IMG/VR virus record: IMGVR_UViG_3300025133_000048
Span: 32,390-96,389 of that record
From: a virus
Length of the DNA: 64,000 nt
Strand: one strand, 5' to 3'
Shown here: positions 1 through 64,000 of the stretch, piece after piece
How positions within the stretch are numbered: position 1 is the stretch's first letter
How the letters are laid out: the number at the start of each line of letters is the position of its first letter
Made by a program: the position numbers and the translations under genes
The notes under the pieces: model-generated
Seen by the model: the letters and a program-made list of their open reading frames with translations, nothing else
Told to the model about the DNA's origin: nothing
The model's database searches: none

Positions 1-1526
1 CTTTGCCGAGAGAACCTTTGTTGCTAAGTATGCTGCGTGACACCAATAGAATCTCCAAGAACTATCTCAGACCAGAGTTAGAAGACATAAGATTGATAAG
101 AGCAATAGGATCTTATTCATTAGATTTTGAAGGGAACATAGTCGCGGTACAATTCAAGCGCAACCAGTCCTCTCAAAAGGCACAGAATAGGGGAATTCGT
201 CTGCTAAATGCCCTTGCTTTTGGTGCATACGGAAAAGACTATAGGGATACACTACTTAAGAAAAAGAAAGACGAAAGAAGAGTAAGGATCAAGGTTCTTA
301 GCCTAAAAAGACTAAAAACGATCACAAGGGAATTTGACCTACACAACAGCATGATGCTTAGTAAGTCAATTTTAAGATTTCACATAAGAGCAGAACTAGA
401 AGGTTATTCTGATAAGCTAGATGAATTCTTCGTCCCGCAGCCTTATATCTTTGATCTTAGCAAATTTTTTATTGGTGCTAGCAACATTTGTAAAAATCAC
501 ACAATACAAGCTGGCCTTTCGGAAGTCGAAAGACCGGTAGGGGAATCCTCTCTTCCGTATGGTGACATAAATGAAGTAGTACAAGATCCTTCTGTACAAA
601 ATCCTTTAGAGGATTTAGAAATTACAGATGAGATCAAAAACAATGGAGTTTTCTTTTTAGAAAAGTATGCAGTGGTGACACCCAAAGGAACCAGAAGCAG
701 TAGTTTCACAACACTTCTAAATGGAGTGGTTTCAATAACAGAGCTACAAAGTGAAATAAGAAACTTTCGTGGAGATAAAGAAATATTAATTTCCGAAGCG
801 CTTGGAGATGCAATAGAAGTATTAGATGAGAATGGAAATGTATTAACTTATGACGGCAGCATTGGTATTAAGTTTGGAGTCAGGTTATGTTATGCACCTC
901 CGAGCAATTTTGCTGTTCCAAATGCAATTGAATTTGACAGAGCATTTAAAGCCAAGCCTGTGGAAGGTTACGCCGGCTCTGCTCATTATTTTCCAATTGC
1001 AAAGTTTGAACAAGATATAATAGACAGAAAGCTTAACGAAATAGACCTACAAGATACGAATCTTGGTGAAGACCTAAAATGTTATGTTGACAAGCTTGTT
1101 TCTACAAGCGAATTTGACCTTGTTATTAACAATCTTCTGATAACCAGAAGGATTTCCGGATTAATGTCAATTTATATGTATGATGCCTTTATAGATTCAC
1201 TAGGCTTAGATTCATCAGAAAGAGAAGAAGGCTCGGAGAATAGAGGAAACCAAAAATGGAAAGGAAACATTCTGGATGATACAAAAGACCAGTGTAGAGC
1301 GCTTTTCGCCTCTTTTTATCGCTCAATGGACTCTGACGACGACAGTCTTGATGAGACAAAAGAGAAAAATAGGAAAAAGCTATTCTCTAATTTACTTCCC
1401 AATGGCTTATTTAATATAGATAGATCTGTAAAGTGGTGGCAACTCCGTAGAAGATTAGAAGATCGACCATTTAATAAAGATGGCGAAGATTGTGTAAATG
1501 ACTTAGCAGAGATTTTTGGAGGATAA
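1..1526 (+). CDS. Unknown structural protein, 3' part (5' end outside window)
   Basis: The reading frame is already open at the first base, so the gene starts upstream; at least 507 codons are visible. I do not recognise a family. The protein is mixed alpha/beta and rich in charged residues, with no signal peptide or membrane segment. An acidic, low-complexity stretch (SMDSDDDSLDETKEKNRKK) lies about 60 residues before the end. It sits two bases upstream of the gp25 gene and is probably co-transcribed with it, which suggests a baseplate or tail-associated role. That role is inferred from position only. Confidence 0.6.
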   Translation, partial: LPREPLLLSMLRDTNRISKNYLRPELEDIRLIRAIGSYSLDFEGNIVAVQFKRNQSSQKAQNRGIRLLNALAFGAYGKDYRDTLLKKKKDERRVRIKVLSLKRLKTITREFDLHNSMMLSKSILRFHIRAELEGYSDKLDEFFVPQPYIFDLSKFFIGASNICKNHTIQAGLSEVERPVGESSLPYGDINEVVQDPSVQNPLEDLEITDEIKNNGVFFLEKYAVVTPKGTRSSSFTTLLNGVVSITELQSEIRNFRGDKEILISEALGDAIEVLDENGNVLTYDGSIGIKFGVRLCYAPPSNFAVPNAIEFDRAFKAKPVEGYAGSAHYFPIAKFEQDIIDRKLNEIDLQDTNLGEDLKCYVDKLVSTSEFDLVINNLLITRRISGLMSIYMYDAFIDSLGLDSSEREEGSENRGNQKWKGNILDDTKDQCRALFASFYRSMDSDDDSLDETKEKNRKKLFSNLLPNGLFNIDRSVKWWQLRRRLEDRPFNKDGEDCVNDLAEIFGG

Positions 1527-1528
1527 GT

Positions 1529-1912
1529 ATGGCTATAAAGAATATAACAGTTGAGTTTCCACTCAAAGTAGGACCAGAGGGCTATTTGGTATCTATAACA
1601 GAGGAAAATGTTGCTGAATCAATAAAATTTAATCTTAAAAACATTTTGTTAACGATTCCGGGAGAAAAGCTCTCCGACTCTAATTTTGGTGTTGGCTTAT
1701 TGAGATACTTATTTTTAAATAACAACGAGGATTTAAAGCCTCTCAAATTCGTCATCAGAGAACAGATAAAGAGATATTTCAATGTTTTTAGCAATTTGGA
1801 CATTGAAACCGACATAAGCCGAATGAATGAGCAAGTTTTAAAAGTAAAGCTTGTTTATGTGATAGATGAAATTAAACTATCGGACGAGTTGGAAGTTGAA
1901 GTTTCTCTGTGA
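1529..1912 (+). CDS. 25: Baseplate wedge subunit, gp25-like
   Basis: At 127 aa this is close to T4 gp25 (132 aa). It carries the hallmark of the GPW/gp25 family: LTIPGE at residues 41-46 followed by FGVGLLRYLF at 53-62. In T4, gp25 belongs to the inner baseplate wedge and helps nucleate sheath assembly around the tube. The gene follows the preceding ORF by two bases, with GGAGG just upstream as ribosome binding site, and is followed by gp6, its usual partner. Family assignment rests on motif and context; I consider it firm. Confidence 0.9.
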   Translation: MAIKNITVEFPLKVGPEGYLVSITEENVAESIKFNLKNILLTIPGEKLSDSNFGVGLLRYLFLNNNEDLKPLKFVIREQIKRYFNVFSNLDIETDISRMNEQVLKVKLVYVIDEIKLSDELEVEVSL

Positions 1913-1926
1913 AATTAACGAGCAAA

Positions 1927-1934
1927 CTATTTAT
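1927..1934 (+). promoter_or_regulatory. Intergenic octamer CTATTTAT, candidate late promoter (copy 1)
   Basis: CTATTTAT lies in the 46-bp gap between gp25 and gp6, 24 bases before the gp6 start. It is one of a series of near-identical octamers in intergenic gaps across the window. A promoter role is inferred from recurrence and position. Confidence 0.5.
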
Positions 1935-1958
1935 TTTTGATGTGAAGGAATCTGCTAC

Positions 1959-3758
1959 ATGCCCAAAAACAAAAACATACCTATAAAATATACAAATAGA
2001 GATTTTGATACAATCAAGCAAGACTTGATAGATTATGCAAAAAGATACTACCCAAATACTTACAAAGATTTCAGTGATGCCTCATTTGGTTCAATGGTTT
2101 TTGACATGGTTGCATACGTCGGAGATAACTTATCTTTTTATTTAGATTACCAAGCGAATGAATCATTTCTAGATACATCTGTTGAATTTTCTAACATACG
2201 AAAGCATGCTCGGTCTATGGGCTATTCATTTGCTGGTGTACCTGTGTCTTATGGCTTGGCATCATTCTTTATCTTGATACCTGCTAATGCAGATGGAAAT
2301 GCACCAGATCCTCTTTACATACCAACTTTAAAGAAAAATACATCTCTTCGATCAGCTTCTGGTGTATCCTTTTTGCTATTGGAAGATGTTGATTTTTCAG
2401 ATCCCAAAAATGAAGTTGTAGAAGCACAATACAATAGTACAACTGGTGGCGTTACTTATTATGCTATTCGTGCCTACGGCCAAGTCTCATCAGGTAAACT
2501 GCAGTCAGTTGATATTAATCTGGTTAATGCTTCGTTTGAAAAATTTAGAAAAGTAAGAATAGGCGCCTCCGCTATTTCAGAAGTAGTAAAAGTCGTCGAC
2601 TCAGAAGGAAATGTCTATTACGAAGTAGACTATTTGAGCCAAGAAACAATCATGATAGAAACAACAAACCCAACTGCTTTGTCTGATGGCGTAAGATCTA
2701 TTATGAAACCATTTGTAACAGCAAGAAGATTTATTATTGAGCAAGATAATACCGGAACTTATTTACAATTTGGCTTCGGATCGGAGGATGACGATGATTC
2801 TGGACTAGCAGACCCCTCAGCGGTTGCGTTGAATCTCCATGCTAGGGATGCGATAACTGCCACGTCTATTGATCCTTCAAAACTATTAGGGACTGACAAA
2901 TTTGGAATCTCTCCTTATGGAACCACTCTGAAGGTAATTTATCGGGTTAATGACTCAACAAATGTTAATGTTGGTGCAAACCAGCTTGATAGAGTTATTT
3001 CGCCTGTTGTAAAATTCAATGACCCAACAAGTTTGAATTCTGCCACAGTGGCATACATAAGGGGTTCTCTCGAAGTTACAAATGAAGATCCAATAAGTGG
3101 ACAAACAGTCGAGATCTTATCAGATGAGCTTAAAGTTAGAGCAAAGAACTATTATGCCACACAGAACAGAGCAGTTACAAAACAGGACTATGAATCGATT
3201 GCATATAACATGCCAAATAAGTTCGGGTCAATAAAAAGAGTTAATGTGGTAAACGATCCTCTGTCAACAAATAGAAAACTAGCCCTGTATGTTATTTCAG
3301 AAAATCAAAATGCAGAATTGATAACTACAAGTGCAAGAATAAAAGAAAATTTAAAATCTTGGCTAACACAGTACAAGTCTATAAACGATCAGATGGAAAT
3401 CTTTGATGCAAAAATAGTAAATTTTGGAATAGATTTCGAAGTATCGGTTGATAATAGATATAGTCGTGATGAAGTGATCACTAATGCCATAAATAATTTA
3501 GCGAACAGGTATTCTCCAAAGTTTTATATAGGAGAAGCCATCTACTTAACAGAGATCTATAACATTCTGGTAAAGACAACTGGAATTATTGATGTTAAGA
3601 AGGTTGAGGTCTTCAATAAGTATGGGGGAAATCATTCCTCGATTCCGTTTGACTTTGACAAAGTTAGTTCAAAAGACGGCTCATACTATAAAATTCCAAA
3701 AAACGTGATCGTTGAATTAAAATTTCCAAATGAAGACATAAAGGGTGCCGCCAAATGA
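1959..3758 (+). CDS. 6: Baseplate wedge subunit, gp6-like (baseplate J family)
   Basis: A 599-aa protein, slightly shorter than T4 gp6 (660 aa). The N-terminus has YTNRDFDTIKQDLIDYAK (11-28) and FGSMVFDMVAYVGDNLSFYL (43-62), typical of gp6/baseplate-J proteins. Near residue 405 is the recurring TKQDYESIA element. gp6 forms the dimeric core of the baseplate wedge that reorganises when the sheath contracts. It follows gp25 and overlaps the next ORF by an ATGA, so translation is probably coupled. The intergenic octamer upstream may give it its own promoter. Confidence 0.9.
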   Translation: MPKNKNIPIKYTNRDFDTIKQDLIDYAKRYYPNTYKDFSDASFGSMVFDMVAYVGDNLSFYLDYQANESFLDTSVEFSNIRKHARSMGYSFAGVPVSYGLASFFILIPANADGNAPDPLYIPTLKKNTSLRSASGVSFLLLEDVDFSDPKNEVVEAQYNSTTGGVTYYAIRAYGQVSSGKLQSVDINLVNASFEKFRKVRIGASAISEVVKVVDSEGNVYYEVDYLSQETIMIETTNPTALSDGVRSIMKPFVTARRFIIEQDNTGTYLQFGFGSEDDDDSGLADPSAVALNLHARDAITATSIDPSKLLGTDKFGISPYGTTLKVIYRVNDSTNVNVGANQLDRVISPVVKFNDPTSLNSATVAYIRGSLEVTNEDPISGQTVEILSDELKVRAKNYYATQNRAVTKQDYESIAYNMPNKFGSIKRVNVVNDPLSTNRKLALYVISENQNAELITTSARIKENLKSWLTQYKSINDQMEIFDAKIVNFGIDFEVSVDNRYSRDEVITNAINNLANRYSPKFYIGEAIYLTEIYNILVKTTGIIDVKKVEVFNKYGGNHSSIPFDFDKVSSKDGSYYKIPKNVIVELKFPNEDIKGAAK

Positions 3759-5185
3759 GTATAAAAAGATACACAGCAATAGCAGATAACACAATCACAA
3801 ATGCCTTTGAGAGCGATTTGTCCACCAGAGCTACTGGGTCAAATGCCGGAGCAGCCGATGTAATAGAGATTTTTTCAATTTATGGTCAAGCGACAACTAG
3901 CTCTGCTGAGGCATCTAGAGCACTTGTACAATTTGACACATCACAGATTTCAGCTGATAGAACCGCTGGATTAATTCCGGCCAATGGGTCAGTTTCGTTT
4001 TATTTAAAAATGTTCAACACTGAACACATCGAAACAACACCAAGAAGTTTTACATTAGCTGTACAAGCAGTTTCACAGTCTTGGGAAGAGGGGAATGGAT
4101 TAGATCTTGATTCTTATACTGATTTAACTTATAACAACATAGGTTCAAATTGGATAAAAAGATCAGGCAATAACAGCTGGGTTGCTCAAGGGGGTGATTT
4201 TCACACAACACCAGTATTTACAGCGACATTTGACAAAGGATCAGAGGATCTTGAAATCAATGTAACTTCGCTAGTAGAAGAGTGGATTGCTGGAACCAAA
4301 GATAACTACGGTTTTGGCATCTTCTTATCCGGATCATATGAATCCGGAACAACATCTTATTATACAAAAAAGTTCTTCGCTAGATCAAGCGAATTCTTTT
4401 TTAAAAAGCCGATCATAGAAGCAAGGTTCAACGACGACATCAAAGATGATCGTGGTAATTTTTATTCCTCTTCTTCCCTCGCACCTGCTGAGGACAACCT
4501 TAATACAATTTATCTATACAACTATGTTAGAGGAAGGCTTAGAAATATACCGTCAATTGATACCGGCAACATCTATGTTGATTTTTATCAAACCCTAGGC
4601 GGAACAGCAGAGACACTATGTATTGATACACCAGCCACAGGCGGGTATGTCTCTGCTGGTATCTATTCTTGTTCTGTTTGTGTTTCCACAACCGCCACCA
4701 CTCTTAGAGATGTCTGGCACGATGGATCAGGAACACAATTTCATACAGGAACTATTTCTGTAAATTCTCTCGCATCAGAGACACATAGTACAAACCAAAG
4801 GTATGTCCTATCAATAAGTAACATGAAAAGCCAATATAGCAATCAAGAAACTGCAAGATTTAGATTATATGCACGTGTAAAAGATTGGTCTCCAACAATT
4901 TATACTGTTGCCTCTGCAGCTCCGGAAAACTTAATAATACCATCGGCATCTTATGAGGTTTGCCGTACATCAGATGGAGCCAGAGTTATACCTTTTGGAA
5001 CCGGCTCTGATTGGCATACCGGCTTGGCACATGATGTTAGCGGAAATTACTTTGATCTAGACTTATCTATGCTTGAAGCCGGTTATTCGTATGATATAAA
5101 ATTTGCCTTTTATAATGATTCGGTAACCGACTGGGAAGTTCAGCCGTACAACTTTAGATTCAAAGTGAGAGAAGATGAGTACTAA
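3755..5185 (+). CDS. Virion protein with DNRLRE-like beta-sandwich domain
   Basis: 476 aa. Residues 1 to about 215 resemble the DNRLRE-type beta-sandwich: an opening 'TAIADNTITNAFESD', a strand RALVQFDTSQI, a mid-domain WEEGNGLD with a conserved-looking Trp, and a LEINVTSLVEEWIAG strand near the end. The remainder is beta-rich with no recognised motif. It overlaps gp6 by 4 bases (ATGA) and the next gene by 11 bases, so it is part of the baseplate/tail-periphery operon. A structural role is likely; the exact position in the virion is unknown. Confidence 0.65.
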   Translation: MSIKRYTAIADNTITNAFESDLSTRATGSNAGAADVIEIFSIYGQATTSSAEASRALVQFDTSQISADRTAGLIPANGSVSFYLKMFNTEHIETTPRSFTLAVQAVSQSWEEGNGLDLDSYTDLTYNNIGSNWIKRSGNNSWVAQGGDFHTTPVFTATFDKGSEDLEINVTSLVEEWIAGTKDNYGFGIFLSGSYESGTTSYYTKKFFARSSEFFFKKPIIEARFNDDIKDDRGNFYSSSSLAPAEDNLNTIYLYNYVRGRLRNIPSIDTGNIYVDFYQTLGGTAETLCIDTPATGGYVSAGIYSCSVCVSTTATTLRDVWHDGSGTQFHTGTISVNSLASETHSTNQRYVLSISNMKSQYSNQETARFRLYARVKDWSPTIYTVASAAPENLIIPSASYEVCRTSDGARVIPFGTGSDWHTGLAHDVSGNYFDLDLSMLEAGYSYDIKFAFYNDSVTDWEVQPYNFRFKVREDEY

Positions 5186-6089
5186 ACCGATTTTTGCAAA
5201 ATCCGCTAATTCCGGATCAGAAGGAACAGAGTCTCCCGATTTTATTGTAGCCAAGTCCAAAGATTTAGATACATATATTCCTCCTATTGACTTCTCAACA
5301 GCATCTAACTTTGTTCGTTTTGGTTCTGGTGAAGAATATTATGCCGAGAGTATTAAGAGGATTTATAACGATTATCCGTATGATGGATCAGCTAAAGAAA
5401 AGACAAACTTCTATCTAAGCTCTTCTTATTTAGATAAATGGATGATTGATAATAAGTATCCAAGATATTCAGGATATGCTGCTTTTGATGGAACATCTTA
5501 CTTGCAAGTAAACAGGGGTTATCAAGAAGCAACAGTTCCATCGTCAACTAAGCTCTCAACACTCTTTGGTTCCAAGAAGGTTATACAAGATACAACAAAA
5601 AGAAGAAAACAAACAGCTTATTTTGATTTTGATGATGGTGTAACTTGGGAATGGAGAATGAAGATTGATGGATTTAATGGCTCATATAGTGGATCTTATT
5701 TGTATAAATTTTCTTCCGATGTGGGCTTTATCAATGTGGCATTAATTCATCAAGATCATCCCGTCAGCCCTACAGGCCAAAGTGTATTTAATCTTAATAT
5801 GTCCTCATCAGCAGGTTGGTTTGGAGCAACAATTTCAAATGACAACACTGTAACCACTTCGTCAATTGCAGACGGCTCATGGCACCATTATGCTATAAGT
5901 CTTTTTAGACTTGGATCTGATCTGGTATGTGATTTTTACTTTGATGGAAAGATAAATAAAAGAAAAGCGATAACAGCAGCCACATTTCCAAATCTGACCA
6001 GCTCTGTTACAAGCTTTATAATGTCCGGCTCTTGGAGTGTAGGTGCAACACCTTACGGCTCTGGTCCCTCAATTGACTTTGGAGGTTAA
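5175..6089 (+). CDS. LamG-domain structural protein, N-terminal piece of a split domain
   Basis: 304 aa. From about residue 95 it shows a concanavalin-like (LamG) fold: AAFDGTSYLQV, a central WEWRMKIDG, and SWHHYAISLF leading into a strand DFYFDGKINKRK. LamG domains usually end with a strand like 'xxIDEFRFWNxxRTPEEI'. That strand is missing here and appears instead at the start of the next ORF, in the same reading frame, after TAA AAA TAA TTT. The product therefore seems to lack the last strand of its jelly roll. A virion surface or carbohydrate-binding role is inferred from the domain type. Confidence 0.7.
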   Translation: MSTKPIFAKSANSGSEGTESPDFIVAKSKDLDTYIPPIDFSTASNFVRFGSGEEYYAESIKRIYNDYPYDGSAKEKTNFYLSSSYLDKWMIDNKYPRYSGYAAFDGTSYLQVNRGYQEATVPSSTKLSTLFGSKKVIQDTTKRRKQTAYFDFDDGVTWEWRMKIDGFNGSYSGSYLYKFSSDVGFINVALIHQDHPVSPTGQSVFNLNMSSSAGWFGATISNDNTVTTSSIADGSWHHYAISLFRLGSDLVCDFYFDGKINKRKAITAATFPNLTSSVTSFIMSGSWSVGATPYGSGPSIDFGG

Positions 6090-6098
6090 AAATAATTT

Positions 6099-9000
6099 AT
6101 GGCTATTACACTTACTATACATTCTTGTTCATTTGACGAGTTTCGTTTTTGGAATAAAAAACGAACACCAGAAGAAATTTATAGAAACTATCAATCAACA
6201 ATTGATGGCGGCGCTTCAACAGACGACTACAAGACAGAACTTTCAATGTATTTTAAATTCAATGAAGGTAACACAGGCACAGACTCTGAGGACAGAGTAG
6301 TCCTTGACTATTCCGGAAGAATTTCAAATGCATATTGGCAGGATTATTCTGCTGGTCTTCGTGCCACTGGTTCTTCTTTAACCTCTGAAAGAGGCGATCT
6401 GATTATAAGATCCAGTCACCCAGATGTTATTGCTCTAGAGACTGAAATGCAAACTAGCGGATCTAATCATGATGCTAATAATAACATGTATTTGTATGAT
6501 CTGACGCCACAATGGATAAGAGATGAAGATGAACAAAATGGAAAAGAGTTCAAGAAGCTTGTTCAAATAATTGGTTCTTATTTTGATACTCTATACGCAC
6601 AAGTGGAAAGACTACCGGAACTTCGTGATAAGGGCTATACAACTTCGAATAACAAAGCAAAGCCATTTGCGAATCGTCTTCTAAGCGATAAAGGGTTTAA
6701 TGTTGAGGATGTTTTAACCAATCGATCAATTTTGGAATTTTTCAATTCCCGCGATCTGAATGGTAATAAATACGAAAAAGAAATTACAGAGATAAAGAAT
6801 CTAATTTATCTCAACATTTACAACAACCTCGAACACATTTACAAATCAAAAGGCACCGAAAAATCATACCGAAATCTTCTTCGGTGCTTTGGCATAGATG
6901 ATGAAATAGTAAAGCTTAACCTCTATACAGACAATGCAACACAATATCTTGTTGACAAGACCAAACACACCTCACAAAAGACCAAGCATATTGATTTTTC
7001 TAGACCTGCTCGTTTCGGAGCAACAGTGTACCAACAGAATTTCATTTCTGGCTCAAAACTTGAGAGATTAGAGAAGAATTTAGCACTAACTGCCGAAGTT
7101 GAGGTATTAGTACCGGTAAAACCAAAGCAAACAGATTCTTCTTATTTTTACACAAGTTTTCAATCATCTTCGGTATTTGGACTTGATGCAGTAGATTCAT
7201 CCGGAGTTCAATATAGTGGATCAAACCTCCACGACAACTTTCAATTATATTTGGTTAAAGATGCCGTGGAGAGTACACGAGCCAAATGGGTTCTAGAACA
7301 AATAAATCATGGCACATCCACAACCTCAATTGTATTGACTTCTTCTTATTATGATGAGATCTATAACAATCAAAGATGGAACTTGGCGGTTAGAGTATAC
7401 CCTGAAGGTTATCCCTTTGCTGGTTCATACCTAACTTCATCTAATCCTTCATACACTTTGGAACTTTATGGAGTTTCTCACAATTTAGACGAAGTCTTGC
7501 ATGAATTTAATGTATCAACGACTCTATTACATGAAACAGGCTCATCACTATTATCAGCTGATAAGAAAGCATATGTTGGTGCTCGTCGCACCAATTGGTC
7601 TGGCTCGGTTGTTACCAATAGTGATGTTAAGATCGCTGCGACCTCAATTTACTTTGATAAGCTCAATAATAAATCAATAAAACAGCATAACAAAGATCCC
7701 ATGAATTATGGGCATGATAAAGTATTTGGAAATCCAACGCTTTTTGCTACAAACCAAAGCGGAGTTCACATTCCAGCCCAAGATAGCTTGGCACTTCATT
7801 GGGATTTTCAAACGGTATCAACTTCTGATTCAAGCGGAGAGTTTGTAGTTGAGGATTACTCAAGCGGCTCTTCAACAGGAAGATATGGATGGCTTGAAAA
7901 TGTAATCAAAGCAGAACACAAAGGAACCGGAGATGAATTTCCAGTTTCTTCAACAGCTGTTGTATCAAACGAGTTTATTTTCGCTTCAAAGAAAGAGCTT
8001 CCAGAGATCTCCTTTACATCCGACACAATAAAGATAATGGGAGATGCCGATACCTTTCTCTATGAAGATGAAGACGTTACCGACAACATTTTTTCATTTG
8101 AAAAGAGTATGTATCAATCAGTATCAGAAAACATGCTAAACATGTTCTCAACAATCGTTGAGTATTCTAATCTATTTTCAAAGCCAATTGATAGATACAG
8201 ACAGGATTATAAGAGATTAGACCATGCTCGCCAAATCTTTTTCGAAAGAGTAACAGGTGACATGGATTTGGACAAATTCACAGAGTATTTTAAGTGGATT
8301 GATCGATCAGTTTCCTATTTTTTAGAACAGCTTCATCCGGCTTCTGCCAAGTTCAATGCAGGACTGTCGGACATGGTTGAATCTCATATTCTCGAGAGAC
8401 CAAAGTACCAACATAGGTTTCCATCAATTGAATCTAAAACAATAACCGACAGCGGAGTCAAAGGCGGAATCAAAGGTATAGCAGAGCGCCGTTATAATTG
8501 GCAATACGGACATGCTCCGGATTATAAAAACGAAGACTACAATGCAAAAGCAGTTAGCCTTGCATCCACATGTTGTTTACAATATGCAGATAGAACCGTA
8601 TTTACCGGTTCTTCCGGAGCACTTTCAATAGGGTTTTGGTTTAAGCCTGCGAACACCACCATTGGCCGAGTTATAATTGACTTTGGTAATAATTTAAAAA
8701 TCTCACAAAATGCTACAAACAAAATAGTTGCAACGATTGTCACGTCTGGTGGAGTATCAGTCGGAACAACTACTGCCAACCCAGTTACAACCGATGCATT
8801 TATTTTAATTTCTTGGGACCATGCTGATCCGACTAATGGAGATGTTAACATATATATTCGAGGCTCTGTGGAAGAAGACATGGCATATAGCGCAGGAGCA
8901 ACCGCATTTAGGGCCCTAGACGCTGGGTCTTTACAAATTGGATCAGCAGCGGTTGATGGCGATGTATTTGATGAAGTGTCCATTTGGGACAAAATAATGA

Positions 9001-11006
9001 CAGCAGCTGATGCCACAAGCATCTATAATTCTGGTGTTGCACAAAATCTTTTAAATCACCCATCCGCATCTAATCTCGTATCTTATTACAGAATGGGAGA
9101 CCACCCAGATGACCCAGATGATGACCCATATAAAGGCTTGACGCTGAAAGATTCAAAAAGCGGATATCACCTATCTGTAAAAGGTGTCGGCTCTACTTAC
9201 ACGACTGCTATTCCTACATCTTTTAAAGTGCCAAATACAAACAAAAATATTCATTGTTTATGGCATAATGATAGAGAAGAAAGATCCGGAACAAACAGTC
9301 CGGACCGAGAGCAAATTAGAAAAGTATTGACGACACAAAAAGATGCTGTTGGGCCTAGTTTTGGAGACAATAGTCAAAACATTTATACTGGTGGCACTTA
9401 TGCTTTGAGAAGATTTGCAAATCCTTATAAGTTTAGTGCCGAAGAGCAAAGAACCATACATGGCGGAACAAACTATGCGACACCAAAAGATCGCGATTTC
9501 ATAAAGCCACTTGTAGCACCCCACGGAACTACTTCTGATGGTGCCCCACAGAATGTCGTTGTTTTAGGTGTGGGAACAGGTCAAGGACTAATAGATCCCT
9601 CTCCTTGCGAAGACGTTGAGCTTGGCCCAACAGAGAAGGAGAAATATAATTCAGTTGCGATCGTAGGTGTTTATTCTAATTTCGACGGGTCTGCTCCTGC
9701 TTCTGGATCAAGTGTATATGCTACACCAGAATTTGCGTATAACATAAAAGGCGAAAAGATCTTTCCTTTCAACCTAATCAAAGGTACTAACGATAGTGGC
9801 TATAATTCAACAATCCACAATCTTTATGAAAAAGATGCAATTCTAACCAACCTACATTCAGATACAACTGACTATACCAACGAAATACCAATTCAAGGCC
9901 CATTTACAAATCAATGGGTTGGTGGAAGACAATCCAGACATGTTGGCATTAATTTAGGAACAGACGGAGCCACTTCGAGACCTGAAGAGTGGAGAATTTT
10001 AGTTGGAGAGCATGAGTCACTAGATGTCGTTGACGGCGCTCTGGGCTTTACTGGTCCTGATTACGGAGGACCATATCCCGATGCCACCCGCCCATGGGCT
10101 ATTCGTTATCGTGACACCCGTGCAAAAAGACCGGTCAATGTTGCAAATGTTAGTGGATCACAATACAATTTAGGAAACTACCAGAGAAACTATGAAGTAA
10201 TAAATGTGGTAGGTAGAAAAGAAAACAATAGAATCTTCCGAATCAGTGGCTCAATAAGAAATTATTTAGCAACAGACATTTCAGTATTACCAGAAACTAC
10301 AAACCAAATAGGGTTATTGGGCATAGATTCCTCAACCAACGGAAACACACAGCTTAATTTCGAAGGGACAAATAGGATTTCCGATGGGGTGAAACAACAG
10401 TCTGATTGGGAAAACAATTCTGCTGGCAATGAAACCGTGATTGTAAGTCGCTTCTCTGCTCCCGGCGGTATTGAAACCGGCCCTGCTTATATGGATGTAT
10501 ATTCAAAAGAATACTCCCCCTATAACTCTTTGAACTATAGAAACTATACTGTTATTGGACGAGCAGACACTGGATCTGCTGGAAACAGTGGAGAATCTGG
10601 TACAATCAGAGTTAATTCGCATGCTGACCGACGAGAGGGCTTGAATCATCTTCATGCAAGGCATTCTGGTAAGTTTGGTATTGATTCACTACATGGAGCG
10701 GTTTCCGCAACAGACTATGTGGTCGAACCATCGTTTCACAAAATACATAGAAATACAGCATTACGACCAATCAGTGGATCATCTGCAATAGATGAAATTC
10801 ATGACAACTTCTTTATTCAATCAGTTTTGCCACAATCTGACTACAATTATAGTTGGGTAACTTCTTCATTAGGAAGTAATTACTCTGTTAGAAGCGGAAC
10901 ACAAAAAGTCTTTGGATTTTGGCCTAAGAGCGGCATCTTATCCTCTTCAAGTGGATTTGATTCGGCCATTTCGTTTCCATCTGCATCACAAATATACGGG
11001 AGTTAA
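6099..11006 (+). CDS. Giant tail/baseplate structural protein with LamG domain
   Basis: 1635 aa. The first 30 residues (SFDEFRFWNKKRTPEEIYRN) are the missing C-terminal strand of the LamG domain begun in the previous ORF. Residues 130-320 are helical, with charged segments such as QNGKEFKKLVQIIGSYFDTL. A second LamG-like domain lies at about 820-1000 (GSSGALSIGFWFKP ... DVFDEVSIWDK), followed by YYRMGD. The C-terminal third is beta-rich with many Gly/Ser/Asn. GGAGG at 6081-6085, 13 bases before the ATG, supports re-initiation. Very large size and position suggest an outer baseplate or fibre-attachment protein, but no T4 counterpart is recognisable. Confidence 0.7.
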   Translation: MAITLTIHSCSFDEFRFWNKKRTPEEIYRNYQSTIDGGASTDDYKTELSMYFKFNEGNTGTDSEDRVVLDYSGRISNAYWQDYSAGLRATGSSLTSERGDLIIRSSHPDVIALETEMQTSGSNHDANNNMYLYDLTPQWIRDEDEQNGKEFKKLVQIIGSYFDTLYAQVERLPELRDKGYTTSNNKAKPFANRLLSDKGFNVEDVLTNRSILEFFNSRDLNGNKYEKEITEIKNLIYLNIYNNLEHIYKSKGTEKSYRNLLRCFGIDDEIVKLNLYTDNATQYLVDKTKHTSQKTKHIDFSRPARFGATVYQQNFISGSKLERLEKNLALTAEVEVLVPVKPKQTDSSYFYTSFQSSSVFGLDAVDSSGVQYSGSNLHDNFQLYLVKDAVESTRAKWVLEQINHGTSTTSIVLTSSYYDEIYNNQRWNLAVRVYPEGYPFAGSYLTSSNPSYTLELYGVSHNLDEVLHEFNVSTTLLHETGSSLLSADKKAYVGARRTNWSGSVVTNSDVKIAATSIYFDKLNNKSIKQHNKDPMNYGHDKVFGNPTLFATNQSGVHIPAQDSLALHWDFQTVSTSDSSGEFVVEDYSSGSSTGRYGWLENVIKAEHKGTGDEFPVSSTAVVSNEFIFASKKELPEISFTSDTIKIMGDADTFLYEDEDVTDNIFSFEKSMYQSVSENMLNMFSTIVEYSNLFSKPIDRYRQDYKRLDHARQIFFERVTGDMDLDKFTEYFKWIDRSVSYFLEQLHPASAKFNAGLSDMVESHILERPKYQHRFPSIESKTITDSGVKGGIKGIAERRYNWQYGHAPDYKNEDYNAKAVSLASTCCLQYADRTVFTGSSGALSIGFWFKPANTTIGRVIIDFGNNLKISQNATNKIVATIVTSGGVSVGTTTANPVTTDAFILISWDHADPTNGDVNIYIRGSVEEDMAYSAGATAFRALDAGSLQIGSAAVDGDVFDEVSIWDKIMTAADATSIYNSGVAQNLLNHPSASNLVSYYRMGDHPDDPDDDPYKGLTLKDSKSGYHLSVKGVGSTYTTAIPTSFKVPNTNKNIHCLWHNDREERSGTNSPDREQIRKVLTTQKDAVGPSFGDNSQNIYTGGTYALRRFANPYKFSAEEQRTIHGGTNYATPKDRDFIKPLVAPHGTTSDGAPQNVVVLGVGTGQGLIDPSPCEDVELGPTEKEKYNSVAIVGVYSNFDGSAPASGSSVYATPEFAYNIKGEKIFPFNLIKGTNDSGYNSTIHNLYEKDAILTNLHSDTTDYTNEIPIQGPFTNQWVGGRQSRHVGINLGTDGATSRPEEWRILVGEHESLDVVDGALGFTGPDYGGPYPDATRPWAIRYRDTRAKRPVNVANVSGSQYNLGNYQRNYEVINVVGRKENNRIFRISGSIRNYLATDISVLPETTNQIGLLGIDSSTNGNTQLNFEGTNRISDGVKQQSDWENNSAGNETVIVSRFSAPGGIETGPAYMDVYSKEYSPYNSLNYRNYTVIGRADTGSAGNSGESGTIRVNSHADRREGLNHLHARHSGKFGIDSLHGAVSATDYVVEPSFHKIHRNTALRPISGSSAIDEIHDNFFIQSVLPQSDYNYSWVTSSLGSNYSVRSGTQKVFGFWPKSGILSSSSGFDSAISFPSASQIYGS

Positions 11007-11008
11007 TA

Positions 11009-14000
11009 ATGCCAATTAATTTGGATTTAGTGGGACTGAATACACTTGTCAATGAGCCAATCACTTCATCAACGAATACGATAGGTTACCAACCGCACGA
11101 ACATATCGTTCGCCGCGCATTAGCAAATAAGTATGTAGACGATGGAGGTTCTGCCTCAGATTACTACATAGCCAGTAAAGAAACTGGTTTTAGCGGATAT
11201 ACAACGACTGGTCCATTGTCAATTACATTTTGGGCAAAAATAGATTTAGACGAATCAGTGCGAAGCGAGCACAATTCACATGTATTATTGGCAACTGATG
11301 GGGCCAATAATTCATTAGCAATTGTCTTCCACCACACAGCACAAGACAGTGGCAATTATACTGGTGGTAAGATTATTTTTAGTGTTCTAGAAGGCTCAAA
11401 TGTAAATCAATTTTATTGGACCTCACTTAGCACTTCTTGGAGTATACTGGGTTCACTAAACCACTTTGCTTTAGTTTGGGATGGGGACAAAGATTCAAAT
11501 CCTGTTCTCTATATTAACGGTGAACAAACTGTTGATTCACAATTTCTATTTTCGGTATCTAATAGAAATATGACTACAAGCACGAGAAACAACATCGATC
11601 TATTGCGAGTTGGCGGGTCGGCCCAAGATGAAAATAATTTGCATGGCTCCATGTCTGAATTGGTTTTATGGAAGAAGCAACTTTCTTCTGCCGAAGCTAG
11701 ATCGTTCTATAGAGAGCGAAGATTTGTTGACTACTCAATTTATTCATCCGATATTATAGACTATTGGAAGTTAGGCGAAGATCTAGCGAGTACTTTTAAA
11801 ATCGGAGACTCTGTTGCATTGAGTACCACAATTAGTTCCGCGATATCAAACAATGATCTAACAACATCTGCCAACACAACAGTGGCCAAAGGTCTTGTCT
11901 TTGATTCTATTGTTAATTTGAATGTTGGAATTATAAATGCAGATGATTATCTGGTAGCACTCAACATACATCGAAATGGGTTGTATGGCTATCCCATATT
12001 CAAGCAGATAAGAGCAGGGCAAAATCCTCTTACAAGGTATCATAACAACAACTCTATCTTTTCGTATGTTTCGGAAGTTGGAGAGATCAAACAGAAATTT
12101 AATGGTTCTCAATTGATTCAAACCTATAGAGAAAAACGAGGAAGCTTATATCAAATAACCGAATCTGTTGTCATTTCTTCAAATAAGCCAATCATGCTCG
12201 TAGGATCCGTACAAAGAGGTGATGATGATAATGGAGAATTGGACAGAGTAGAGATTCTAACATCTTTCAATAATGAAAACCAATACTTTGCAAATGAACA
12301 GGCCAACAGACATCATGGCATCATTTACGATGTAGTAGAAGGATACGATGAGCTAAGCGACATTTATTTAGATGGTGGATTAGACGGAGACAATTCTCCT
12401 TTAGATCAATTTGAATTGTTGAAATATTCACAAACAATTTATCCAAAAGCCGGAAACAGTTATCTGAACGAAGTAAGGGGTCGCCCTAACTTTGAATCTG
12501 GCTATTGGAGAGATCTCCGAACCAATAGAAATGAAACAGGGGCAATAGATAACGGCTTTGGCTTTACAATTCCATCACAATCTGTGTGGGTATTAGACAC
12601 AGAAGATAATTGGGCTGCAAGAACCCTATCTGCCTCTGTTGGTTCATTTACAGCATCAATTGGATGCGATTTTGATTTTAACACATCCTCGGGTTCTGCC
12701 GGTGGTTTCGAGTTCGGAGCAGCAGAGATCTCTTTCTTTGCTTATGATGCCGATGGTAATGATCCCGGTGTTATTTCGGATTACACCACAGCACAAGTTG
12801 GTGACATCGTCGGTTATAGAATAACTGCCGAGAAGTATTCATTGAACTCGGTTGATGGTACCGCAAGATTCTGGAATGCATGGTCTAATGCAATGGATGC
12901 TGGTAACTTTAGAGTTGATCCATATACTGCGAATTACATCACAAGATCTGCATACACATCGACTGGCAATGATGATTCTGATCCGTTTTACCTACAAGTC
13001 AATTCATCTACATTTAATGAAGCAACTTGGAAATCAGAATTTGATAATCTTTATCTTCACTTTTGGGCAAAGGACATTTCTTCAACAACAGAAGGGTATC
13101 TTTATCGTGAAGTGGACTCAACACAAATCAACAGAAGATCAGTGTATTTCAGTGGCTCTACAATAGAGGTATTACATTCCACCGTATTTAATAATCAATT
13201 TGAAGATGGAGCAACATCTATTCACACCGGCTCAACGAAAGCACTTGGTGCCGTAGCCATATCACATGATTTAGATGCAGAGTCCACCTCTAGGGGTCAA
13301 GAGTGGAATAACCACATAATAAAGTTATCTAGTAACTCTGGATCTATAAGTCAAACAAGTGATATAAACTTTAAATTGAATGGCAATTTGAGATTTAGTC
13401 CGAACTGGAGTGCGACTTCTATAAGCGACACACTAAACTTTTACACTGCCAACAAGACCGCAACAACTTTATTTACAAGTACAACAGCACAAGGCAAAAA
13501 CACCAATGATAGTTTCACCAACGGATCGGGACCGTACAATCTTTCTATGGGATCAGCAGATAGGCTTATAACATTTTTTCTCAAAGTAATCGGAACCACA
13601 ACCCAAACTATTTTCAAGTTCTATACCAACTCTAACAATTTCATATTTGGTCAAATTAGTGGAACAACCTTGACAATCTCTATTTTTAGCACTTCTAGCG
13701 GATCGCTCAAAACTAGAGTCTATACATATGATGTTTCCGATCATATAGGAACTCTCACCAAATACATAATTTTTGATGAGACCGCTGCAGGACAGTATGT
13801 CCCATTGAAGCTTTATGCCTACACCACCAGCGGACTGGTTGAAATAGCAGGCAGCGAAGCTTACTCAGACCCTCTTCCTAGAGCCGCTCTTGCTACCACT
13901 TTTCAACAATACAGCTTGTATTCAATTGATTCCGATTCGTACGGAGGAGGGCAAATCCTAGCAGATTTCGCAATTATAACGGGCTCCGCCTTTACAGAAG

Positions 14001-17000
14001 CACATCTCAATTTATTGGCAAATTCTGGTTCGACAATAGACCTTACAAGTTCTTATTGGACAGGCCCAGATCCTGTCGCATGGTGGAGATTAGGCAATGG
14101 ATCCAGCGATCCAGCAAACTATGATGGAAATGATGGTTCAAAAGATATTTTGCATGATTATGCTGGGTATGCTGGTGGTCCTTATCACATTACGGCATCA
14201 GTCGGTTTTACCACCACTGCTAATACAGGCCCTCCAAGAAACCTCACAGACCGCATCGGTTATCACACATCTTCTGTATCCGAAGTATTTGTTATGTGTG
14301 CGACCTCAAGCACCAACAATGTAGCAACAGATTACTTTAAGAACGGAAACATCGCAGAATTAGCACTGTTTTCTGGCTCAACAAGCTTCAATAGTTCTGA
14401 ATTAGCAGTGTCTCCAAAGTATTGTTATGTGGATCTCACAAGCTCAGCAGTGACAGGACAAACAGCATCGCTGTGGTATGCTTTCAGTGGTTCTTCAGAT
14501 TTCTTCGCAGCAACAAGCAGTGTTGTCGCAAACATAGGAACAGGACTATCAGCAACCTATACACTGTCATCATCTTATGCCAGTACTTCTCCCTCGGGAT
14601 CCAAGACACAAGGCTTGGTCACTGGTGGTTCCGCCGTATTTACATTCAAAGCCAACCAACCGCTACAAGGACAAGGAACCAATCAGGCCCTACCCGGAAG
14701 CGGTATACTAAACTTTGTTTCTTCTGCTGTTGCTGGTGATGCTTTATCTGATACATTTTTCTTAGGAGCGACCTACAATGCTTCCGGAAGTCCCGGAATA
14801 CTTCAAAATTCCTATAATTCATTCAATGCCGAAGTGCTTGACACTACTTTAAACTTGGATGATCAGCTCTATGCCGCACCTTCATATACTCGGAGACATT
14901 CGTTGAAGATTTCAAGTTCATTTGGAAATCCATTTGGAATCAACCCACAGATAGGTGCCACAAGAAACCTTTTAGAATTTGAATTATTCCAAGGAACCGC
15001 TTTTTGGGATGTCCCGACACAATCAGGTAGAAATCCGTTTTATGATTCTTATGATGCTTATGCTGAAAACATTAGGCTTTTTGCAAAAGACCATACGGTG
15101 GTACCGGAATTTAAGATCTCAAATCATATAGATAGATATTTGAATTCCGGAGATACTGATTTTGGCGCCAACGATCTCCCGCTTCTGGAAATCACCGGCG
15201 GTAAATCTGGTGCCTCTAATTCCGATGAAGCAGAATTCTTCGAGGTTTATTCAACTACGGACTTTTTGAAGAACTTTGAAATCATACAAGACGATCATAA
15301 GGGTTTTGTCGACCCATTGGCACTTACACTTAAGTGCAAAGCGGTCAAGAAGCTGCTACCTTATGAAGGCTTTTATCCGGCACAGAGAACAGTTGATATC
15401 GCAAAACAGTTTTACGATTCATACGGACAACACTTAAACTTCAGCTCTTCCTTTGCCGACGGCACAGGTGCCGACTATGCAACACAGTTCCTTCTTCAAC
15501 CTCTATTTTCTCCCGGAATCTTGTTCAATTCAATCAAATCTGGGATAGCATGTGATTATCCAATGATGACAGGATCATTCACCACTTCATCAATAGAGCT
15601 AGATGGTAACACCACCGGATCTTATTACATCAATGAACAATTCCACAGAAGAGTGCCATTTGAAGCCCTCCTAGAACCAGAAAAACACCTAGCCAATTTT
15701 ACCATGGGGTCGCAAGAACCAGATCCTAGGGGTTCTGTTGACGCCACTGTTAATTGGAGCGGCCAAGGCGATCAGAAATACAGATTAATGATTTCAAACT
15801 TTTTATCTGAGGTCGGAGGTTTCTTTTTAGAAAATGAAAATTATACAACAATAGCCTCGCTCCCACAAGCCGATCCAAACTTCGGAAATGCAGAAGCAGG
15901 GAAGGCATACATGATGAGAATATCACTATACCGATCCACACAAGGGCCCAAAGATGTTTGGACAACAGATCCAGCAAAATCTTATTATTCACCATCACCA
16001 TCAGATCGGTTCGGTCTACCGCAAGACACAGGAAGCATAAACGAAACCATCACAATGTATTCTAGGCCAAGCGGATTTGGCCCACCACAAAGACTCCATC
16101 TGTCCGGTGCATCGGGCATTAACCTCTCCGTTAAATTCAATAACTGGTCTGCATTTAAGAAAGATGGATCAATAGACACATTTTATACTAGAAATGATTC
16201 TGTGACAATAGAAGTTCATAGTGACCCAACCACACCAGCGAATGGCTCAACATTTGAGGACCTGCAAGTAGATTCAGACGGCCATTACCTAATGGGTAAC
16301 GATGCCTCGCAAGGTTACAATTATCCATTTACACCTGCTTATTATCATGGCGAAGGCTGGGCAGATATCATTTTTAAACCAGCAACAACAAAAAAATACA
16401 GCCTTGAAGAAATTATAAACTCGAGTTCGGTGGAATTTCTAAGGTTTTATGAACCAGTATTATCTGCATCTGAGGCCGGAACCTTCACCAGTCAGAGACT
16501 TGTTAACGAAGATGCTATGCAATTGGCCTCTTCTATGAATATATTTTCTAAAGGTATTTTGTCTCAAGATTTCAAAAGCGACAATCCAGCAGATTCCTAT
16601 CGCTGGATTATACAATCAAAGTTTGAATCGCCCGTTCTTAATTTTAATAAATATAGCTATACCGGCTCAACAAACAATTTTACTCTTCCAAACATAGCCC
16701 CAGAGACAACCCCCGTTGGAATGTGGCATCAGTATGGAGAAATCCCATCTCAACAAGAGGGAGTTTTCTTGCGAGTGACAGATGTCCCGAATCAGTGGAT
16801 TCAGAACTCAATGGGTGGAAATTCATCTTTAACATCCTCATTGGCAGACCTCTGTGGCTTCTCTGCCGATCCTGTTAGAGTTGGAGAGATCAAATCAACT
16901 AAAACCGTAAAAGAAGCAGTTATTGCCATTCCGTTTATTGAAAAAGACGGACAGAGAGAATTTTTTAAGATTCCAAAAACAGATATAGAAAATGCCTTAT

Positions 17001-17686
17001 CTGAAAACAATAAATTATTAGTCGGCGAAACAGTTAGAGAAATGGTAAAAAACATGCAAGAGTTTGTTTTGCCCCACTCCATGGACTTCATCAGAAACAA
17101 AGACATTGATCCGTTTGCTATGTACATTTTTTCATTCGAACATACATTGACAAAGCAAGATCTGGCAAATATTTGGCAAAATGTGTCTCCGAACATTGCT
17201 GTGACAAATGAAGAAACAGCCGCTACAATTTCTCATGAGCTTCTTTACCACGAGCTGTTGGGCTCTGGCGCACAGCTTAAAGTGGGTGTCAACAAAGAAC
17301 AGGAGCTTGACAGAAAAGCTAGACAGAAGGAATTAAACTCTCAAGTTCGCTGGATTGTATTTAAGGCCAAGAAAAGAGCATCAGTCAATTATTTTGAAAA
17401 AATTTATGAAAGAAATGAGTCAAATATTGGAAAAGGTTCAAAATCAACTGTGGACTCTACCGGTGCAAAATCAAACGCACAGTACAACTGGCCTTACGAT
17501 TTCTTTTCTTTGGTAGAACTAATTAAGATTGATGCGGAAGTTGATTTTGCACAGCCTGATGAACAAGCACCAGAAGCAGGAATAGTGGCAAAACCAATTG
17601 TCAAGACTCCTGATAGAAAAGTAAAAATCACAGGAAACAAGAAGAACCGAAAGCGAACAATAAAAATTAAAGGCAACAAACGATGA
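11009..17686 (+). CDS. 2225-aa virion protein with several LamG-like domains
   Basis: The largest gene in the window. A clear LamG-like domain lies at about residues 40-240 (LSITFWAKIDLD, LNHFALVWDG, MSELVLWKKQLSSAEA) and is followed by IDYWKLGED. Further LamG-like segments occur around 800-1040 (ending VAWWRLGNG) and again near 1110-1160 (NIAELALFSG). The middle is Ser/Thr/Gly-rich and beta-rich. The last 50 residues are basic (RKVKITGNKKNRKRTIKIK). It starts two bases after the previous stop and overlaps the next gene by ATGA. Probably an adhesin-like component of the tail periphery; this is inference from domains and size. Confidence 0.65.
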   Translation: MPINLDLVGLNTLVNEPITSSTNTIGYQPHEHIVRRALANKYVDDGGSASDYYIASKETGFSGYTTTGPLSITFWAKIDLDESVRSEHNSHVLLATDGANNSLAIVFHHTAQDSGNYTGGKIIFSVLEGSNVNQFYWTSLSTSWSILGSLNHFALVWDGDKDSNPVLYINGEQTVDSQFLFSVSNRNMTTSTRNNIDLLRVGGSAQDENNLHGSMSELVLWKKQLSSAEARSFYRERRFVDYSIYSSDIIDYWKLGEDLASTFKIGDSVALSTTISSAISNNDLTTSANTTVAKGLVFDSIVNLNVGIINADDYLVALNIHRNGLYGYPIFKQIRAGQNPLTRYHNNNSIFSYVSEVGEIKQKFNGSQLIQTYREKRGSLYQITESVVISSNKPIMLVGSVQRGDDDNGELDRVEILTSFNNENQYFANEQANRHHGIIYDVVEGYDELSDIYLDGGLDGDNSPLDQFELLKYSQTIYPKAGNSYLNEVRGRPNFESGYWRDLRTNRNETGAIDNGFGFTIPSQSVWVLDTEDNWAARTLSASVGSFTASIGCDFDFNTSSGSAGGFEFGAAEISFFAYDADGNDPGVISDYTTAQVGDIVGYRITAEKYSLNSVDGTARFWNAWSNAMDAGNFRVDPYTANYITRSAYTSTGNDDSDPFYLQVNSSTFNEATWKSEFDNLYLHFWAKDISSTTEGYLYREVDSTQINRRSVYFSGSTIEVLHSTVFNNQFEDGATSIHTGSTKALGAVAISHDLDAESTSRGQEWNNHIIKLSSNSGSISQTSDINFKLNGNLRFSPNWSATSISDTLNFYTANKTATTLFTSTTAQGKNTNDSFTNGSGPYNLSMGSADRLITFFLKVIGTTTQTIFKFYTNSNNFIFGQISGTTLTISIFSTSSGSLKTRVYTYDVSDHIGTLTKYIIFDETAAGQYVPLKLYAYTTSGLVEIAGSEAYSDPLPRAALATTFQQYSLYSIDSDSYGGGQILADFAIITGSAFTEAHLNLLANSGSTIDLTSSYWTGPDPVAWWRLGNGSSDPANYDGNDGSKDILHDYAGYAGGPYHITASVGFTTTANTGPPRNLTDRIGYHTSSVSEVFVMCATSSTNNVATDYFKNGNIAELALFSGSTSFNSSELAVSPKYCYVDLTSSAVTGQTASLWYAFSGSSDFFAATSSVVANIGTGLSATYTLSSSYASTSPSGSKTQGLVTGGSAVFTFKANQPLQGQGTNQALPGSGILNFVSSAVAGDALSDTFFLGATYNASGSPGILQNSYNSFNAEVLDTTLNLDDQLYAAPSYTRRHSLKISSSFGNPFGINPQIGATRNLLEFELFQGTAFWDVPTQSGRNPFYDSYDAYAENIRLFAKDHTVVPEFKISNHIDRYLNSGDTDFGANDLPLLEITGGKSGASNSDEAEFFEVYSTTDFLKNFEIIQDDHKGFVDPLALTLKCKAVKKLLPYEGFYPAQRTVDIAKQFYDSYGQHLNFSSSFADGTGADYATQFLLQPLFSPGILFNSIKSGIACDYPMMTGSFTTSSIELDGNTTGSYYINEQFHRRVPFEALLEPEKHLANFTMGSQEPDPRGSVDATVNWSGQGDQKYRLMISNFLSEVGGFFLENENYTTIASLPQADPNFGNAEAGKAYMMRISLYRSTQGPKDVWTTDPAKSYYSPSPSDRFGLPQDTGSINETITMYSRPSGFGPPQRLHLSGASGINLSVKFNNWSAFKKDGSIDTFYTRNDSVTIEVHSDPTTPANGSTFEDLQVDSDGHYLMGNDASQGYNYPFTPAYYHGEGWADIIFKPATTKKYSLEEIINSSSVEFLRFYEPVLSASEAGTFTSQRLVNEDAMQLASSMNIFSKGILSQDFKSDNPADSYRWIIQSKFESPVLNFNKYSYTGSTNNFTLPNIAPETTPVGMWHQYGEIPSQQEGVFLRVTDVPNQWIQNSMGGNSSLTSSLADLCGFSADPVRVGEIKSTKTVKEAVIAIPFIEKDGQREFFKIPKTDIENALSENNKLLVGETVREMVKNMQEFVLPHSMDFIRNKDIDPFAMYIFSFEHTLTKQDLANIWQNVSPNIAVTNEETAATISHELLYHELLGSGAQLKVGVNKEQELDRKARQKELNSQVRWIVFKAKKRASVNYFEKIYERNESNIGKGSKSTVDSTGAKSNAQYNWPYDFFSLVELIKIDAEVDFAQPDEQAPEAGIVAKPIVKTPDRKVKITGNKKNRKRTIKIKGNKR

Positions 17687-18627
17687 GTTTTTTTGATAAA
17701 AAAGAAGATGTATTAGAAATTTCTCTCACACCACACGGAAGACATCTTTTATCAAAAGGAAAACTCTCGCCGGCCTATTATTCCTTTATTGATGATGATG
17801 TCCTATACGATGTATCAGCTGCTGGTGGGTCTGAGGACAACTATCAAGTAAAAGATAGAATATTACAAGATACACCGATACTTAAGCCACAAACAAACTT
17901 TGTGGATCTAGATGCAAAGACGAAAGACTTAAAAAATGATTTAGCTAGTGATGTAACCAAGTATAATTTATACACTCTGGGAACATCCAACAACATAGAG
18001 GATTATGCACCTTCTTGGGAAATAAGCCTTATTAGAAATGAAATCAGCTCATCAGCAACCACTCTTTCATCCAGCAATGGGATTCATAATATACCACAGA
18101 TAGATATTGACATAGAATTTACTATGTCTGTAGACAACATCAACCTAAGTCCAAATCCAAGAGGACTGGCACCATCACCAGAATTGCAAGTTGGAAGAGT
18201 CTTTCAAGACGGCACATATCTTAAAGTTGAACCCGATCAGGCACTATTTAGAATCTTAGAAAAGAATGGCTTTCTCCATGGTGAGAGCATGCAAATTGAA
18301 GCATTTAAATACGATACAACATCAAATCAAAATCTCATACCGCTTTCTTTTGTCAAAAGAGATAACCAAATAGTTAATGACATTTTGGTGGAGGAGCAAA
18401 CATCCTCTATAGAGGAGATTACTCCCAACAATGTTGAATACTTTTTTGACATTAGGGTTGACAAGGAGATACCCCTATCTGACATCTGTGAGGGTATAAA
18501 AGAATTAAAATCTAAAGGAATTTTCGGAGATTTTGAAGTAGAATGCCCAGATGCCGGCAGTAATGTTCGGACAAACATCTACTCATCTCCGATCACACCT
18601 GAAGATATAAAGGACTGTGACATATGA
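17683..18627 (+). CDS. Structural protein with LTxxGRxxLSxG N-terminus (member 1)
   Basis: 314 aa, function unknown. The N-terminus LEISLTPHGRHLLSKGKL (residues 11-28) followed by YYSFIDDDVLYD resembles the start of the protein encoded at 23392 (LDVVLTDNGRKMLSRG). The rest is acidic and shows no recognised motif; the last 40 residues contain three cysteines (DICEG, EVECP, DCDI). It overlaps both neighbours by ATGA, so it is translationally coupled within the tail operon. A virion or assembly role is inferred from context. Confidence 0.6.
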   Translation: MSFFDKKEDVLEISLTPHGRHLLSKGKLSPAYYSFIDDDVLYDVSAAGGSEDNYQVKDRILQDTPILKPQTNFVDLDAKTKDLKNDLASDVTKYNLYTLGTSNNIEDYAPSWEISLIRNEISSSATTLSSSNGIHNIPQIDIDIEFTMSVDNINLSPNPRGLAPSPELQVGRVFQDGTYLKVEPDQALFRILEKNGFLHGESMQIEAFKYDTTSNQNLIPLSFVKRDNQIVNDILVEEQTSSIEEITPNNVEYFFDIRVDKEIPLSDICEGIKELKSKGIFGDFEVECPDAGSNVRTNIYSSPITPEDIKDCDI

Positions 18628-21485
18628 TTTCACCAGAAGTAGGACTTGAAACCTTACCTAATTGCTATATCAAGATGATAGAGATAGATAAGGAAACACC
18701 ATTTAGCGATAGGATTGATTGCACAATAATCTTGAAAGATTTGCAAGATTCTGATGGCGATTATTCTTGGTATAAGAACGATTATTTGTTTCCACACATG
18801 AAGATTCTTTCTGTTATCTCTGCCGATGATGCTTTAAATTCTGCCATAGACAGCGGACAAATACCATTCTCAATTGCGGAGATAAACAAACTAGGTCAAT
18901 CAGGTTTTTTTGAAACAAGACAAGAGTCTTTATCAAAATTCAAACAAATTATAACAAATGAACAAAATGTTGAAGAAGGGATGTTAAAGTCATTTAATTA
19001 CCCTGTTTCTTTTCAAGCTCAAGCAAGTTTTCAAAATTTGAAATTGTATGTGGCCGTTGTAGTTGACATACAGGAGTTCTCTTCTTTAAAAATGATTAAT
19101 CTTTCAAGTGATAGTCTGAAGGTTTATAGAGGACCGGTTTCTTCGGAGACAATCAAGCTTAATGGTAAACTTCAAAGTAAATCATCGCTCTTGAGAAAGC
19201 CTAGTGGAGAGATCTGGTCTGGCCCTGTACATGTACATGAAGGCCGATTGATGGAAGGTTCATTTCACACAAATGATCCACACGAATCCCTTCAGGAAGT
19301 AGTCGTCGAGAATCCAAAAATAAAAAACTATAAGCAAGAAAAGTTTCAAAGACTTTCCACAAACAGAATACAAAGAAACAATCCTATTTTTTCAGACTTA
19401 ATCACTTCTTATGGAGCTGAAGGCAATGTTTCTAACCTCTTCACAGTAAATATAAAGTCAGCAGTTCTAAGAAACAGCTTTTATGCCGATAAGATTGCCT
19501 CTTTAAATAAGTCTATTTTTGAATCTATGATAGATGAGGTGGAGGTATTAAATCTGACGGTCTCAAAACAAAAAATCAAAACCAGAAAATCACAAAACAA
19601 ACTAGGAACTTCTAAAAGAGTACCACAAACACAAATACAATTTAGAAGATTGATTACTTCTCGAGATAGACGCAAACTAGCATTTAGAAGCTTGCAAGAA
19701 GGCAATGTTTCTTTGGAAGAGATTATTATGAACTCTGATGTGTCCGAGAGAACATTTTCTTTTAACGAAGGCAACATCTATAAAGAAGCTTCTGAGAATA
19801 GATATAAAATAAATTTGGTTCTTAGTGACCCTTTTAAAGACTTTTTGGATGATCTTAATACATCATCGAAACAGGCTCTGAAGGATTTAAAGACTTATGT
19901 TTATAGAGCCAACATAAAATCACTAAATACAGAGGGCTCCTTTCTTTCACCTACTTTTGTTGAGCAAGAGATCTTGAGATATCCTAGGAAAGATACTGCT
20001 CCATGGAACAAAGCAACAGCAAACTATGTTTCTCTTGTTAGTACGCTAAGAAAAATTGAAAGCGATGAGATTGAACCATTAATACAGGAGTCAATCTTTT
20101 TGATTCACCCATCTTATTCTACAAAGAAGAGTGTTGATACTTTTTTAGCTAAATTTTCAAATGTCTATATGGAATTCATAAAGACCTATCGATTATCACA
20201 GAGATCTTATCTTGATACATCAAAAAGAGGCTCAGCTAAAAATGCTTTGAATCCAAAAATCGAATTATCAAAAACCTTTCAACAAATTGTATCTTATAGC
20301 GGCAGAGCCAAGTGCATACATTACCTACAAACCGAGAGTGAAAAATTTCCACTACTCGCAAAGGAAGACTTAGATAGAATCACCCAAGCACAAACGCAGA
20401 AGCACTTTAAAAACCAACCTTCCTTTGCTGGAACCGTTTTATCTGATCAATCCAAGGAATTGGTAGAAGCCTTTTCTGATTACAAAAACAATGTTATTTC
20501 TTACATTAACCCCATAACAATACAGGATAAGAAAGAGGTTACGCCGGTTGATGATTATAAGTCGATTGATCTAGATCGATTGAACAAAATAGTTGATGAG
20601 TTCGTCCCACCAGTCAGAACCGAAAGAGTTGAAAGGCCGACCCCTAAGCCCTCCAATCTGTCTTTTAAGGTTGCAAAAGACTCAAAGACATACTTGGCAG
20701 ATAAGAAGGAAAAGTTTAAGACTACCAAACAAAACTTAGGAGAAAACAGTCCGTTCAGGGATGCAACAGAGCAGTTTGAGGAAAAAAAGGCCCGAGTGGT
20801 TAATAATAAGATTAAAAAAGCATTTAAGAAAAGAGAAATTGAAAAACCTAGTAAGAAGAGCTTCTCTCTTAAGGAGCCAAAAGTTTCTCAAAAGCTTGAA
20901 AAGAATCTAAAACTCGTAAAAAGAATGCCAATTTCCCTAAAGTCAGTTTTTATTTCAGAATCTTCAAATGTAAAGAACAATTTTATAAAAAAGGGTGATT
21001 CTTTCATAGAGAATACAAAAACCTCAAATGCTTTTAGAGTAGCATTTCAATCTCCTGCTAAAGTTGAATTTCTATCCGGATATTCAAGAGATAAGAACGG
21101 AGACAAGATACTTATAAAGCCACAGTGGAAACTCTTAAATAAAGAAAATTTTGAAAACTTACAAGGACCAGTAATTTGCCGTCTATCTTATCATGAGCTT
21201 AAAGACCTAACAAATCCGTTAAATGAATTCTATATAGCAAACGATCAGTTCATTCTCAAAGATATCAATCAGCGAATCCAAAAGACACCGGTAGTTTTTG
21301 ATCTACCTTCTTCTCAAAGAGTTTCTTTGATAACACAAAGACTTATGGAAATAAAGATTGAATATGCAACAAGCAACATCATAAAACAATATCAAAACAA
21401 CATAAATCTCAGAAAGATAAACAAAGAACCAGAAAATCAGCAAAATGAGAGACAAACACAGACCATAGGAAGGTTATACCGATGA
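18624..21485 (+). CDS. Unknown 953-aa protein in tail gene cluster
   Basis: No family recognised. The N-terminal half is mixed alpha/beta. Residues 650 to 800 are Lys/Glu-rich and probably helical or extended (for example LADKKEKFKTTKQNLGEN), giving a strongly charged linker before a final beta-containing segment (about 780-900). The C-terminal tail is Gln/Asn-rich (INKEPENQQNERQTQT). It overlaps both neighbours by ATGA. Size and position among baseplate genes suggest a virion protein, without further evidence. Confidence 0.55.
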   Translation: MISPEVGLETLPNCYIKMIEIDKETPFSDRIDCTIILKDLQDSDGDYSWYKNDYLFPHMKILSVISADDALNSAIDSGQIPFSIAEINKLGQSGFFETRQESLSKFKQIITNEQNVEEGMLKSFNYPVSFQAQASFQNLKLYVAVVVDIQEFSSLKMINLSSDSLKVYRGPVSSETIKLNGKLQSKSSLLRKPSGEIWSGPVHVHEGRLMEGSFHTNDPHESLQEVVVENPKIKNYKQEKFQRLSTNRIQRNNPIFSDLITSYGAEGNVSNLFTVNIKSAVLRNSFYADKIASLNKSIFESMIDEVEVLNLTVSKQKIKTRKSQNKLGTSKRVPQTQIQFRRLITSRDRRKLAFRSLQEGNVSLEEIIMNSDVSERTFSFNEGNIYKEASENRYKINLVLSDPFKDFLDDLNTSSKQALKDLKTYVYRANIKSLNTEGSFLSPTFVEQEILRYPRKDTAPWNKATANYVSLVSTLRKIESDEIEPLIQESIFLIHPSYSTKKSVDTFLAKFSNVYMEFIKTYRLSQRSYLDTSKRGSAKNALNPKIELSKTFQQIVSYSGRAKCIHYLQTESEKFPLLAKEDLDRITQAQTQKHFKNQPSFAGTVLSDQSKELVEAFSDYKNNVISYINPITIQDKKEVTPVDDYKSIDLDRLNKIVDEFVPPVRTERVERPTPKPSNLSFKVAKDSKTYLADKKEKFKTTKQNLGENSPFRDATEQFEEKKARVVNNKIKKAFKKREIEKPSKKSFSLKEPKVSQKLEKNLKLVKRMPISLKSVFISESSNVKNNFIKKGDSFIENTKTSNAFRVAFQSPAKVEFLSGYSRDKNGDKILIKPQWKLLNKENFENLQGPVICRLSYHELKDLTNPLNEFYIANDQFILKDINQRIQKTPVVFDLPSSQRVSLITQRLMEIKIEYATSNIIKQYQNNINLRKINKEPENQQNERQTQTIGRLYR

Positions 21486-23356
21486 CAACCAGCAAAACGA
21501 TAATAAAAGACAATGAATTCGTTGTGTCACCCAGAGTCAGAAAACCTTCTCTTAGAGCTTCTTCAACGAATGAATCTGGTGAGATAGTATTTAATGAGTC
21601 TTATTTGAATCCAAATGAGTTGCGTGTGCCGATTCTTGATCACAAGATCGCTATACAATTACCTCAGCCTTACAAGAACGCAGCTGACTCCAATGGTGCT
21701 GGTGCATCACCCTACTATTCAATTAATCCAAATTATAATTACATAGCAACCGAATGGGAAAGAAATTTTGACGCATTGGTTCCATTGCAATCACCCAGCA
21801 TCTATGTTGAAAACGCAGAAAAATTGAGAGAGCTAAAATCATTCGCCGGCTTGAACATTAATAGGGCTCTTACTAAGAGATTTGACTCTAAGATGTTTAG
21901 AAGCTATAGAATTAGAACAAGGAATGAGCTGAGGCGATTTAAAAATGTTTTGTTTTTGCAAGATTTTTTAAAAAATGGTGATAAGGCATCTGATAAGAGC
22001 AACTATCCATTCTACAACGAGCTATTCTTTTTTCATCCAACTAAGACAACGATAAAAGATAAACTAATGAAAATCGGCATTTATGATCTTCTTATAGAAG
22101 ACTATGTTACCTCTGTGAAGGTTATGAGAGAATTTAATGATGTCCGAACTCCCATTTTTGACCTAACGAGATGGATTAAAAATTCAGATTTTAAAATAAC
22201 ACAAGAAAATAAAGTAGTGTTATCAAACAGTAACATAGATAAAAGTGTCTTTGCTCCTTATCTTAAAAAATTAGAATTCCTCGGGTTTTTAAGAAAACAG
22301 ACCCTCAAACACCAACGAACAGCTGCCGAGATAACCATGGGCAAACCGTGCCACTCAGAGGTCCTGTTTCACAGAATTAGAAAATCAAAGGTTAGTAATG
22401 GAGAAATCGTTCAGTCATTTTGGCTCCCGTCCAGTAATGAAAGAACAACGCTCGTAGATACCCAGATAAGATACGGAGAGGAGTATGAGTATACTCATTT
22501 TGCTTATGTAGCAGTTGTTGGTGCCGGAGTTGACCGAGCAGCAAATCAGATTATAGTTTCCCCTTCTATTCAGATAGTTGAGGTTCCGCTATATACTGAA
22601 ACTTGCTTAGCAATACAACCACCACAACCACCACCAGAGATAGAATTCAAAAATAACAAAAACATAGAAAACGAAATCAAGATTTCCATGTCTCTGAATG
22701 CGAACAATTACTATAAGAATTTTGTCCCGCTAAGCCCAGAAGAGACATCACAGAATGATTTAATTGCCAAATATAACATAAATGGAACTAAAAGATATTT
22801 TAACTATGAAACTGAACACGCATTGTTTGAAATCTTTCGTATGGACAGACAACCAAAAACATTTGAGGAAATCGGTAATCATAAGGTAGCAGAGATTAAG
22901 AACAGTGTTCCATCTATCTCCGCTTTGTTTAAAGACAGAATCTTAATAGGCAAAGACTATTATTATGTTGTACGATCTGTAAACACACACGGTTTATTAT
23001 CAAATCCAAGTCCTATTTATAAGGTAAAACAATTAAAAGACGCTGATGAAACTTTTATAAGTGTTGAAACTGTTGGGTTGTTAGAAGAAGAATTAGAACA
23101 GTCAAATCTAATTTTTCAAAAACTTTTACAATTAGTGCCAAGCTCTTTACATACAATTTATAATTTAGAAAAAGAAAAGATGTTAGACCCTTCAAGTTTG
23201 AAAGGAAAAATAGACAAAGTTTCACTAGGTATAGCAGAGGAGCCAATTTGGGGAAAAACATTTAAATTTAGAATTACTTCCACAGATACAGGCAAAAAAA
23301 TTGATTTAAACATAAGAGTGAAGCTTGTAACCAATAAAACAAGCGAAGATTTATAA
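21482..23356 (+). CDS. Unknown 624-aa protein in tail gene cluster
   Basis: No family recognised. The N-terminal part is basic with helices (RIRTRNELRRFKNVLFLQDF). Around residues 330-375 it has a beta-rich stretch (YGEEYEYTHFAYVAVVGAG), and a second similar one near 490 (GKDYYYVVRSVNTHGLLSNPSP) that reads like a fibronectin type III strand pair. A proline run (IQPPQPPPEIEF) separates them at about residue 380. It overlaps the preceding gene by ATGA and ends 35 bases before the next. Probably a virion component; FN3 similarity is tentative. Confidence 0.55.
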   Translation: MTTSKTIIKDNEFVVSPRVRKPSLRASSTNESGEIVFNESYLNPNELRVPILDHKIAIQLPQPYKNAADSNGAGASPYYSINPNYNYIATEWERNFDALVPLQSPSIYVENAEKLRELKSFAGLNINRALTKRFDSKMFRSYRIRTRNELRRFKNVLFLQDFLKNGDKASDKSNYPFYNELFFFHPTKTTIKDKLMKIGIYDLLIEDYVTSVKVMREFNDVRTPIFDLTRWIKNSDFKITQENKVVLSNSNIDKSVFAPYLKKLEFLGFLRKQTLKHQRTAAEITMGKPCHSEVLFHRIRKSKVSNGEIVQSFWLPSSNERTTLVDTQIRYGEEYEYTHFAYVAVVGAGVDRAANQIIVSPSIQIVEVPLYTETCLAIQPPQPPPEIEFKNNKNIENEIKISMSLNANNYYKNFVPLSPEETSQNDLIAKYNINGTKRYFNYETEHALFEIFRMDRQPKTFEEIGNHKVAEIKNSVPSISALFKDRILIGKDYYYVVRSVNTHGLLSNPSPIYKVKQLKDADETFISVETVGLLEEELEQSNLIFQKLLQLVPSSLHTIYNLEKEKMLDPSSLKGKIDKVSLGIAEEPIWGKTFKFRITSTDTGKKIDLNIRVKLVTNKTSEDL

Positions 23357-23363
23357 AAAAAAC

Positions 23364-23371
23364 CTATTTAT
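23364..23371 (+). promoter_or_regulatory. Intergenic octamer CTATTTAT, candidate late promoter (copy 2)
   Basis: Lies in the 35-bp gap before the gene at 23392, followed by ATAAGGAGA as ribosome binding site. Same octamer as at 1927 and elsewhere. Confidence 0.5.
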
Positions 23372-23391
23372 AACGATATAAGGAGAAATTT

Positions 23392-24330
23392 ATGGGATTC
23401 TTAAATAACAGCGGAGACATCATTTTGGATGTAGTCCTAACAGATAACGGCAGAAAGATGCTCTCTAGAGGCGACGGATCTTTTAAAATTACTAAATTTG
23501 CTTTAGGAGATGAAGAAATCAACTATGCCAGATACACTCCCAGCCACGCCAGTGGTTCTTCTTATTATGATTTAGAAATTCTACAAACACCAATCTTAGA
23601 AGCGTTTACTGATAACGCCGCTTCTATGAAGACCAAGCTTATAACATATGAGAATTTAGAGCTTTTGTTCTTGCCTGTTTTTAATTTAAATGAAATCAAG
23701 CCCATTAATCAAAGATCTTCTCAAACAAATAGTTTCATCGTAGCGGTTGATCGCTCAGCAGAAGACGATGATGAAGCTTCAACAACAAGCGGAATTGGTT
23801 TAGATTCTAGTGGAAATGAAAAACAAGGTGTATTGTTCGGAGAGTCTCTGGATCGCGGATCAACCATTACAATAGATCAAGGCTTGGACACCACACAGAT
23901 TTCAACCAGAAGTACCATCGACCCAGACCTTGTAGAAACAGAATACACTATTCAGATTGATAGTCGTTTTGGTAGAATTACTGGTCCCAACGGCGAAACA
24001 CTTGATGAAAGTTATATCGATGATGATGGTATTGCTTACTATGTCGTAACACAAGGTGATAATGGTTACGAAGACATAACAGCACTAAGCAGATCCAATG
24101 AGTCTCCAATCTCAGGACCTCGCGGAGGTCGCCTTTCTTTTAGAATCGGCGCATCCATGGATCTTCAAACAAGTACTTACTTGTTTACAACACTAGGCGG
24201 AACCAGCACTCTAGAGAACAGAGGTGGCACCACTAGTAACATTTATCACATTGATTCAATTATAAGAATCACCGGAAATACTATTGGAAGCTCAATTGAC
24301 ATTCCAGTAAGATTCGCTAAACTTCAATAA
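23392..24330 (+). CDS. Structural protein with LTxxGRxxLSxG N-terminus (member 2)
   Basis: 312 aa, function unknown. The N-terminus LDVVLTDNGRKMLSRG (residues 12-27) followed by FALGDEEINYARY matches the pattern in the 314-aa protein at 17683, so the two share an N-terminal module. The C-terminal half is beta-rich. A strong ribosome binding site (AAGGAG) and an intergenic octamer precede it, suggesting independent and good expression. Likely a virion protein. Confidence 0.6.
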   Translation: MGFLNNSGDIILDVVLTDNGRKMLSRGDGSFKITKFALGDEEINYARYTPSHASGSSYYDLEILQTPILEAFTDNAASMKTKLITYENLELLFLPVFNLNEIKPINQRSSQTNSFIVAVDRSAEDDDEASTTSGIGLDSSGNEKQGVLFGESLDRGSTITIDQGLDTTQISTRSTIDPDLVETEYTIQIDSRFGRITGPNGETLDESYIDDDGIAYYVVTQGDNGYEDITALSRSNESPISGPRGGRLSFRIGASMDLQTSTYLFTTLGGTSTLENRGGTTSNIYHIDSIIRITGNTIGSSIDIPVRFAKLQ

Positions 24331-24348
24331 AGGAAATAGGATAACATT

Positions 24349-25401
24349 ATGGCAGCAAGTACATTTAAAATTCTAAACGAAGACGATATCGTCTCAACAA
24401 GAACTCTTCTACATGAGGCAATACCTCTTACTGGAACTATTGTGAGCGGAACCTATGCAGACGCTAACATAAACAACCCATCACACGGGATGTTTCAATC
24501 TGTATACGACTATCCGTATCTAAGTTCATCAGCAAACCACATTTTTGACATTACATTTGGAGTGGGAGCAAATTCTGCTATCTATTCCAGTGTAACTTCA
24601 CAAAAACAAAAGAAAGAGAACATTTATAATCAAATGTCTCAACTTCTTATGGGATACAACACCGATGGTTCTATTTTAGAGCTTGACGAAGACGGTAATG
24701 TCCTTGCCGGTGGTACAAAAATTCGTGATGCTGTTTTCTTTCCTTTTTCTCGTTTACTTGTGAAAGACGAAATCAAAAAAGGAACCTTCACTATGTCTTT
24801 GGGTGTAACACAAAATGACGAAACGCCGTTCACAACAACGGTAAATGTCACAGATGCCTCCGGCTCAGATGGATATTTTGTTAATTCACCAGTTGGCGAG
24901 TATGGAATATTATTTGCTGGTAATGGAACAGGAACTCCTTTGCCAACTGACAATGTTCCCTGTGGTCTTCTTTTCTATCAAGCAGGCATTGCAGTACTAA
25001 CCTCATCAGTATTTCAGAGCCTTTTGTCATTCGATTGTCACATGAACGCAGCAAACAACAGCCTGTCTGATCTGCTAACCGGTTCAACTGTTCAAACAAC
25101 TGCCAACTCTATTCGACAAAGAATCGACAACATTCAGTTCAACAACACAACAGAGCTTAACTCAACAATTTACTTCTGTCGGATCAATCATAACGAGTTC
25201 AACTATTCAACAAACCCAACATATGTTGATTCATCTAAAATCAGAGTTAAAACTAACTCAACAGATGAACCAGTATCATACATCACTACTATTGGGCTCT
25301 ATAGTGATAAGAACGAACTTATGGCTGTCGCGAAGCTCTCTGAGCCTTTGAAGAAGACTCCAAGCACTGAATTCACAATTCGCGCAAGACTAGATTACTA
25401 A
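24349..25401 (+). CDS. Presumed virion protein, paralogue of next gene
   Basis: 350 aa. It shares its plan with the 383-aa neighbour: an opening N.DDI element (LNEDDIVSTRTL), a central GIAVLTSS.FQSLLS strand, an NHNEFNYSTNPTYVDSS segment, and a final AKLSEPLKKT...RARLDY. This points to tandem duplication. The protein is Ser/Thr/Asn-rich and beta-rich, with no signal peptide. It begins 18 bases after the preceding stop with an AAAGGAAATAGG leader. Function unknown; a repeated surface or baseplate element is possible. Confidence 0.6.
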   Translation: MAASTFKILNEDDIVSTRTLLHEAIPLTGTIVSGTYADANINNPSHGMFQSVYDYPYLSSSANHIFDITFGVGANSAIYSSVTSQKQKKENIYNQMSQLLMGYNTDGSILELDEDGNVLAGGTKIRDAVFFPFSRLLVKDEIKKGTFTMSLGVTQNDETPFTTTVNVTDASGSDGYFVNSPVGEYGILFAGNGTGTPLPTDNVPCGLLFYQAGIAVLTSSVFQSLLSFDCHMNAANNSLSDLLTGSTVQTTANSIRQRIDNIQFNNTTELNSTIYFCRINHNEFNYSTNPTYVDSSKIRVKTNSTDEPVSYITTIGLYSDKNELMAVAKLSEPLKKTPSTEFTIRARLDY

Positions 25402-25409
25402 GATGCATT

Positions 25410-26561
25410 ATGGCTTTATACAAATTCAATCCCGACGACATCTTCATCAACACTCTTGAAGCTTATCCAGAGTTTTCATTCTATATTCATAGCGGAACAG
25501 TCTATTTTGATAACAACCCACACAGAGAAGGCACAAATGCAGATGTGCCGAATGGGTTCGTTTCTCTTTATCAAACAAACAACGACAAGGTATCCGGACA
25601 GACAATTTATCCTTTTATAACCAAGAATGGTTTGAAAGAAACATTTAAGTCTTACACCGATGCCCAGTTCAATGTAAAATATAACTATGATGGAGAAGAT
25701 GTAACCGGTTCTTATGATTTTTCTGGTTCCATCTTTCGTGATTACTATGCCTTAAGTTCTGCAAGAACAAGAGTAGAATCACTAAGAAACTCTTTTCAAC
25801 ACTACAATCTGTTCTCACCACACTATGCATACTCATCATCTCTGGGTGATAAGTCTGAACAGATCTGCTCTTTGATTAACATACCTTCAATTTTCTATGG
25901 AGAAAGAATTAAGAAAGGAACAGTTCAGCTAGATTATTATGTTTCCGGAACTTTAGTCGGAACTTTAAAAGATGAGAATTATACCGGAGAGCTTATCCAA
26001 ACAGGACCAGCAGGTTCTACAGGCTCAGGCTCTGTTGCAGGAACAGTTCTCTACAAGGAAGGTGTTTTGCTTTTGACAGGTTCTTGGGCTCTTGGAGCAT
26101 CCGGAATAACTTATTCTGGTTCAAACGGAACAGGGGATAACTGGACACAATTTGCTGATGGCTTACATCAAGACATCTCAGGGTATGCGAACTTACCATC
26201 TGCCTCTTTTAATCTGTCGTATCAAGGTGTTACACATACAAATACCATGACTATGTTAGCTCATGCAAACTACGGAGAGCTAAATTATTCTAATAACCCA
26301 ACATACAAAGATCAAAGTCATCCAAACAATGCTGTTGCTCTGACATCCTCGGTTTCTTTTATAGAATCAAAAGTTCCTCCAAAGAACATAACGCATACAG
26401 TATTACAGAATTCAACTCCCACTTTACAAAAAGAAACTTATATTTCTAAAGTTGCTTTATACGATGAAGATAAAAATCTTATTGGATTTGCTAAAGTAGC
26501 GACTCCTGTGAGAAAAACAGAAGATCGTCAATTTATTTTTAAATTAAAGCTTGACTTGTAG
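25410..26561 (+). CDS. Presumed virion protein, paralogue of previous gene
   Basis: 383 aa. The matching blocks with the previous protein are FNPDDIFINTL at the N-terminus, GVLLLTGSWALGASG, NYGELNYSNNPTYKDQS and a closing AKVATPVRKTEDRQF...KLKLDL. The two copies are well diverged, so the duplication is old. The stop codon region overlaps the -35 box of the resolvase promoter, marking the end of the first structural block. No known family recognised. Confidence 0.6.
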   Translation: MALYKFNPDDIFINTLEAYPEFSFYIHSGTVYFDNNPHREGTNADVPNGFVSLYQTNNDKVSGQTIYPFITKNGLKETFKSYTDAQFNVKYNYDGEDVTGSYDFSGSIFRDYYALSSARTRVESLRNSFQHYNLFSPHYAYSSSLGDKSEQICSLINIPSIFYGERIKKGTVQLDYYVSGTLVGTLKDENYTGELIQTGPAGSTGSGSVAGTVLYKEGVLLLTGSWALGASGITYSGSNGTGDNWTQFADGLHQDISGYANLPSASFNLSYQGVTHTNTMTMLAHANYGELNYSNNPTYKDQSHPNNAVALTSSVSFIESKVPPKNITHTVLQNSTPTLQKETYISKVALYDEDKNLIGFAKVATPVRKTEDRQFIFKLKLDL

Positions 26562-26579
26562 AATAAACCATGTTATAAT
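26551..26579 (+). promoter_or_regulatory. Sigma70-type promoter for the resolvase gene
   Basis: TTGACT (26551-26556), a 17-base spacer, then TATAAT (26574-26579). The -35 box lies within the end of the preceding coding region. Predicted transcription start is about 26586-26588, at or next to the ATG of the resolvase gene. Confidence 0.8.
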
Positions 26580-26587
26580 AAGTTATT

Positions 26588-27112
26588 ATGATTTTAGGAT
26601 TAGACATTAGTACAAGCAGAATTGGAATCGCAATTATTGACGACCAATCAAACCTCATCACTTGTGAGGAAATAAAAATGAAGTCTTCGGATCCTCTTGA
26701 AACAAGAGCCGAGATTTTTGAGACACGCATTAAAGAAATAAGGAGCAAGTATGTCATTAAACACGTATTCGTCGAACAGCCATTCATGGCCTTCTCCGGA
26801 GGAAAGACAACGGCGGTCACTATGGCTAAGCTTCAACGCTTTAATGGTATGTGCTGCTATATCACCTATAATCTATTTGGGAGCGCTTCAGTACTCATAC
26901 CGGCGAATAAAGCGCGGGGATTGGTCGGTCTCAAAATACCAAGAGGTCAAAAAGCCAAGACGAAGGTTATTGAGTGGGTTGAAGCGAAATATCCTAAAGA
27001 TTTTATAGTTGAGTATACCAGACATGGCAATCCAAAGCCCGGAACCGATGATAAAGCTGATGCGATAGTGATAGCGAATGCCGGTTTAAAATTAAATCAA
27101 GAAACAATTTGA
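26588..27112 (+). CDS. RuvC-like Holliday junction resolvase
   Basis: 174 aa, the size of bacterial RuvC. It starts with the RNase-H-fold first strand MILGLDISTSRIG (acidic D6), has VFVEQPF (E63) in the middle and GTDDKADAIVIANAG near the end (D155, D158). This is the four-acid metal-binding arrangement of RuvC. It would cleave branched DNA during recombination or before packaging; T4 uses the unrelated gp49 (endonuclease VII) instead. A consensus sigma70 promoter ends only eight bases before the ATG and no Shine-Dalgarno site is visible, so the mRNA may be leaderless. The start is fixed by the first strand of the fold. Confidence 0.85.
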   Translation: MILGLDISTSRIGIAIIDDQSNLITCEEIKMKSSDPLETRAEIFETRIKEIRSKYVIKHVFVEQPFMAFSGGKTTAVTMAKLQRFNGMCCYITYNLFGSASVLIPANKARGLVGLKIPRGQKAKTKVIEWVEAKYPKDFIVEYTRHGNPKPGTDDKADAIVIANAGLKLNQETI

Positions 27113-27136
27113 CAAACTTTTCCAACGTGTTATAAT
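27109..27136 (+). promoter_or_regulatory. Sigma70-type promoter for the primase/recombination genes
   Basis: TTGACA (27109-27114), 16-base spacer, TATAAT (27131-27136). The -35 box overlaps the resolvase stop codon. A GGAGG ribosome binding site (27146-27150) follows before the primase ATG at 27155. Confidence 0.85.
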
Positions 27137-27154
27137 CTTATTATCGGAGGTAAC

Positions 27155-28093
27155 ATGGAAGAAAAGAGGAAGATATTGACCGACATTCTCGGCCACTTTA
27201 TCAGAAAGGGAAACGAACATCTTTATTCTTGTCCGTTTTGCAATCACCACAAAAAGAAAATGTCTGTCAATTTTGGAATTGGAGCATTTAAGTGTTGGGT
27301 TTGTGATACTCGTGGCAAGAACATATACAGAATTGTTCGTAAATTTGGAAGCTACAACCAAAGGCAAAAGTGGCTACAATTAGATGGTCGCCTAGACCTA
27401 TCAGAGTTTGAAAAGATCTTTGACGGCCTACAAGAGATTGAAGAAGACCAAGTCGTTGAACTACCAGAAGAGATGGTATCTCTTTGTAACAAGCGGCTTC
27501 CTTTATCATCAAAGCGTGCTTTAGAGTACCTAGAGTCTCGCAACATAACCAAGGATCAAATTCTTATGTGGAAGATTGGCTATTGCCCAAGCGGAAGATA
27601 CGGAGGCAGAATAATTATTCCTTCGTTCAACAGAAATGGAGATCCAAACTATTTCATTGCTCGCTCTTATGTTGGCCATGGAAGGAAATACCTAAACCCA
27701 CAAGCCTCAAGAGACATAATCTTTAATGAGCTTATGGTTGACTGGGACGAGCCTGTGATTTTAGTAGAAGGTGCGTTTGATGCTGTTGTAGCAGGAACAC
27801 AGGCCATTCCGATTTTGGGATCAACTATGAGACCGAATTCAAAATTATTCCAAGCACTATCTCTTAACGACACACCGGTTTACATCGGTCTTGATAATGA
27901 TGCAGAGAAAAAAGCTGGACACATGATCAAGAACATGTTACAATACGATATGGAGGTTTTCAAGATTGATACTTCATCTGTTGACGATATTGGATCAATG
28001 TCTTCAGGTGAGTTTTCTTTAGCTTTCCAAAATGCCGAGACCATTGACTCGGATTATTACTTTTTTCAAAAAATGATGCAAAAAATAGTATAG
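27155..28093 (+). CDS. DNA primase (zinc finger plus TOPRIM)
   Basis: 312 aa. The N-terminal zinc finger has CPFCNHH (C26, C29, H31/H32) and CWVC (C47, C50). The TOPRIM core shows VEGAFDAV with E205 and GLDNDAE with D247 and D249, the metal-binding acids of DnaG-type primases. Size and order are comparable to T4 gp61 (342 aa), which makes RNA primers with the gp41 helicase; no helicase gene lies in this window. It has its own sigma70-type promoter and a good ribosome binding site, and is followed eight bases later by the gp47-gp46 fusion, likely in the same transcript. Confidence 0.85.
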   Translation: MEEKRKILTDILGHFIRKGNEHLYSCPFCNHHKKKMSVNFGIGAFKCWVCDTRGKNIYRIVRKFGSYNQRQKWLQLDGRLDLSEFEKIFDGLQEIEEDQVVELPEEMVSLCNKRLPLSSKRALEYLESRNITKDQILMWKIGYCPSGRYGGRIIIPSFNRNGDPNYFIARSYVGHGRKYLNPQASRDIIFNELMVDWDEPVILVEGAFDAVVAGTQAIPILGSTMRPNSKLFQALSLNDTPVYIGLDNDAEKKAGHMIKNMLQYDMEVFKIDTSSVDDIGSMSSGEFSLAFQNAETIDSDYYFFQKMMQKIV

Positions 28094-28101
28094 GAGGATT
28101 T

Positions 28102-31100
28102 ATGACTTATAAAATTGCACACGTAGCTGACACCCACATCAGGAATCTAAAATTTCATGATGAATACAGGGTTGTATTTCGCAAAATATACCAAAAACTT
28201 CGGGATCAAGGAGTTGATGCCATTGTTCATTGCGGTGACTTAGCACATACAAAGACACAACTATCGCCAGAGTATTTCGCACTCGCAACAGAGTTTCTCT
28301 ACAATCTTGCCGAGATTGCTCCCACTTATATTATATTGGGCAACCACGACGGAAATTTAAAGAACTCTGCACGAGAAGATGCGGTAACTCCGATTGTCAC
28401 TGCTCTGAAGCACGCAAACCTTCACTTATTAAAAGATTCAGGTGAGTATAACTTCAATGGCAACCTTACATTCAATGTTAAGTCAATTTTTGACCGAGAC
28501 AATTGGATTGAGCCCACAGATCAGTCCAGAGTCAACATTGGACTCTATCATGGTGCTGTAATGGGCTCAAAGACAGCAACTGGCTGGGCAATGGATCATG
28601 GAGACGACGACATTTCCATTTTCGCTAATTGTGATTATGCTATGCTTGGAGACATACATAAACCACAAATATTGGATGAAGAAGGAAGAGTACAATACGC
28701 TGGCTCCACAGTCCAGCAGAATTTTGGAGAATCTGGTAGAAAGGGTTACAAGCTCTGGACAATCAGAGGAAAAGATGATTTTAATGTTGAGCACGTCGGT
28801 ATTCTCTCCCCAAGGCCATTTATTACTATCTATTTAACAGAGAGCGGAGGTTTGCCGGAAGGAATAAACATACCACGCGGATGTCGCTTGAGGCTTATTG
28901 CTACCACTAATCTTCCTTCTAACAAGATAAGAATGGTAACAGAGTATTGTAAATCAAAATATAGTACTTATTCTGTTTCCTTCGTCAATAAATCGGAGGG
29001 CTCTTCTATGGACTCAATGAGTGGTTCTAATAAAATAGAGAACCTTCGTGACTTAGCTGTACAAGAGAAGTGGATTAGAGAATATCTAAAAGATTTTAAT
29101 TTGGAAGCAGAGATTGTGAAAGAGATCTTGGACTTAAATTCAAAGTTTAACATGGAGGCAGAAAGGAATGAACAAGTCAGTAGAAATGTTATTTGGAACA
29201 TTAAAGAGATGCGCTTTAACAATTTATTTAATTATGGGCCAAACAATTCAGTGGATTTTGCAAAAGTCTCTGGGATTGTCGGTATCTTTGGTAAAAACTA
29301 TAGCGGTAAATCTTCTATTATTGATTCTTTACTTTTCGGTCTTTATAATACCACCTCTAAAGGTGAAAGAAAGAACGTTCACATCATTAATCAAAACAAA
29401 GATCAAGCATCTATCAACTTGGTCTTCAATGCAGGAGGTCAGGATTATAAAGTTTCAAGGAATCTTAACAAGGTTAACAAAACCCTCCGAGGAAAAAAAG
29501 TAGTAGATGCGAAAGGCGATTTAGATTTCACCAATCTCACAATCAACGAATCTTGCAACGGAGACTCCAAGACTGATACTGATGCGAACATTCGCAAAGT
29601 AATTGGATCTATTGATGATTTCATGATTACTTCTATGGCATCTCAGCTTGATTCTCTTTCTTTTATCAAGGAAGGATCAACAAAACGCAAAGAGATACTT
29701 GCAAAGTTCTTAGATTTAGATTTGTTTGATAAAAAGTTCAAATTAGCCAAAGGTGCCGGCTCTGATATCGCTGCTCTTATCAAAAAGATGAAATCCAAGA
29801 ATTATTCCGGACAATTGGTTGCAAAGCAAGAAGAGCTTGAGGAAATCAAAGAAGACATTCAAAAGCAGCAAGAGCTGTGCTGTAAATTCACAGCTAGGCA
29901 TGATGAGTTGGTTTTAGAGCTTACAAAGATAGAGGAAGAACTAAATTCTCGTCCGACTGAAATAATTGACATTACAGCAGTAAAAGACCTTATAATCTTA
30001 AAGAATAACGACATAGATCGTTGCAAAGGTGAGATTGTAGCACTAAAAGATCTTATAGAGAAAAATAGTGAAATTGTGGAAGAAATTGATGCATTTTTGG
30101 GGTCTTTGTCACAAGATCGTCTGGAGACTTTAGAAAACAACTGGAGTATTTGGACCGGTGAACGAAGCGAGCTATCTTCAAAACTTAAATCAAAAGAAGT
30201 AAAGTATGTTAATGCTACAAAAAAGATTCACATGTTAGAGAACCACGAGTATGATCCAGACTGTAAGTTTTGTTGTGAGAATAAGTTTGTTAAAGATGCC
30301 AATAAAGCAGTAGAACAATTGCCCCAAGTTCAGGGTGAAATTAACGACTTACGGCACCTAATTGAAGATTTAGATTATAAAATAGATAATGTCGGCATAG
30401 AACAGATAAAAAGAGATCTTCAAAAAATTCAAGATCTAAGACAAAAGAAGCACAGAATGTTTTCCGAAGCCGAGCAGGCTAAAGTGAAGATTGAAGCGAC
30501 TGATTCTAAAATAGAATTATTAAGGAATGAAATCTGCACTCATGAAAACAAAGTTGAGGAGTATGAAGAAAACAAACATGTTATTGAAAATCTTTCAACT
30601 TTGCTTGGTGAACAGCGTGCCGTCAGGGCCAAGGTAGAAGAATATAAGGGCAAGATGGATAGGTGTGGTAAAAAAGTTCAAGGCTTTCTTATTGAACAAG
30701 GATCCGTTCAGCAGTTTGTTCAAACTATACAAGCACAAAAACAAGAACAGGAAGAGCTTGAAAGGGAATGGATAGCATATGATCTTTTTATGAGATGCAT
30801 GCATCCAAATGGAATCGCTTACGAGGTTATTAAGCAGAAGTTGCCAATAATAAACGAAGAGATCCAGAAGTGCCTTGCTAACATTGTTGACTTTGAAATT
30901 CTCTTTGAAAATAATGGAAAGAGCCTTGATATTCTTATTAAACATCCAAAATTTGAGCCTAGACCTTTATCTATGGGTTCTGGTGCCGAGAAGACGATTG
31001 CTGCGATGGCGATCAGATTGGCCCTGATTTCTATTACGAACTTACCAAAATCAACGATGTTTATTATGGATGAACCAGCAACAGCACTAGATCAAGAGCA

Positions 31101-31248
31101 TATGGAAGGTTTTATTCGTTTAATGGAAATGATCAAGACTAAGTTTAAAACTGTTTTAATTATCTCTCATCTAGATGCTTTGAAAGATTGTGTTGATATG
31201 ACAATTGACATAGACAAGGTTGGTGGTTTTGCAAAAATCAATATTTAA
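28102..31248 (+). CDS. Fused Mre11-like nuclease and Rad50-like ATPase (gp47-gp46 fusion)
   Basis: 1048 aa. The N-terminal 300 residues are an Mre11/SbcD-type phosphoesterase: DTH (10-12), GDLAH (45-49), GNHD (80-83), LYHGAV, then LGDIHKP near residue 193. From about residue 370 begins a Rad50/SbcC-type ATPase: Walker A GKNYSGKSS (397-405), two long coiled coils around a zinc-hook CKFC (C721, C724), a signature-like LSMGSGAEK (956-964) and Walker B FIMDEP (987-992). In T4 these are separate subunits, gp47 and gp46, which resect DNA ends for recombination-dependent replication. All key motifs are intact, so the fusion looks functional. GGAGG precedes the ATG. Confidence 0.93.
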   Translation: MTYKIAHVADTHIRNLKFHDEYRVVFRKIYQKLRDQGVDAIVHCGDLAHTKTQLSPEYFALATEFLYNLAEIAPTYIILGNHDGNLKNSAREDAVTPIVTALKHANLHLLKDSGEYNFNGNLTFNVKSIFDRDNWIEPTDQSRVNIGLYHGAVMGSKTATGWAMDHGDDDISIFANCDYAMLGDIHKPQILDEEGRVQYAGSTVQQNFGESGRKGYKLWTIRGKDDFNVEHVGILSPRPFITIYLTESGGLPEGINIPRGCRLRLIATTNLPSNKIRMVTEYCKSKYSTYSVSFVNKSEGSSMDSMSGSNKIENLRDLAVQEKWIREYLKDFNLEAEIVKEILDLNSKFNMEAERNEQVSRNVIWNIKEMRFNNLFNYGPNNSVDFAKVSGIVGIFGKNYSGKSSIIDSLLFGLYNTTSKGERKNVHIINQNKDQASINLVFNAGGQDYKVSRNLNKVNKTLRGKKVVDAKGDLDFTNLTINESCNGDSKTDTDANIRKVIGSIDDFMITSMASQLDSLSFIKEGSTKRKEILAKFLDLDLFDKKFKLAKGAGSDIAALIKKMKSKNYSGQLVAKQEELEEIKEDIQKQQELCCKFTARHDELVLELTKIEEELNSRPTEIIDITAVKDLIILKNNDIDRCKGEIVALKDLIEKNSEIVEEIDAFLGSLSQDRLETLENNWSIWTGERSELSSKLKSKEVKYVNATKKIHMLENHEYDPDCKFCCENKFVKDANKAVEQLPQVQGEINDLRHLIEDLDYKIDNVGIEQIKRDLQKIQDLRQKKHRMFSEAEQAKVKIEATDSKIELLRNEICTHENKVEEYEENKHVIENLSTLLGEQRAVRAKVEEYKGKMDRCGKKVQGFLIEQGSVQQFVQTIQAQKQEQEELEREWIAYDLFMRCMHPNGIAYEVIKQKLPIINEEIQKCLANIVDFEILFENNGKSLDILIKHPKFEPRPLSMGSGAEKTIAAMAIRLALISITNLPKSTMFIMDEPATALDQEHMEGFIRLMEMIKTKFKTVLIISHLDALKDCVDMTIDIDKVGGFAKINI
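31201..31226 (+). repeat. Direct repeat, left copy (inside the end of the gp47-gp46 gene)
   Basis: The 26 bases encoding TIDIDKVGG are repeated exactly 400 bp downstream with 24 of 26 identical positions. The left copy is the functional gene end. Confidence 0.85.
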
Positions 31249-31272
31249 GCGAACCACTTTATGACGACCCTC

Positions 31273-31280
31273 CTATTTAT
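31273..31280 (+). promoter_or_regulatory. Intergenic octamer CTATTTAT, candidate late promoter (copy 3)
   Basis: Located in the gap after the fusion gene, 32 bases before the ATG of the small HTH ORF. Confidence 0.4.
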
Positions 31281-31312
31281 GAAAGCCCAAATCAATAGAG
31301 ACAAGACAAAAA

Positions 31313-31570
31313 ATGAGCGAAGCCAAGAAAGGGCAGGCTCCAAAAGTTGCCCACCAACCACCATCAGAAAAAACAAAGAAAAAACTCAGCAACCTTGCAA
31401 AACTAAGAGTTGGTCATAAAAATCCAAACTCTCGTCTTACACCAAGTCAAGTAAAAGAAATAAGAGAAGATTTTAATAAAAAAGAGCTAACAAACAAACA
31501 GATAGCAGAAAAATATAGCGTCTCCTTATCGACAATAAAGAGGATAAAATATGGCAAAACAAATTATTAG
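31313..31570 (+). CDS. Small HTH protein, homing-endonuclease-like remnant
   Basis: 85 aa, basic. Residues about 17-32 (PPSEKTKKKLSNLAKLR) resemble the NUMOD3-type DNA-binding motif of phage homing endonucleases. Residues about 42-83 form a helix-turn-helix (LTPSQVKEIREDF ... NKQIAEKYSVSLSTIKRIKYG) of the kind found at the end of HNH endonucleases. No HNH, GIY-YIG or other nuclease motif is present. It may be a degraded mobile gene or a stand-alone DNA-binding protein. It lies between two copies of the end of the recombination gene, which fits an insertion. The ribosome binding site is weak. Confidence 0.6.
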   Translation: MSEAKKGQAPKVAHQPPSEKTKKKLSNLAKLRVGHKNPNSRLTPSQVKEIREDFNKKELTNKQIAEKYSVSLSTIKRIKYGKTNY

Positions 31571-31579
31571 AACAGATTA

Positions 31580-31587
31580 CTATTTAT
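31580..31587 (+). promoter_or_regulatory. Intergenic octamer CTATTTAT, candidate late promoter (copy 4)
   Basis: At the right end of the inserted segment, 63 bases before the membrane-protein gene at 31650, a longer spacing than in most other copies. Confidence 0.35.
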
Positions 31588-31591
31588 AATT

Positions 31592-31648
31592 GATGTAGCC
31601 ACAATTGATATAGACAAGGTTGGAGGCTACGCTAACGTAAAGGTGTAA
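31592..31648 (+). pseudogene. Displaced 3' end of the gp46 coding region
   Basis: In one frame this reads DVATIDIDKVGGYANVKV and a stop, closely matching the true end of the fusion gene, VDMTIDIDKVGGFAKINI. Upstream of it no further similarity is evident. It looks like the original gene end, left behind when the segment to its left was inserted and supplied a replacement. The last bases (AAAGGTG) now also act as leader for the next gene. Confidence 0.75.
31601..31626 (+). repeat. Direct repeat, right copy
   Basis: Partner of the repeat at 31201, 400 bp apart, differing at two positions (both third codon positions). Confidence 0.85.
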
Positions 31649-31649
31649 C

Positions 31650-31943
31650 ATGGACAAAGAACAAATACTTGAATCTCTCAATGAGAATATCATAGAACAA
31701 GGACAAGAAAAGCTAGCTAACGTTGATTTTCAAAAAGAACTTCAGCTTAACAACCCGAATAAGGGTATGCTCGACATCGTACAGGAGAAAATCATCTCTC
31801 GTAAGCTTCTTGTTTTTATTTGCGCAACCGGCCTCCTTGCTTCGGCTCATTTAGATCCAGAGACTTGGGGAATGATTGCAATGATTTATATTGGCGGACA
31901 AACCGCCGTTGACTTTGCCAAGATGTGGCGTCATGGTGGTTAG
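31650..31943 (+). CDS. Small membrane protein, possible holin
   Basis: 97 aa. A charged N-terminal half is followed by two short hydrophobic stretches, LLVFICATGLLASA and WGMIAMIYIGGQTAV, separated by a polar turn (HLDPET), then a basic end (FAKMWRHGG). This two-helix hairpin with a charged tail is compatible with a small phage holin, but the family is not recognised. It is followed immediately by two further small genes with membrane or coiled-coil features, which supports a lysis-cassette reading. No endolysin gene was found beside it. Confidence 0.5.
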   Translation: MDKEQILESLNENIIEQGQEKLANVDFQKELQLNNPNKGMLDIVQEKIISRKLLVFICATGLLASAHLDPETWGMIAMIYIGGQTAVDFAKMWRHGG

Positions 31944-32268
31944 TTTAGCAAAAGCTAAAGCATGGATTAAAGCTCACTGGAACTGGTTGGTTCTGGTGGG
32001 CTTATTCTGTTTGGCCTATGCATTGGGCAAGAGAGACTCTTCAACCTTACTCGCTCAAGCAACAATAGCAAAAGATCAATACAAAAAAGAATCGGAAGAG
32101 ATAGAGCTAGCAGCTAGAGAGAGGGCCAAGCGAGATAAGAAGATTGATAATAAGACGAAAGAAGATATAAAAAAGATTGAAGAAAAGAGAGAAAAGGATC
32201 TGGCTCGTTTGGAAACAGACATAGATGCCGACCAAGTATTCAGAGATTTAGGGATAGAGAAAAAATGA
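31933..32268 (+). CDS. Single-pass membrane coiled-coil protein, Rz/i-spanin-like
   Basis: I place the start at ATG 31933 (111 aa, overlapping the previous gene by 11 bases); a longer in-frame start exists at 31891 but would put a polar tail before the membrane anchor. An N-terminal membrane segment (WLVLVGLFCLAYALG) is followed by a highly charged helical coiled coil (KESEEIELAARERAKRDKK...) to the end. This layout matches inner-membrane spanins of Gram-negative phages, though such proteins are also found with other jobs. It overlaps the next gene by ATGA. Confidence 0.5.
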   Translation: MVVSLAKAKAWIKAHWNWLVLVGLFCLAYALGKRDSSTLLAQATIAKDQYKKESEEIELAARERAKRDKKIDNKTKEDIKKIEEKREKDLARLETDIDADQVFRDLGIEKK

Positions 32269-32660
32269 TTTTTATTTTATTAACATCGGTTGCAATTGCA
32301 TTGAGTCCCGAGTATACATTTCTATACCAAGGGGATGTTGCTCCATTTAATGGTCGCCTTATGAATGAAGCAGCAATAGATTTAATAACCGAACAACTGG
32401 TCAATGGCCCAAAAGAGTGTCAAATTGAAAGCCAGTATCAGCTTTCACTATTAGAAGCGGAAAAGAATGAAGAGATAAGAAGATTAAAGAACGACCACAG
32501 GTTCAATGTTGATCTGTTGGAGATAAAAATAACCGAACAGAAAACAAGAATAGAAGAATTAGAAACCTTAAAAACTCCTCCAAAACAGCGATTTTGGTTT
32601 TCTTTGGGACTAATTAGTGGTGTAGCTACTACGATAGCGATAGCTCAGGCGGTGCAGTGA
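32265..32660 (+). CDS. Small exported or membrane coiled-coil protein
   Basis: 131 aa. It begins with a hydrophobic signal-like stretch (MIFILLTSVAIALS), has a central coiled coil (LLEAEKNEEIRRLKNDH ... KTRIEELETLK) and ends with a second hydrophobic segment (FWFSLGLISGVATTIAIAQAV). No lipobox cysteine is visible, so it is not a typical o-spanin. With membrane segments at both ends it could bridge membranes like a unimolecular spanin, but this is speculative. It is coupled to its neighbours by overlaps at both ends. Confidence 0.45.
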   Translation: MIFILLTSVAIALSPEYTFLYQGDVAPFNGRLMNEAAIDLITEQLVNGPKECQIESQYQLSLLEAEKNEEIRRLKNDHRFNVDLLEIKITEQKTRIEELETLKTPPKQRFWFSLGLISGVATTIAIAQAVQ

Positions 32661-33028
32661 AGAAAGATCCTAATAAGATTGTAAAGATAGAACAAGCTAT
32701 AGCCAAGAAATACGGTGAAGAAACAATACAGAATCCAAAAGCAGAATGGACTGATGAAAAGGAGCGAGAGTATCTCGCTCAATTAAAAGACTTATACCGT
32801 GAAAGAAACGAATTGGAATCCGAAGAGCAGGAAATCAATGGAGTTTTTATAAATAAAAAACTACTTAATAAAGAATCGTCTAGATCCTGTCCGGTTTGCA
32901 ACACATATTCATTTAAGTCCAATGATGACGTTTACATGTCCAAGTTTGATTGTTGTGAGAAGTGTTACATACAATGGGTTGAAGATCGTGAGGAACGATG
33001 GAAAAAAGGATGGAGACCAAATAAATGA
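32657..33028 (+). CDS. Small Cys4 zinc-binding protein
   Basis: 123 aa, with a GTG start overlapping the previous stop (GTGA). The N-terminal half is a charged helix (KEREYLAQLKDLYRERNELE). The C-terminal half has CPVC and, 23 residues on, CEKC, forming a likely four-cysteine zinc ribbon, followed by WVEDREERWKKGWRP. Function unknown. It overlaps the next gene by ATGA. Confidence 0.55.
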   Translation: MKKDPNKIVKIEQAIAKKYGEETIQNPKAEWTDEKEREYLAQLKDLYRERNELESEEQEINGVFINKKLLNKESSRSCPVCNTYSFKSNDDVYMSKFDCCEKCYIQWVEDREERWKKGWRPNK

Positions 33029-33561
33029 GTTCAACAACACTAGAAATTATTCAAGGATTAGCTCAAGCGGCTGCTAATGTATATGATGGAGCCCACGATG
33101 AAAGGTTCGTAAGAGATGGAGAGGCCAAGGCCGTTGGTCTTAAAAGAGAAGAGGGTTGTCCTATTATCGACTCTCGTGTTATGGATGGCTTCTCTGTGAG
33201 TTTTTCCGGAGATTCAATTTGTATTAAGTATCAAGCTGATGTTCAACTTCGCGAGGTTTATGCCAATGACTTCGAATCAATGATGGAACAACAACTTAAT
33301 GAAATTAAGAACTTCTTGCAAAAAGAATATAGAGCGATTACTGGTAAATCAGTTACTTTAAAGTCAAAAGGCGAACCACAGATTCTTGTACAGTCAACAT
33401 CACGAGTTCGCTCGTTCGTACAAGCATACCAGCATTATACAATCTCTGGTGTAGAATCCTTGCCTATTTTGGAACCTTCTATCGATAAGACTAGAGAGAC
33501 AACAAGAAAGTTTTTATCTCAATTTTCGGACAAAAGACCGAGCAACGACACACGTAAATAA
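33025..33561 (+). CDS. Unknown 178-aa protein
   Basis: No family recognised. The sequence is alpha/beta; residues 60-110 look like alternating strands and helices (SVSFSGDSICIKYQADVQL, then MMEQQLNEIKNFLQKEYRAI). No membrane segment or metal-binding motif. It is coupled to the zinc protein by ATGA. Its place just before the terminase region may hint at a packaging or head role, but nothing in the sequence supports that directly. Confidence 0.5.
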   Translation: MSSTTLEIIQGLAQAAANVYDGAHDERFVRDGEAKAVGLKREEGCPIIDSRVMDGFSVSFSGDSICIKYQADVQLREVYANDFESMMEQQLNEIKNFLQKEYRAITGKSVTLKSKGEPQILVQSTSRVRSFVQAYQHYTISGVESLPILEPSIDKTRETTRKFLSQFSDKRPSNDTRK

Positions 33562-33574
33562 GGAGACAGTCGAA

Positions 33575-33841
33575 ATGAAATTAACAAGAGAAACACTTAA
33601 GCAAATTATTAAAGAAGAAATACAGATCATCAAGGAAGAAATGGATACCATAGACGCCAGTGAACTCACTCCTCCCAAAAAGGATACAACAGCAGAATTC
33701 GAAAAAATTGGCGCTCTTGAGCAGTTTATAGCAAACCTACGAGCCAAGCCTTTCAGCGATGGATTAACTGATGACGAGCTTGCCGGTATCATTATCCAGT
33801 CATTAACCAATGCTGGTTATGACGTTAACGAGCTTCGTTAA
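33575..33841 (+). CDS. Small acidic protein with amphipathic N-terminal helix
   Basis: 88 aa, preceded by AAGGAGAC. It opens with LTRETLKQIIKEEIQIIKEE, an amphipathic helix similar in style to the start of the 136-aa protein at 39900 (LKQVLKPLIKECIREV). The C-terminal half (DDELAGIIIQSLTNAGYD) is a short helical segment. It lies directly upstream of the large terminase gene, where a small terminase might be expected, but it is shorter than typical small terminases and no DNA-binding motif is visible. Function unknown. Confidence 0.5.
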   Translation: MKLTRETLKQIIKEEIQIIKEEMDTIDASELTPPKKDTTAEFEKIGALEQFIANLRAKPFSDGLTDDELAGIIIQSLTNAGYDVNELR

Positions 33842-33892
33842 TACTTATAGAGTTATCGCCATAGGCAAAGGAATTACCAATCATAGGGGCAC

Positions 33893-35482
33893 ATGACTCT
33901 TAAGTTAACAAAACAAGAGATCGTAAAAGAGATCGTTAAGTCGGGAAAAGATCCAACATATTTTATTAATAATTATTGTAGGATTTCACACCCACTTAAG
34001 GGTCTTATCCCTTTTAATACTTACCCGTATCAGGACGATCTAATAAATGACTTTAACGATTATCGTTTTAATGTTATTTTAAAAGGCAGGCAGCTTGGAA
34101 TCTCAACGATTTCGGCTGCTTATGCTGTTTGGTTTATGCTATTTCACAAAGAGAAGAATATTCTCGTAATGGCCACAAAGTTCTCAACAGCAGCCAACTT
34201 GGTTAAAAAAGTAAAGCAGGTTATGAAGAACCTCCCGCCTTGGATGCAAGTCGCAAAGATCAGCATTGACAACAGAACATCTTTTGAATTATCAAATGGC
34301 TCAACCATCAAAGCAGTGGGAACATCAGCAGACGCTGGTCGTTCGGAAGCTCTATCTTTGCTCATTATAGACGAGGCAGCACACGTTGAAGGGCTTGATG
34401 ACCTCTGGGCAGGACTCTATCCCACTCTGTCGACTGGTGGTCGTTGTATTGCCTTGTCGACACCTCTGGGTGTTGGAAACTGGTTCCACAGAACTTATGT
34501 TGATGCCGAGAGTGGTGATAATGAATTTCATCCGGTAAAGCTCCCATGGGATGTGCATCCAGAAAGAGATCAAGCATGGTTTGAGAAAGAGACCAAGAAT
34601 ATGTCGCGACGACAGATTGCTCAAGAGCTTGAATGTAATTTTAATACATCTGGTGACACTGTGATTCATCCGGATGACATTGGATGGCTTATTAATCTTA
34701 TAGAAGAACCACAGTATAGAACTGGTTTTGATCGTAACCTTTGGATTTGGGAAAAGTATCAAGAAGGAGCGCCTTATCTTTTAGTGGCAGATGTTGCTCG
34801 TGGAGATGGTGCCGACTCTTCTGTTTTTCATGTGCTGAGAACAGATACAATGCAAATCGCAGCCGAGTATCAGGGTAAGCCAAGCTTAGACCACTATTCA
34901 AGGATTCTGAATGATGCTGGAAGAGAATACGGCACTTGTTTGTTGGTTGTTGAGAATGTTGGTATTGGTATTTCTGTTTTAGAAAAGCTTCGCGACTTAG
35001 ATTATCCCAATCTTTATTATTCGATCAAATCGACACATAAATATGTAGACCCTGTTGAGGGAGAATACAACGACCAAGCGGTTATGGGCTTTACCACTTC
35101 ATCAAAAACAAGACCTCTTATTGTGGCTAAGCTCGAAGAATACATAAGAAATAAGCTAATAAGACCGAGGTCTCAAAGGCTATTCTCAGAGGTTAAGACA
35201 TTCATTTGGAATAATGGGAAGCCGCAGGCAATGAGAAGCTATCATGATGATTTAATAATGTCTTTGGCAATTGCTTGTTGGGTTAGAGATACTGCTTTAG
35301 AGGTCTCACAGAAGGAAGTTCAATATCAAAAGGCCATGCTTGACTCTATGTATTGCTCTTCAAAAACATTAAATACGGCTATCAAAGGAATGAAAGAGTA
35401 TGATAAAAGAGAAACCTTTGATGAAAAGTATGAAAAAGAAATAGAGATCGTTAAAGATTTCCCTTGGATTTTTAAAGGCTAG
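33893..35482 (+). CDS. 17: Terminase large subunit, gp17-like
   Basis: 529 aa (T4 gp17 is 610). The N-terminal ATPase has a P-loop KGRQLGIST (64-72) and Walker B LLIIDEAAH with D160 and E161. The C-terminal nuclease shows LLVADVARGDGADS (D300), LVVEN (E354) and YHDDLIMSLA (D452/D453), the RNase-H-type acids of headful-packaging nucleases. It cuts concatemers and drives DNA into the prohead through the portal. The P-loop has Ile where T4 has the GKT lysine, but K64 could serve instead. The start at 33893 has AGGGG upstream. Confidence 0.92.
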   Translation: MTLKLTKQEIVKEIVKSGKDPTYFINNYCRISHPLKGLIPFNTYPYQDDLINDFNDYRFNVILKGRQLGISTISAAYAVWFMLFHKEKNILVMATKFSTAANLVKKVKQVMKNLPPWMQVAKISIDNRTSFELSNGSTIKAVGTSADAGRSEALSLLIIDEAAHVEGLDDLWAGLYPTLSTGGRCIALSTPLGVGNWFHRTYVDAESGDNEFHPVKLPWDVHPERDQAWFEKETKNMSRRQIAQELECNFNTSGDTVIHPDDIGWLINLIEEPQYRTGFDRNLWIWEKYQEGAPYLLVADVARGDGADSSVFHVLRTDTMQIAAEYQGKPSLDHYSRILNDAGREYGTCLLVVENVGIGISVLEKLRDLDYPNLYYSIKSTHKYVDPVEGEYNDQAVMGFTTSSKTRPLIVAKLEEYIRNKLIRPRSQRLFSEVKTFIWNNGKPQAMRSYHDDLIMSLAIACWVRDTALEVSQKEVQYQKAMLDSMYCSSKTLNTAIKGMKEYDKRETFDEKYEKEIEIVKDFPWIFKG

Positions 35483-35511
35483 TTGACAAAAGCATCTTTT
35501 TATGCTATAAT
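35483..35511 (+). promoter_or_regulatory. Sigma70-type promoter for the portal gene
   Basis: Perfect TTGACA (35483-35488), 17-base spacer, perfect TATAAT (35506-35511). Lies immediately after the terminase stop codon and reads into the portal gene. Confidence 0.88.
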
Positions 35512-35515
35512 ACAA

Positions 35516-35523
35516 CTATTTAC
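35516..35523 (+). promoter_or_regulatory. Octamer variant CTATTTAC next to the portal promoter
   Basis: Differs by one base from the intergenic octamer and lies five bases after the sigma70 -10 box, 18 bases before the portal ATG. It may give the portal both promoter types, or be a chance match. Confidence 0.3.
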
Positions 35524-35540
35524 AAAGGAAAGGAACTCTT

Positions 35541-37427
35541 ATGGCCAAAAACAAAAAATCACCTTATAATCCGGAATCCGGACTTTTTAAATCTTTAACA
35601 AGATTATTTTCCGGCCCGATTACACAAAGAAGAACACAGACAGGACGACAGTTACGTCGGAAGCATCTTGACATGTATTCTAGCAACTTCAAGTCCACCT
35701 CTGGTCGGCAATTCAAGAAGTGGGAAAACAACCCCATAAACTCAATAACTCTAAACATGATCTCAAACAGAAATCGAGCTGAGAGATACATAGACTTTGA
35801 TGAAATGGAATACGTACCGGAAATTGCTTCATCACTAGATATCTACGCAGATGAGATGACAACACATACGGAAATACGCCCGATGCTTCGCGTTAAGTGT
35901 GCAAATGAAGAAATCAAGCATGTACTTGCAAATCTTTATCACAATATCTTAAACATCGAGCACAATCTATTTGGATGGTCGCGTACTATGTGTAAGTATG
36001 GAGATTTCTTTCTCTATTTAGACATTGATGAAAATCTGGGTATTAGAAACGCCATCGGCCTACCTCCACAGGAAATAGAGAGACTTGAAGGTGAGGACGA
36101 AACCAATGCCAACTATGTTCAATTTCAATGGAATACAGCCGGTCTTACTTTGGAAAATTGGCAGATCGCACACTTTCGTATTCTAGGAAACGACAAACAT
36201 GCTCCGTACGGAACCTCAGTATTAGAGGCGTCTAGACGTATTTATCGACAACTGATTCTATTAGAAGATGCAATGATGGCTTATCGTATTGTTCGTGCAC
36301 CCGAACGTCGTGTATTTAAGATCGATGTTGGAGGGATACCCCCACAAGATGTAGAACAATACATGCAAAAAGTCATGACCCAAATGAAGCGTCACCAAGT
36401 GGTTGATCCTACAACTGGTAAGGTAGATTTGCGTTACAACCCTCTGTCAATTGAAGAGGATTATTATATCCCTGTAAGAGGGCAAACTGCGACGGACATA
36501 CAGAATCTTGCTGGTGGCCAGTTCACAGGACAGATAGACGATGTTAAATATCTTAGAGACAAACTCTTTGCAGCACTTAAAATTCCGCAATCATACCTTA
36601 CCATGGGCGACGGAGCATCAGAAGACAAGGCTACTCTTGCACAGAAAGACATTCGCTTCGCCAGAACCATTCAAAGGCTTCAAAGAGTTATCATCTCAGA
36701 GCTAGAAAAGGTTGGAATAATACATCTTTACACTTTGGGCTATCGTGATGATGATTTACTGTCTTTTAAACTACAGTTAAATAATCCTTCAAAGATTGCT
36801 GAGTTGCAAGAAATTGAACACTGGAAGGCTAGGTTTGACATCGCAGCTTCCGCAACAGAAGGGTATTTCTCAAAAAGATGGGTATCAGAACACCTTCTGG
36901 GAATGTCGGAAGACGAGTTCCTTAGAAACCAACGAGAAATGTATTTTGATAAGAAATATGCTGCTAAGCTTGAATCCGCTGCTAATGGCGAAGCTCCACC
37001 GGAAGATTCTGGTGGTCTCGGAGATTTGGGCGGAGATCGAGGCGGAGATGAGGACCTTGGGGATTTAACTGATGATTTCGAAGCACCAGAAACTGAAGAA
37101 GCTCCCGATGAGGATCTTTTGGCCGAACCAGCAGCCAAGAGAGACGACGGAAAGAGAGGTCCTTATAAGAGACATCAACGTTCTTATGACAAGGGCGGAA
37201 GAATTAAAAATTATAAAAGCCTAGCTACACCAGAAACCGGAACAGACAGAACCACATGGGCTGGTAAAACTGGTTTTGGAGGACTAGACTCAATTGCAAA
37301 GGGTATGGTTGAGGCAAAAGAAAAACATGACGCATTGGATGAAGAGAAGCTATTTAAAACAAACGCAGAGGTTCAATCTCTGTTAGCAGGATTATTTAAC
37401 AAGGACAAAAAACATGAAACACAATAA
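35541..37427 (+). CDS. 20: Portal vertex protein, gp20-like
   Basis: 628 aa (T4 gp20 is 524). The body matches T4-type portals: EIASSLDIYADE near residue 95, KYGDFFLYLDI, a wing/stem region with HFRILGNDKHAPYGTSVLE, QLILLEDAMMAYRIVRAPERRVF, and VKYLRDKLFAALKIPQSYL. It forms the dodecameric ring through which DNA enters. The extra length is a C-terminal extension (about 475-628) that is Gly/Asp/Glu-rich (GGLGDLGGDRGGDEDLGDL) and then basic. The gene has a perfect sigma70-type promoter and overlaps the next gene by 14 bases. Confidence 0.92.
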   Translation: MAKNKKSPYNPESGLFKSLTRLFSGPITQRRTQTGRQLRRKHLDMYSSNFKSTSGRQFKKWENNPINSITLNMISNRNRAERYIDFDEMEYVPEIASSLDIYADEMTTHTEIRPMLRVKCANEEIKHVLANLYHNILNIEHNLFGWSRTMCKYGDFFLYLDIDENLGIRNAIGLPPQEIERLEGEDETNANYVQFQWNTAGLTLENWQIAHFRILGNDKHAPYGTSVLEASRRIYRQLILLEDAMMAYRIVRAPERRVFKIDVGGIPPQDVEQYMQKVMTQMKRHQVVDPTTGKVDLRYNPLSIEEDYYIPVRGQTATDIQNLAGGQFTGQIDDVKYLRDKLFAALKIPQSYLTMGDGASEDKATLAQKDIRFARTIQRLQRVIISELEKVGIIHLYTLGYRDDDLLSFKLQLNNPSKIAELQEIEHWKARFDIAASATEGYFSKRWVSEHLLGMSEDEFLRNQREMYFDKKYAAKLESAANGEAPPEDSGGLGDLGGDRGGDEDLGDLTDDFEAPETEEAPDEDLLAEPAAKRDDGKRGPYKRHQRSYDKGGRIKNYKSLATPETGTDRTTWAGKTGFGGLDSIAKGMVEAKEKHDALDEEKLFKTNAEVQSLLAGLFNKDKKHETQ

Positions 37428-38214
37428 GAAAAGAAATACCGCTTTTCTTTACGAATGTCTAATCAAAGAGACAACAAGAGCCATTGTACGTAAAGATGAG
37501 GTTAAAAAAGATGCTATAATAAGCATCATTAAAGAGAACTTTGCAAAAGGTACGCCACTATATAACGATCTCCAGACCTACAAGCAGCTCTTGGAAACTA
37601 AAAATTTAAAAACAGATTTTGCTGCAAGATTTATTGTTGAAGTTAAAAAAGATTGGGAATCGTTAGATCGAAAAGAAATCTTCAATCAACAGACTATTCT
37701 TATTAAACAAATAAATGAAACACTTGGTTCTGATGTTTTTGGAAACTTTGTGCAGAACTATCGTAATCTTGCGACAATTGGGCAATTTTTCAACTCCTCT
37801 TCTGTTGCTGCTAAGAATAGACTAATGCTAGAAGACAAGGTGAAAATACTTGTAATGGTTGAAGAAAAAGAACTAAAAGAAGACAAAATGCTTCACTTGG
37901 ATAAGCTCACTTATAATACATTTGTTAACAAGTTCAATGAAACGTATCAACACACTTTGCGCAACGAACAAAGAAGCCTGTTGACCAATTATATTACATC
38001 GTTTTCAGATAATGGATTGGGACTTAAAGCGTTTATGAATGAAGAGTTGGGAAGAATTAAAGAAGAGATTGACTCATTAACAGATTCTCCGTATACGGAC
38101 AGACTTCAGGAAATTAAAACAAAGCTAGAGTCATATGCGAATGTTCCCTTAACAGAACAGATTGTTAAAGAAGTGTTTTACATTCAAGATTTGATTGCGG
38201 AGATCAAGAAATGA
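37414..38214 (+). CDS. Unknown 266-aa helical protein downstream of portal
   Basis: No family recognised. The sequence is almost entirely helical and charged, with coiled-coil potential near the end (LGRIKEEIDSL, RLQEIKTKLESY). It starts with a basic patch (MKHNKKRNTAFLYE). It overlaps the portal gene by 14 bases and the next gene by ATGA, so all are coupled. T4 has small core genes (67, 68) between portal and protease; this gene is in the equivalent place but far longer, and I cannot claim homology. Confidence 0.55.
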   Translation: MKHNKKRNTAFLYECLIKETTRAIVRKDEVKKDAIISIIKENFAKGTPLYNDLQTYKQLLETKNLKTDFAARFIVEVKKDWESLDRKEIFNQQTILIKQINETLGSDVFGNFVQNYRNLATIGQFFNSSSVAAKNRLMLEDKVKILVMVEEKELKEDKMLHLDKLTYNTFVNKFNETYQHTLRNEQRSLLTNYITSFSDNGLGLKAFMNEELGRIKEEIDSLTDSPYTDRLQEIKTKLESYANVPLTEQIVKEVFYIQDLIAEIKK

Positions 38215-38807
38215 AAATAACAATAACACCCTCAGACTTTGGAAATGAAATAGATACAACTACCGACATAGATGTTGTGCCAACCGTTGGAGTGCGAATA
38301 GTAAATCCAAATAAAGAAACGATAGAGCTTGAGATGAATATGAGACGCGCTCTTAACGGAGACCTGATGATCTTTGAGCATAAAGAGATCGATATTGTTA
38401 TAATGAAGGATAAGAAAAAAGTTGTTGCTTTTGCCAAGGACTTGATGTCCGAAATAGTCTACGGAGCAGAAGCTCGTCTGATGGAGCATTTGAAAGTTGC
38501 CGGCATTATAGAATATGACTCCATACAAGGAGGCAATGTGTATGGATCTTTAGAGGGAAAGATACAAAATTCTTCTGATCGTGATCCAATTAAAATGACA
38601 ATTTATCAAGTCTACCAATGGCTCCAAGCAGAAAAACCGTACACAGAAGCAGTAAAGGGGCATGACGAAATGATGAATGATGCCTTTCTTGACCCAGATG
38701 CAGAGCATTCAACCGAGCTTGGCGAAGTTCCTCATCAAGACGAAAAAGGCTCCATCAATCAAAAAGGATTGTTTTCTCCATATTTCTATGGACGATTTAC
38801 ATACTAA
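38211..38807 (+). CDS. Unknown 198-aa protein in head gene cluster
   Basis: No family recognised. The N-terminal third is beta-rich (ITPSDFGNEIDTTTDIDVV, VGVRIVNPNKETIELEM), the middle alpha/beta (IMKDKKKVVAFAKDLMSEIV), and the last third acidic and probably flexible, ending LFSPYFYGRFTY. It is coupled to both neighbours (ATGA before, TAATG after). A head-assembly role is possible from position only. Confidence 0.5.
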   Translation: MKITITPSDFGNEIDTTTDIDVVPTVGVRIVNPNKETIELEMNMRRALNGDLMIFEHKEIDIVIMKDKKKVVAFAKDLMSEIVYGAEARLMEHLKVAGIIEYDSIQGGNVYGSLEGKIQNSSDRDPIKMTIYQVYQWLQAEKPYTEAVKGHDEMMNDAFLDPDAEHSTELGEVPHQDEKGSINQKGLFSPYFYGRFTY

Positions 38808-39181
38808 TGACTGTAAATCTTATTGAAATAAATTCTGATTTAATTTGGTTTGTCTTGGCAGCTTATGGATTAACACAAATTTTGGTCTATTCGAAAGTCT
38901 TTGAAAAGATAAGACCCAATAGAGATCAGTGGGGTCTTATTGGATACATGGCCAATTGTTCAATGTGTATGGGCTTTTGGGTTGGGATGTTTTTGTTCTT
39001 CATAAACGGATTTACAGAACTATTTACATTTGATTATAATATAGGCAACATGTTTGTTTGCGGCTGGATTTCTTCGGGTACTTCGTATTTTTTATCTATG
39101 ATACTTAACGATGAAGGTTTAAAGATTCAAGGAAACAAAACAACTTGTGAATGCTCAACAACACAAAGGAGTAAGTTATGA
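38807..39181 (+). CDS. Small multi-pass membrane protein (DUF1360-like)
   Basis: 124 aa with three likely membrane segments: LIWFVLAAYGLTQILVY, CMGFWVGMFLFFING and MFVCGWISSGTSYFLSMIL. The segment NCSMCMGFWVG is reminiscent of DUF1360-type proteins, where a Cys pair precedes a membrane helix. The tail has two more cysteines (CECSTTQ). T4 gp20/gp40 prohead initiation occurs at the membrane, so a membrane protein between portal and protease genes could anchor assembly, but this is only a contextual idea. Confidence 0.5.
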   Translation: MTVNLIEINSDLIWFVLAAYGLTQILVYSKVFEKIRPNRDQWGLIGYMANCSMCMGFWVGMFLFFINGFTELFTFDYNIGNMFVCGWISSGTSYFLSMILNDEGLKIQGNKTTCECSTTQRSKL

Positions 39182-39231
39182 TGAAAAAATGGATGTTACA
39201 ACCAGTTCGTCGTTGCTGTTCAGGAAGCTGA
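39178..39231 (+). CDS. 17-codon micro-ORF
   Basis: ATG at 39178 overlaps the previous stop (ATGA) and has a perfect AAGGAG (39166-39171) six bases upstream. It encodes MMKKWMLQPVRRCCSGS and ends with TGA at 39229-39231. The strong ribosome binding site has no other start to serve, because the next gene begins at 39268 with its own GGAG. The peptide is basic with a Cys-Cys pair. It could be a real micro-protein or a leader peptide controlling the protease gene; a small hairpin follows it. Confidence 0.5.
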   Translation: MMKKWMLQPVRRCCSGS

Positions 39232-39236
39232 CTCAA

Positions 39237-39251
39237 ACGGGTAGCGCCCGT
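39237..39251 (+). promoter_or_regulatory. Small hairpin before the prohead protease gene
   Basis: ACGGG and CCCGT flank a five-base loop (TAGCG). No T-run follows, so it is not a standard terminator. It lies between the micro-ORF stop and the GGAG of the protease gene and might affect translation. Confidence 0.4.
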
Positions 39252-39267
39252 ATATTTGGAGATTTAA

Positions 39268-39900
39268 ATGAGTAAACAATTATTAACAGAATTTTTTGAG
39301 CTATGTCCAAACGGACGCTGCCTAGACATGCTTAGCGAAAGACAAAAACGAGAAGTCGTTGAAGAAGGCGTCGTCTATCTTACCGGTCGCATTCAAACTG
39401 CTGGTAAGAAGAATGGTAATGGACGAGTCTATCCAAGACCAGTTCTCGAGAAAGAAATTAAAAACTATCAAAGAGTAGTGGCCGACAATAGAGCCACCGG
39501 TGAATTGGACCACCCAGAAGATTCAGTAATTAATCTTAAGAATGTTTCACACATAATTGTAGAGTGCTGGTGGAACGGTGATGATGTAATGGGTAAAATC
39601 AAAGTTCTTGATACCCCCTCTGGTCGTATTCTTAAGGATTTAATTAATGCCGGCGTAAAGCTGGGTATCTCTTCGCGAGGACTTGGATCTGTAAACGAAG
39701 GATATGATGGAATTATAACAGTTAATGAAGATTTCCAATTAATTTGCTTTGACATCGTCTCAGAACCGTCAACCCCTAATGCGTTTGTATATCCGGATGA
39801 TAAAAAAGAAATGTTTGGCTCTGATGCCTTCAAGGTCAAGATGAGAGAAAACAAAGAAAACCAAATTGATAACCTATTTAATAAGATTCTGAGGGACTAA
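39268..39900 (+). CDS. 21: Prohead core protease, gp21-like
   Basis: 210 aa, the size of T4 gp21 (212). The catalytic His is in GELDHPED (H82) and the Ser in GISSRGLGS (S135/S136), as in the gp21 (U35-type) assembly proteases; NGNGRVYPRPVLEKEI near residue 50 is also typical. It sits inside the prohead, matures itself, then trims scaffold and capsid proteins, usually after (L/I)xE. GGAG lies upstream and the gene overlaps the next by TAATG. Confidence 0.92.
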   Translation: MSKQLLTEFFELCPNGRCLDMLSERQKREVVEEGVVYLTGRIQTAGKKNGNGRVYPRPVLEKEIKNYQRVVADNRATGELDHPEDSVINLKNVSHIIVECWWNGDDVMGKIKVLDTPSGRILKDLINAGVKLGISSRGLGSVNEGYDGIITVNEDFQLICFDIVSEPSTPNAFVYPDDKKEMFGSDAFKVKMRENKENQIDNLFNKILRD

Positions 39901-40310
39901 TGAATAAGCAAGAATTAAAGCAAGTTTTAAAACCATTGATTAAAGAGTGTATCCGAGAAGTAATTTTTGAGGAAGGTGCTCTTTCTTCTGTTGTTTCGGA
40001 AGTGGTTAAGGGAATGGGTCAACCAATTGTAGAGACCAAACAAACGTTCCCAACAAAACAAAAGCCACAGTATGAAACAGATGATCAAGCAAGAGAAAGG
40101 CTTCAAGAAAAAAGAAAAAAGATAATGGAAGCCGTTGGGGCCGATGCCTATAACGGCATTAATCTTTTTGAAGGAACTACTCCTGCACCTGCTCAAACAG
40201 AAACAAAACACGGACCCTTAGCAGACACGGATCCCAAGGACGCTGGTATTGACATCAGCACAGTTATGGGTAAGTCCTCGGCTATTTGGTCAAAGATGGC
40301 AGGTAAATAA
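39900..40310 (+). CDS. Unknown 136-aa protein, possible prohead core component
   Basis: No family recognised. The N-terminus is an amphipathic helix (LKQVLKPLIKECIREVIFEEG), the middle is charged (DDQARERLQEKRKKIMEAV) and the rest Pro/Thr/Gly-rich and probably disordered, ending TVMGKSSAIWSKMAGK. It is coupled to the protease by TAATG and to the bS21 gene by TAATG. Being next to the protease, it may be a small scaffold or internal protein. Confidence 0.5.
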   Translation: MNKQELKQVLKPLIKECIREVIFEEGALSSVVSEVVKGMGQPIVETKQTFPTKQKPQYETDDQARERLQEKRKKIMEAVGADAYNGINLFEGTTPAPAQTETKHGPLADTDPKDAGIDISTVMGKSSAIWSKMAGK

Positions 40311-40516
40311 TGGGTACAAATTATTCAGTAAAAGTCAGAAGAAAGGATAACATAGAAAGAGTTATCAAGAGATTTATCAAAAAATGTAAAAAACTTGGCA
40401 TAATTGATGAAGCCAAGGATAGAAGGCACTTCACAAAACCTTCTGAAAAGAAACGGAGAGCAAAGGCACGCGCAATACGTCGTCACAAGAAACAACTAGC
40501 AAAACAGAGGAAATAA
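40310..40516 (+). CDS. rpsU: Ribosomal protein bS21 homologue
   Basis: 68 aa, close to bacterial bS21 (71 aa in E. coli), and very basic. It matches the bS21 plan: an N-terminal VKVRRKDNIERVIKRFIKKC, then KKLGIIDEAKDRRHFTKPSE, then a long basic helix KRRAKARAIRRHKKQLAKQ. bS21 sits on the small subunit near the anti-Shine-Dalgarno end of 16S rRNA and affects initiation. Phage-encoded bS21 is known from other marine and uncultured phages and is thought to replace or compete with the host copy. It overlaps the previous gene by one base, placing it in the head-assembly operon. Confidence 0.85.
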   Translation: MGTNYSVKVRRKDNIERVIKRFIKKCKKLGIIDEAKDRRHFTKPSEKKRRAKARAIRRHKKQLAKQRK

Positions 40517-40517
40517 A

Positions 40518-40525
40518 CTATTTAT
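40518..40525 (+). promoter_or_regulatory. Intergenic octamer CTATTTAT, candidate late promoter (copy 5)
   Basis: Just after the bS21 stop, 19 bases before the start of the first fibre/decoration gene. Here it forms part of a small inverted repeat, ACTA and TAGT around TTTATT. Confidence 0.5.
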
Positions 40526-40544
40526 TTAGTATTTTGGATTAAAC

Positions 40545-40898
40545 ATGGCTAATAACATTTATAGTGTAGGTATACGGAACGTTGGTTCCTATCAAGTAGC
40601 GGGGTCTCCTTATTTGACCGCCTCTACGTTAACTGATGAGGAAAAGCAATTTAGCTTTCCTTATGTGACGAAAAGAATATTGGTACAGAATACCGGATCA
40701 AATGATGCTTATCTTTATTTTTCTGGTTCTTCTGTCAATAAGTTGATTCTTCCATCTAATACGAAAATTGATTTAGATGTCAAATGTACACTCCTTTATA
40801 TATCTGCCTCATCACAGACAGGGGTTCAGATTTTTGCTGAGGTTACAAACATACCAGTTGGTAGAATGTATTCTTTTGATGGCTTGGGGGGAGTTTAA
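40545..40898 (+). CDS. Small virion protein, paralogue triplet member 1
   Basis: 117 aa, beta-rich. It opens with the signature VGIRNVGSYQVAGSPYLTAS shared by the next two genes, and ends with VKCTLLYISAS and an ITNIP-type closing strand followed by GRMYSFDG. A single small beta-sandwich domain, probably a decoration or fibre-base protein. It is coupled to the next gene by TAATG. An intergenic octamer precedes it. Function inferred from fold type and context. Confidence 0.6.
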   Translation: MANNIYSVGIRNVGSYQVAGSPYLTASTLTDEEKQFSFPYVTKRILVQNTGSNDAYLYFSGSSVNKLILPSNTKIDLDVKCTLLYISASSQTGVQIFAEVTNIPVGRMYSFDGLGGV

Positions 40899-41266
40899 TG
40901 TCTAATAATATATACGGAGTCGGACTTTATAATGTAGGTTCCTATCAAGTTGCTGGTCGGCCATTTTGTGCTACCGGCTCAACTGCGGTTGCTCGGACAG
41001 ATTTAAGCTTCCCAGAAGTTACAAAAGAGCTTGTTGTCTTGAATAGACATGGTTCTCAAGATTTGTATGTATTCTTCCACACAGGAAGCACAGAAAACAA
41101 TAGATTTAAAATTGCCGCTGGTGAACAGCATACTTTTAAAGTGAAGTGCAAAGAAGTTTTTCTTACAGGCTCAGCCACAGGAACTACATACACTTTATAC
41201 GCTTCGTTAACACACATTCCAGCTAGTCGCATGTTTAATCTAACTGGTAGTGGTATAACGGAGTAG
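40898..41266 (+). CDS. Small virion protein, paralogue triplet member 2
   Basis: 122 aa. It repeats the layout of member 1: VGLYNVGSYQVAGRPFCATG at the start, VKCKEVFLTGS in the middle and LTHIPASRMFNLTGSG at the end. Tandem gene duplication is the simplest explanation. The two copies differ enough to suggest distinct places in the virion. Confidence 0.6.
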   Translation: MSNNIYGVGLYNVGSYQVAGRPFCATGSTAVARTDLSFPEVTKELVVLNRHGSQDLYVFFHTGSTENNRFKIAAGEQHTFKVKCKEVFLTGSATGTTYTLYASLTHIPASRMFNLTGSGITE

Positions 41267-41268
41267 AG

Positions 41269-42849
41269 ATGAGCAGTGATTTTAAATATACAGCGGGATT
41301 GAGGAATGTAGGGTCTTATCAGGTTGCTGGTAAACCCTTTCTTACTGCTTCAACTGTTACAGACGGAAATGAATTGCAAATTAACTTTTCCGAAGCATCT
41401 AACAACATTTCAGTAAAGTTGGATAATGCCGGTGCAAAGGCTACCGGTGATGTAACTGCTGCTTATCCAACCGCATCTGCTAGCCCTACATACACAACTG
41501 CTGGTACTTTGGAATCTGATCACCATGGTGATACCTTCGAGCTTGACGGAACAACCTTTACGGTCAACTACGAAGGCACGGGGTCTTTTGGAACAAACGA
41601 GATCAAAACCTATGAACAAACAGGGAGTGCTTTAAATTTTCCAAACCCAAGTGACGTTAATGATATATACTTAAAAGCGGATAATTATGGGACAGCAAGA
41701 TCTTTTGTTCCAAACGATGGGAACCCATGGTCTGTATCGTTTTGGCTGAACAAACAACCAACGGGAGACTCCAATTCAACTATTTTTAAATTTGGAAGTA
41801 CTGAAGACATAGGAGATAGCTCAAATCTACAGTTTACCGTATTGGCAACTGCACAAGGAAACACTTTAGTTCTGTGGCAACCCAATAAAGCTTCCGCTGG
41901 TGCTGATAATGTTTCTTTTTCCAATGCTATTCCAAACAATGAGTTTCGTCATTTTGTTATTACATGTGACGGAGTATCTCATCGAGCAACCTATACTTTA
42001 TATAGAGATGGAACGCAGTTTGGCTCTTCTACTCAAATGGGCGTACATGTCACTGATATGTGTGACTTTGACGAACACCTGTTCATCGGAGACGCAGAAG
42101 CGGATCCTGCTGTTGCACCTCAAGAACTAAATGGCTATTTACAAACTTTTGGCATTTGGAATAAGCAATTGAGTGCCACAGAAGCAAATGAACTATACAA
42201 TAGTGGATCTGTTAAATTAGCACAAAACTCATCGATGGCTGCCAATTTGGTTGATTGGTGGAGATTTGATTCAAGCTCATCCGGCTTTCAGTCCGCTGGT
42301 GATACCGAAGGTACAAGTTATAATTCCAATGAAGGCACCACTTTAACAGGAGCGGCAAACTTTGCCGCCAATGTCACCGTTGTACAAGGTATTCCAATTG
42401 AGAGACATACACAATCAGAGTTCTACACTGCTGTTACAAATGCTTTCAACACAACGACAAACTTTGGAACATTCAATATCGCAACTCCAAATGCCAATAG
42501 CTCGGTCATTGGAATAACTGCTACTGCAAATGGAACTGGTGGTAATAACAAGATTCTAACTTTTTCTGCAAATGAAACATTCACAGCCAGAACAGACACT
42601 TCAGGTGGTTCTGCTGGTGGGAATTTAAGAGTTCACTTTAGATCAACCGGTTCTCTTCCAAATGTTGCCAACAATAGGCATTATTGGGAACTATCCTCCG
42701 CAGATGAAACAATAGAGATGAACATAAAATCAAAAGAAATTTATTTATCAGCTGATGGTGGTGATTGCGACTTTAGCTTGTCCGCAGATCTGACTAATAT
42801 TTCAGTTAGTAAAATGTATCAACACACAGGATCAGGGGTAGATGAGTAA
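41269..42849 (+). CDS. Virion protein, paralogue triplet member 3 with inserted LamG domain
   Basis: 526 aa. The first 45 residues (AGLRNVGSYQVAGKPFLTAS) and the last 45 (IKSKEIYLSADG, LTNISVSKMYQHTGSG) match members 1 and 2, but about 400 residues separate them. The insert contains a LamG domain at about 145-325 (NPWSVSFWLNKQ, EFRHFVITCDG, FGIWNKQLSATEANELYNSG, then VDWWRFDS). So a small beta domain has gained a carbohydrate-binding-type module. Coupled to the long fibre gene by TAATG. Likely a surface adhesin. Confidence 0.65.
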   Translation: MSSDFKYTAGLRNVGSYQVAGKPFLTASTVTDGNELQINFSEASNNISVKLDNAGAKATGDVTAAYPTASASPTYTTAGTLESDHHGDTFELDGTTFTVNYEGTGSFGTNEIKTYEQTGSALNFPNPSDVNDIYLKADNYGTARSFVPNDGNPWSVSFWLNKQPTGDSNSTIFKFGSTEDIGDSSNLQFTVLATAQGNTLVLWQPNKASAGADNVSFSNAIPNNEFRHFVITCDGVSHRATYTLYRDGTQFGSSTQMGVHVTDMCDFDEHLFIGDAEADPAVAPQELNGYLQTFGIWNKQLSATEANELYNSGSVKLAQNSSMAANLVDWWRFDSSSSGFQSAGDTEGTSYNSNEGTTLTGAANFAANVTVVQGIPIERHTQSEFYTAVTNAFNTTTNFGTFNIATPNANSSVIGITATANGTGGNNKILTFSANETFTARTDTSGGSAGGNLRVHFRSTGSLPNVANNRHYWELSSADETIEMNIKSKEIYLSADGGDCDFSLSADLTNISVSKMYQHTGSGVDE

Positions 42850-45800
42850 TGGCGGAATTTGGATGGGCTAATGTAAAAGGCAAACTTGCAAAAGGTGTTG
42901 GTGGGTCTGTACAATATAACGACGGAGCTGGGGCACTCTCTGGTTCACAAAAGCTTGTCTACGATGAATCATTAGACACCTTGACTCTAAGCGGATCTTT
43001 GCAAGTATCTGGTTCAATCTATGCTAATGAACTGATCGTTGATGTTACAAACAGAAATATTGTCAACATTTCCTCCACAGGATCTACTTCATTTGGAGAT
43101 TCAACAGACGACATTCATACTCTTGTCGGAACAACATTCGTAACTGGTGCTTCTGACTCTGCTTTGATTTATCTTAGCGGATCAACCTACCTAACATCAT
43201 CTAATGCCGTACATAGGGGCTTGTTGAACGCAGCCGATCCAGCCGACGTGAGTTTTGTGAGAGCAAGAAACCCAGCCCTTGTAGTTTCTGGTTCCGCTGT
43301 TTTTAACGATCCAGTATCTTTGCAGGGTGGAATCTTTGGTGCATCTCCTATTAATATATTTGCCCCATTAAAGTTTCCAAGAACAGATTTGGATGATGAT
43401 GTCGCACCAGAGAGCGAACTAACCATTCAAGATGGTAAATTCGTCGGATCGGTTATCATTTCATCATCGTACGATAATCATGGATTGTTTTTAGAAGGTG
43501 CCGGTCGAATTGTTATGTCTTCGCTCACAGGTTCAGATGGAACAAGTGGAAGCCCGACAACAGAACCCGCACCAGAAATAATAATGAGTAATAAGAATGC
43601 TCTTCCTTTTTCAAACCCTGCCATTGACCTAAGAAACTTGAACGATGTCCCAGCATCAGAACACATCTTCTTTTTAAACAGGAAACATTCAAATTCAAGG
43701 TATAGAACTGGGCAAATTCAATTTAGAGCAGAGATACCGGTATTGACCGGATCAAATACTGGTTCTGCTAGTGAATACACATTGAGCAATTATGATGCAG
43801 TTCATTTAATTGCAGACACGGACCTTCGAAGGCATTCTACTTTATTTAGAATCGGCACTCTAGAGGCGAACATAGATAAAGATTATAAGTATCACTCGGT
43901 TTATAGCTCTTCTTTAGCAAACGAATCAGGATCCAAGTATCCAATTATCCATAACACCAGTCCACTGTACGATGCAAACAATGACAATTATGCAGCAGAT
44001 GTATTTAATACTCTTTTAGTAGGTAGCTGGGCGAATGCTGGGCAAGATAACCGATACGGAGTTAATCGCGGCATTGGCGTGTATGGTTCAATTTACCCTT
44101 TTCCGATAAACCTCACATCGGTTAGTGGTGGCAGCTTCGCTGCACAAGACATGACCTTGGGTCACCCGAATACTCGTTGGGGTGATGTTTACATTCACGA
44201 CGATAGATACATACGATGGGGGCAAAAGGCTGATGGCTATACAAACTATTATAAGACTAATGCTCTAACTGCATCTGCAAGAAATGAATCTGGCTCAGTT
44301 ATGCTTGGTTATTCAACCTCTTCTTATAGATTAGAGGTCACAGGTGCTGCTCTCTACATGAAAGATGGAGCGGCCCTAGGTGCATCAAAATACTTAAACT
44401 TTGGAGGTATAACAGGCTCTGATGGCTATGGTATGAGAGACAATAGTGGAACACTGCAGTTTAAAAATAGTGCTGGAACGTGGGAAGATGTTGGTTCTGG
44501 TGATGCGAATGCACTGATTGGCCCAGCCGAAGATGGAAGTTATACTGATGGTTTATTCACAGACTTTACAGCTGCTACTTATGTTGGAACAACAGTTGAC
44601 AGATTTAATGAAGTACTGAAGATCATTGCGCCCACACCAGCTCCAAATGTTCGCTCGATAAACTATGACCAATCAGCTGGTGTATCTGCCAAGCTATCTT
44701 TTGATGGATCAAATATAATTACTGATTATACTGCTTCTTCAACAAATGCTGGTTTTGCGGCGATCTCTAGAAACAACGCCTACTCATCAGAAACCAGTGG
44801 TTCTAACTTTAGATTGGGCGTATACAATGCACAAGAGCTGACAGGATTTATCAATTATGATGTAGCACCAAATTATACAAATAGCAACCTAACATATGCC
44901 TCTGGGGCATTTGGCAATGGAGATTCCGGAACTCTGAAGCTGGAACTAAACGGAACAGTTATCCATTCCGTAGTGCTTAATAGCTTCACAGGAGCCGGAC
45001 AACCTGCAACTGGTTCGGCAACTTCATACACAAGCGGCTCTGGTTTTTTGAGCGTTTCAATCGCCTCATCTTCAATTGATGGCAATGGAGCAGAGTGGAT
45101 CATTTTCAAATATAGAACTGCCAAGTATAAAATCGAAGCAGATGATCAAAAGAAAGGATGGAACTATCTGAGGGTCATACACACTTATGGCTCTACTGAT
45201 TTCGATTCTAACTACATAGAATGGATTAATGATCCCGACGGAGCAGCACAAGCATTATCTGTTTCAAATTCTAGAATCGAGAACATTACTCTGACTGGTT
45301 CTAAGTACGTCTCAGGTGTTCAATATAACACAGGATTGACAGCAAGCTATAAAGCAGACATCGCAAACATGTATAGAAATGTTTACCCGTCAACTTCAAA
45401 TACAATAACTTTTTCCACAACGAATGCCTCAACCCCAGCAGCACAATCTGTTAGCACATTGGGCGTTGGAGAGGACGAAACGAAAATACTTCCCATCACG
45501 GCAAGTGTGGTATACGATTCAAATTATCTTTTAAATGGAACAATACAAGCAGATTTATCCGCTACTCACCCATTAAAGAGCAATCTATCAAATGCAGGGT
45601 CTGTTTCTATAACAGGTATGTTAATTGATGGTGCTTCTGATGCTAATTCAAATCTATCAGAAACATTTGAAGATGAAAATTTTAGAATAACCTCTGGTTC
45701 ATATGCAAATCAAGCAGCCGTAACTGCTGGTGCAGCTACTTGGAACTCACAAAATCACATGACCTCTTCTGGTGCTTCTGGGCATGAAGATGGTCTTCTC

Positions 45801-48086
45801 TTTTATAACCGAAGACTCTACAGCCCAAAATCCAGCGCAGTGGCGGCAAATGGAAACTTTTCTTCTTTAGCTAATGTTGAGACAGGCCAGCCAAATTACT
45901 CTGGTGTTGCTGGTTATAGAACATTTTATAGAAAGATACAGAACACATCTGGTGCTTCTGTTAGTGACCTGAAGATCAGTATGAATAAGAGTCTTTCAAA
46001 TGTTAGAGAAGATCCTATAGCAGATGCCAATGACATTGATATTCACATAAAGTTGCCCGATCAGACTGGATTTTTACATGCCGGTAAAAACTTTGTGTAC
46101 GGCAGTGTGGCTGATGGCGATGGTGCCTTGGTAAATGGAGCAGATGATAATGCGAACATACAATCCACATCCACTGTCCAAGGAGTTCATTGCATAACAT
46201 TTGGAACCGCTGCTGTTGCGAACGGAGAATATGTTGTATTAAAAATAACCGCTCGAGCAGATTGGGGTGGATACATTGATGACCTTACCTTCCAGCTAGG
46301 AGCATCTGATGCTTCGGCTCCTACTGAGGCTCCTGTACTTGATGATGTTGATGTAAACGACATTGGAACAACCGCCAAGCTTTCTTTTGGAACATCAAAT
46401 GACATTTCTGGGTATAGCGTTGCTACTGGTTCTGCTATTTCTCTATCTGATGTGAATTCCAATGGTATTTTTCAGTACGACTCAGCAGATCTTAGGGGTG
46501 TATTCTCTAACAGAGGTACAGTAGACGGACAACTTAATGAAGATGTGGGTTCGAATGGATCTAATTACTCTGCTAATTCATTTAAAAATGCATATGCTGG
46601 TTCATTAGTCCTAGAGGTAAACGGTTCAGAAATACACGAAATGTCACTTGTCACAACACTCGATGCAACATCCAGTGCAAATGGCAATGGATCACAGCTT
46701 AGTGTTTCAGCAGTTAGTTTCTCAACAACAACAGATTCAATTCCAGATTATAGCAAGCCATATAGGACAGGTGATTATCAAATAGCAGCTACTGATCAGA
46801 ACATTGGGTGGAACCATATGAGAATACTTCATAGAATTAGCGGAGTTGATCAGGTCACCAATTATGTACAGTGGGTTGTAGATAATGATTCTAATGCACT
46901 TGCAGATAGTTCAGTCTCAATTTCAAACTTCAACCATCCGACAACTTATTACCAATCCGGAATTGCTTATTTTGCATCAAGACCTAGCGGCAGCTACACT
47001 TATGCAGCTTCTAATGTCTACAGAAATGTTTACCAAAATGGAACTGCAGTTTCGTTTCCAACGACCACGAATTGTTCAATTTCTAACATAAGAATGGCAG
47101 GAACAGGAGTAAGCACATTTGATTCAGCAGTTTCCTCAGCAGATCTACCAAGTCTAAATAATTCTGCAAATTGTGAACAACAAGACTTACAAGTCACAGG
47201 AACTGTATTGTTTGATTCTTTAACATCAATTTCAGACGATCTTAGCTTATTCACCTCCTACAATGTATCAGTTGATTCACAAGTTTTACACCCTCTTAAG
47301 AGCAATTTATCCACAACTACTTTATCCAAGAACTCTTTTATGGTTTATTCTGGTTCTATCGGAAGCACAAACCTCAATACAGATGAGTATTTTAATACTG
47401 AAGATTATCGTATCGTTTCCGGAAACTATGCTAATCAAGCAGCAGTAACTAACAGTGGAAATTCTTGGGACTCCACTTATTCTGTCAATGATACAGGAAC
47501 ATACCCAGAACATGCTGATGGATTAGTAACTGTTAACGGGTATGTACTATCTCCATTAAATATAGGAGATTCCGGTGATACGAGAAATGTTGCTGATGGT
47601 GGGTCTTTACAAGCACCTTCTGGTAATCCAAATTATTCTACAGTCTCTAATGATGTGAGAACTATCTACCGGTACTTCAGAAATGAAACGGGACTATCAA
47701 AAGCAACCTTTACTGTCACAGTACACGGAGATGCCACAATAGTTTCCAAATCTGGTGCTTTTTATACAGGAACGCTTGGGGCGAATAAAAACATAAATGT
47801 TGAACTTAAAGTTCCGTACGACCCTAGTTTCAGTGGCTTGGATGATACTTCAACCGCATGGAGTGATTGTGTAAAGCCATATTCCGCAGGAGTCCAACCA
47901 ACATCTGATGGCGTGGGTATCTACAGTGGCGGAGGAAGTGGACTTGATCAAGATGCCGACGGAGGAGCAGCAATAGGAATACAGCTGCAACAAAGTCAAA
48001 TTCGTGACGACCAATATTTTATTGTTAAAATTTCAGCACATAAGGACTGGACGGGCTATCTGTCTAGAATAGAAATAACTTACTAG
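42849..48086 (+). CDS. Long tail fibre with tandem duplicated module
   Basis: 1745 aa, Ser/Thr/Asn/Gly-rich. The N-terminus (SVQYNDGAGALSGSQKLVYD, then LTLSGSLQVSGSIYANEL) is the common start of phage fibre and tail-spike-like proteins. From about residue 594 to 1155 and again from 1158 to the end are two related modules: each has a 'AKLSF' strand, an LxLNGxxIH element, a GWNxxRxxH element, MYRNVY/VYRNVY, HPLKSNLS, YANQAAVT and a final WxGYxxxxxxxx strand. No chaperone or peptidase domain is visible. Likely a receptor-binding fibre. Confidence 0.7.
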   Translation: MAEFGWANVKGKLAKGVGGSVQYNDGAGALSGSQKLVYDESLDTLTLSGSLQVSGSIYANELIVDVTNRNIVNISSTGSTSFGDSTDDIHTLVGTTFVTGASDSALIYLSGSTYLTSSNAVHRGLLNAADPADVSFVRARNPALVVSGSAVFNDPVSLQGGIFGASPINIFAPLKFPRTDLDDDVAPESELTIQDGKFVGSVIISSSYDNHGLFLEGAGRIVMSSLTGSDGTSGSPTTEPAPEIIMSNKNALPFSNPAIDLRNLNDVPASEHIFFLNRKHSNSRYRTGQIQFRAEIPVLTGSNTGSASEYTLSNYDAVHLIADTDLRRHSTLFRIGTLEANIDKDYKYHSVYSSSLANESGSKYPIIHNTSPLYDANNDNYAADVFNTLLVGSWANAGQDNRYGVNRGIGVYGSIYPFPINLTSVSGGSFAAQDMTLGHPNTRWGDVYIHDDRYIRWGQKADGYTNYYKTNALTASARNESGSVMLGYSTSSYRLEVTGAALYMKDGAALGASKYLNFGGITGSDGYGMRDNSGTLQFKNSAGTWEDVGSGDANALIGPAEDGSYTDGLFTDFTAATYVGTTVDRFNEVLKIIAPTPAPNVRSINYDQSAGVSAKLSFDGSNIITDYTASSTNAGFAAISRNNAYSSETSGSNFRLGVYNAQELTGFINYDVAPNYTNSNLTYASGAFGNGDSGTLKLELNGTVIHSVVLNSFTGAGQPATGSATSYTSGSGFLSVSIASSSIDGNGAEWIIFKYRTAKYKIEADDQKKGWNYLRVIHTYGSTDFDSNYIEWINDPDGAAQALSVSNSRIENITLTGSKYVSGVQYNTGLTASYKADIANMYRNVYPSTSNTITFSTTNASTPAAQSVSTLGVGEDETKILPITASVVYDSNYLLNGTIQADLSATHPLKSNLSNAGSVSITGMLIDGASDANSNLSETFEDENFRITSGSYANQAAVTAGAATWNSQNHMTSSGASGHEDGLLFYNRRLYSPKSSAVAANGNFSSLANVETGQPNYSGVAGYRTFYRKIQNTSGASVSDLKISMNKSLSNVREDPIADANDIDIHIKLPDQTGFLHAGKNFVYGSVADGDGALVNGADDNANIQSTSTVQGVHCITFGTAAVANGEYVVLKITARADWGGYIDDLTFQLGASDASAPTEAPVLDDVDVNDIGTTAKLSFGTSNDISGYSVATGSAISLSDVNSNGIFQYDSADLRGVFSNRGTVDGQLNEDVGSNGSNYSANSFKNAYAGSLVLEVNGSEIHEMSLVTTLDATSSANGNGSQLSVSAVSFSTTTDSIPDYSKPYRTGDYQIAATDQNIGWNHMRILHRISGVDQVTNYVQWVVDNDSNALADSSVSISNFNHPTTYYQSGIAYFASRPSGSYTYAASNVYRNVYQNGTAVSFPTTTNCSISNIRMAGTGVSTFDSAVSSADLPSLNNSANCEQQDLQVTGTVLFDSLTSISDDLSLFTSYNVSVDSQVLHPLKSNLSTTTLSKNSFMVYSGSIGSTNLNTDEYFNTEDYRIVSGNYANQAAVTNSGNSWDSTYSVNDTGTYPEHADGLVTVNGYVLSPLNIGDSGDTRNVADGGSLQAPSGNPNYSTVSNDVRTIYRYFRNETGLSKATFTVTVHGDATIVSKSGAFYTGTLGANKNINVELKVPYDPSFSGLDDTSTAWSDCVKPYSAGVQPTSDGVGIYSGGGSGLDQDADGGAAIGIQLQQSQIRDDQYFIVKISAHKDWTGYLSRIEITY
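44629..46315 (+). repeat. Fibre internal module, copy A
   Basis: Protein-level repeat (residues about 594-1155) matching the C-terminal module B. Shared landmarks are GWNYLRVIH, HPLKSNLS and SYANQAAVT. Confidence 0.75.
46318..48083 (+). repeat. Fibre internal module, copy B
   Basis: Protein-level repeat (residues about 1158-1745) matching module A. Shared landmarks are GWNHMRILH, HPLKSNLS and NYANQAAVT. Nucleotide identity looks low, so the duplication is old. Confidence 0.75.
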
Positions 48087-48093
48087 GTAAAAA

Positions 48094-49185
48094 ATGAGCA
48101 CAGGAAAAACCAATTTAACATCAACTCAATTTGCAGCTAAAAAGCTGCTAGGGAAAGCTCATACCTCGAACTTAAAGGGCGATGTTAATGAATCTATACC
48201 ATCGAATGTATCATTACCTTCTGAAGGTATCTTTGCTGAGTCTCTCCCAAATGATCCGGGAACGGATTTTTATACTTTGTATTCTGCCTCTGCTGGCTCT
48301 CCAGCTACGGTGGAGAGGGTTCTCCTAGATGTTGTCGCGATTTCTGATACTGTTTATGATGCTAATGTTTCCGGCGGTGGTGGTGACGAGGCTTCTACAA
48401 GTGGTGCTCATGGGTATTATCTAAAACTGCCATCGAATTATGAAACAACTTCATCGAACCCAAACAGATCAACAGGATCCTTTGTAAATTCAAAAAGGAT
48501 TTATGATTCACGGGGAGGTCTACAGCTTGTTCCTCCCTTGATTTCTAATGCCAGTCCTAATAGATATTTCTTAAAATTATATAAAGGAGCCGTATCAGAT
48601 GTCAATGAAATTACATCCGGAGACTCGGTTGATTGGCAAGTAGATTATTATTCTGGTGTAATTTTTATTCAAGATTATAACTCATCTACAATTCCTGTCT
48701 CTGCTTCGGCTTATCTTTATGTAGGAAAGTATCTGGATGAAAAGATTTCCAATATCTCCGATGAAGCCGGCAATATAACCATAAAGGATGAGGGGTCAAC
48801 CATCACAACCAGCGCAACCTCTTTGGATTTTGTTGGTTCTGGTGTGAGCACAAGTAATGTTGCTGGGGCTGTTACTGTCAACGTATCAGCGATTGCTTAT
48901 CAGAGAACAACAGTAACAGCAACGGTAACCTCCTCCATTTCAGATAAAATTTTGGGAGTTTCTGCTTCTGCTGAATTAGATATAAGATTGCCAGCTGCTT
49001 CGGGTTTTGTAAATGGACAGTATTTTACAATCAAAGATGAAGCAGGCAATGCAGATACGAACAACATAGTCATTAAAACCAGTGGAGCAGACCAGATTGA
49101 CGGTTCAACCTCAATAGTTTTAGAATCTCCATATGCAGCAGTAAATATTTATTCTAATGGTTCTGACAAGTTCTTCATTTACTAA
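48094..49185 (+). CDS. Fibre-like virion protein, 363 aa
   Basis: Ser/Thr-rich and beta-rich. The N-terminal part has no recognised motif; around residues 160-220 it reads as structured beta (YFLKLYKGAVSDVNEITSGD, YYSGVIFIQDY). The last 75 residues (LPAASGFVNGQYFTIKDEAG, then QIDGSTSIVLES, ending FFIY) match the end of the next fibre protein. It starts seven bases after the long fibre gene and ends the operon, followed by a terminator. Confidence 0.65.
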   Translation: MSTGKTNLTSTQFAAKKLLGKAHTSNLKGDVNESIPSNVSLPSEGIFAESLPNDPGTDFYTLYSASAGSPATVERVLLDVVAISDTVYDANVSGGGGDEASTSGAHGYYLKLPSNYETTSSNPNRSTGSFVNSKRIYDSRGGLQLVPPLISNASPNRYFLKLYKGAVSDVNEITSGDSVDWQVDYYSGVIFIQDYNSSTIPVSASAYLYVGKYLDEKISNISDEAGNITIKDEGSTITTSATSLDFVGSGVSTSNVAGAVTVNVSAIAYQRTTVTATVTSSISDKILGVSASAELDIRLPAASGFVNGQYFTIKDEAGNADTNNIVIKTSGADQIDGSTSIVLESPYAAVNIYSNGSDKFFIY

Positions 49186-49194
49186 TAGACAAAA

Positions 49195-49202
49195 CTACTT
49201 AT
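49195..49202 (+). promoter_or_regulatory. Intergenic octamer CTACTTAT, candidate late promoter (copy 6)
   Basis: Ten bases after the stop of the 363-aa gene. Unlike other copies it lies before, not after, an intrinsic terminator, so transcripts starting here would end before the next gene unless terminator read-through occurs. Confidence 0.45.
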
Positions 49203-49204
49203 GA

Positions 49205-49273
49205 CCGAGGGGCTGGAGCTACTTGAGCTTCAAGCCCCCAGCCTATATGGCAAAGTTATCTTTGCCTATTTTT
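49205..49273 (+). ncRNA. Candidate small structured RNA or attenuated leader
   Basis: Between the octamer and the next gene lie two hairpins. The first pairs GGCTGG (49211-49216) with CCAGCC (49237-49242) around an inner AGCT/AGCT; GGGGCT/AGCCCC is an alternative pairing. The second is a perfect terminator (GGCAAAG, TTAT, CTTTGCC, T-run). An RNA starting just after the octamer would be about 65-70 nt with two stem-loops. No ORF is visible in it. Its role is unknown. Confidence 0.4.
49249..49273 (+). terminator. Intrinsic terminator upstream of the repeat fibre gene
   Basis: Stem GGCAAAG (49249-49255) with CTTTGCC (49260-49266), loop TTAT, followed by TATTTTT. Confidence 0.88.
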
Positions 49274-49293
49274 AATCTATGGAGGATTTATTT

Positions 49294-52032
49294 ATGGCTT
49301 ATAAATTTCAATTAGGAGCTGCTGTACTCAGTGGTTCCATTAAGGCGGAGGACGGCCTTGTCGCAACAGATGTTGACGATACTACCGCTGCCAATATCGT
49401 CGCTCAAATCGACGCTGGTGAGATTCCAATTGCGAAACTCGCTGCTACTACTATCTCAGGAAAGACTCTTGGTGCAGCCCTTGACTCTCTTTCTGTTACT
49501 GCTGACAAAGGACTCTCTATGAGTTCTTACAATGGTTCTGCTGCTGTCAGCAATCTTCAGGTTGTTCTTGATGGCAATGGTGGACTTGAATTCAATGGCG
49601 CTACCGGAATCCGTTTGGAAGCTGCTGTTGCTGGTAACGGACTTGCACACTCAAACGGTGTTCTTTCTGTTACTGTTGATGACAGTACCATTGAGATCAA
49701 TTCTGATTCACTTCGTATCAAAGATTCTGGTGTTACTAATGCAAAGCTTACTAACAGTGCAGTTACTGTTACTGCTGGTGACGGACTTTCTGGTGGAGGT
49801 TCTGTTTCTTTAGGCGGTTCGGTATCTCTTGCTGTTGGTGTTGATGATTCATCTATTGAGACCAATGCAGATGTTCTTAGAGTCAAAGCACTTGGTGTTA
49901 CTAATGCTATGTTAGCTGGTTCAATTGCGAACAGTAAACTTGCTAACTCTACTATCTCAGGAAAGGCTCTTGGTGCAAACCTTGATTCTCTCTCTGTTGA
50001 TAATAGCTCAATCGAATTTAGTTCTGGAACTGATTTCAACGGATCTGCTGCTTCAAACATTCGTGTTAAAGCATCAGGTATCACCAATTCTATGCTTGCT
50101 GGTTCAATTACTAATGCAAAGCTTACTAACTCTACCATTTCTGGTATTGCTCTCGGTGGAAACCTTAACAATTTCTCTGCGGCTGCTACTGGTGGTCTTG
50201 CTGGTTCTGCTTACAATGGTTCTGCTGCTGTTAACGATCTTCAGATCGATCTTACAAGTCTTACAGCAGATGCTGCTTTTGCAGTTGCTTCTGATAAGTT
50301 TCTTTTCTATGATGCATCTGAAGATTCTCACCACACCGGTTCTTTTGTAGAATTGGCATCAGGTATGGCTGGTGATGGACTTTCTGCTTCTGGTGGTGCT
50401 CTTGCTGTTGGTGTTGATGATAGTTCTATTGAGACCAATGGTGACAACCTTCGTGTTAAGGCACTTGGTGTTACTAATGCTATGCTTGCAGGTTCGATTA
50501 CCAACACTAAGCTTAGCAACTCTACCATCTCTGGTATTGCTCTTGGTGCTGACTTGAATTCACTTTCAAAAGCAGCAAATGGAGGTGTTAATTTCTCCTC
50601 CTATAATGGTTCAGCTGCTGTTTCTAACCTTCAGCTTGATCTTGATGATCTTGCAGCTGCTGTTGTTGATGTTGCTGCTGATAGCATCGCTATTCTTGAT
50701 GCTACTGATGATAGTTCTAAGAAAGAATCAATCGCTGATATCATGACTGCTGTTGCTGGAGATGCTCTTGCGGCTTCTTCTGGTGTTCTTGCAGTACAGG
50801 TTGATGATTCTTCAATCGAAACTAACTCTGATTCACTCCGAATCAAAGCACTTGGTGTTACTAATGCCATGTTGGCAGGTTCTATTGCTAATGCAAAGCT
50901 TAGCAACAGTGCTATGACTATCGCCGGAACTTCTGTTTCTCTTGGTGGTACTATCACTGCACCTACTATGTTAAACGTAGACATGGGTGGAGGATTTACT
51001 ATCGGCTCACAGGCTGATGATGTTGCAACATTTACTGGTGGTGTTATTGTTGGTGGTAACCTTACAGTTAATGGTTCTGTTACTTCTGTTAATTCAGCAA
51101 CTATTGAGATCACAAGCTCATTTACGTTTGAGGGTAGTACCCCAGATGCTAATGAAACAGTTCTCGGTGTTGTAGACCCTACTGCTGATGCTACAATCAA
51201 CCTTCCTGCAATGTCTGCTGGAACTTACTTCCTTCCAGTTCTTGAAGCTGCTTCAACTACTGCTATTGCTGCTACTCCTGCGGAAATCAATGCTATCGCT
51301 GATGCTTCTGCAAGAAGTGCTGATGTTGTTGATGTTTCTGCTGACCATTTCATGTTCTGTGATGGTGGTGCTACTGGTGGATATAAAGTTGAGTCATTGG
51401 CTGATTATGCTACTGCTATCGCTGGTGACGGTCTTGCTGCTTCAGCTGGTGTTCTGGCAATCGGTGTTGATGGCAGTTCTATTGAATTGAATTCTGATGC
51501 TCTTAGAATCAAGGCTTCTGGTGTAACCAACGCAATGTTGAATGGATCAATTGCTGACAGCAAGTTGAACCAGATTACAACTGCTAACAAGGTTGATGTT
51601 TCTGCTATCGATATCGATGGTGCTACTGACATCGGTGCTGCTCTTGTCAATGCTGATCTTTTTCTTGTTGATGATGGCGCTAGCGGAACAAACCGTAAGG
51701 TTACAATGTCTCGCATAAAGACTTATATTGGTGGTGGTTCTTATGCTATCAATACCATCGGAGATGAGGCTGCTACTCTTGCAGTTGGGTTGAATGCTCC
51801 TTCTGAGGCTGCTACTGCAAGTCGCACTTGGACTCTTCCTGCTTCTGCTGGTTTGGCTGTTGGTGATACCATCCTTATCAAGGCTTATGGTAATGCTGCT
51901 GATCAGCCGCTTACAATTGCTCAAGCTGGAAGTCAAGAAATTGACGGCTCTACAGAGAACCTTGTTCTAGAATCAAACAATGCTGCTATTCAGCTTGTTT
52001 ATGTTGCTGCTGATACACTTGTTATCTTCTGA
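49294..52032 (+). CDS. Tail fibre with tandem VTNAMLAGSI repeats
   Basis: 912 aa from ATG 49294, chosen because GGAGG (49282-49286) is correctly spaced for it; an ATG at 49279 lies upstream of that site. Residues 1-12 are MAYKFQLGAAVL. The body has six copies of a unit containing DDSSIETNxDxLRVKALGVTN, then AMLAGSIxNxKL, often followed by STISGIALG. Such repeats are typical of trimeric fibre shafts. The last 70 residues match the end of the previous protein. The gene uses mainly T-ending codons (GCT, GGT, GTT, CTT), like the capsid gene, which suggests high expression. It is flanked by terminators on both sides. Confidence 0.75.
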   Translation: MAYKFQLGAAVLSGSIKAEDGLVATDVDDTTAANIVAQIDAGEIPIAKLAATTISGKTLGAALDSLSVTADKGLSMSSYNGSAAVSNLQVVLDGNGGLEFNGATGIRLEAAVAGNGLAHSNGVLSVTVDDSTIEINSDSLRIKDSGVTNAKLTNSAVTVTAGDGLSGGGSVSLGGSVSLAVGVDDSSIETNADVLRVKALGVTNAMLAGSIANSKLANSTISGKALGANLDSLSVDNSSIEFSSGTDFNGSAASNIRVKASGITNSMLAGSITNAKLTNSTISGIALGGNLNNFSAAATGGLAGSAYNGSAAVNDLQIDLTSLTADAAFAVASDKFLFYDASEDSHHTGSFVELASGMAGDGLSASGGALAVGVDDSSIETNGDNLRVKALGVTNAMLAGSITNTKLSNSTISGIALGADLNSLSKAANGGVNFSSYNGSAAVSNLQLDLDDLAAAVVDVAADSIAILDATDDSSKKESIADIMTAVAGDALAASSGVLAVQVDDSSIETNSDSLRIKALGVTNAMLAGSIANAKLSNSAMTIAGTSVSLGGTITAPTMLNVDMGGGFTIGSQADDVATFTGGVIVGGNLTVNGSVTSVNSATIEITSSFTFEGSTPDANETVLGVVDPTADATINLPAMSAGTYFLPVLEAASTTAIAATPAEINAIADASARSADVVDVSADHFMFCDGGATGGYKVESLADYATAIAGDGLAASAGVLAIGVDGSSIELNSDALRIKASGVTNAMLNGSIADSKLNQITTANKVDVSAIDIDGATDIGAALVNADLFLVDDGASGTNRKVTMSRIKTYIGGGSYAINTIGDEAATLAVGLNAPSEAATASRTWTLPASAGLAVGDTILIKAYGNAADQPLTIAQAGSQEIDGSTENLVLESNNAAIQLVYVAADTLVIF
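49675..51575 (+). repeat. Tandem coding repeats of the fibre shaft
   Basis: Units begin near 49677, 49846, 50003, 50413, 50800 and 51465, each encoding a (D)SSIE...LRxKxxGVTNAML-type segment. Spacing is irregular because variable segments separate the units. Confidence 0.75.
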
Positions 52033-52065
52033 TCCTTGATCAGAACTTTAACTAAGTTCATTTAT

Positions 52066-52100
52066 AAAGGCCGGCTTTTGTCGGCCTTTTTTCTTTTTTA
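52066..52100 (+). terminator. Intrinsic terminator after the repeat fibre gene
   Basis: Stem AAAGGCCG (52066-52073) with CGGCCTTT (52082-52089), eight-base loop, then a T-rich tract. Confidence 0.88.
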
Positions 52101-52104
52101 TTTT

Positions 52105-52112
52105 CTATTTAT
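52105..52112 (+). promoter_or_regulatory. Intergenic octamer CTATTTAT, candidate late promoter (copy 7)
   Basis: Immediately after the terminator and 16 bases before the next ATG, with AGGAG in between. Confidence 0.5.
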
Positions 52113-52128
52113 CACAGGAGAAACAATT

Positions 52129-52572
52129 ATGTCATATGGATTTACAAGAGGAATAAGAACACTTGAAGAGCTTGGAACAGACCCCTCTAACCTTAATGAT
52201 GATACAGGAGCAGGAGAAGTGGTTAAGTTTGGTTCTGGTTCTTTAACAGCTGGAAAGCTCTATTATCTTAATGGGGCTGCTTGGGCTGAAGTTGACGCAG
52301 ACGCTCCGGCTACTGGTGCTGATCAGTTATTAGGCATAGCATTGGGCTCTAGTCCAACATCAGATGGTTTGTTGTTGCGAGGGTTTTTTGATGCTGCTAC
52401 TTATCTTTCAAACTTCTCTGGTGGAAAGGCAGTGTTTGTTAGTACAACCGCTGGTGGTATGGATACGACGGCTCCAAGTGGAACCGGAGATTATGTAAGA
52501 ATTGTTGGGTATTGTACGAACACGTCCAATGTAATTTATTTTAACCCATCGTCCACATGGATTGAACTATAA
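52129..52572 (+). CDS. Small beta-rich head decoration-like protein
   Basis: 147 aa from ATG 52129, chosen because AGGAG is correctly placed and because the upstream in-frame ATG at 52036 would read through the terminator. It starts MSYGFTRGIRTLEELG and is rich in Gly/Ala/Asp with repeated short strands (GKLYYLNGAAWAEVDADAP, LLGIALGSSPTSDGLLLRG). This resembles small capsid-decoration or fibre-associated proteins, but no family is certain. Coupled to the next gene by TAATG. Confidence 0.55.
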   Translation: MSYGFTRGIRTLEELGTDPSNLNDDTGAGEVVKFGSGSLTAGKLYYLNGAAWAEVDADAPATGADQLLGIALGSSPTSDGLLLRGFFDAATYLSNFSGGKAVFVSTTAGGMDTTAPSGTGDYVRIVGYCTNTSNVIYFNPSSTWIEL

Positions 52573-53330
52573 TGGCAGATTATTCCAAAGTATTAAATAT
52601 CTCCGGAGAAAACATAGAAAGAATAAATGGTATATCCGGAGACAACATTATAAAATTAGATGGGCTCACAACCCCTTCAGGTGGTGAAGAAGGCCCCAGT
52701 CTTCCGACTCCAATGAAGATTTATAATTTTAATGAATCAGACACAGATATTGTGTTATATAATAATGCAACAACCGGTTCATTCTCTGGTGTCAACATGA
52801 ACGTCCTTTCACTAGATGGTACCAACGATTATGCTGACATAAGTGATTTTGCTGATGAGCTAATTGGCCACAATCCAGAACATTTCACCCTTACTTGTTT
52901 TATTCGGAGAACAAGCAACACCACAGCAAGAGAAGTTATTGTATTTAGAAATTATAACAGTGGTAATAGTCACCGGTGGGGATTCAATATTAAAAATAGA
53001 AAACTTGGCTTCTCTGGTCCAAATAGGGTTTGCAGCGACACAATAGCACAGGACACTTGGTACCATGTTGCCATGGCTTATAATGATACTACACGCAAAG
53101 CAAAAATGTACATTGATGGCCAACCAGCATCCGGCACAAATACTTATACAATAAATAACACAGCGTTTGCTGATAGTGACAAACTTTATATTGGAATGGA
53201 AACAGATGGATCAACAGTTAGTGACGATTATGAAGGACAAATTGGCCTCATGAAATTTTACAATACGACACTGTCAGACCAACAATTGTCCGATATATAT
53301 ACATCTGAATCTGGTTCATTTTTCGTATAG
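52572..53330 (+). CDS. LamG-domain protein, 252 aa
   Basis: The first 40 residues contain two similar SGENI/SGDNI units (ISGENIERINGISGDNIIKL). From about residue 55 the protein is a single LamG domain: LSLDGTNDYADISDF, FTLTCFIRRTS, TWYHVAMAYND, KMYIDGQPASG and QIGLMKFYNTTLSDQQLSDI. It is a compact, complete LamG module and is the simplest of the LamG proteins in this window. Placed just before scaffold and capsid genes, it may decorate the head or fibre. Carbohydrate binding is possible but unproven. Confidence 0.7.
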   Translation: MADYSKVLNISGENIERINGISGDNIIKLDGLTTPSGGEEGPSLPTPMKIYNFNESDTDIVLYNNATTGSFSGVNMNVLSLDGTNDYADISDFADELIGHNPEHFTLTCFIRRTSNTTAREVIVFRNYNSGNSHRWGFNIKNRKLGFSGPNRVCSDTIAQDTWYHVAMAYNDTTRKAKMYIDGQPASGTNTYTINNTAFADSDKLYIGMETDGSTVSDDYEGQIGLMKFYNTTLSDQQLSDIYTSESGSFFV

Positions 53331-53375
53331 CTTCCCACGCTTAAACAATGGTTCTGCCTTTTCTCTCTACAATCA

Positions 53376-53383
53376 CTATTTAT
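53376..53383 (+). promoter_or_regulatory. Intergenic octamer CTATTTAT, candidate late promoter (copy 8)
   Basis: Embedded in a perfect inverted repeat, ATCAC (53372-53376) and GTGAT (53385-53389), around TATTTATT. 31 bases before the scaffold start. Confidence 0.5.
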
Positions 53384-53414
53384 TGTGATAAACTATTACT
53401 TAGGAGAGAATTTA

Positions 53415-54464
53415 ATGTCATCTATGTTAGATCAAGCCATCGTTGATGCCCAGACACTTCGAGAAGCGGCCCTTAAAAATGCCGAACAGTCAGTGATTGA
53501 CAAGTATGCCCCAGAAATTAAGGCTGCTGTTGAATCAATTTTAGAAGGTGAGACAAAGCAAGTCATAACCGAAGAAGAATCAATAGCACCAGAAGCTGCG
53601 GCCACCGGTGGTTATGAAATTCCTTATGCAGCAGATCCGGGCGCTTCAGGCGAAGAGCCTGTCGAAATGACCATGGAATTCGAATTCGATCCAGAAGATT
53701 TCCAATTGGATTTAGAAAATTTAAAAAACGCAGTAGAAGCTCAGCCTGATGCTGCCGGAGAAGAACCTGAAGACATCGATTCTTTGGTTGGTTCTCTTGG
53801 GCTTGAGTCACCAGACGAAGGTGGCGGGTTTGAAGAAGAAGCACTGCAAGAAGATGTAAATTTAGAAGATGCTCTAATTGAAGAATTAATTTCGATGATT
53901 AGCGAAGATGCTATTGACGAAGCACTTGTTGTAGATACCGGTGAAGAAAAGCACGGTTGGGTAACAACTGATGCTGGGACTCGTAGCTATGACGCCGAGC
54001 TTGAACTAGCAGCAAAGCAATCAACAGAATACAAAGAAAAAGCAGCCGAACTTGAAAAGCAGATCGGTGAGCTAAATGATACCATTTTATCGTACCAAAC
54101 AACACAAGATAAGCTCCACAATGTAGTCACTGACATGAAGGACAAGCTTGAGGAAGCCCTTGTGATGAATGCACGATTGTTATATTCGAATAGAATATTA
54201 AGTGACGCCTCCTTGAATGAGCGACAAAAAACAAAAATTGTCGAAGCCGTCGCTAAGGCAAAAACAATAGAAGAAGCGAAGACAATCGCAGAGACTCTTA
54301 AAGAAACTGTAGTGGGTGCCGCACAAAAAGGCCCTCAATCACTCAGTGAGTCTGTAAATAGAAAGTCTAACCTTTCTCATGTGTTGCCACGTAGAAAGCA
54401 GCAAGAACTCAATGAGACCCTCGATTTCGCTGGTCGAATGAGAAAGCTTGCTGGCATAGACTAA
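53415..54464 (+). CDS. 22: Prohead scaffold core protein, gp22-like
   Basis: 349 aa from ATG 53415, chosen because TAGGAGAG precedes it; an ATG at 53385 overlaps the octamer repeat. The protein is very acidic in the first 190 residues (FDPEDFQLDLENL, GGGFEEEALQEDV), then coiled-coil (KAAELEKQIGELNDTILSY, DMKDKLEEALVMNARLLYSN) and ends basic (HVLPRRKQQELNETL...RMRKLAG). Composition, the NARLLYSNRIL region and position directly before the capsid gene fit T4 gp22. It would be degraded by the gp21 protease during maturation. Confidence 0.82.
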   Translation: MSSMLDQAIVDAQTLREAALKNAEQSVIDKYAPEIKAAVESILEGETKQVITEEESIAPEAAATGGYEIPYAADPGASGEEPVEMTMEFEFDPEDFQLDLENLKNAVEAQPDAAGEEPEDIDSLVGSLGLESPDEGGGFEEEALQEDVNLEDALIEELISMISEDAIDEALVVDTGEEKHGWVTTDAGTRSYDAELELAAKQSTEYKEKAAELEKQIGELNDTILSYQTTQDKLHNVVTDMKDKLEEALVMNARLLYSNRILSDASLNERQKTKIVEAVAKAKTIEEAKTIAETLKETVVGAAQKGPQSLSESVNRKSNLSHVLPRRKQQELNETLDFAGRMRKLAGID

Positions 54465-54471
54465 ATAAATA
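54460..54471 (+). promoter_or_regulatory. AT-rich element ACTAAATAAATA before the capsid gene
   Basis: At the stop of the scaffold gene, 19 bases before the capsid ATG. It differs from the CTATTTAT octamer but resembles TATAAATA-type late promoters of T4-like phages. Promoter role is uncertain. Confidence 0.35.
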
Positions 54472-54475
54472 CAAT

Positions 54476-54484
54476 TAAGGAGGT
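54476..54484 (+). promoter_or_regulatory. Full-length Shine-Dalgarno site of the major capsid gene
   Basis: TAAGGAGGT is complementary to the whole anti-Shine-Dalgarno core of bacterial 16S rRNA and lies six bases before the capsid ATG. It is the strongest ribosome binding site I noticed in the window. Confidence 0.85.
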
Positions 54485-54490
54485 ATACAA

Positions 54491-56236
54491 ATGTCTATAA
54501 TTGAAAAATTATCAGAAGGTATTGTTAACCGCGACATGAAAGCGGAAGGACATGCTCTTCTTAACAAATGGGAGTCTACCGGACTTCTTGAGGGTCTTGA
54601 GACCCAACATCAAAAGGCGACAATGTCTCGTCTTCTGGAAAACCAAGCAAAAGAACTTCTTCGTGAAAGCTCTGCCATGGCTGGTGGTGACGTTGAAGGT
54701 TTTGCTGCTGTTGCTTTTCCTATCGTTCGTCGTGTATTCGCCGGACTTATCGCTAATGATCTTGTAAGCGTTCAGCCTATGAGTCTTCCAAGCGGTCTTA
54801 TCTTCTTCCTTGACTTCACTTTCGACCGTGATCGTCTTGGACAAGAAACCGGTGATTCTATCTACGGACAGGGTGCTGTCGGTTCTGACATCGCAACTGG
54901 TGTTTCTTTGAACTCTGCTCAGTTAGACAAGCAACCTTACGGATTTTCATCTGCATATGCTTCTCCAACTGGCTCATTAGCTGCTTCAGCTCTTCCACAA
55001 TCAGCTGTGACACTAGCTGCTAATGGCGCTACCTTAGCTACGGCCCCTAATGGTGCTACAATAGTTGGCACTATGGTTGCTGATGATTCTTTATTTGGAA
55101 ATTTAATCGATTGGGATGCAGATCTCATGGACGAACACAGCGGATCTTATATTTTAGCTCAGGCTTATGATTTTAGTGGTGTTGCTGATTTTAATTCGGA
55201 TCATCTCTCACAAATCATTCTTCCTCTTTCCGGGGCTACTGTTGGTCTTGTTGGAACTCAGGTTCGTCGTTTGACACAGGTTGATGCTAACAATTCAGAT
55301 AAAATCATCTGTTTTTATGTACATAGCACAACCCTTGCTGCTGCAACCATTGGTGCTCATGATCATGGTGCTGGTTCTTATGAAAAAATTGACACTTACT
55401 CAACAGCTGGTTTAGCTGCTGGTGCAGTTGCGGCAGACGCTTTTGCTCTTGAAAACAATGCAAACATACCAGAGATCGATATCAAAGTAGATAGTATCGC
55501 TATCACAGCAACAACCAAGAAGTTGAAAGCTAAGTGGACTCCTGAATTGGGACAAGACTTAAATGCTTATCACAACTTGGATGCTGAGGTAGAATTGACT
55601 TCAATCCTCTCTGAGCAAATTGCTCTTGAGATTGATCGTGAGATTCTTGCGGACCTTGTAAATGGTGCAACTGCTGCAACATATTACTGGGCTCGTTCTC
55701 CCGGAATGTTTGTCAATCGCGAGACCGGTGCTGAGATTGGTGCTTCTGCTGTTGCTCCTGATTTCACCGGAACTGTTAGCGAATGGTACGAGACTCTTAT
55801 CGAAACCATTAATGATGTTTCTGCACAGATTCATCGTAAGACACTTCGCGGTGGAGCCAACTATGTTGTAGTTTCTCCTGAAGTTGCTAACATCCTTGAA
55901 TTCACCGCTGGGTTCCGTGCAAACGTAACTGCTGACGCTGACAAAGGTGATATTGGTGCTGTTAAAGTTGGATCACTCAGTCGTAAGTTTGATGTTATCG
56001 TTGATCCTTACTTCCCACGTAATGCTGTTCTTGTTGGACGTAAAGGAAGCTCATTCCTCGAAAGCGGATATGTTTATGCTCCATACGTACCACTACAAGT
56101 AACTCCAACTATCTTTGGGGTTGAAGACTTTGTACCTCGCAAGGGTGTAATGACTCGTTATGCTAAGAAGATGGTTCGTCCTGATATGTACGGTCTTGTT
56201 ATCGTTCGTGGACTTCTTGGTGAAAGTGGCGCATAA
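54491..56236 (+). CDS. 23: Major capsid protein, gp23-like
   Basis: 581 aa (T4 gp23 is 521). The region AGGDVEGFAAVAFPIVRRVFA (from residue 64) and DLVSVQPMSLPSGLIFFLDF align with the mature N-terminus of T4 gp23. The centre has ELTSILSEQIALEIDREILADL and the C-terminus YAPYVPLQVTPTIFGVEDFVP and KMVRPDMYGL, both typical of gp23. By analogy the prohead protease would remove about 60 residues, possibly after LLRE59. T-ending codons dominate and the ribosome binding site is optimal, both signs of very high expression. A UUCG-capped terminator follows. Confidence 0.92.
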   Translation: MSIIEKLSEGIVNRDMKAEGHALLNKWESTGLLEGLETQHQKATMSRLLENQAKELLRESSAMAGGDVEGFAAVAFPIVRRVFAGLIANDLVSVQPMSLPSGLIFFLDFTFDRDRLGQETGDSIYGQGAVGSDIATGVSLNSAQLDKQPYGFSSAYASPTGSLAASALPQSAVTLAANGATLATAPNGATIVGTMVADDSLFGNLIDWDADLMDEHSGSYILAQAYDFSGVADFNSDHLSQIILPLSGATVGLVGTQVRRLTQVDANNSDKIICFYVHSTTLAAATIGAHDHGAGSYEKIDTYSTAGLAAGAVAADAFALENNANIPEIDIKVDSIAITATTKKLKAKWTPELGQDLNAYHNLDAEVELTSILSEQIALEIDREILADLVNGATAATYYWARSPGMFVNRETGAEIGASAVAPDFTGTVSEWYETLIETINDVSAQIHRKTLRGGANYVVVSPEVANILEFTAGFRANVTADADKGDIGAVKVGSLSRKFDVIVDPYFPRNAVLVGRKGSSFLESGYVYAPYVPLQVTPTIFGVEDFVPRKGVMTRYAKKMVRPDMYGLVIVRGLLGESGA

Positions 56237-56262
56237 TCTTTTAGATTAGACCATTCACAGTT

Positions 56263-56295
56263 AAGGCCCCTTGTCTTCGGACTTGGGGCTTTTTC
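56263..56295 (+). terminator. Intrinsic terminator after the capsid gene, UUCG-capped
   Basis: Stem AAGGCCCC...GGGGCTT with a 2x2 T/T internal loop, inner GTC/GAC and a C(TTCG)G tetraloop, followed by TTTTTC. UUCG loops are exceptionally stable. Confidence 0.88.
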
Positions 56296-56306
56296 TATTT
56301 AAATCA

Positions 56307-56314
56307 CTATTTAT
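56307..56314 (+). promoter_or_regulatory. Intergenic octamer CTATTTAT, candidate late promoter (copy 9)
   Basis: 12 bases after the capsid terminator and 22 bases before the next ATG. It lies in an inverted repeat, ACTAT and ATAGT. Confidence 0.5.
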
Positions 56315-56336
56315 TGATAGTCATAGGAGATTTTAG

Positions 56337-56597
56337 ATGAAACCCAAGCAAAAAAGACTTTTTGTAAAAAGACAACAAGAAGCAGCAAGAAAAGCACAAG
56401 CAGAAGCAAATGCACTCGCTGCTGAAAAGGCAAGGGAAGAAGCAGCTCGTCAAAAGCGAGAAGCTGAAGCTGCCAAGAGAAAAGCTGCCGAAGAGGCTGC
56501 AAGAAGAAAAGCTGCTGATGAAGCCAAAAAGAAGGCAGAGGCTGCAAAAAGAAAAGCCGCTGCTGCAAAAAGAAAATCTAAAGCCAAAGAGGAATAA
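56337..56597 (+). CDS. Lys/Ala/Glu-rich basic helical protein
   Basis: 86 aa. Apart from the first 12 residues (MKPKQKRLFVKR) it is made almost wholly of Ala, Lys, Arg and Glu in patterns such as EAAKRKAAEEAARRKAADEA and AAKRKAAAAKRKSKAKEE. It is predicted as one long helix, resembling the linker of TolA and the tails of histone-H1-like proteins; low complexity makes any homology claim unsafe. It forms its own unit: terminator and octamer before, terminator after. A DNA-condensing or internal head protein is a reasonable guess. Confidence 0.65.
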   Translation: MKPKQKRLFVKRQQEAARKAQAEANALAAEKAREEAARQKREAEAAKRKAAEEAARRKAADEAKKKAEAAKRKAAAAKRKSKAKEE

Positions 56598-56627
56598 AAA
56601 AAATAAAAAAAGATCCTCCCCAGTTTC

Positions 56628-56660
56628 TCCCTCGACACTTGAGTGTCGGGGGTTTTCTTT
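56628..56660 (+). terminator. Intrinsic terminator after the basic protein gene
   Basis: Stem CCC(T)CGACAC with GTGTCGGGG around a TTGA loop (one bulged T), followed by a T-rich tract. Confidence 0.82.
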
Positions 56661-56669
56661 CTTCTAAAA

Positions 56670-56677
56670 CTACTTAT
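56670..56677 (+). promoter_or_regulatory. Intergenic octamer CTACTTAT, candidate late promoter (copy 10)
   Basis: Ten bases after the terminator, 20 bases before the neck protein ATG. Same C variant as at 49195. Confidence 0.5.
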
Positions 56678-56697
56678 TAGGATTAGAGGATCATTAA

Positions 56698-57942
56698 ATG
56701 GCATTACCAACCTTAACACCAACTTCAACAACTTCAGCAATCATCCTGCCAAGCACAGGATCTACAGATAATGTTGTATCTGCTCTTCCACTCGGAGTCT
56801 ATTCGGCCTCATCACAATTTATAACAGGCGCCATGGCTCAAGTTGCTTTTACATATAAGAGACTTGGTGGCGATGTTTTAGATATTGAATTGACAGAGCA
56901 AAACATTTATGCAGCATACGAAGATGCGGTATTGGAATATTCCTATATAGTAAACACCCATCAGTCAAAGAATGCATTGGGTTCAGCTTTGGGAACTGCT
57001 ACTGCTTCATTTGATCACAAAGGTGAAGTTACAGCTGGGACAGGCGTTGCTCTTAAATATCCTAAATTGACATTTGATTACGCTTTTAAGATGGGCGATA
57101 AATTTGCAACAGAGGCAGGAGTCGGCGGAACTGAATCAATCTATAGTGCTTCTATAACAACCGTTGCAGACCAGCAGGATTACGATTTACAAAGCATTGT
57201 AAGTGCTTCTTCTGCTGCTGGTGGTGTACCCTATGCTGACTTAGTTGGTGATAAAAGAATTAAAATTAGACAAGTTTATTATGTAAGTCCGAGACAGATG
57301 TGGAGATTTTACGGATATTATGGTGGGCTCAATGTTGTTGGTGATTTTCACAATTATGGACAATACTCTGATACCTCTACGTTCCAAGTAATACCAGCAT
57401 GGCAAAACAAGCTTCAGGCAATCTCATATGAAGACCACCTTTATACAAGGACTTCACACTATTCTTACGAGGTTATTAATAATAAGCTGAGGTTGTACCC
57501 GATACCGCAGTCGGTATCACCAGAAAAGTTCTGGTTTAGGTTTACTATTGAGACAAATTCTCCATTTTCTGACGATACAGAGTCGGGGCAAAATGGAGTG
57601 AATAATTTAAACAATATTCCATTTGAGAACATTTCTTATGAATCTATCAATTCAATTGGAAAGCAATGGATTAGAAGATTTGCCTTGGCATTGTCCAAAG
57701 AAACCCTTGGGCAGATTAGAGGCAAATTTGGTGGGCAAGTTCCCATTCCCGGCGATAGCATTAGTCTTAATGCTTCCGATCTTCTTGGTCAGGCAAAAGA
57801 AGAACAAGCGACTCTAAGAGAAGAGTTATCTAAAGTTCTTGATGAGACTTTATATAATAAACTTATTGAGACAGATAAAAACATGGTTGAAAACCAACAA
57901 GCCATTGTCAACATGTCTCCACTTAAAATTTTTGTAGGATAA
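56698..57942 (+). CDS. Neck protein candidate, gp13-like
   Basis: 414 aa. Two blocks resemble gp13-type neck proteins of T4-like cyanophages: NIYAAYEDAVLEYSYIVNTH near residue 68 and RRFALALSKETLGQIRGKF near residue 325. Between them it is beta-rich (IRQVYYVSPRQMWRFYGYYG, LRLYPIPQ). In T4, gp13 and gp14 form the neck that closes the filled head and joins the tail. Position after the capsid gene and before the gp14/gp15-like and sheath genes supports this. T4 gp13 is shorter (309 aa), so the assignment is moderate. Confidence 0.6.
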   Translation: MALPTLTPTSTTSAIILPSTGSTDNVVSALPLGVYSASSQFITGAMAQVAFTYKRLGGDVLDIELTEQNIYAAYEDAVLEYSYIVNTHQSKNALGSALGTATASFDHKGEVTAGTGVALKYPKLTFDYAFKMGDKFATEAGVGGTESIYSASITTVADQQDYDLQSIVSASSAAGGVPYADLVGDKRIKIRQVYYVSPRQMWRFYGYYGGLNVVGDFHNYGQYSDTSTFQVIPAWQNKLQAISYEDHLYTRTSHYSYEVINNKLRLYPIPQSVSPEKFWFRFTIETNSPFSDDTESGQNGVNNLNNIPFENISYESINSIGKQWIRRFALALSKETLGQIRGKFGGQVPIPGDSISLNASDLLGQAKEEQATLREELSKVLDETLYNKLIETDKNMVENQQAIVNMSPLKIFVG

Positions 57943-57945
57943 ACA

Positions 57946-60303
57946 ATGAACAATTTATTTGAAAACTGGAGAAGATATATCTCCGAGGCTGAAGAGGAAG
58001 AAATTTCACACTTGCAGGATGCACTTGATGTTCCTGTTGAGGACTATCTGTTTTCCAATATCTTTGGAAACAGGTATCGTCTTATTTCTGAATTCACCGC
58101 TCCTGATGAGGGGCCTCTTTCTGAATTAACAACCATTCTGTCTACTCATGGCTGGGAAGTGGATTTTAAAAACTTCAAGGCTCGCAAAACCATAAGAACA
58201 CGAAAAAATGTTGAAGGTGAAATGGTTGATGTTGAAAGAATTGAAGAAGTCAAACTCATTAAGCTCATCAATAACATAATCACACAGCTTAATACTATCG
58301 GTGATAAAGTTAAGGCACTGAACAAAACCGAAGATAAGACCAAGCAGAAAAAAATGATTATGTCATTTGATAAGGGTTTTAACAAATTCTTCGGACAACC
58401 TGCTGCAAACATGAAACCAACCGGCGGAGAGAGCTATCCGTTTCAGTCAATCGTTTCCGATCCAGATCAGGCTCCATACTTTCTTGGAATGGTTATGACT
58501 TGGTCGCGAAGAGAATCTATGCTAAAGAAGTCCGCCGCAAAAATGAAAAAGAATGCTGAATTTCTTGCAAAGAATAGAGAAGATATATCAAAGAACTACG
58601 AGAAGTATTTTAACGAGAAGTATTACATGGTTCTCTCAAGACATCCAATTGATGTGTTCAGAATGTCAGATCATGAAGGGTTGCAGTCGTGCCACATGCC
58701 TCCTTCTAAGAAACACATGACAGAATACGACGAATACAACATTTGTGCTCTGGCTGAGGCTCATGCTAATGGCATGATAGCATATGCAATTTCGGAAGAG
58801 TTTTTCAAGGATGCTGGAGTTGAGCCGACACAGGCGGGAATAGATAAATACGAGGATGATGAACTGTTCGCAGATCCGGATAGAAGTGTTGACGGGATCA
58901 GACCAGAAGCAAGAATAAGAGTAAAGAACCTATCCTACAGAAATGAAAGCGAACAAATAGGACTCGCTGTTCCTCAAGGTAAGATCTATGGAGATAAAGT
59001 TCCGGGTTTTATTGAACATCTTTACAATGTAACAGAAGAAGCACAAAAGGAAGAAGCCAATAAAATTATTGAGCTTGAAGGCGACACCGTTGATTATGAT
59101 AAGTTCACCAGATTTGGTGGGAGCTATGAAGACAGTGGTTTCGGAGCAGAGTTTTCCATTATTAGTTTTCTTAATGGTGTTTCCGGAAAGTCGCTGACAG
59201 GTCTCGGATCAGTCAATTATGATGATGATTTAGAAGCATCGCTATCACAAGAACTTGGCAGCAGTTATGAAAGAATACAACTTATGATGACCGAGGTTGA
59301 GGAAGCAGTTGCTTATCGTAGTGGAGACCTAAACATAGATTTTGGCTTTGATGTGGAAGAGCACGGACCAGAAGATGTTTGGATTATGATGACCGTTACC
59401 ATGGCTATAACAATACAAGGTAAGTTAAGGCAAGGAAAAACAATTCGTAATCTGATGGGTGAAATTGAAGAAGCATTAGAGATGGCTGAAGATCTTTATT
59501 ATGAGATTCCTTCTCCAAGGGTTGTACAGGATTTGGTACCTGATGGTGAAGATGTGTTTAGAATTGTATTAGAGTGGGATGGAGAAAAAGCAAATGACCT
59601 TATTGGTGTTGAGTGGATTGATCCTCATGAGATTGAAGGAGAAATAGATTCCGCCCTTCATCATGGCAAAAACTTAACCGCTATTTTTGCATCGTCTGAT
59701 GAGATGTCGGACGGACTCCCAGCCTATATTGAAGCTTATGCTGAAAAGGAAGGTGTATTTGAGGGTGAAAACTATTCGGTTCATCACTTGGTTAACCTTA
59801 ATACAGAAGAAAGAGGCATCTGGGAAGTTGAAGAGCTTGAGTGGGAAGATGATCTTATTATGGGAGAGGTTCTCGGTGAAGCAAAGTTTTCTTCTAGCGG
59901 AGACATATCCATCTATCCGGATGAGATCTTGAAAGCTGCCCTTGGTGATCAATTTGATGATGAAAATATAGATCCAAGAATAATAGCCAGAGCCATTGAG
60001 CTACTGGGTGAAGTTAAAGAGCTGGGTGTTTTTGATGCTTTGGATGCTACTATTGAATTTGACGGTGAGTTTACAAAAGAAGCAATCAAGGAAGAAGATG
60101 ATATCACTTTGGACATTGAATTTCGTATACAGAGAGAAGACGGCTCCACTGCAATGGAGGCAGCAAAGATGCTTGTAGACAGCGCCGAAGAAGAAATACG
60201 CGAACAAATTGAATCTTATGTGGCAAACAAGCTGAAAAACGAATTACTCGCAGAGGCGAATACAAGACCCCAAAGAACAGTAAAAATAAAAATAAGAAGG
60301 TAA
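57946..60303 (+). CDS. Large unknown protein between neck genes, possible packaged protein
   Basis: 785 aa, acidic, no family recognised. It begins LFENWRRYISEAEEEE, which resembles the capsid-targeting start of T4 internal proteins and contains ISE, a match to the gp21 cleavage rule (L/I)xE. A distinctive segment at 228-250 reads MVLSRHPIDVFRMSDHEG then SCH (C249, H250), followed by YNICALAEAHANGMIAYAI. The C-terminal half is Glu/Asp-rich alternating strands and helices and the tail is basic (RPQRTVKIKIRR). Cys/His conservation elsewhere would suggest an enzyme; I cannot assign one. Confidence 0.6.
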   Translation: MNNLFENWRRYISEAEEEEISHLQDALDVPVEDYLFSNIFGNRYRLISEFTAPDEGPLSELTTILSTHGWEVDFKNFKARKTIRTRKNVEGEMVDVERIEEVKLIKLINNIITQLNTIGDKVKALNKTEDKTKQKKMIMSFDKGFNKFFGQPAANMKPTGGESYPFQSIVSDPDQAPYFLGMVMTWSRRESMLKKSAAKMKKNAEFLAKNREDISKNYEKYFNEKYYMVLSRHPIDVFRMSDHEGLQSCHMPPSKKHMTEYDEYNICALAEAHANGMIAYAISEEFFKDAGVEPTQAGIDKYEDDELFADPDRSVDGIRPEARIRVKNLSYRNESEQIGLAVPQGKIYGDKVPGFIEHLYNVTEEAQKEEANKIIELEGDTVDYDKFTRFGGSYEDSGFGAEFSIISFLNGVSGKSLTGLGSVNYDDDLEASLSQELGSSYERIQLMMTEVEEAVAYRSGDLNIDFGFDVEEHGPEDVWIMMTVTMAITIQGKLRQGKTIRNLMGEIEEALEMAEDLYYEIPSPRVVQDLVPDGEDVFRIVLEWDGEKANDLIGVEWIDPHEIEGEIDSALHHGKNLTAIFASSDEMSDGLPAYIEAYAEKEGVFEGENYSVHHLVNLNTEERGIWEVEELEWEDDLIMGEVLGEAKFSSSGDISIYPDEILKAALGDQFDDENIDPRIIARAIELLGEVKELGVFDALDATIEFDGEFTKEAIKEEDDITLDIEFRIQREDGSTAMEAAKMLVDSAEEEIREQIESYVANKLKNELLAEANTRPQRTVKIKIRR

Positions 60304-60307
60304 TAGA

Positions 60308-60802
60308 ATGTCAGATGATAATAAGTGGTCAAAACCAGATTCTCCTCCCCCGCCGATGTTCTTCGGAGAGAAAGAAAAGAATCTTGTAAAACAAGTTAAT
60401 GATGAAATTATTGAGCGAGTTGTTGGACAACAGCTTCTTTACTTTCCGATTGACATTGACCATACCAATTTTCATCCTTTATATGGAGAAGCAATTGAAA
60501 AAACATTTCTCCCACCAGTTCGTGTATTTGCAAGAGTTGAATATCAAGGTGTTGAAACAAATTTTGTTGACAACTTGGCACTTGATAAAAAGACTGGTTT
60601 AAAGATAATGTTTCACAAAAGAAGATTAACCGAAGATCAGAACCTGTTTGTACGAGAAGGTGATTTTGTAAAATACGGAAAAATCTTTTATGAAATTGTA
60701 AAATTAAATGAACCAAAACACCTTTTTGGTCAAGCCGATACACAATTTGAAATTATAGCAGATTGTATAAGAGCAAGAGACGGAGTTTTCAATGCAGAGT
60801 GA
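60308..60802 (+). CDS. Neck protein candidate, gp14-like
   Basis: 164 aa, shorter than T4 gp14 (256). The start is Pro-rich (SPPPPMFFGEKEKNLVKQVND); the core reads YFPIDIDHTNFHPLYGEAIE, TFLPPVRVFARVEYQG and VREGDFVKYGKIFYEIVKL, a compact beta barrel-like pattern of connector proteins. Position between gp13-like and gp15-like/sheath genes supports a head-to-tail joining role. Homology to gp14 is not certain. It overlaps the next gene by 11 bases. Confidence 0.5.
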   Translation: MSDDNKWSKPDSPPPPMFFGEKEKNLVKQVNDEIIERVVGQQLLYFPIDIDHTNFHPLYGEAIEKTFLPPVRVFARVEYQGVETNFVDNLALDKKTGLKIMFHKRRLTEDQNLFVREGDFVKYGKIFYEIVKLNEPKHLFGQADTQFEIIADCIRARDGVFNAE

Positions 60803-61634
60803 GACAAGACCAGTGAAGTTTTTAGCATCATCATTAGAAACCATTGATACAGGCATGTATGAATGGGTTGATGAAACTTTGAACCTACATACTAAAACTA
60901 ATAAAGGAATCTACAAAGCGCCTGTTCTTTGGCTTGGCACTGAGAGAGTTTGGCAAATCAAAAGCGATCAGCGAATCAGAGACAAAGTTGGAAAGTTAAT
61001 CCTTCCCCTTATCACTGTTAACAGATCTTCCGTGACAAAAGATCCTAATTTCAAAGGAATCTTTCAAGCACACCTTTATGAGCAGAATGATTTTAGAGGT
61101 GGTGCAACTCCTGCTGCACGATCAACCAATCAAGACCGAACCAGAGAGTTTCAAAATAATAGACAGAATAATATAACTAAAGGTAACCAACAAACAGGAA
61201 AGCAAGATGAAAACAGCGAAGTTGTTTATGATACACTAAACTCTCCAATACCTGTGTATGTTGCTGTTACTTATTCCATTACTCTGAGAACAGAATACCA
61301 ACAACAAATGAATGACTTAATGCAGCCGTTCATCACATCCACTGGTCAAATCAATTCATTCTTTTTCAAAAAAGATGGTCATAGCTATGAAGCCTTCATA
61401 CAACAAGACATGTCTATGAATAACAACACAACAAATCTTGGCGAAGAAGAAAGAATGTTTGAAACAAAAATAGATATAAAAGTTCAAGGGTATTTAATAG
61501 GAGAGGGGTATTCTAGGGATAAGCCTACCTTATCGCGACGACAAAATAGAGCAAAATTAGTCTTTACCGGTGAAAGGACTATGGTCGGTGATAAAATCCC
61601 TCATAAGACAAAAGACAATGATTACAAAGACTAG
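60792..61634 (+). CDS. Tail completion / sheath terminator candidate, gp15-like
   Basis: 280 aa, close to T4 gp15 (272). It contains VAVTYSITLRTEYQQQMNDL and a following QPFITSTGQINSFFFKK, the pattern of proteins that cap tail sheath and tube. Residues about 105-150 are an Asn/Gln-rich linker (QNNRQNNITKGNQQTGKQ). In T4 gp15 caps the tail after sheath polymerisation and binds the neck. Position immediately before the sheath gene supports this reading. Confidence 0.6.
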   Translation: MQSETRPVKFLASSLETIDTGMYEWVDETLNLHTKTNKGIYKAPVLWLGTERVWQIKSDQRIRDKVGKLILPLITVNRSSVTKDPNFKGIFQAHLYEQNDFRGGATPAARSTNQDRTREFQNNRQNNITKGNQQTGKQDENSEVVYDTLNSPIPVYVAVTYSITLRTEYQQQMNDLMQPFITSTGQINSFFFKKDGHSYEAFIQQDMSMNNNTTNLGEEERMFETKIDIKVQGYLIGEGYSRDKPTLSRRQNRAKLVFTGERTMVGDKIPHKTKDNDYKD

Positions 61635-61655
61635 TGCTTTTAAGCATTAGAACTA

Positions 61656-61663
61656 CTATTTAT
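61656..61663 (+). promoter_or_regulatory. Intergenic octamer CTATTTAT, candidate late promoter (copy 11)
   Basis: 31 bases before the sheath gene ATG, in the same extended context (ACTATTTATTGTGATAA) as before the scaffold gene. A palindrome TGCTTTTAAGCA lies just upstream. Confidence 0.5.
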
Positions 61664-61693
61664 TGTGATAAGAATTATTTAAGGAGTTTTTAA

Positions 61694-64000
61694 ATGCCAA
61701 GGAAATTTGATTTCATATCTCCAGATATCGTCCTTAACGAGGTTGATGAGTCTGTGCTTCCTGTTGAAGCAACTGAAGTTGGGCCTCTATTAATCGGCCA
61801 AACTGAGAGAGGACCGGCGATGAAGCCGGTAAGAGTTACAAACCTCAGCGATTTGTATGCTATCTTTGGAAATCCAATCAGCGGAAGGGGTACTTCCGAT
61901 TTGGATGTATGGAGAGAAGGGAATAAAAAAGTCCCAACCTATGCAATGTATGCAGCACAAGCTCATCTTGCAGCAAACAGCACACCAGTTACAATGGTTC
62001 GCCTTCTAGGTGAAGCCGATTCAAATCAGTCATCTGGTACTAGGGTGGGCTGGAAATTAAACGGAAAGAGCGAGGCCACCGTTGCAGCTAATACAACTGC
62101 TTACGGCTTGTTCATTATGCCATCTGCATCAGCAACCACTAACCCAACCGGTTCTTTGGCTGCTATCTTTTATGCCACAGGGTCTTCTTTGCTTCTTAGT
62201 GGAAGTGATTCTCTAGGAAACGCAGGACAGAAGGCAACAGCACAATTGATAGAATCAACTGCTGGTGGAAAGTTTACCATGATTGTATCCTCTTCTTCCG
62301 GAGAAGGTAATTCAATTAGTTTTTCTTTTGACCCGAATGCAGAAGACTTTATTCGAAATAGATTCAATACCAATCCACAGAAGATTGAAGCTAGTGACAA
62401 CTTTGGAACTACAAATGAATCATATTGGCTTGGAGAAACTTTTGAGCAAGCAGCCACAGATGATGTATCTGGTGGTTCTGTTACCGGAGACCAGTATGGT
62501 GTCCTTCTTCCGCTTCAAAAAGGATCACTAGAGACAGGAAACTGGGCATATCATGAGTTCGATTCTCAGCAAGCAAAGACCGGTTATTTCTTAAACCGCA
62601 AGGTTGGTGGAACTCGCGCGAAGCTTTTTCGCCTTGTCGCACACTCTGCTGGTGAGTGGGAAAGTAAAAACCTACATGTAGAGATCGGTGACCTTCGGGT
62701 AGGAAACTCTCAAAACCCTAACTCTTCATTTACTGTTAAGATTATGAACGGAAAGCAGATTCTAGAAAGATTTTCTAACTGTAACTTGGACCTTACCAGT
62801 GAAAACTTTATCGCTAAAAAGATCGGTGATCAGTATCTAGATTGGGATGCCACGAACAAGAAGTATAATGTTCGCGGAGAGTATGCAAATGTATCTGATT
62901 ATGTATATGTAGAGCTTGATGCAGCTGTTGCCAATCAAACTCTTGAAGACTCATTCGCTCTTCCTGTTGGATTCGAAGGTCCTCTTCAGCACAAAGGTTG
63001 GTCTTTTAGATCAGGATCCGCTGATGTTGAAACAAAAGCAGCGGCTCCAAGTGCAGCATTTACAGAGCCCTATATTCTAGGTGGGAATGGAATTGCAAGT
63101 TCCGGAGCCCCAGCTAGTAACCTTGTAGGTGGATTGGTTGAAGACTTTACAGGGTCTTTGAACTTCCCATCACTTAGACTTACAAGTCTAAACACAAACC
63201 AAGGTGGAAACTATGCTGCTTCTTCTGTGTTTGGTGTTCGACACTATCAAGGATCTACAACTTATCGCGATGCTAGTTATGGAGACATCTTGCGTGTTCT
63301 TCCAAACAATGTAACCGCAGCCGGTAACTCGTTTGAACTATCGTTTACTTTCTCACTGGAAGAAATTGCTGCATCAAACGGACTATACTACTTCAACGAA
63401 GGAGTTATGGGTTATGGTGAAGGAACAGGAAATACACTTCAATCACTATTCAACCTAGGTGTCAAGCAATACCGTGCTCCAATGGTTGGAGGATCCGATG
63501 GTGTTGATATCAAAAAGGTATCACCATTCTCTGATTATCACATCGGTGGAAGCGATACCAGTGTCACTAACTATGTTAAGCACACAATTGAAAAAGCACT
63601 TGATACAGTAGCAGATTCAGAAGTTGTTGAGTACGAAATAATTGCTATGCCCGGAATGACCGATACTACGATCACAAACCGCATGATTCAAATCTGTGAA
63701 GATCGTGGAGATGCAATGGCAGTTGTTGACTTAGATGGAATCTATCGACATGAGTTTGAGGCTGCTTCACAAGAAAATGGTGCTGCCTCGGATGCTATTT
63801 CAACAGCAAACACTAGATTGATCAATTCATCTTATGTTGCAACTTACTACCCATCAGTTCGTATCACAGACACAGCCAACGGTGGTAATAATGTTCTTAT
63901 TGTTCCTCCATCAGTTGCTGCTATTGGAGCAATCGCAAAGTCCCAAGGAACATCGGAGCCTTGGTTTGCACCTGCTGGATTTAACAGAGGTGGAATCAAT
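61694..64000 (+). CDS. 18: Tail sheath protein, gp18-like, 5' part (runs off window)
   Basis: At least 769 codons are open to the window end (T4 gp18 has 659 aa in total). The start MPRKFDFISPDIVLNEVDES and the following GPLLIGQTERGPAMKPVRV are classic contractile sheath N-terminal features. The C-terminal part shows the conserved sheath domain: IIAMPGMTDTTITNRMIQIC, then AMAVVDL, and TYYPSVRITD followed by VPPSVAAIGAIAKSQG. The gene is preceded by AAGGAG and an intergenic octamer, consistent with strong late expression. The extra length suggests an insertion or outer domain compared with T4. Confidence 0.92.
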   Translation, partial: MPRKFDFISPDIVLNEVDESVLPVEATEVGPLLIGQTERGPAMKPVRVTNLSDLYAIFGNPISGRGTSDLDVWREGNKKVPTYAMYAAQAHLAANSTPVTMVRLLGEADSNQSSGTRVGWKLNGKSEATVAANTTAYGLFIMPSASATTNPTGSLAAIFYATGSSLLLSGSDSLGNAGQKATAQLIESTAGGKFTMIVSSSSGEGNSISFSFDPNAEDFIRNRFNTNPQKIEASDNFGTTNESYWLGETFEQAATDDVSGGSVTGDQYGVLLPLQKGSLETGNWAYHEFDSQQAKTGYFLNRKVGGTRAKLFRLVAHSAGEWESKNLHVEIGDLRVGNSQNPNSSFTVKIMNGKQILERFSNCNLDLTSENFIAKKIGDQYLDWDATNKKYNVRGEYANVSDYVYVELDAAVANQTLEDSFALPVGFEGPLQHKGWSFRSGSADVETKAAAPSAAFTEPYILGGNGIASSGAPASNLVGGLVEDFTGSLNFPSLRLTSLNTNQGGNYAASSVFGVRHYQGSTTYRDASYGDILRVLPNNVTAAGNSFELSFTFSLEEIAASNGLYYFNEGVMGYGEGTGNTLQSLFNLGVKQYRAPMVGGSDGVDIKKVSPFSDYHIGGSDTSVTNYVKHTIEKALDTVADSEVVEYEIIAMPGMTDTTITNRMIQICEDRGDAMAVVDLDGIYRHEFEAASQENGAASDAISTANTRLINSSYVATYYPSVRITDTANGGNNVLIVPPSVAAIGAIAKSQGTSEPWFAPAGFNRGGIN

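Follow-up and report, generated by a model that had tools for sequence, protein, structure and literature searches.

A probable decayed GIY-YIG homing element with a replacement 3′ end in a phage sbcD-sbcC gene

The target gene and its doubled end

The window (the whole 64-kb stretch of viral DNA analysed here) carries a gene for a fused nuclease-ATPase of the SbcD-SbcC type whose last codons occur twice. The product, of a kind important in DNA repair, matches phrog_77 (SbcC-like, E 4e-52) and phrog_100 (SbcD-like, E 2e-29), and contains the Pfam domains Metallophos, AAA_23 and SMC_N. A T4-type terminase large subunit and a Portal_T4 protein are encoded at 33893-37427, and in its packaging genes the phage is a T4-like relative. 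The features of the locus, in which HEG stands for homing endonuclease gene, are as follows:

28102..31248, + strand: fused SbcD-SbcC (phage gp47/gp46-type) nuclease-ATPase, 1048 aa (phrog and Pfam matches)
31056..31248, + strand: foreign replacement 3′ end, Walker B to stop, beginning at the insertion point (informative-site switch)
31257..31290, + strand: degenerate 5′ leader of the lost HEG, with target-like sequence and the left arm of a former hairpin (TTTATGACGACCCTCCTATTTAT) (match to the L013 leader)
31313..31570, + strand: 85-aa ORF, C-terminal NUMOD3/HTH part of a GIY-YIG HEG (HEG alignment)
31579..31600, + strand: beginning of the displaced native end, coding start of Walker B (FIID..AT) (L001 match)
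31601..31648, + strand: displaced native end, final 48 nt (47/48 against L001)
31650..31943, + strand: next gene, 97 aa, its start abutting the remnant (kept in place in relatives)

The preliminary description had correctly placed the fusion gene, the 85-aa ORF between the two copies of the gene end, and both stop codons. The copies, at 31201-31248 and 31601-31648, are identical at 36 of 48 positions (75%) and have a spacing of exactly 400; no longer direct repeat occurs in the 3 kb searched. No integrase or recombinase gene was found between them, the 85-aa HEG remnant being the only ORF of note, and the analogy once drawn with integrative elements and their att repeats is unneeded.

Since a DNA search of known phages with this region gave zero matches, relatives were taken from viral contigs: L001 came from a search with the gene, and L025 and L026 from an alignment-based search. 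L001 is 82% identical to the fusion gene over its full length. All three are uninterrupted and lack the segment. The L001 gene ends in ...GGAGGCTACGCTAACGTAAAGGTGTAACATGG, which resembles the downstream copy in the window. Because the 48 nt of this copy match the L001 gene end at 47 positions and those of L025 and L026 at 46, the likeness of the two ends is not due to chance; the upstream end reaches 38/48 at best against any relative. Uninterrupted relatives had been expected to end like one of the two copies, and they match the downstream one, both for the window (L001, L025, L026) and for a second occupied locus, L013 (L287, L294). Only in the window and L013 was a second end seen when about 84 gene ends (first set) and 74 (second set) were scanned, and the other gene copies, about 150, show none. 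Elsewhere in the gene, identity between the window and L001 falls from about 98% to 62% near 28800 (28700-28850), within the SbcD part, and their primases are 99.7% identical; this is a recombination boundary unrelated to the insert.

The 85-aa ORF and intact elements at the same site

The 85-aa ORF matches the C-terminal third of HEGs found at the same site in other phages. Its whole length aligns with the NUMOD3-HTH part of these intact GIY-YIG genes, at 62.7% identity over 83 aligned residues with the L101 HEG (residues 163-245) and at 61.4% with that of L180. Of the two motifs first read into it, HTH is found by Pfam, weakly, and the NUMOD3 model is not reached by the ORF itself. Nor did Pfam detect in it the GIY-YIG catalytic domain that is present in L013, L100, L101 and L180. 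Because HEG homology starts just before the ATG (GAGACAAGACAAAAA), the nuclease domain must have been deleted, and the ORF is the C-terminal part of a GIY-YIG HEG that lost its catalytic domain and linker. The element has no visible nuclease, as had been remarked, its GIY-YIG domain having been lost; hence it is best read as a decayed homing element, and the window copy as a remnant of a family member, not an active one. Two sets of matches to the ORF were set aside: L014-L017 have only the HTH part in common with it, in an unrelated context, and L033 is an ordinary spanin-like gene.

L013 was recovered with the 85-aa ORF as query. Its copy of the gene has a normal end; next come a GIY-YIG/NUMOD3/HTH protein of 240 aa and a second gene end of 62 codons, which reaches from Walker B to the stop. 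The two ends are identical at 147 of 179 nt, and the repeat begins at Walker B. A GIY-YIG HEG follows the same gene end in seven other distinct alleles (L013, L100, L101, L180, L208, L209/L210 and L211); L100 equals L179, from another metagenome, over the 4.5 kb compared. A recognisable native end is kept in four of the seven (L013, L100 = L179, L180, L209/L210), which are four further distinct alleles of the kind that the preliminary description had proposed to look for, with the ORF beside duplicated gene ends. In the other three (L101, L208, L211) only a few junction bases (TATTTA-like) are left, and it is their position that points to a replaced end. The remnant junction begins at TATTTA in the window, L013, L100, L101 and L180. 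The intact HEGs match Pfam GIY-YIG and NUMOD3, and their profile matches the solved catalytic domain of I-TevI (1mk0, 1ln0; E 1e-13). GIY-YIG HEG loci were also scanned for proteins repeated on both sides; the other matches were mostly composition noise, tail-fibre repeats (L121) and paralogous NUMOD3 genes (L160, L195). The HEGs of L019-L023 lie beside other genes, without a duplicated end, and genome contigs yielded only distant HEGs and no sbcC-end case.

Between the gene stop and the HEG lies a short leader, which in L013 contains two target-like copies with 2 and 3 mismatches over 19 nt. The expectation for all three copies in the L013 locus is 0.01, and similar pairs are visible in L100, L101, L180, L208, L209 and L211. 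The leaders of the four intact elements tested form hairpins (z -5.4, -2.9, -3.4 and -4.3); in L013 and L180 a ribosome-binding site, AGGTGG, lies within the stem. The window leader matches that of L013 in 20 of 23 columns, and its hairpin is lost (z about +0.98). A target-like operator and a hairpin over the ribosome-binding site are known from T4 HEGs (PMC2988022), an analogy that suggests a regulatory function for the leader.

Could the 85-aa ORF have been domesticated, and retained as a DNA-binding repressor instead of persisting as mere debris? Its frame is still open over 95 codons, its HTH part is well conserved, and I-TevI represses via its DNA-binding domain (PMC2988022). Its start is however an internal Met of the ancestral HEG with no clear ribosome-binding site ahead of it, decay has reached the leader hairpin and one of the target-like copies, and only one such truncated copy was found. 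We regard retention as unlikely, if worth keeping in mind.

The insertion point and the origin of the two ends

Over the 240 nt before Walker B, the closest sequence to the window is L001 (89%; next 76%). After Walker B the window becomes the outlier (81%), and L001, L025 and L026 agree with each other. Informative sites were defined as those where the window and L001 agree against L025, or L001 and L025 agree against the window; their ratio is 63:23 before the switch and 5:32 after it (Fisher p 6e-10). The best position for this ancestry switch is between 31041 and 31056, just ahead of the Walker B codons. Positions 31056-31248, about 193 nt, are then a foreign replacement end; this end is in frame, and the fusion ORF is complete with its own stop. 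On the other side, the left edge of the remnant at 31579 (ACTATTTATAATTGATG) falls at the equivalent point in L001, between TCAAC and ACTATTTATACTTGACG. The stretch 31579..31600 corresponds to L001 ACTATTTATACTTGACGAGCC, and is the sole match to TATTTATACTTGATGAACC with at most 3 mismatches in the 64-kb window (expected 0.04). Because of the ancestry switch and of this left edge at 31579, the insert spans about 31056-31578 and consists of a foreign gene end plus the HEG remnant.

Three points of the preliminary description are revised by these boundaries. The replaced end is not a 48-nt stretch of last codons, being about 193 nt long (31056-31248), and the insertion point lies not at the very end of the gene but some 190 nt inside it, at Walker B. 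The remnant starts earlier than had been thought, at 31579, with about 20 nt coding for Walker B (ACTATTTATAATTGATG..GCC), followed by an internal deletion and then by the 48 nt. Judged by length, the native end at 31579-31648 is short by about 123 nt, the gap lying between the start of Walker B and the final 48 nt. The gene's last codons, a short way ahead of the next start codon, include AAAGGTG in both the window and L001, and L013 and L100 have GGAGG at this place. The motif looks like the ribosome-binding site of the next gene, for which L001 has the same ORF and start context. The remnant tail may have been kept as the start region of this next gene, which would account for the loss of the middle and the survival of the final 48 nt.

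The same history can be read at L013. Its uninterrupted relatives, L287 and L294, share 62/62 residues with the remnant and 57/62 with the supplied end, from which they differ at 5 positions; nucleotide informative sites group them with the remnant in 21 cases versus 7 (L287/L294 comparison; p 0.013). Between copies, the changes are mainly synonymous: dN is 0.058 and dS 1.77 in L013, 0.014 and 1.59 in L180, and 0.085 and 3.02 in L100. Because these testable copies differ almost only synonymously, the new end was imported, not recently duplicated on the spot and left to decay; the pattern is as expected if both ends evolved as functional genes in separate phages before meeting. An element that entered the 3′ part of a conserved gene, supplied a new end and left the old one as a remnant had been proposed from the window alone, and the relatives bear this out.

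An ordinary crossover between phages might have set two gene ends side by side, with the HEG as a passenger at the boundary and not its cause. The region is indeed mosaic (0.98 to 0.62 between window and L001 near 28800; about 76% to 94% between L001 and L025 near Walker B), and nuclease genes have been reported at exchange boundaries (PMC10448857). The shift between L001 and L025, both of them empty, occurs near the insertion point, hinting at recombination near Walker B without any HEG. Yet the window is L001-like on both flanks of the insert, which argues for an insertion and not for a simple exchange, and HEGs of one family occupy the identical base position in at least five lineages. We therefore hold a simple crossover to be improbable. 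Still less credible is a local duplication of the gene end within one genome, with the HTH ORF inserted separately between them at a later time. The 85-aa ORF is indeed flanked by two copies of one end, but the upstream one is foreign by the ancestry switch at Walker B, the copies in L013, L100 and L180 (dS >1.5, dN <0.09) diverged as functional genes in different lineages, and distinct alleles repeat this architecture at the very same point. Finally, a group I intron or an intein near the gene end, with the downstream copy as the real end after removal at the RNA or protein level, would suit the native character of that copy and the frequent presence of HEGs in introns, but is hardly tenable: Rfam gave no group I or II intron at 30900-32000 even at E 10, the upstream copy forms a complete, open end and has a stop to itself, and intein features are absent, with stops in frame.

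How widely is the site occupied? Eight occupied alleles stand against 144 distinct empty alleles with the motif, a biased estimate of the occupied fraction as HEG-like loci were partly gathered by HEG search. In a tree built from the gene body, which precedes the target, the occupied alleles require five changes, are interspersed among empty ones, and fall on at least five lineages. This placement is consistent with horizontal spread, loss and shared descent being inseparable from gain on such a tree, and some elements may have been inherited along with the gene instead of by homing. The target codons also differ. In the gene itself, the target motif begins with M in 6/8 occupied and 4/144 empty alleles (p 4e-7, ignoring kinship); kinship-aware counting of the F-to-M change leaves 5 independent pairs and no significance, which five pairs are too few to reach. 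The TATTTAT core in the gene is found in 0/8 occupied versus 68/144 empty alleles. F is kept in the occupied window and L180, with other core changes. From these sequences, the altered codons in occupied alleles probably confer self-immunity; kinship could also explain them. M is also found at the target in the empty alleles L074, L080, L289 and L293, which may be resistant or may have lost the element.

A proposed replacement strategy and its parallels

The window thus very probably holds a decayed homing element that invaded the Walker B region of sbcD-sbcC and carried a replacement 3′ end with it. In an intact element, this replacement 3′ end with its stop would be followed by a short leader, in which target-like copies occur and a hairpin spans the ribosome-binding site, and then by a GIY-YIG/NUMOD3/HTH gene ending at the insertion point. 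The endonuclease would cut an empty gene at or near Walker B, a conserved motif, and repair from an occupied phage genome would copy in the replacement end and the HEG. As the supplied end would be joined in frame, the gene would stay complete; the old end would be left behind the HEG as a remnant, its tail still serving as the start region of the next gene, and the supplied end, its target codons being changed, would escape a second cut. The window has undergone two deletions, one that took the GIY-YIG domain and one that took the greater part of the old end. The comparisons show one insertion point shared by distinct alleles, a supplied end of foreign origin, a remnant of native origin, HEG homology and decay; cleavage, homing, immunity and regulation are inferred.

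Homing genes are thought to spare the host gene by splicing (introns, inteins) or by an intergenic position. If the scheme is true, phages would have a third way, in which the element brings along a replacement for part of its target; this would let it invade invariant motifs unable to mutate to escape. The element would also swap gene ends between lineages, giving mosaic genes, and would offer a natural, long-evolved model for rescue-type gene drives, including the way they decay, by loss of the nuclease and shrinkage of the remnant. As an SbcCD-type nuclease, the target falls in the functional class of gp46/gp47, which is listed as possibly involved in T4 homing itself (PMC2988022). Occupied and empty pairs (L013 with L287, L100, L180) make the element directly testable.

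The closest parallel comes from fungal mitochondria, where mobile ORFs give atp6, atp9, cox2 or nad3 a new C-terminus while the native one stays in place behind them (PMC3630166). In Allomyces macrogynus (atp6) and Glomus (atp6, atp9, cox2, nad3), a HEG likewise lies in a conserved gene, with a foreign C-terminus in frame upstream and the displaced native one, matching relatives, downstream (PMC3630166). These are however mitochondrial genes, with mostly LAGLIDADG enzymes (GIY-YIG in atp9), whereas the phage element sits in a recombination nuclease gene, has a leader with a hairpin and target-like copies, and recurs across phage lineages. Among phage systems, the Seg family of T-even phages consists of free-standing GIY-YIG genes outside introns, next to a presumed target and with a hairpin leader (PMC2988022), but these lie between genes and cut far away; the phage element is inside its target gene with a replacement end. 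I-TevI, from the T4 td intron, shares the GIY-YIG catalytic domain (1mk0/1ln0), a C-terminal HTH, a target-like operator copy upstream of the ORF and a ribosome-binding site in a hairpin (PMC2988022), but there the host gene is saved by a self-splicing intron; here no intron was found and an end is supplied. Aeh1 nrdA/mobE, T4 gene 60/mobA and phage 25 gene 43/seg43 also have a HEG inside an important replication or nucleotide gene (PMC2988022), leaving two complementary polypeptides as opposed to a single complete ORF. HomeR, an engineered home-and-rescue gene drive (PMC7968924), is aimed at the 3′ coding region of an essential gene, for which it brings a recoded end as rescue; it is Cas9-based, designed, and used in Drosophila, unlike the natural phage element. 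No description of a replacement-end homing element in a phage was found in the open-access literature, and an earlier report may exist.

Related GIY-YIG HEGs are found in L215/L216 (4348-6557) and L218 (4690-6551), in the DnaG-type primase gene, a neighbour of sbcD-sbcC. There the native primase start (about 40 codons, to KKKMSVN) stays behind upstream, and downstream comes a complete gene whose start is different. Compared with the intact primase of the window, the left-behind starts are 78% and 70% identical, the new starts 57% and 52%, and the gene bodies 70% and 62%. In L218 the 60 nt before both starts are repeated, including a TTGACA-type promoter-like sequence and AGGAGG. These cases seem to be a mirror image, with a replaced gene start and the same strategy. 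Phages may thus host a natural home-and-rescue class, which we find somewhat likelier to be real than not: GIY-YIG genes that invade invariant motifs in recombination and replication genes and carry a self-immune replacement for part of the target, be it the 3′ end (sbcD-sbcC, Walker B) or the 5′ start, which comes with a promoter-like sequence and a ribosome-binding site of its own (primase, L215/L216 and L218).

A small ORF (MSNLKNLKINEETHEKLKNYCKEKG...) overlaps the HEG start in L215 and L218, and resembles ribbon-helix-helix proteins by eye. L281 (about 4935-6170) has a HEG flanked on one side by a RuvC-like N-terminal fragment and on the other by a complete, divergent RuvC-like gene (32.6% identity over 92 aa), possibly a whole-gene version of the replacement strategy.
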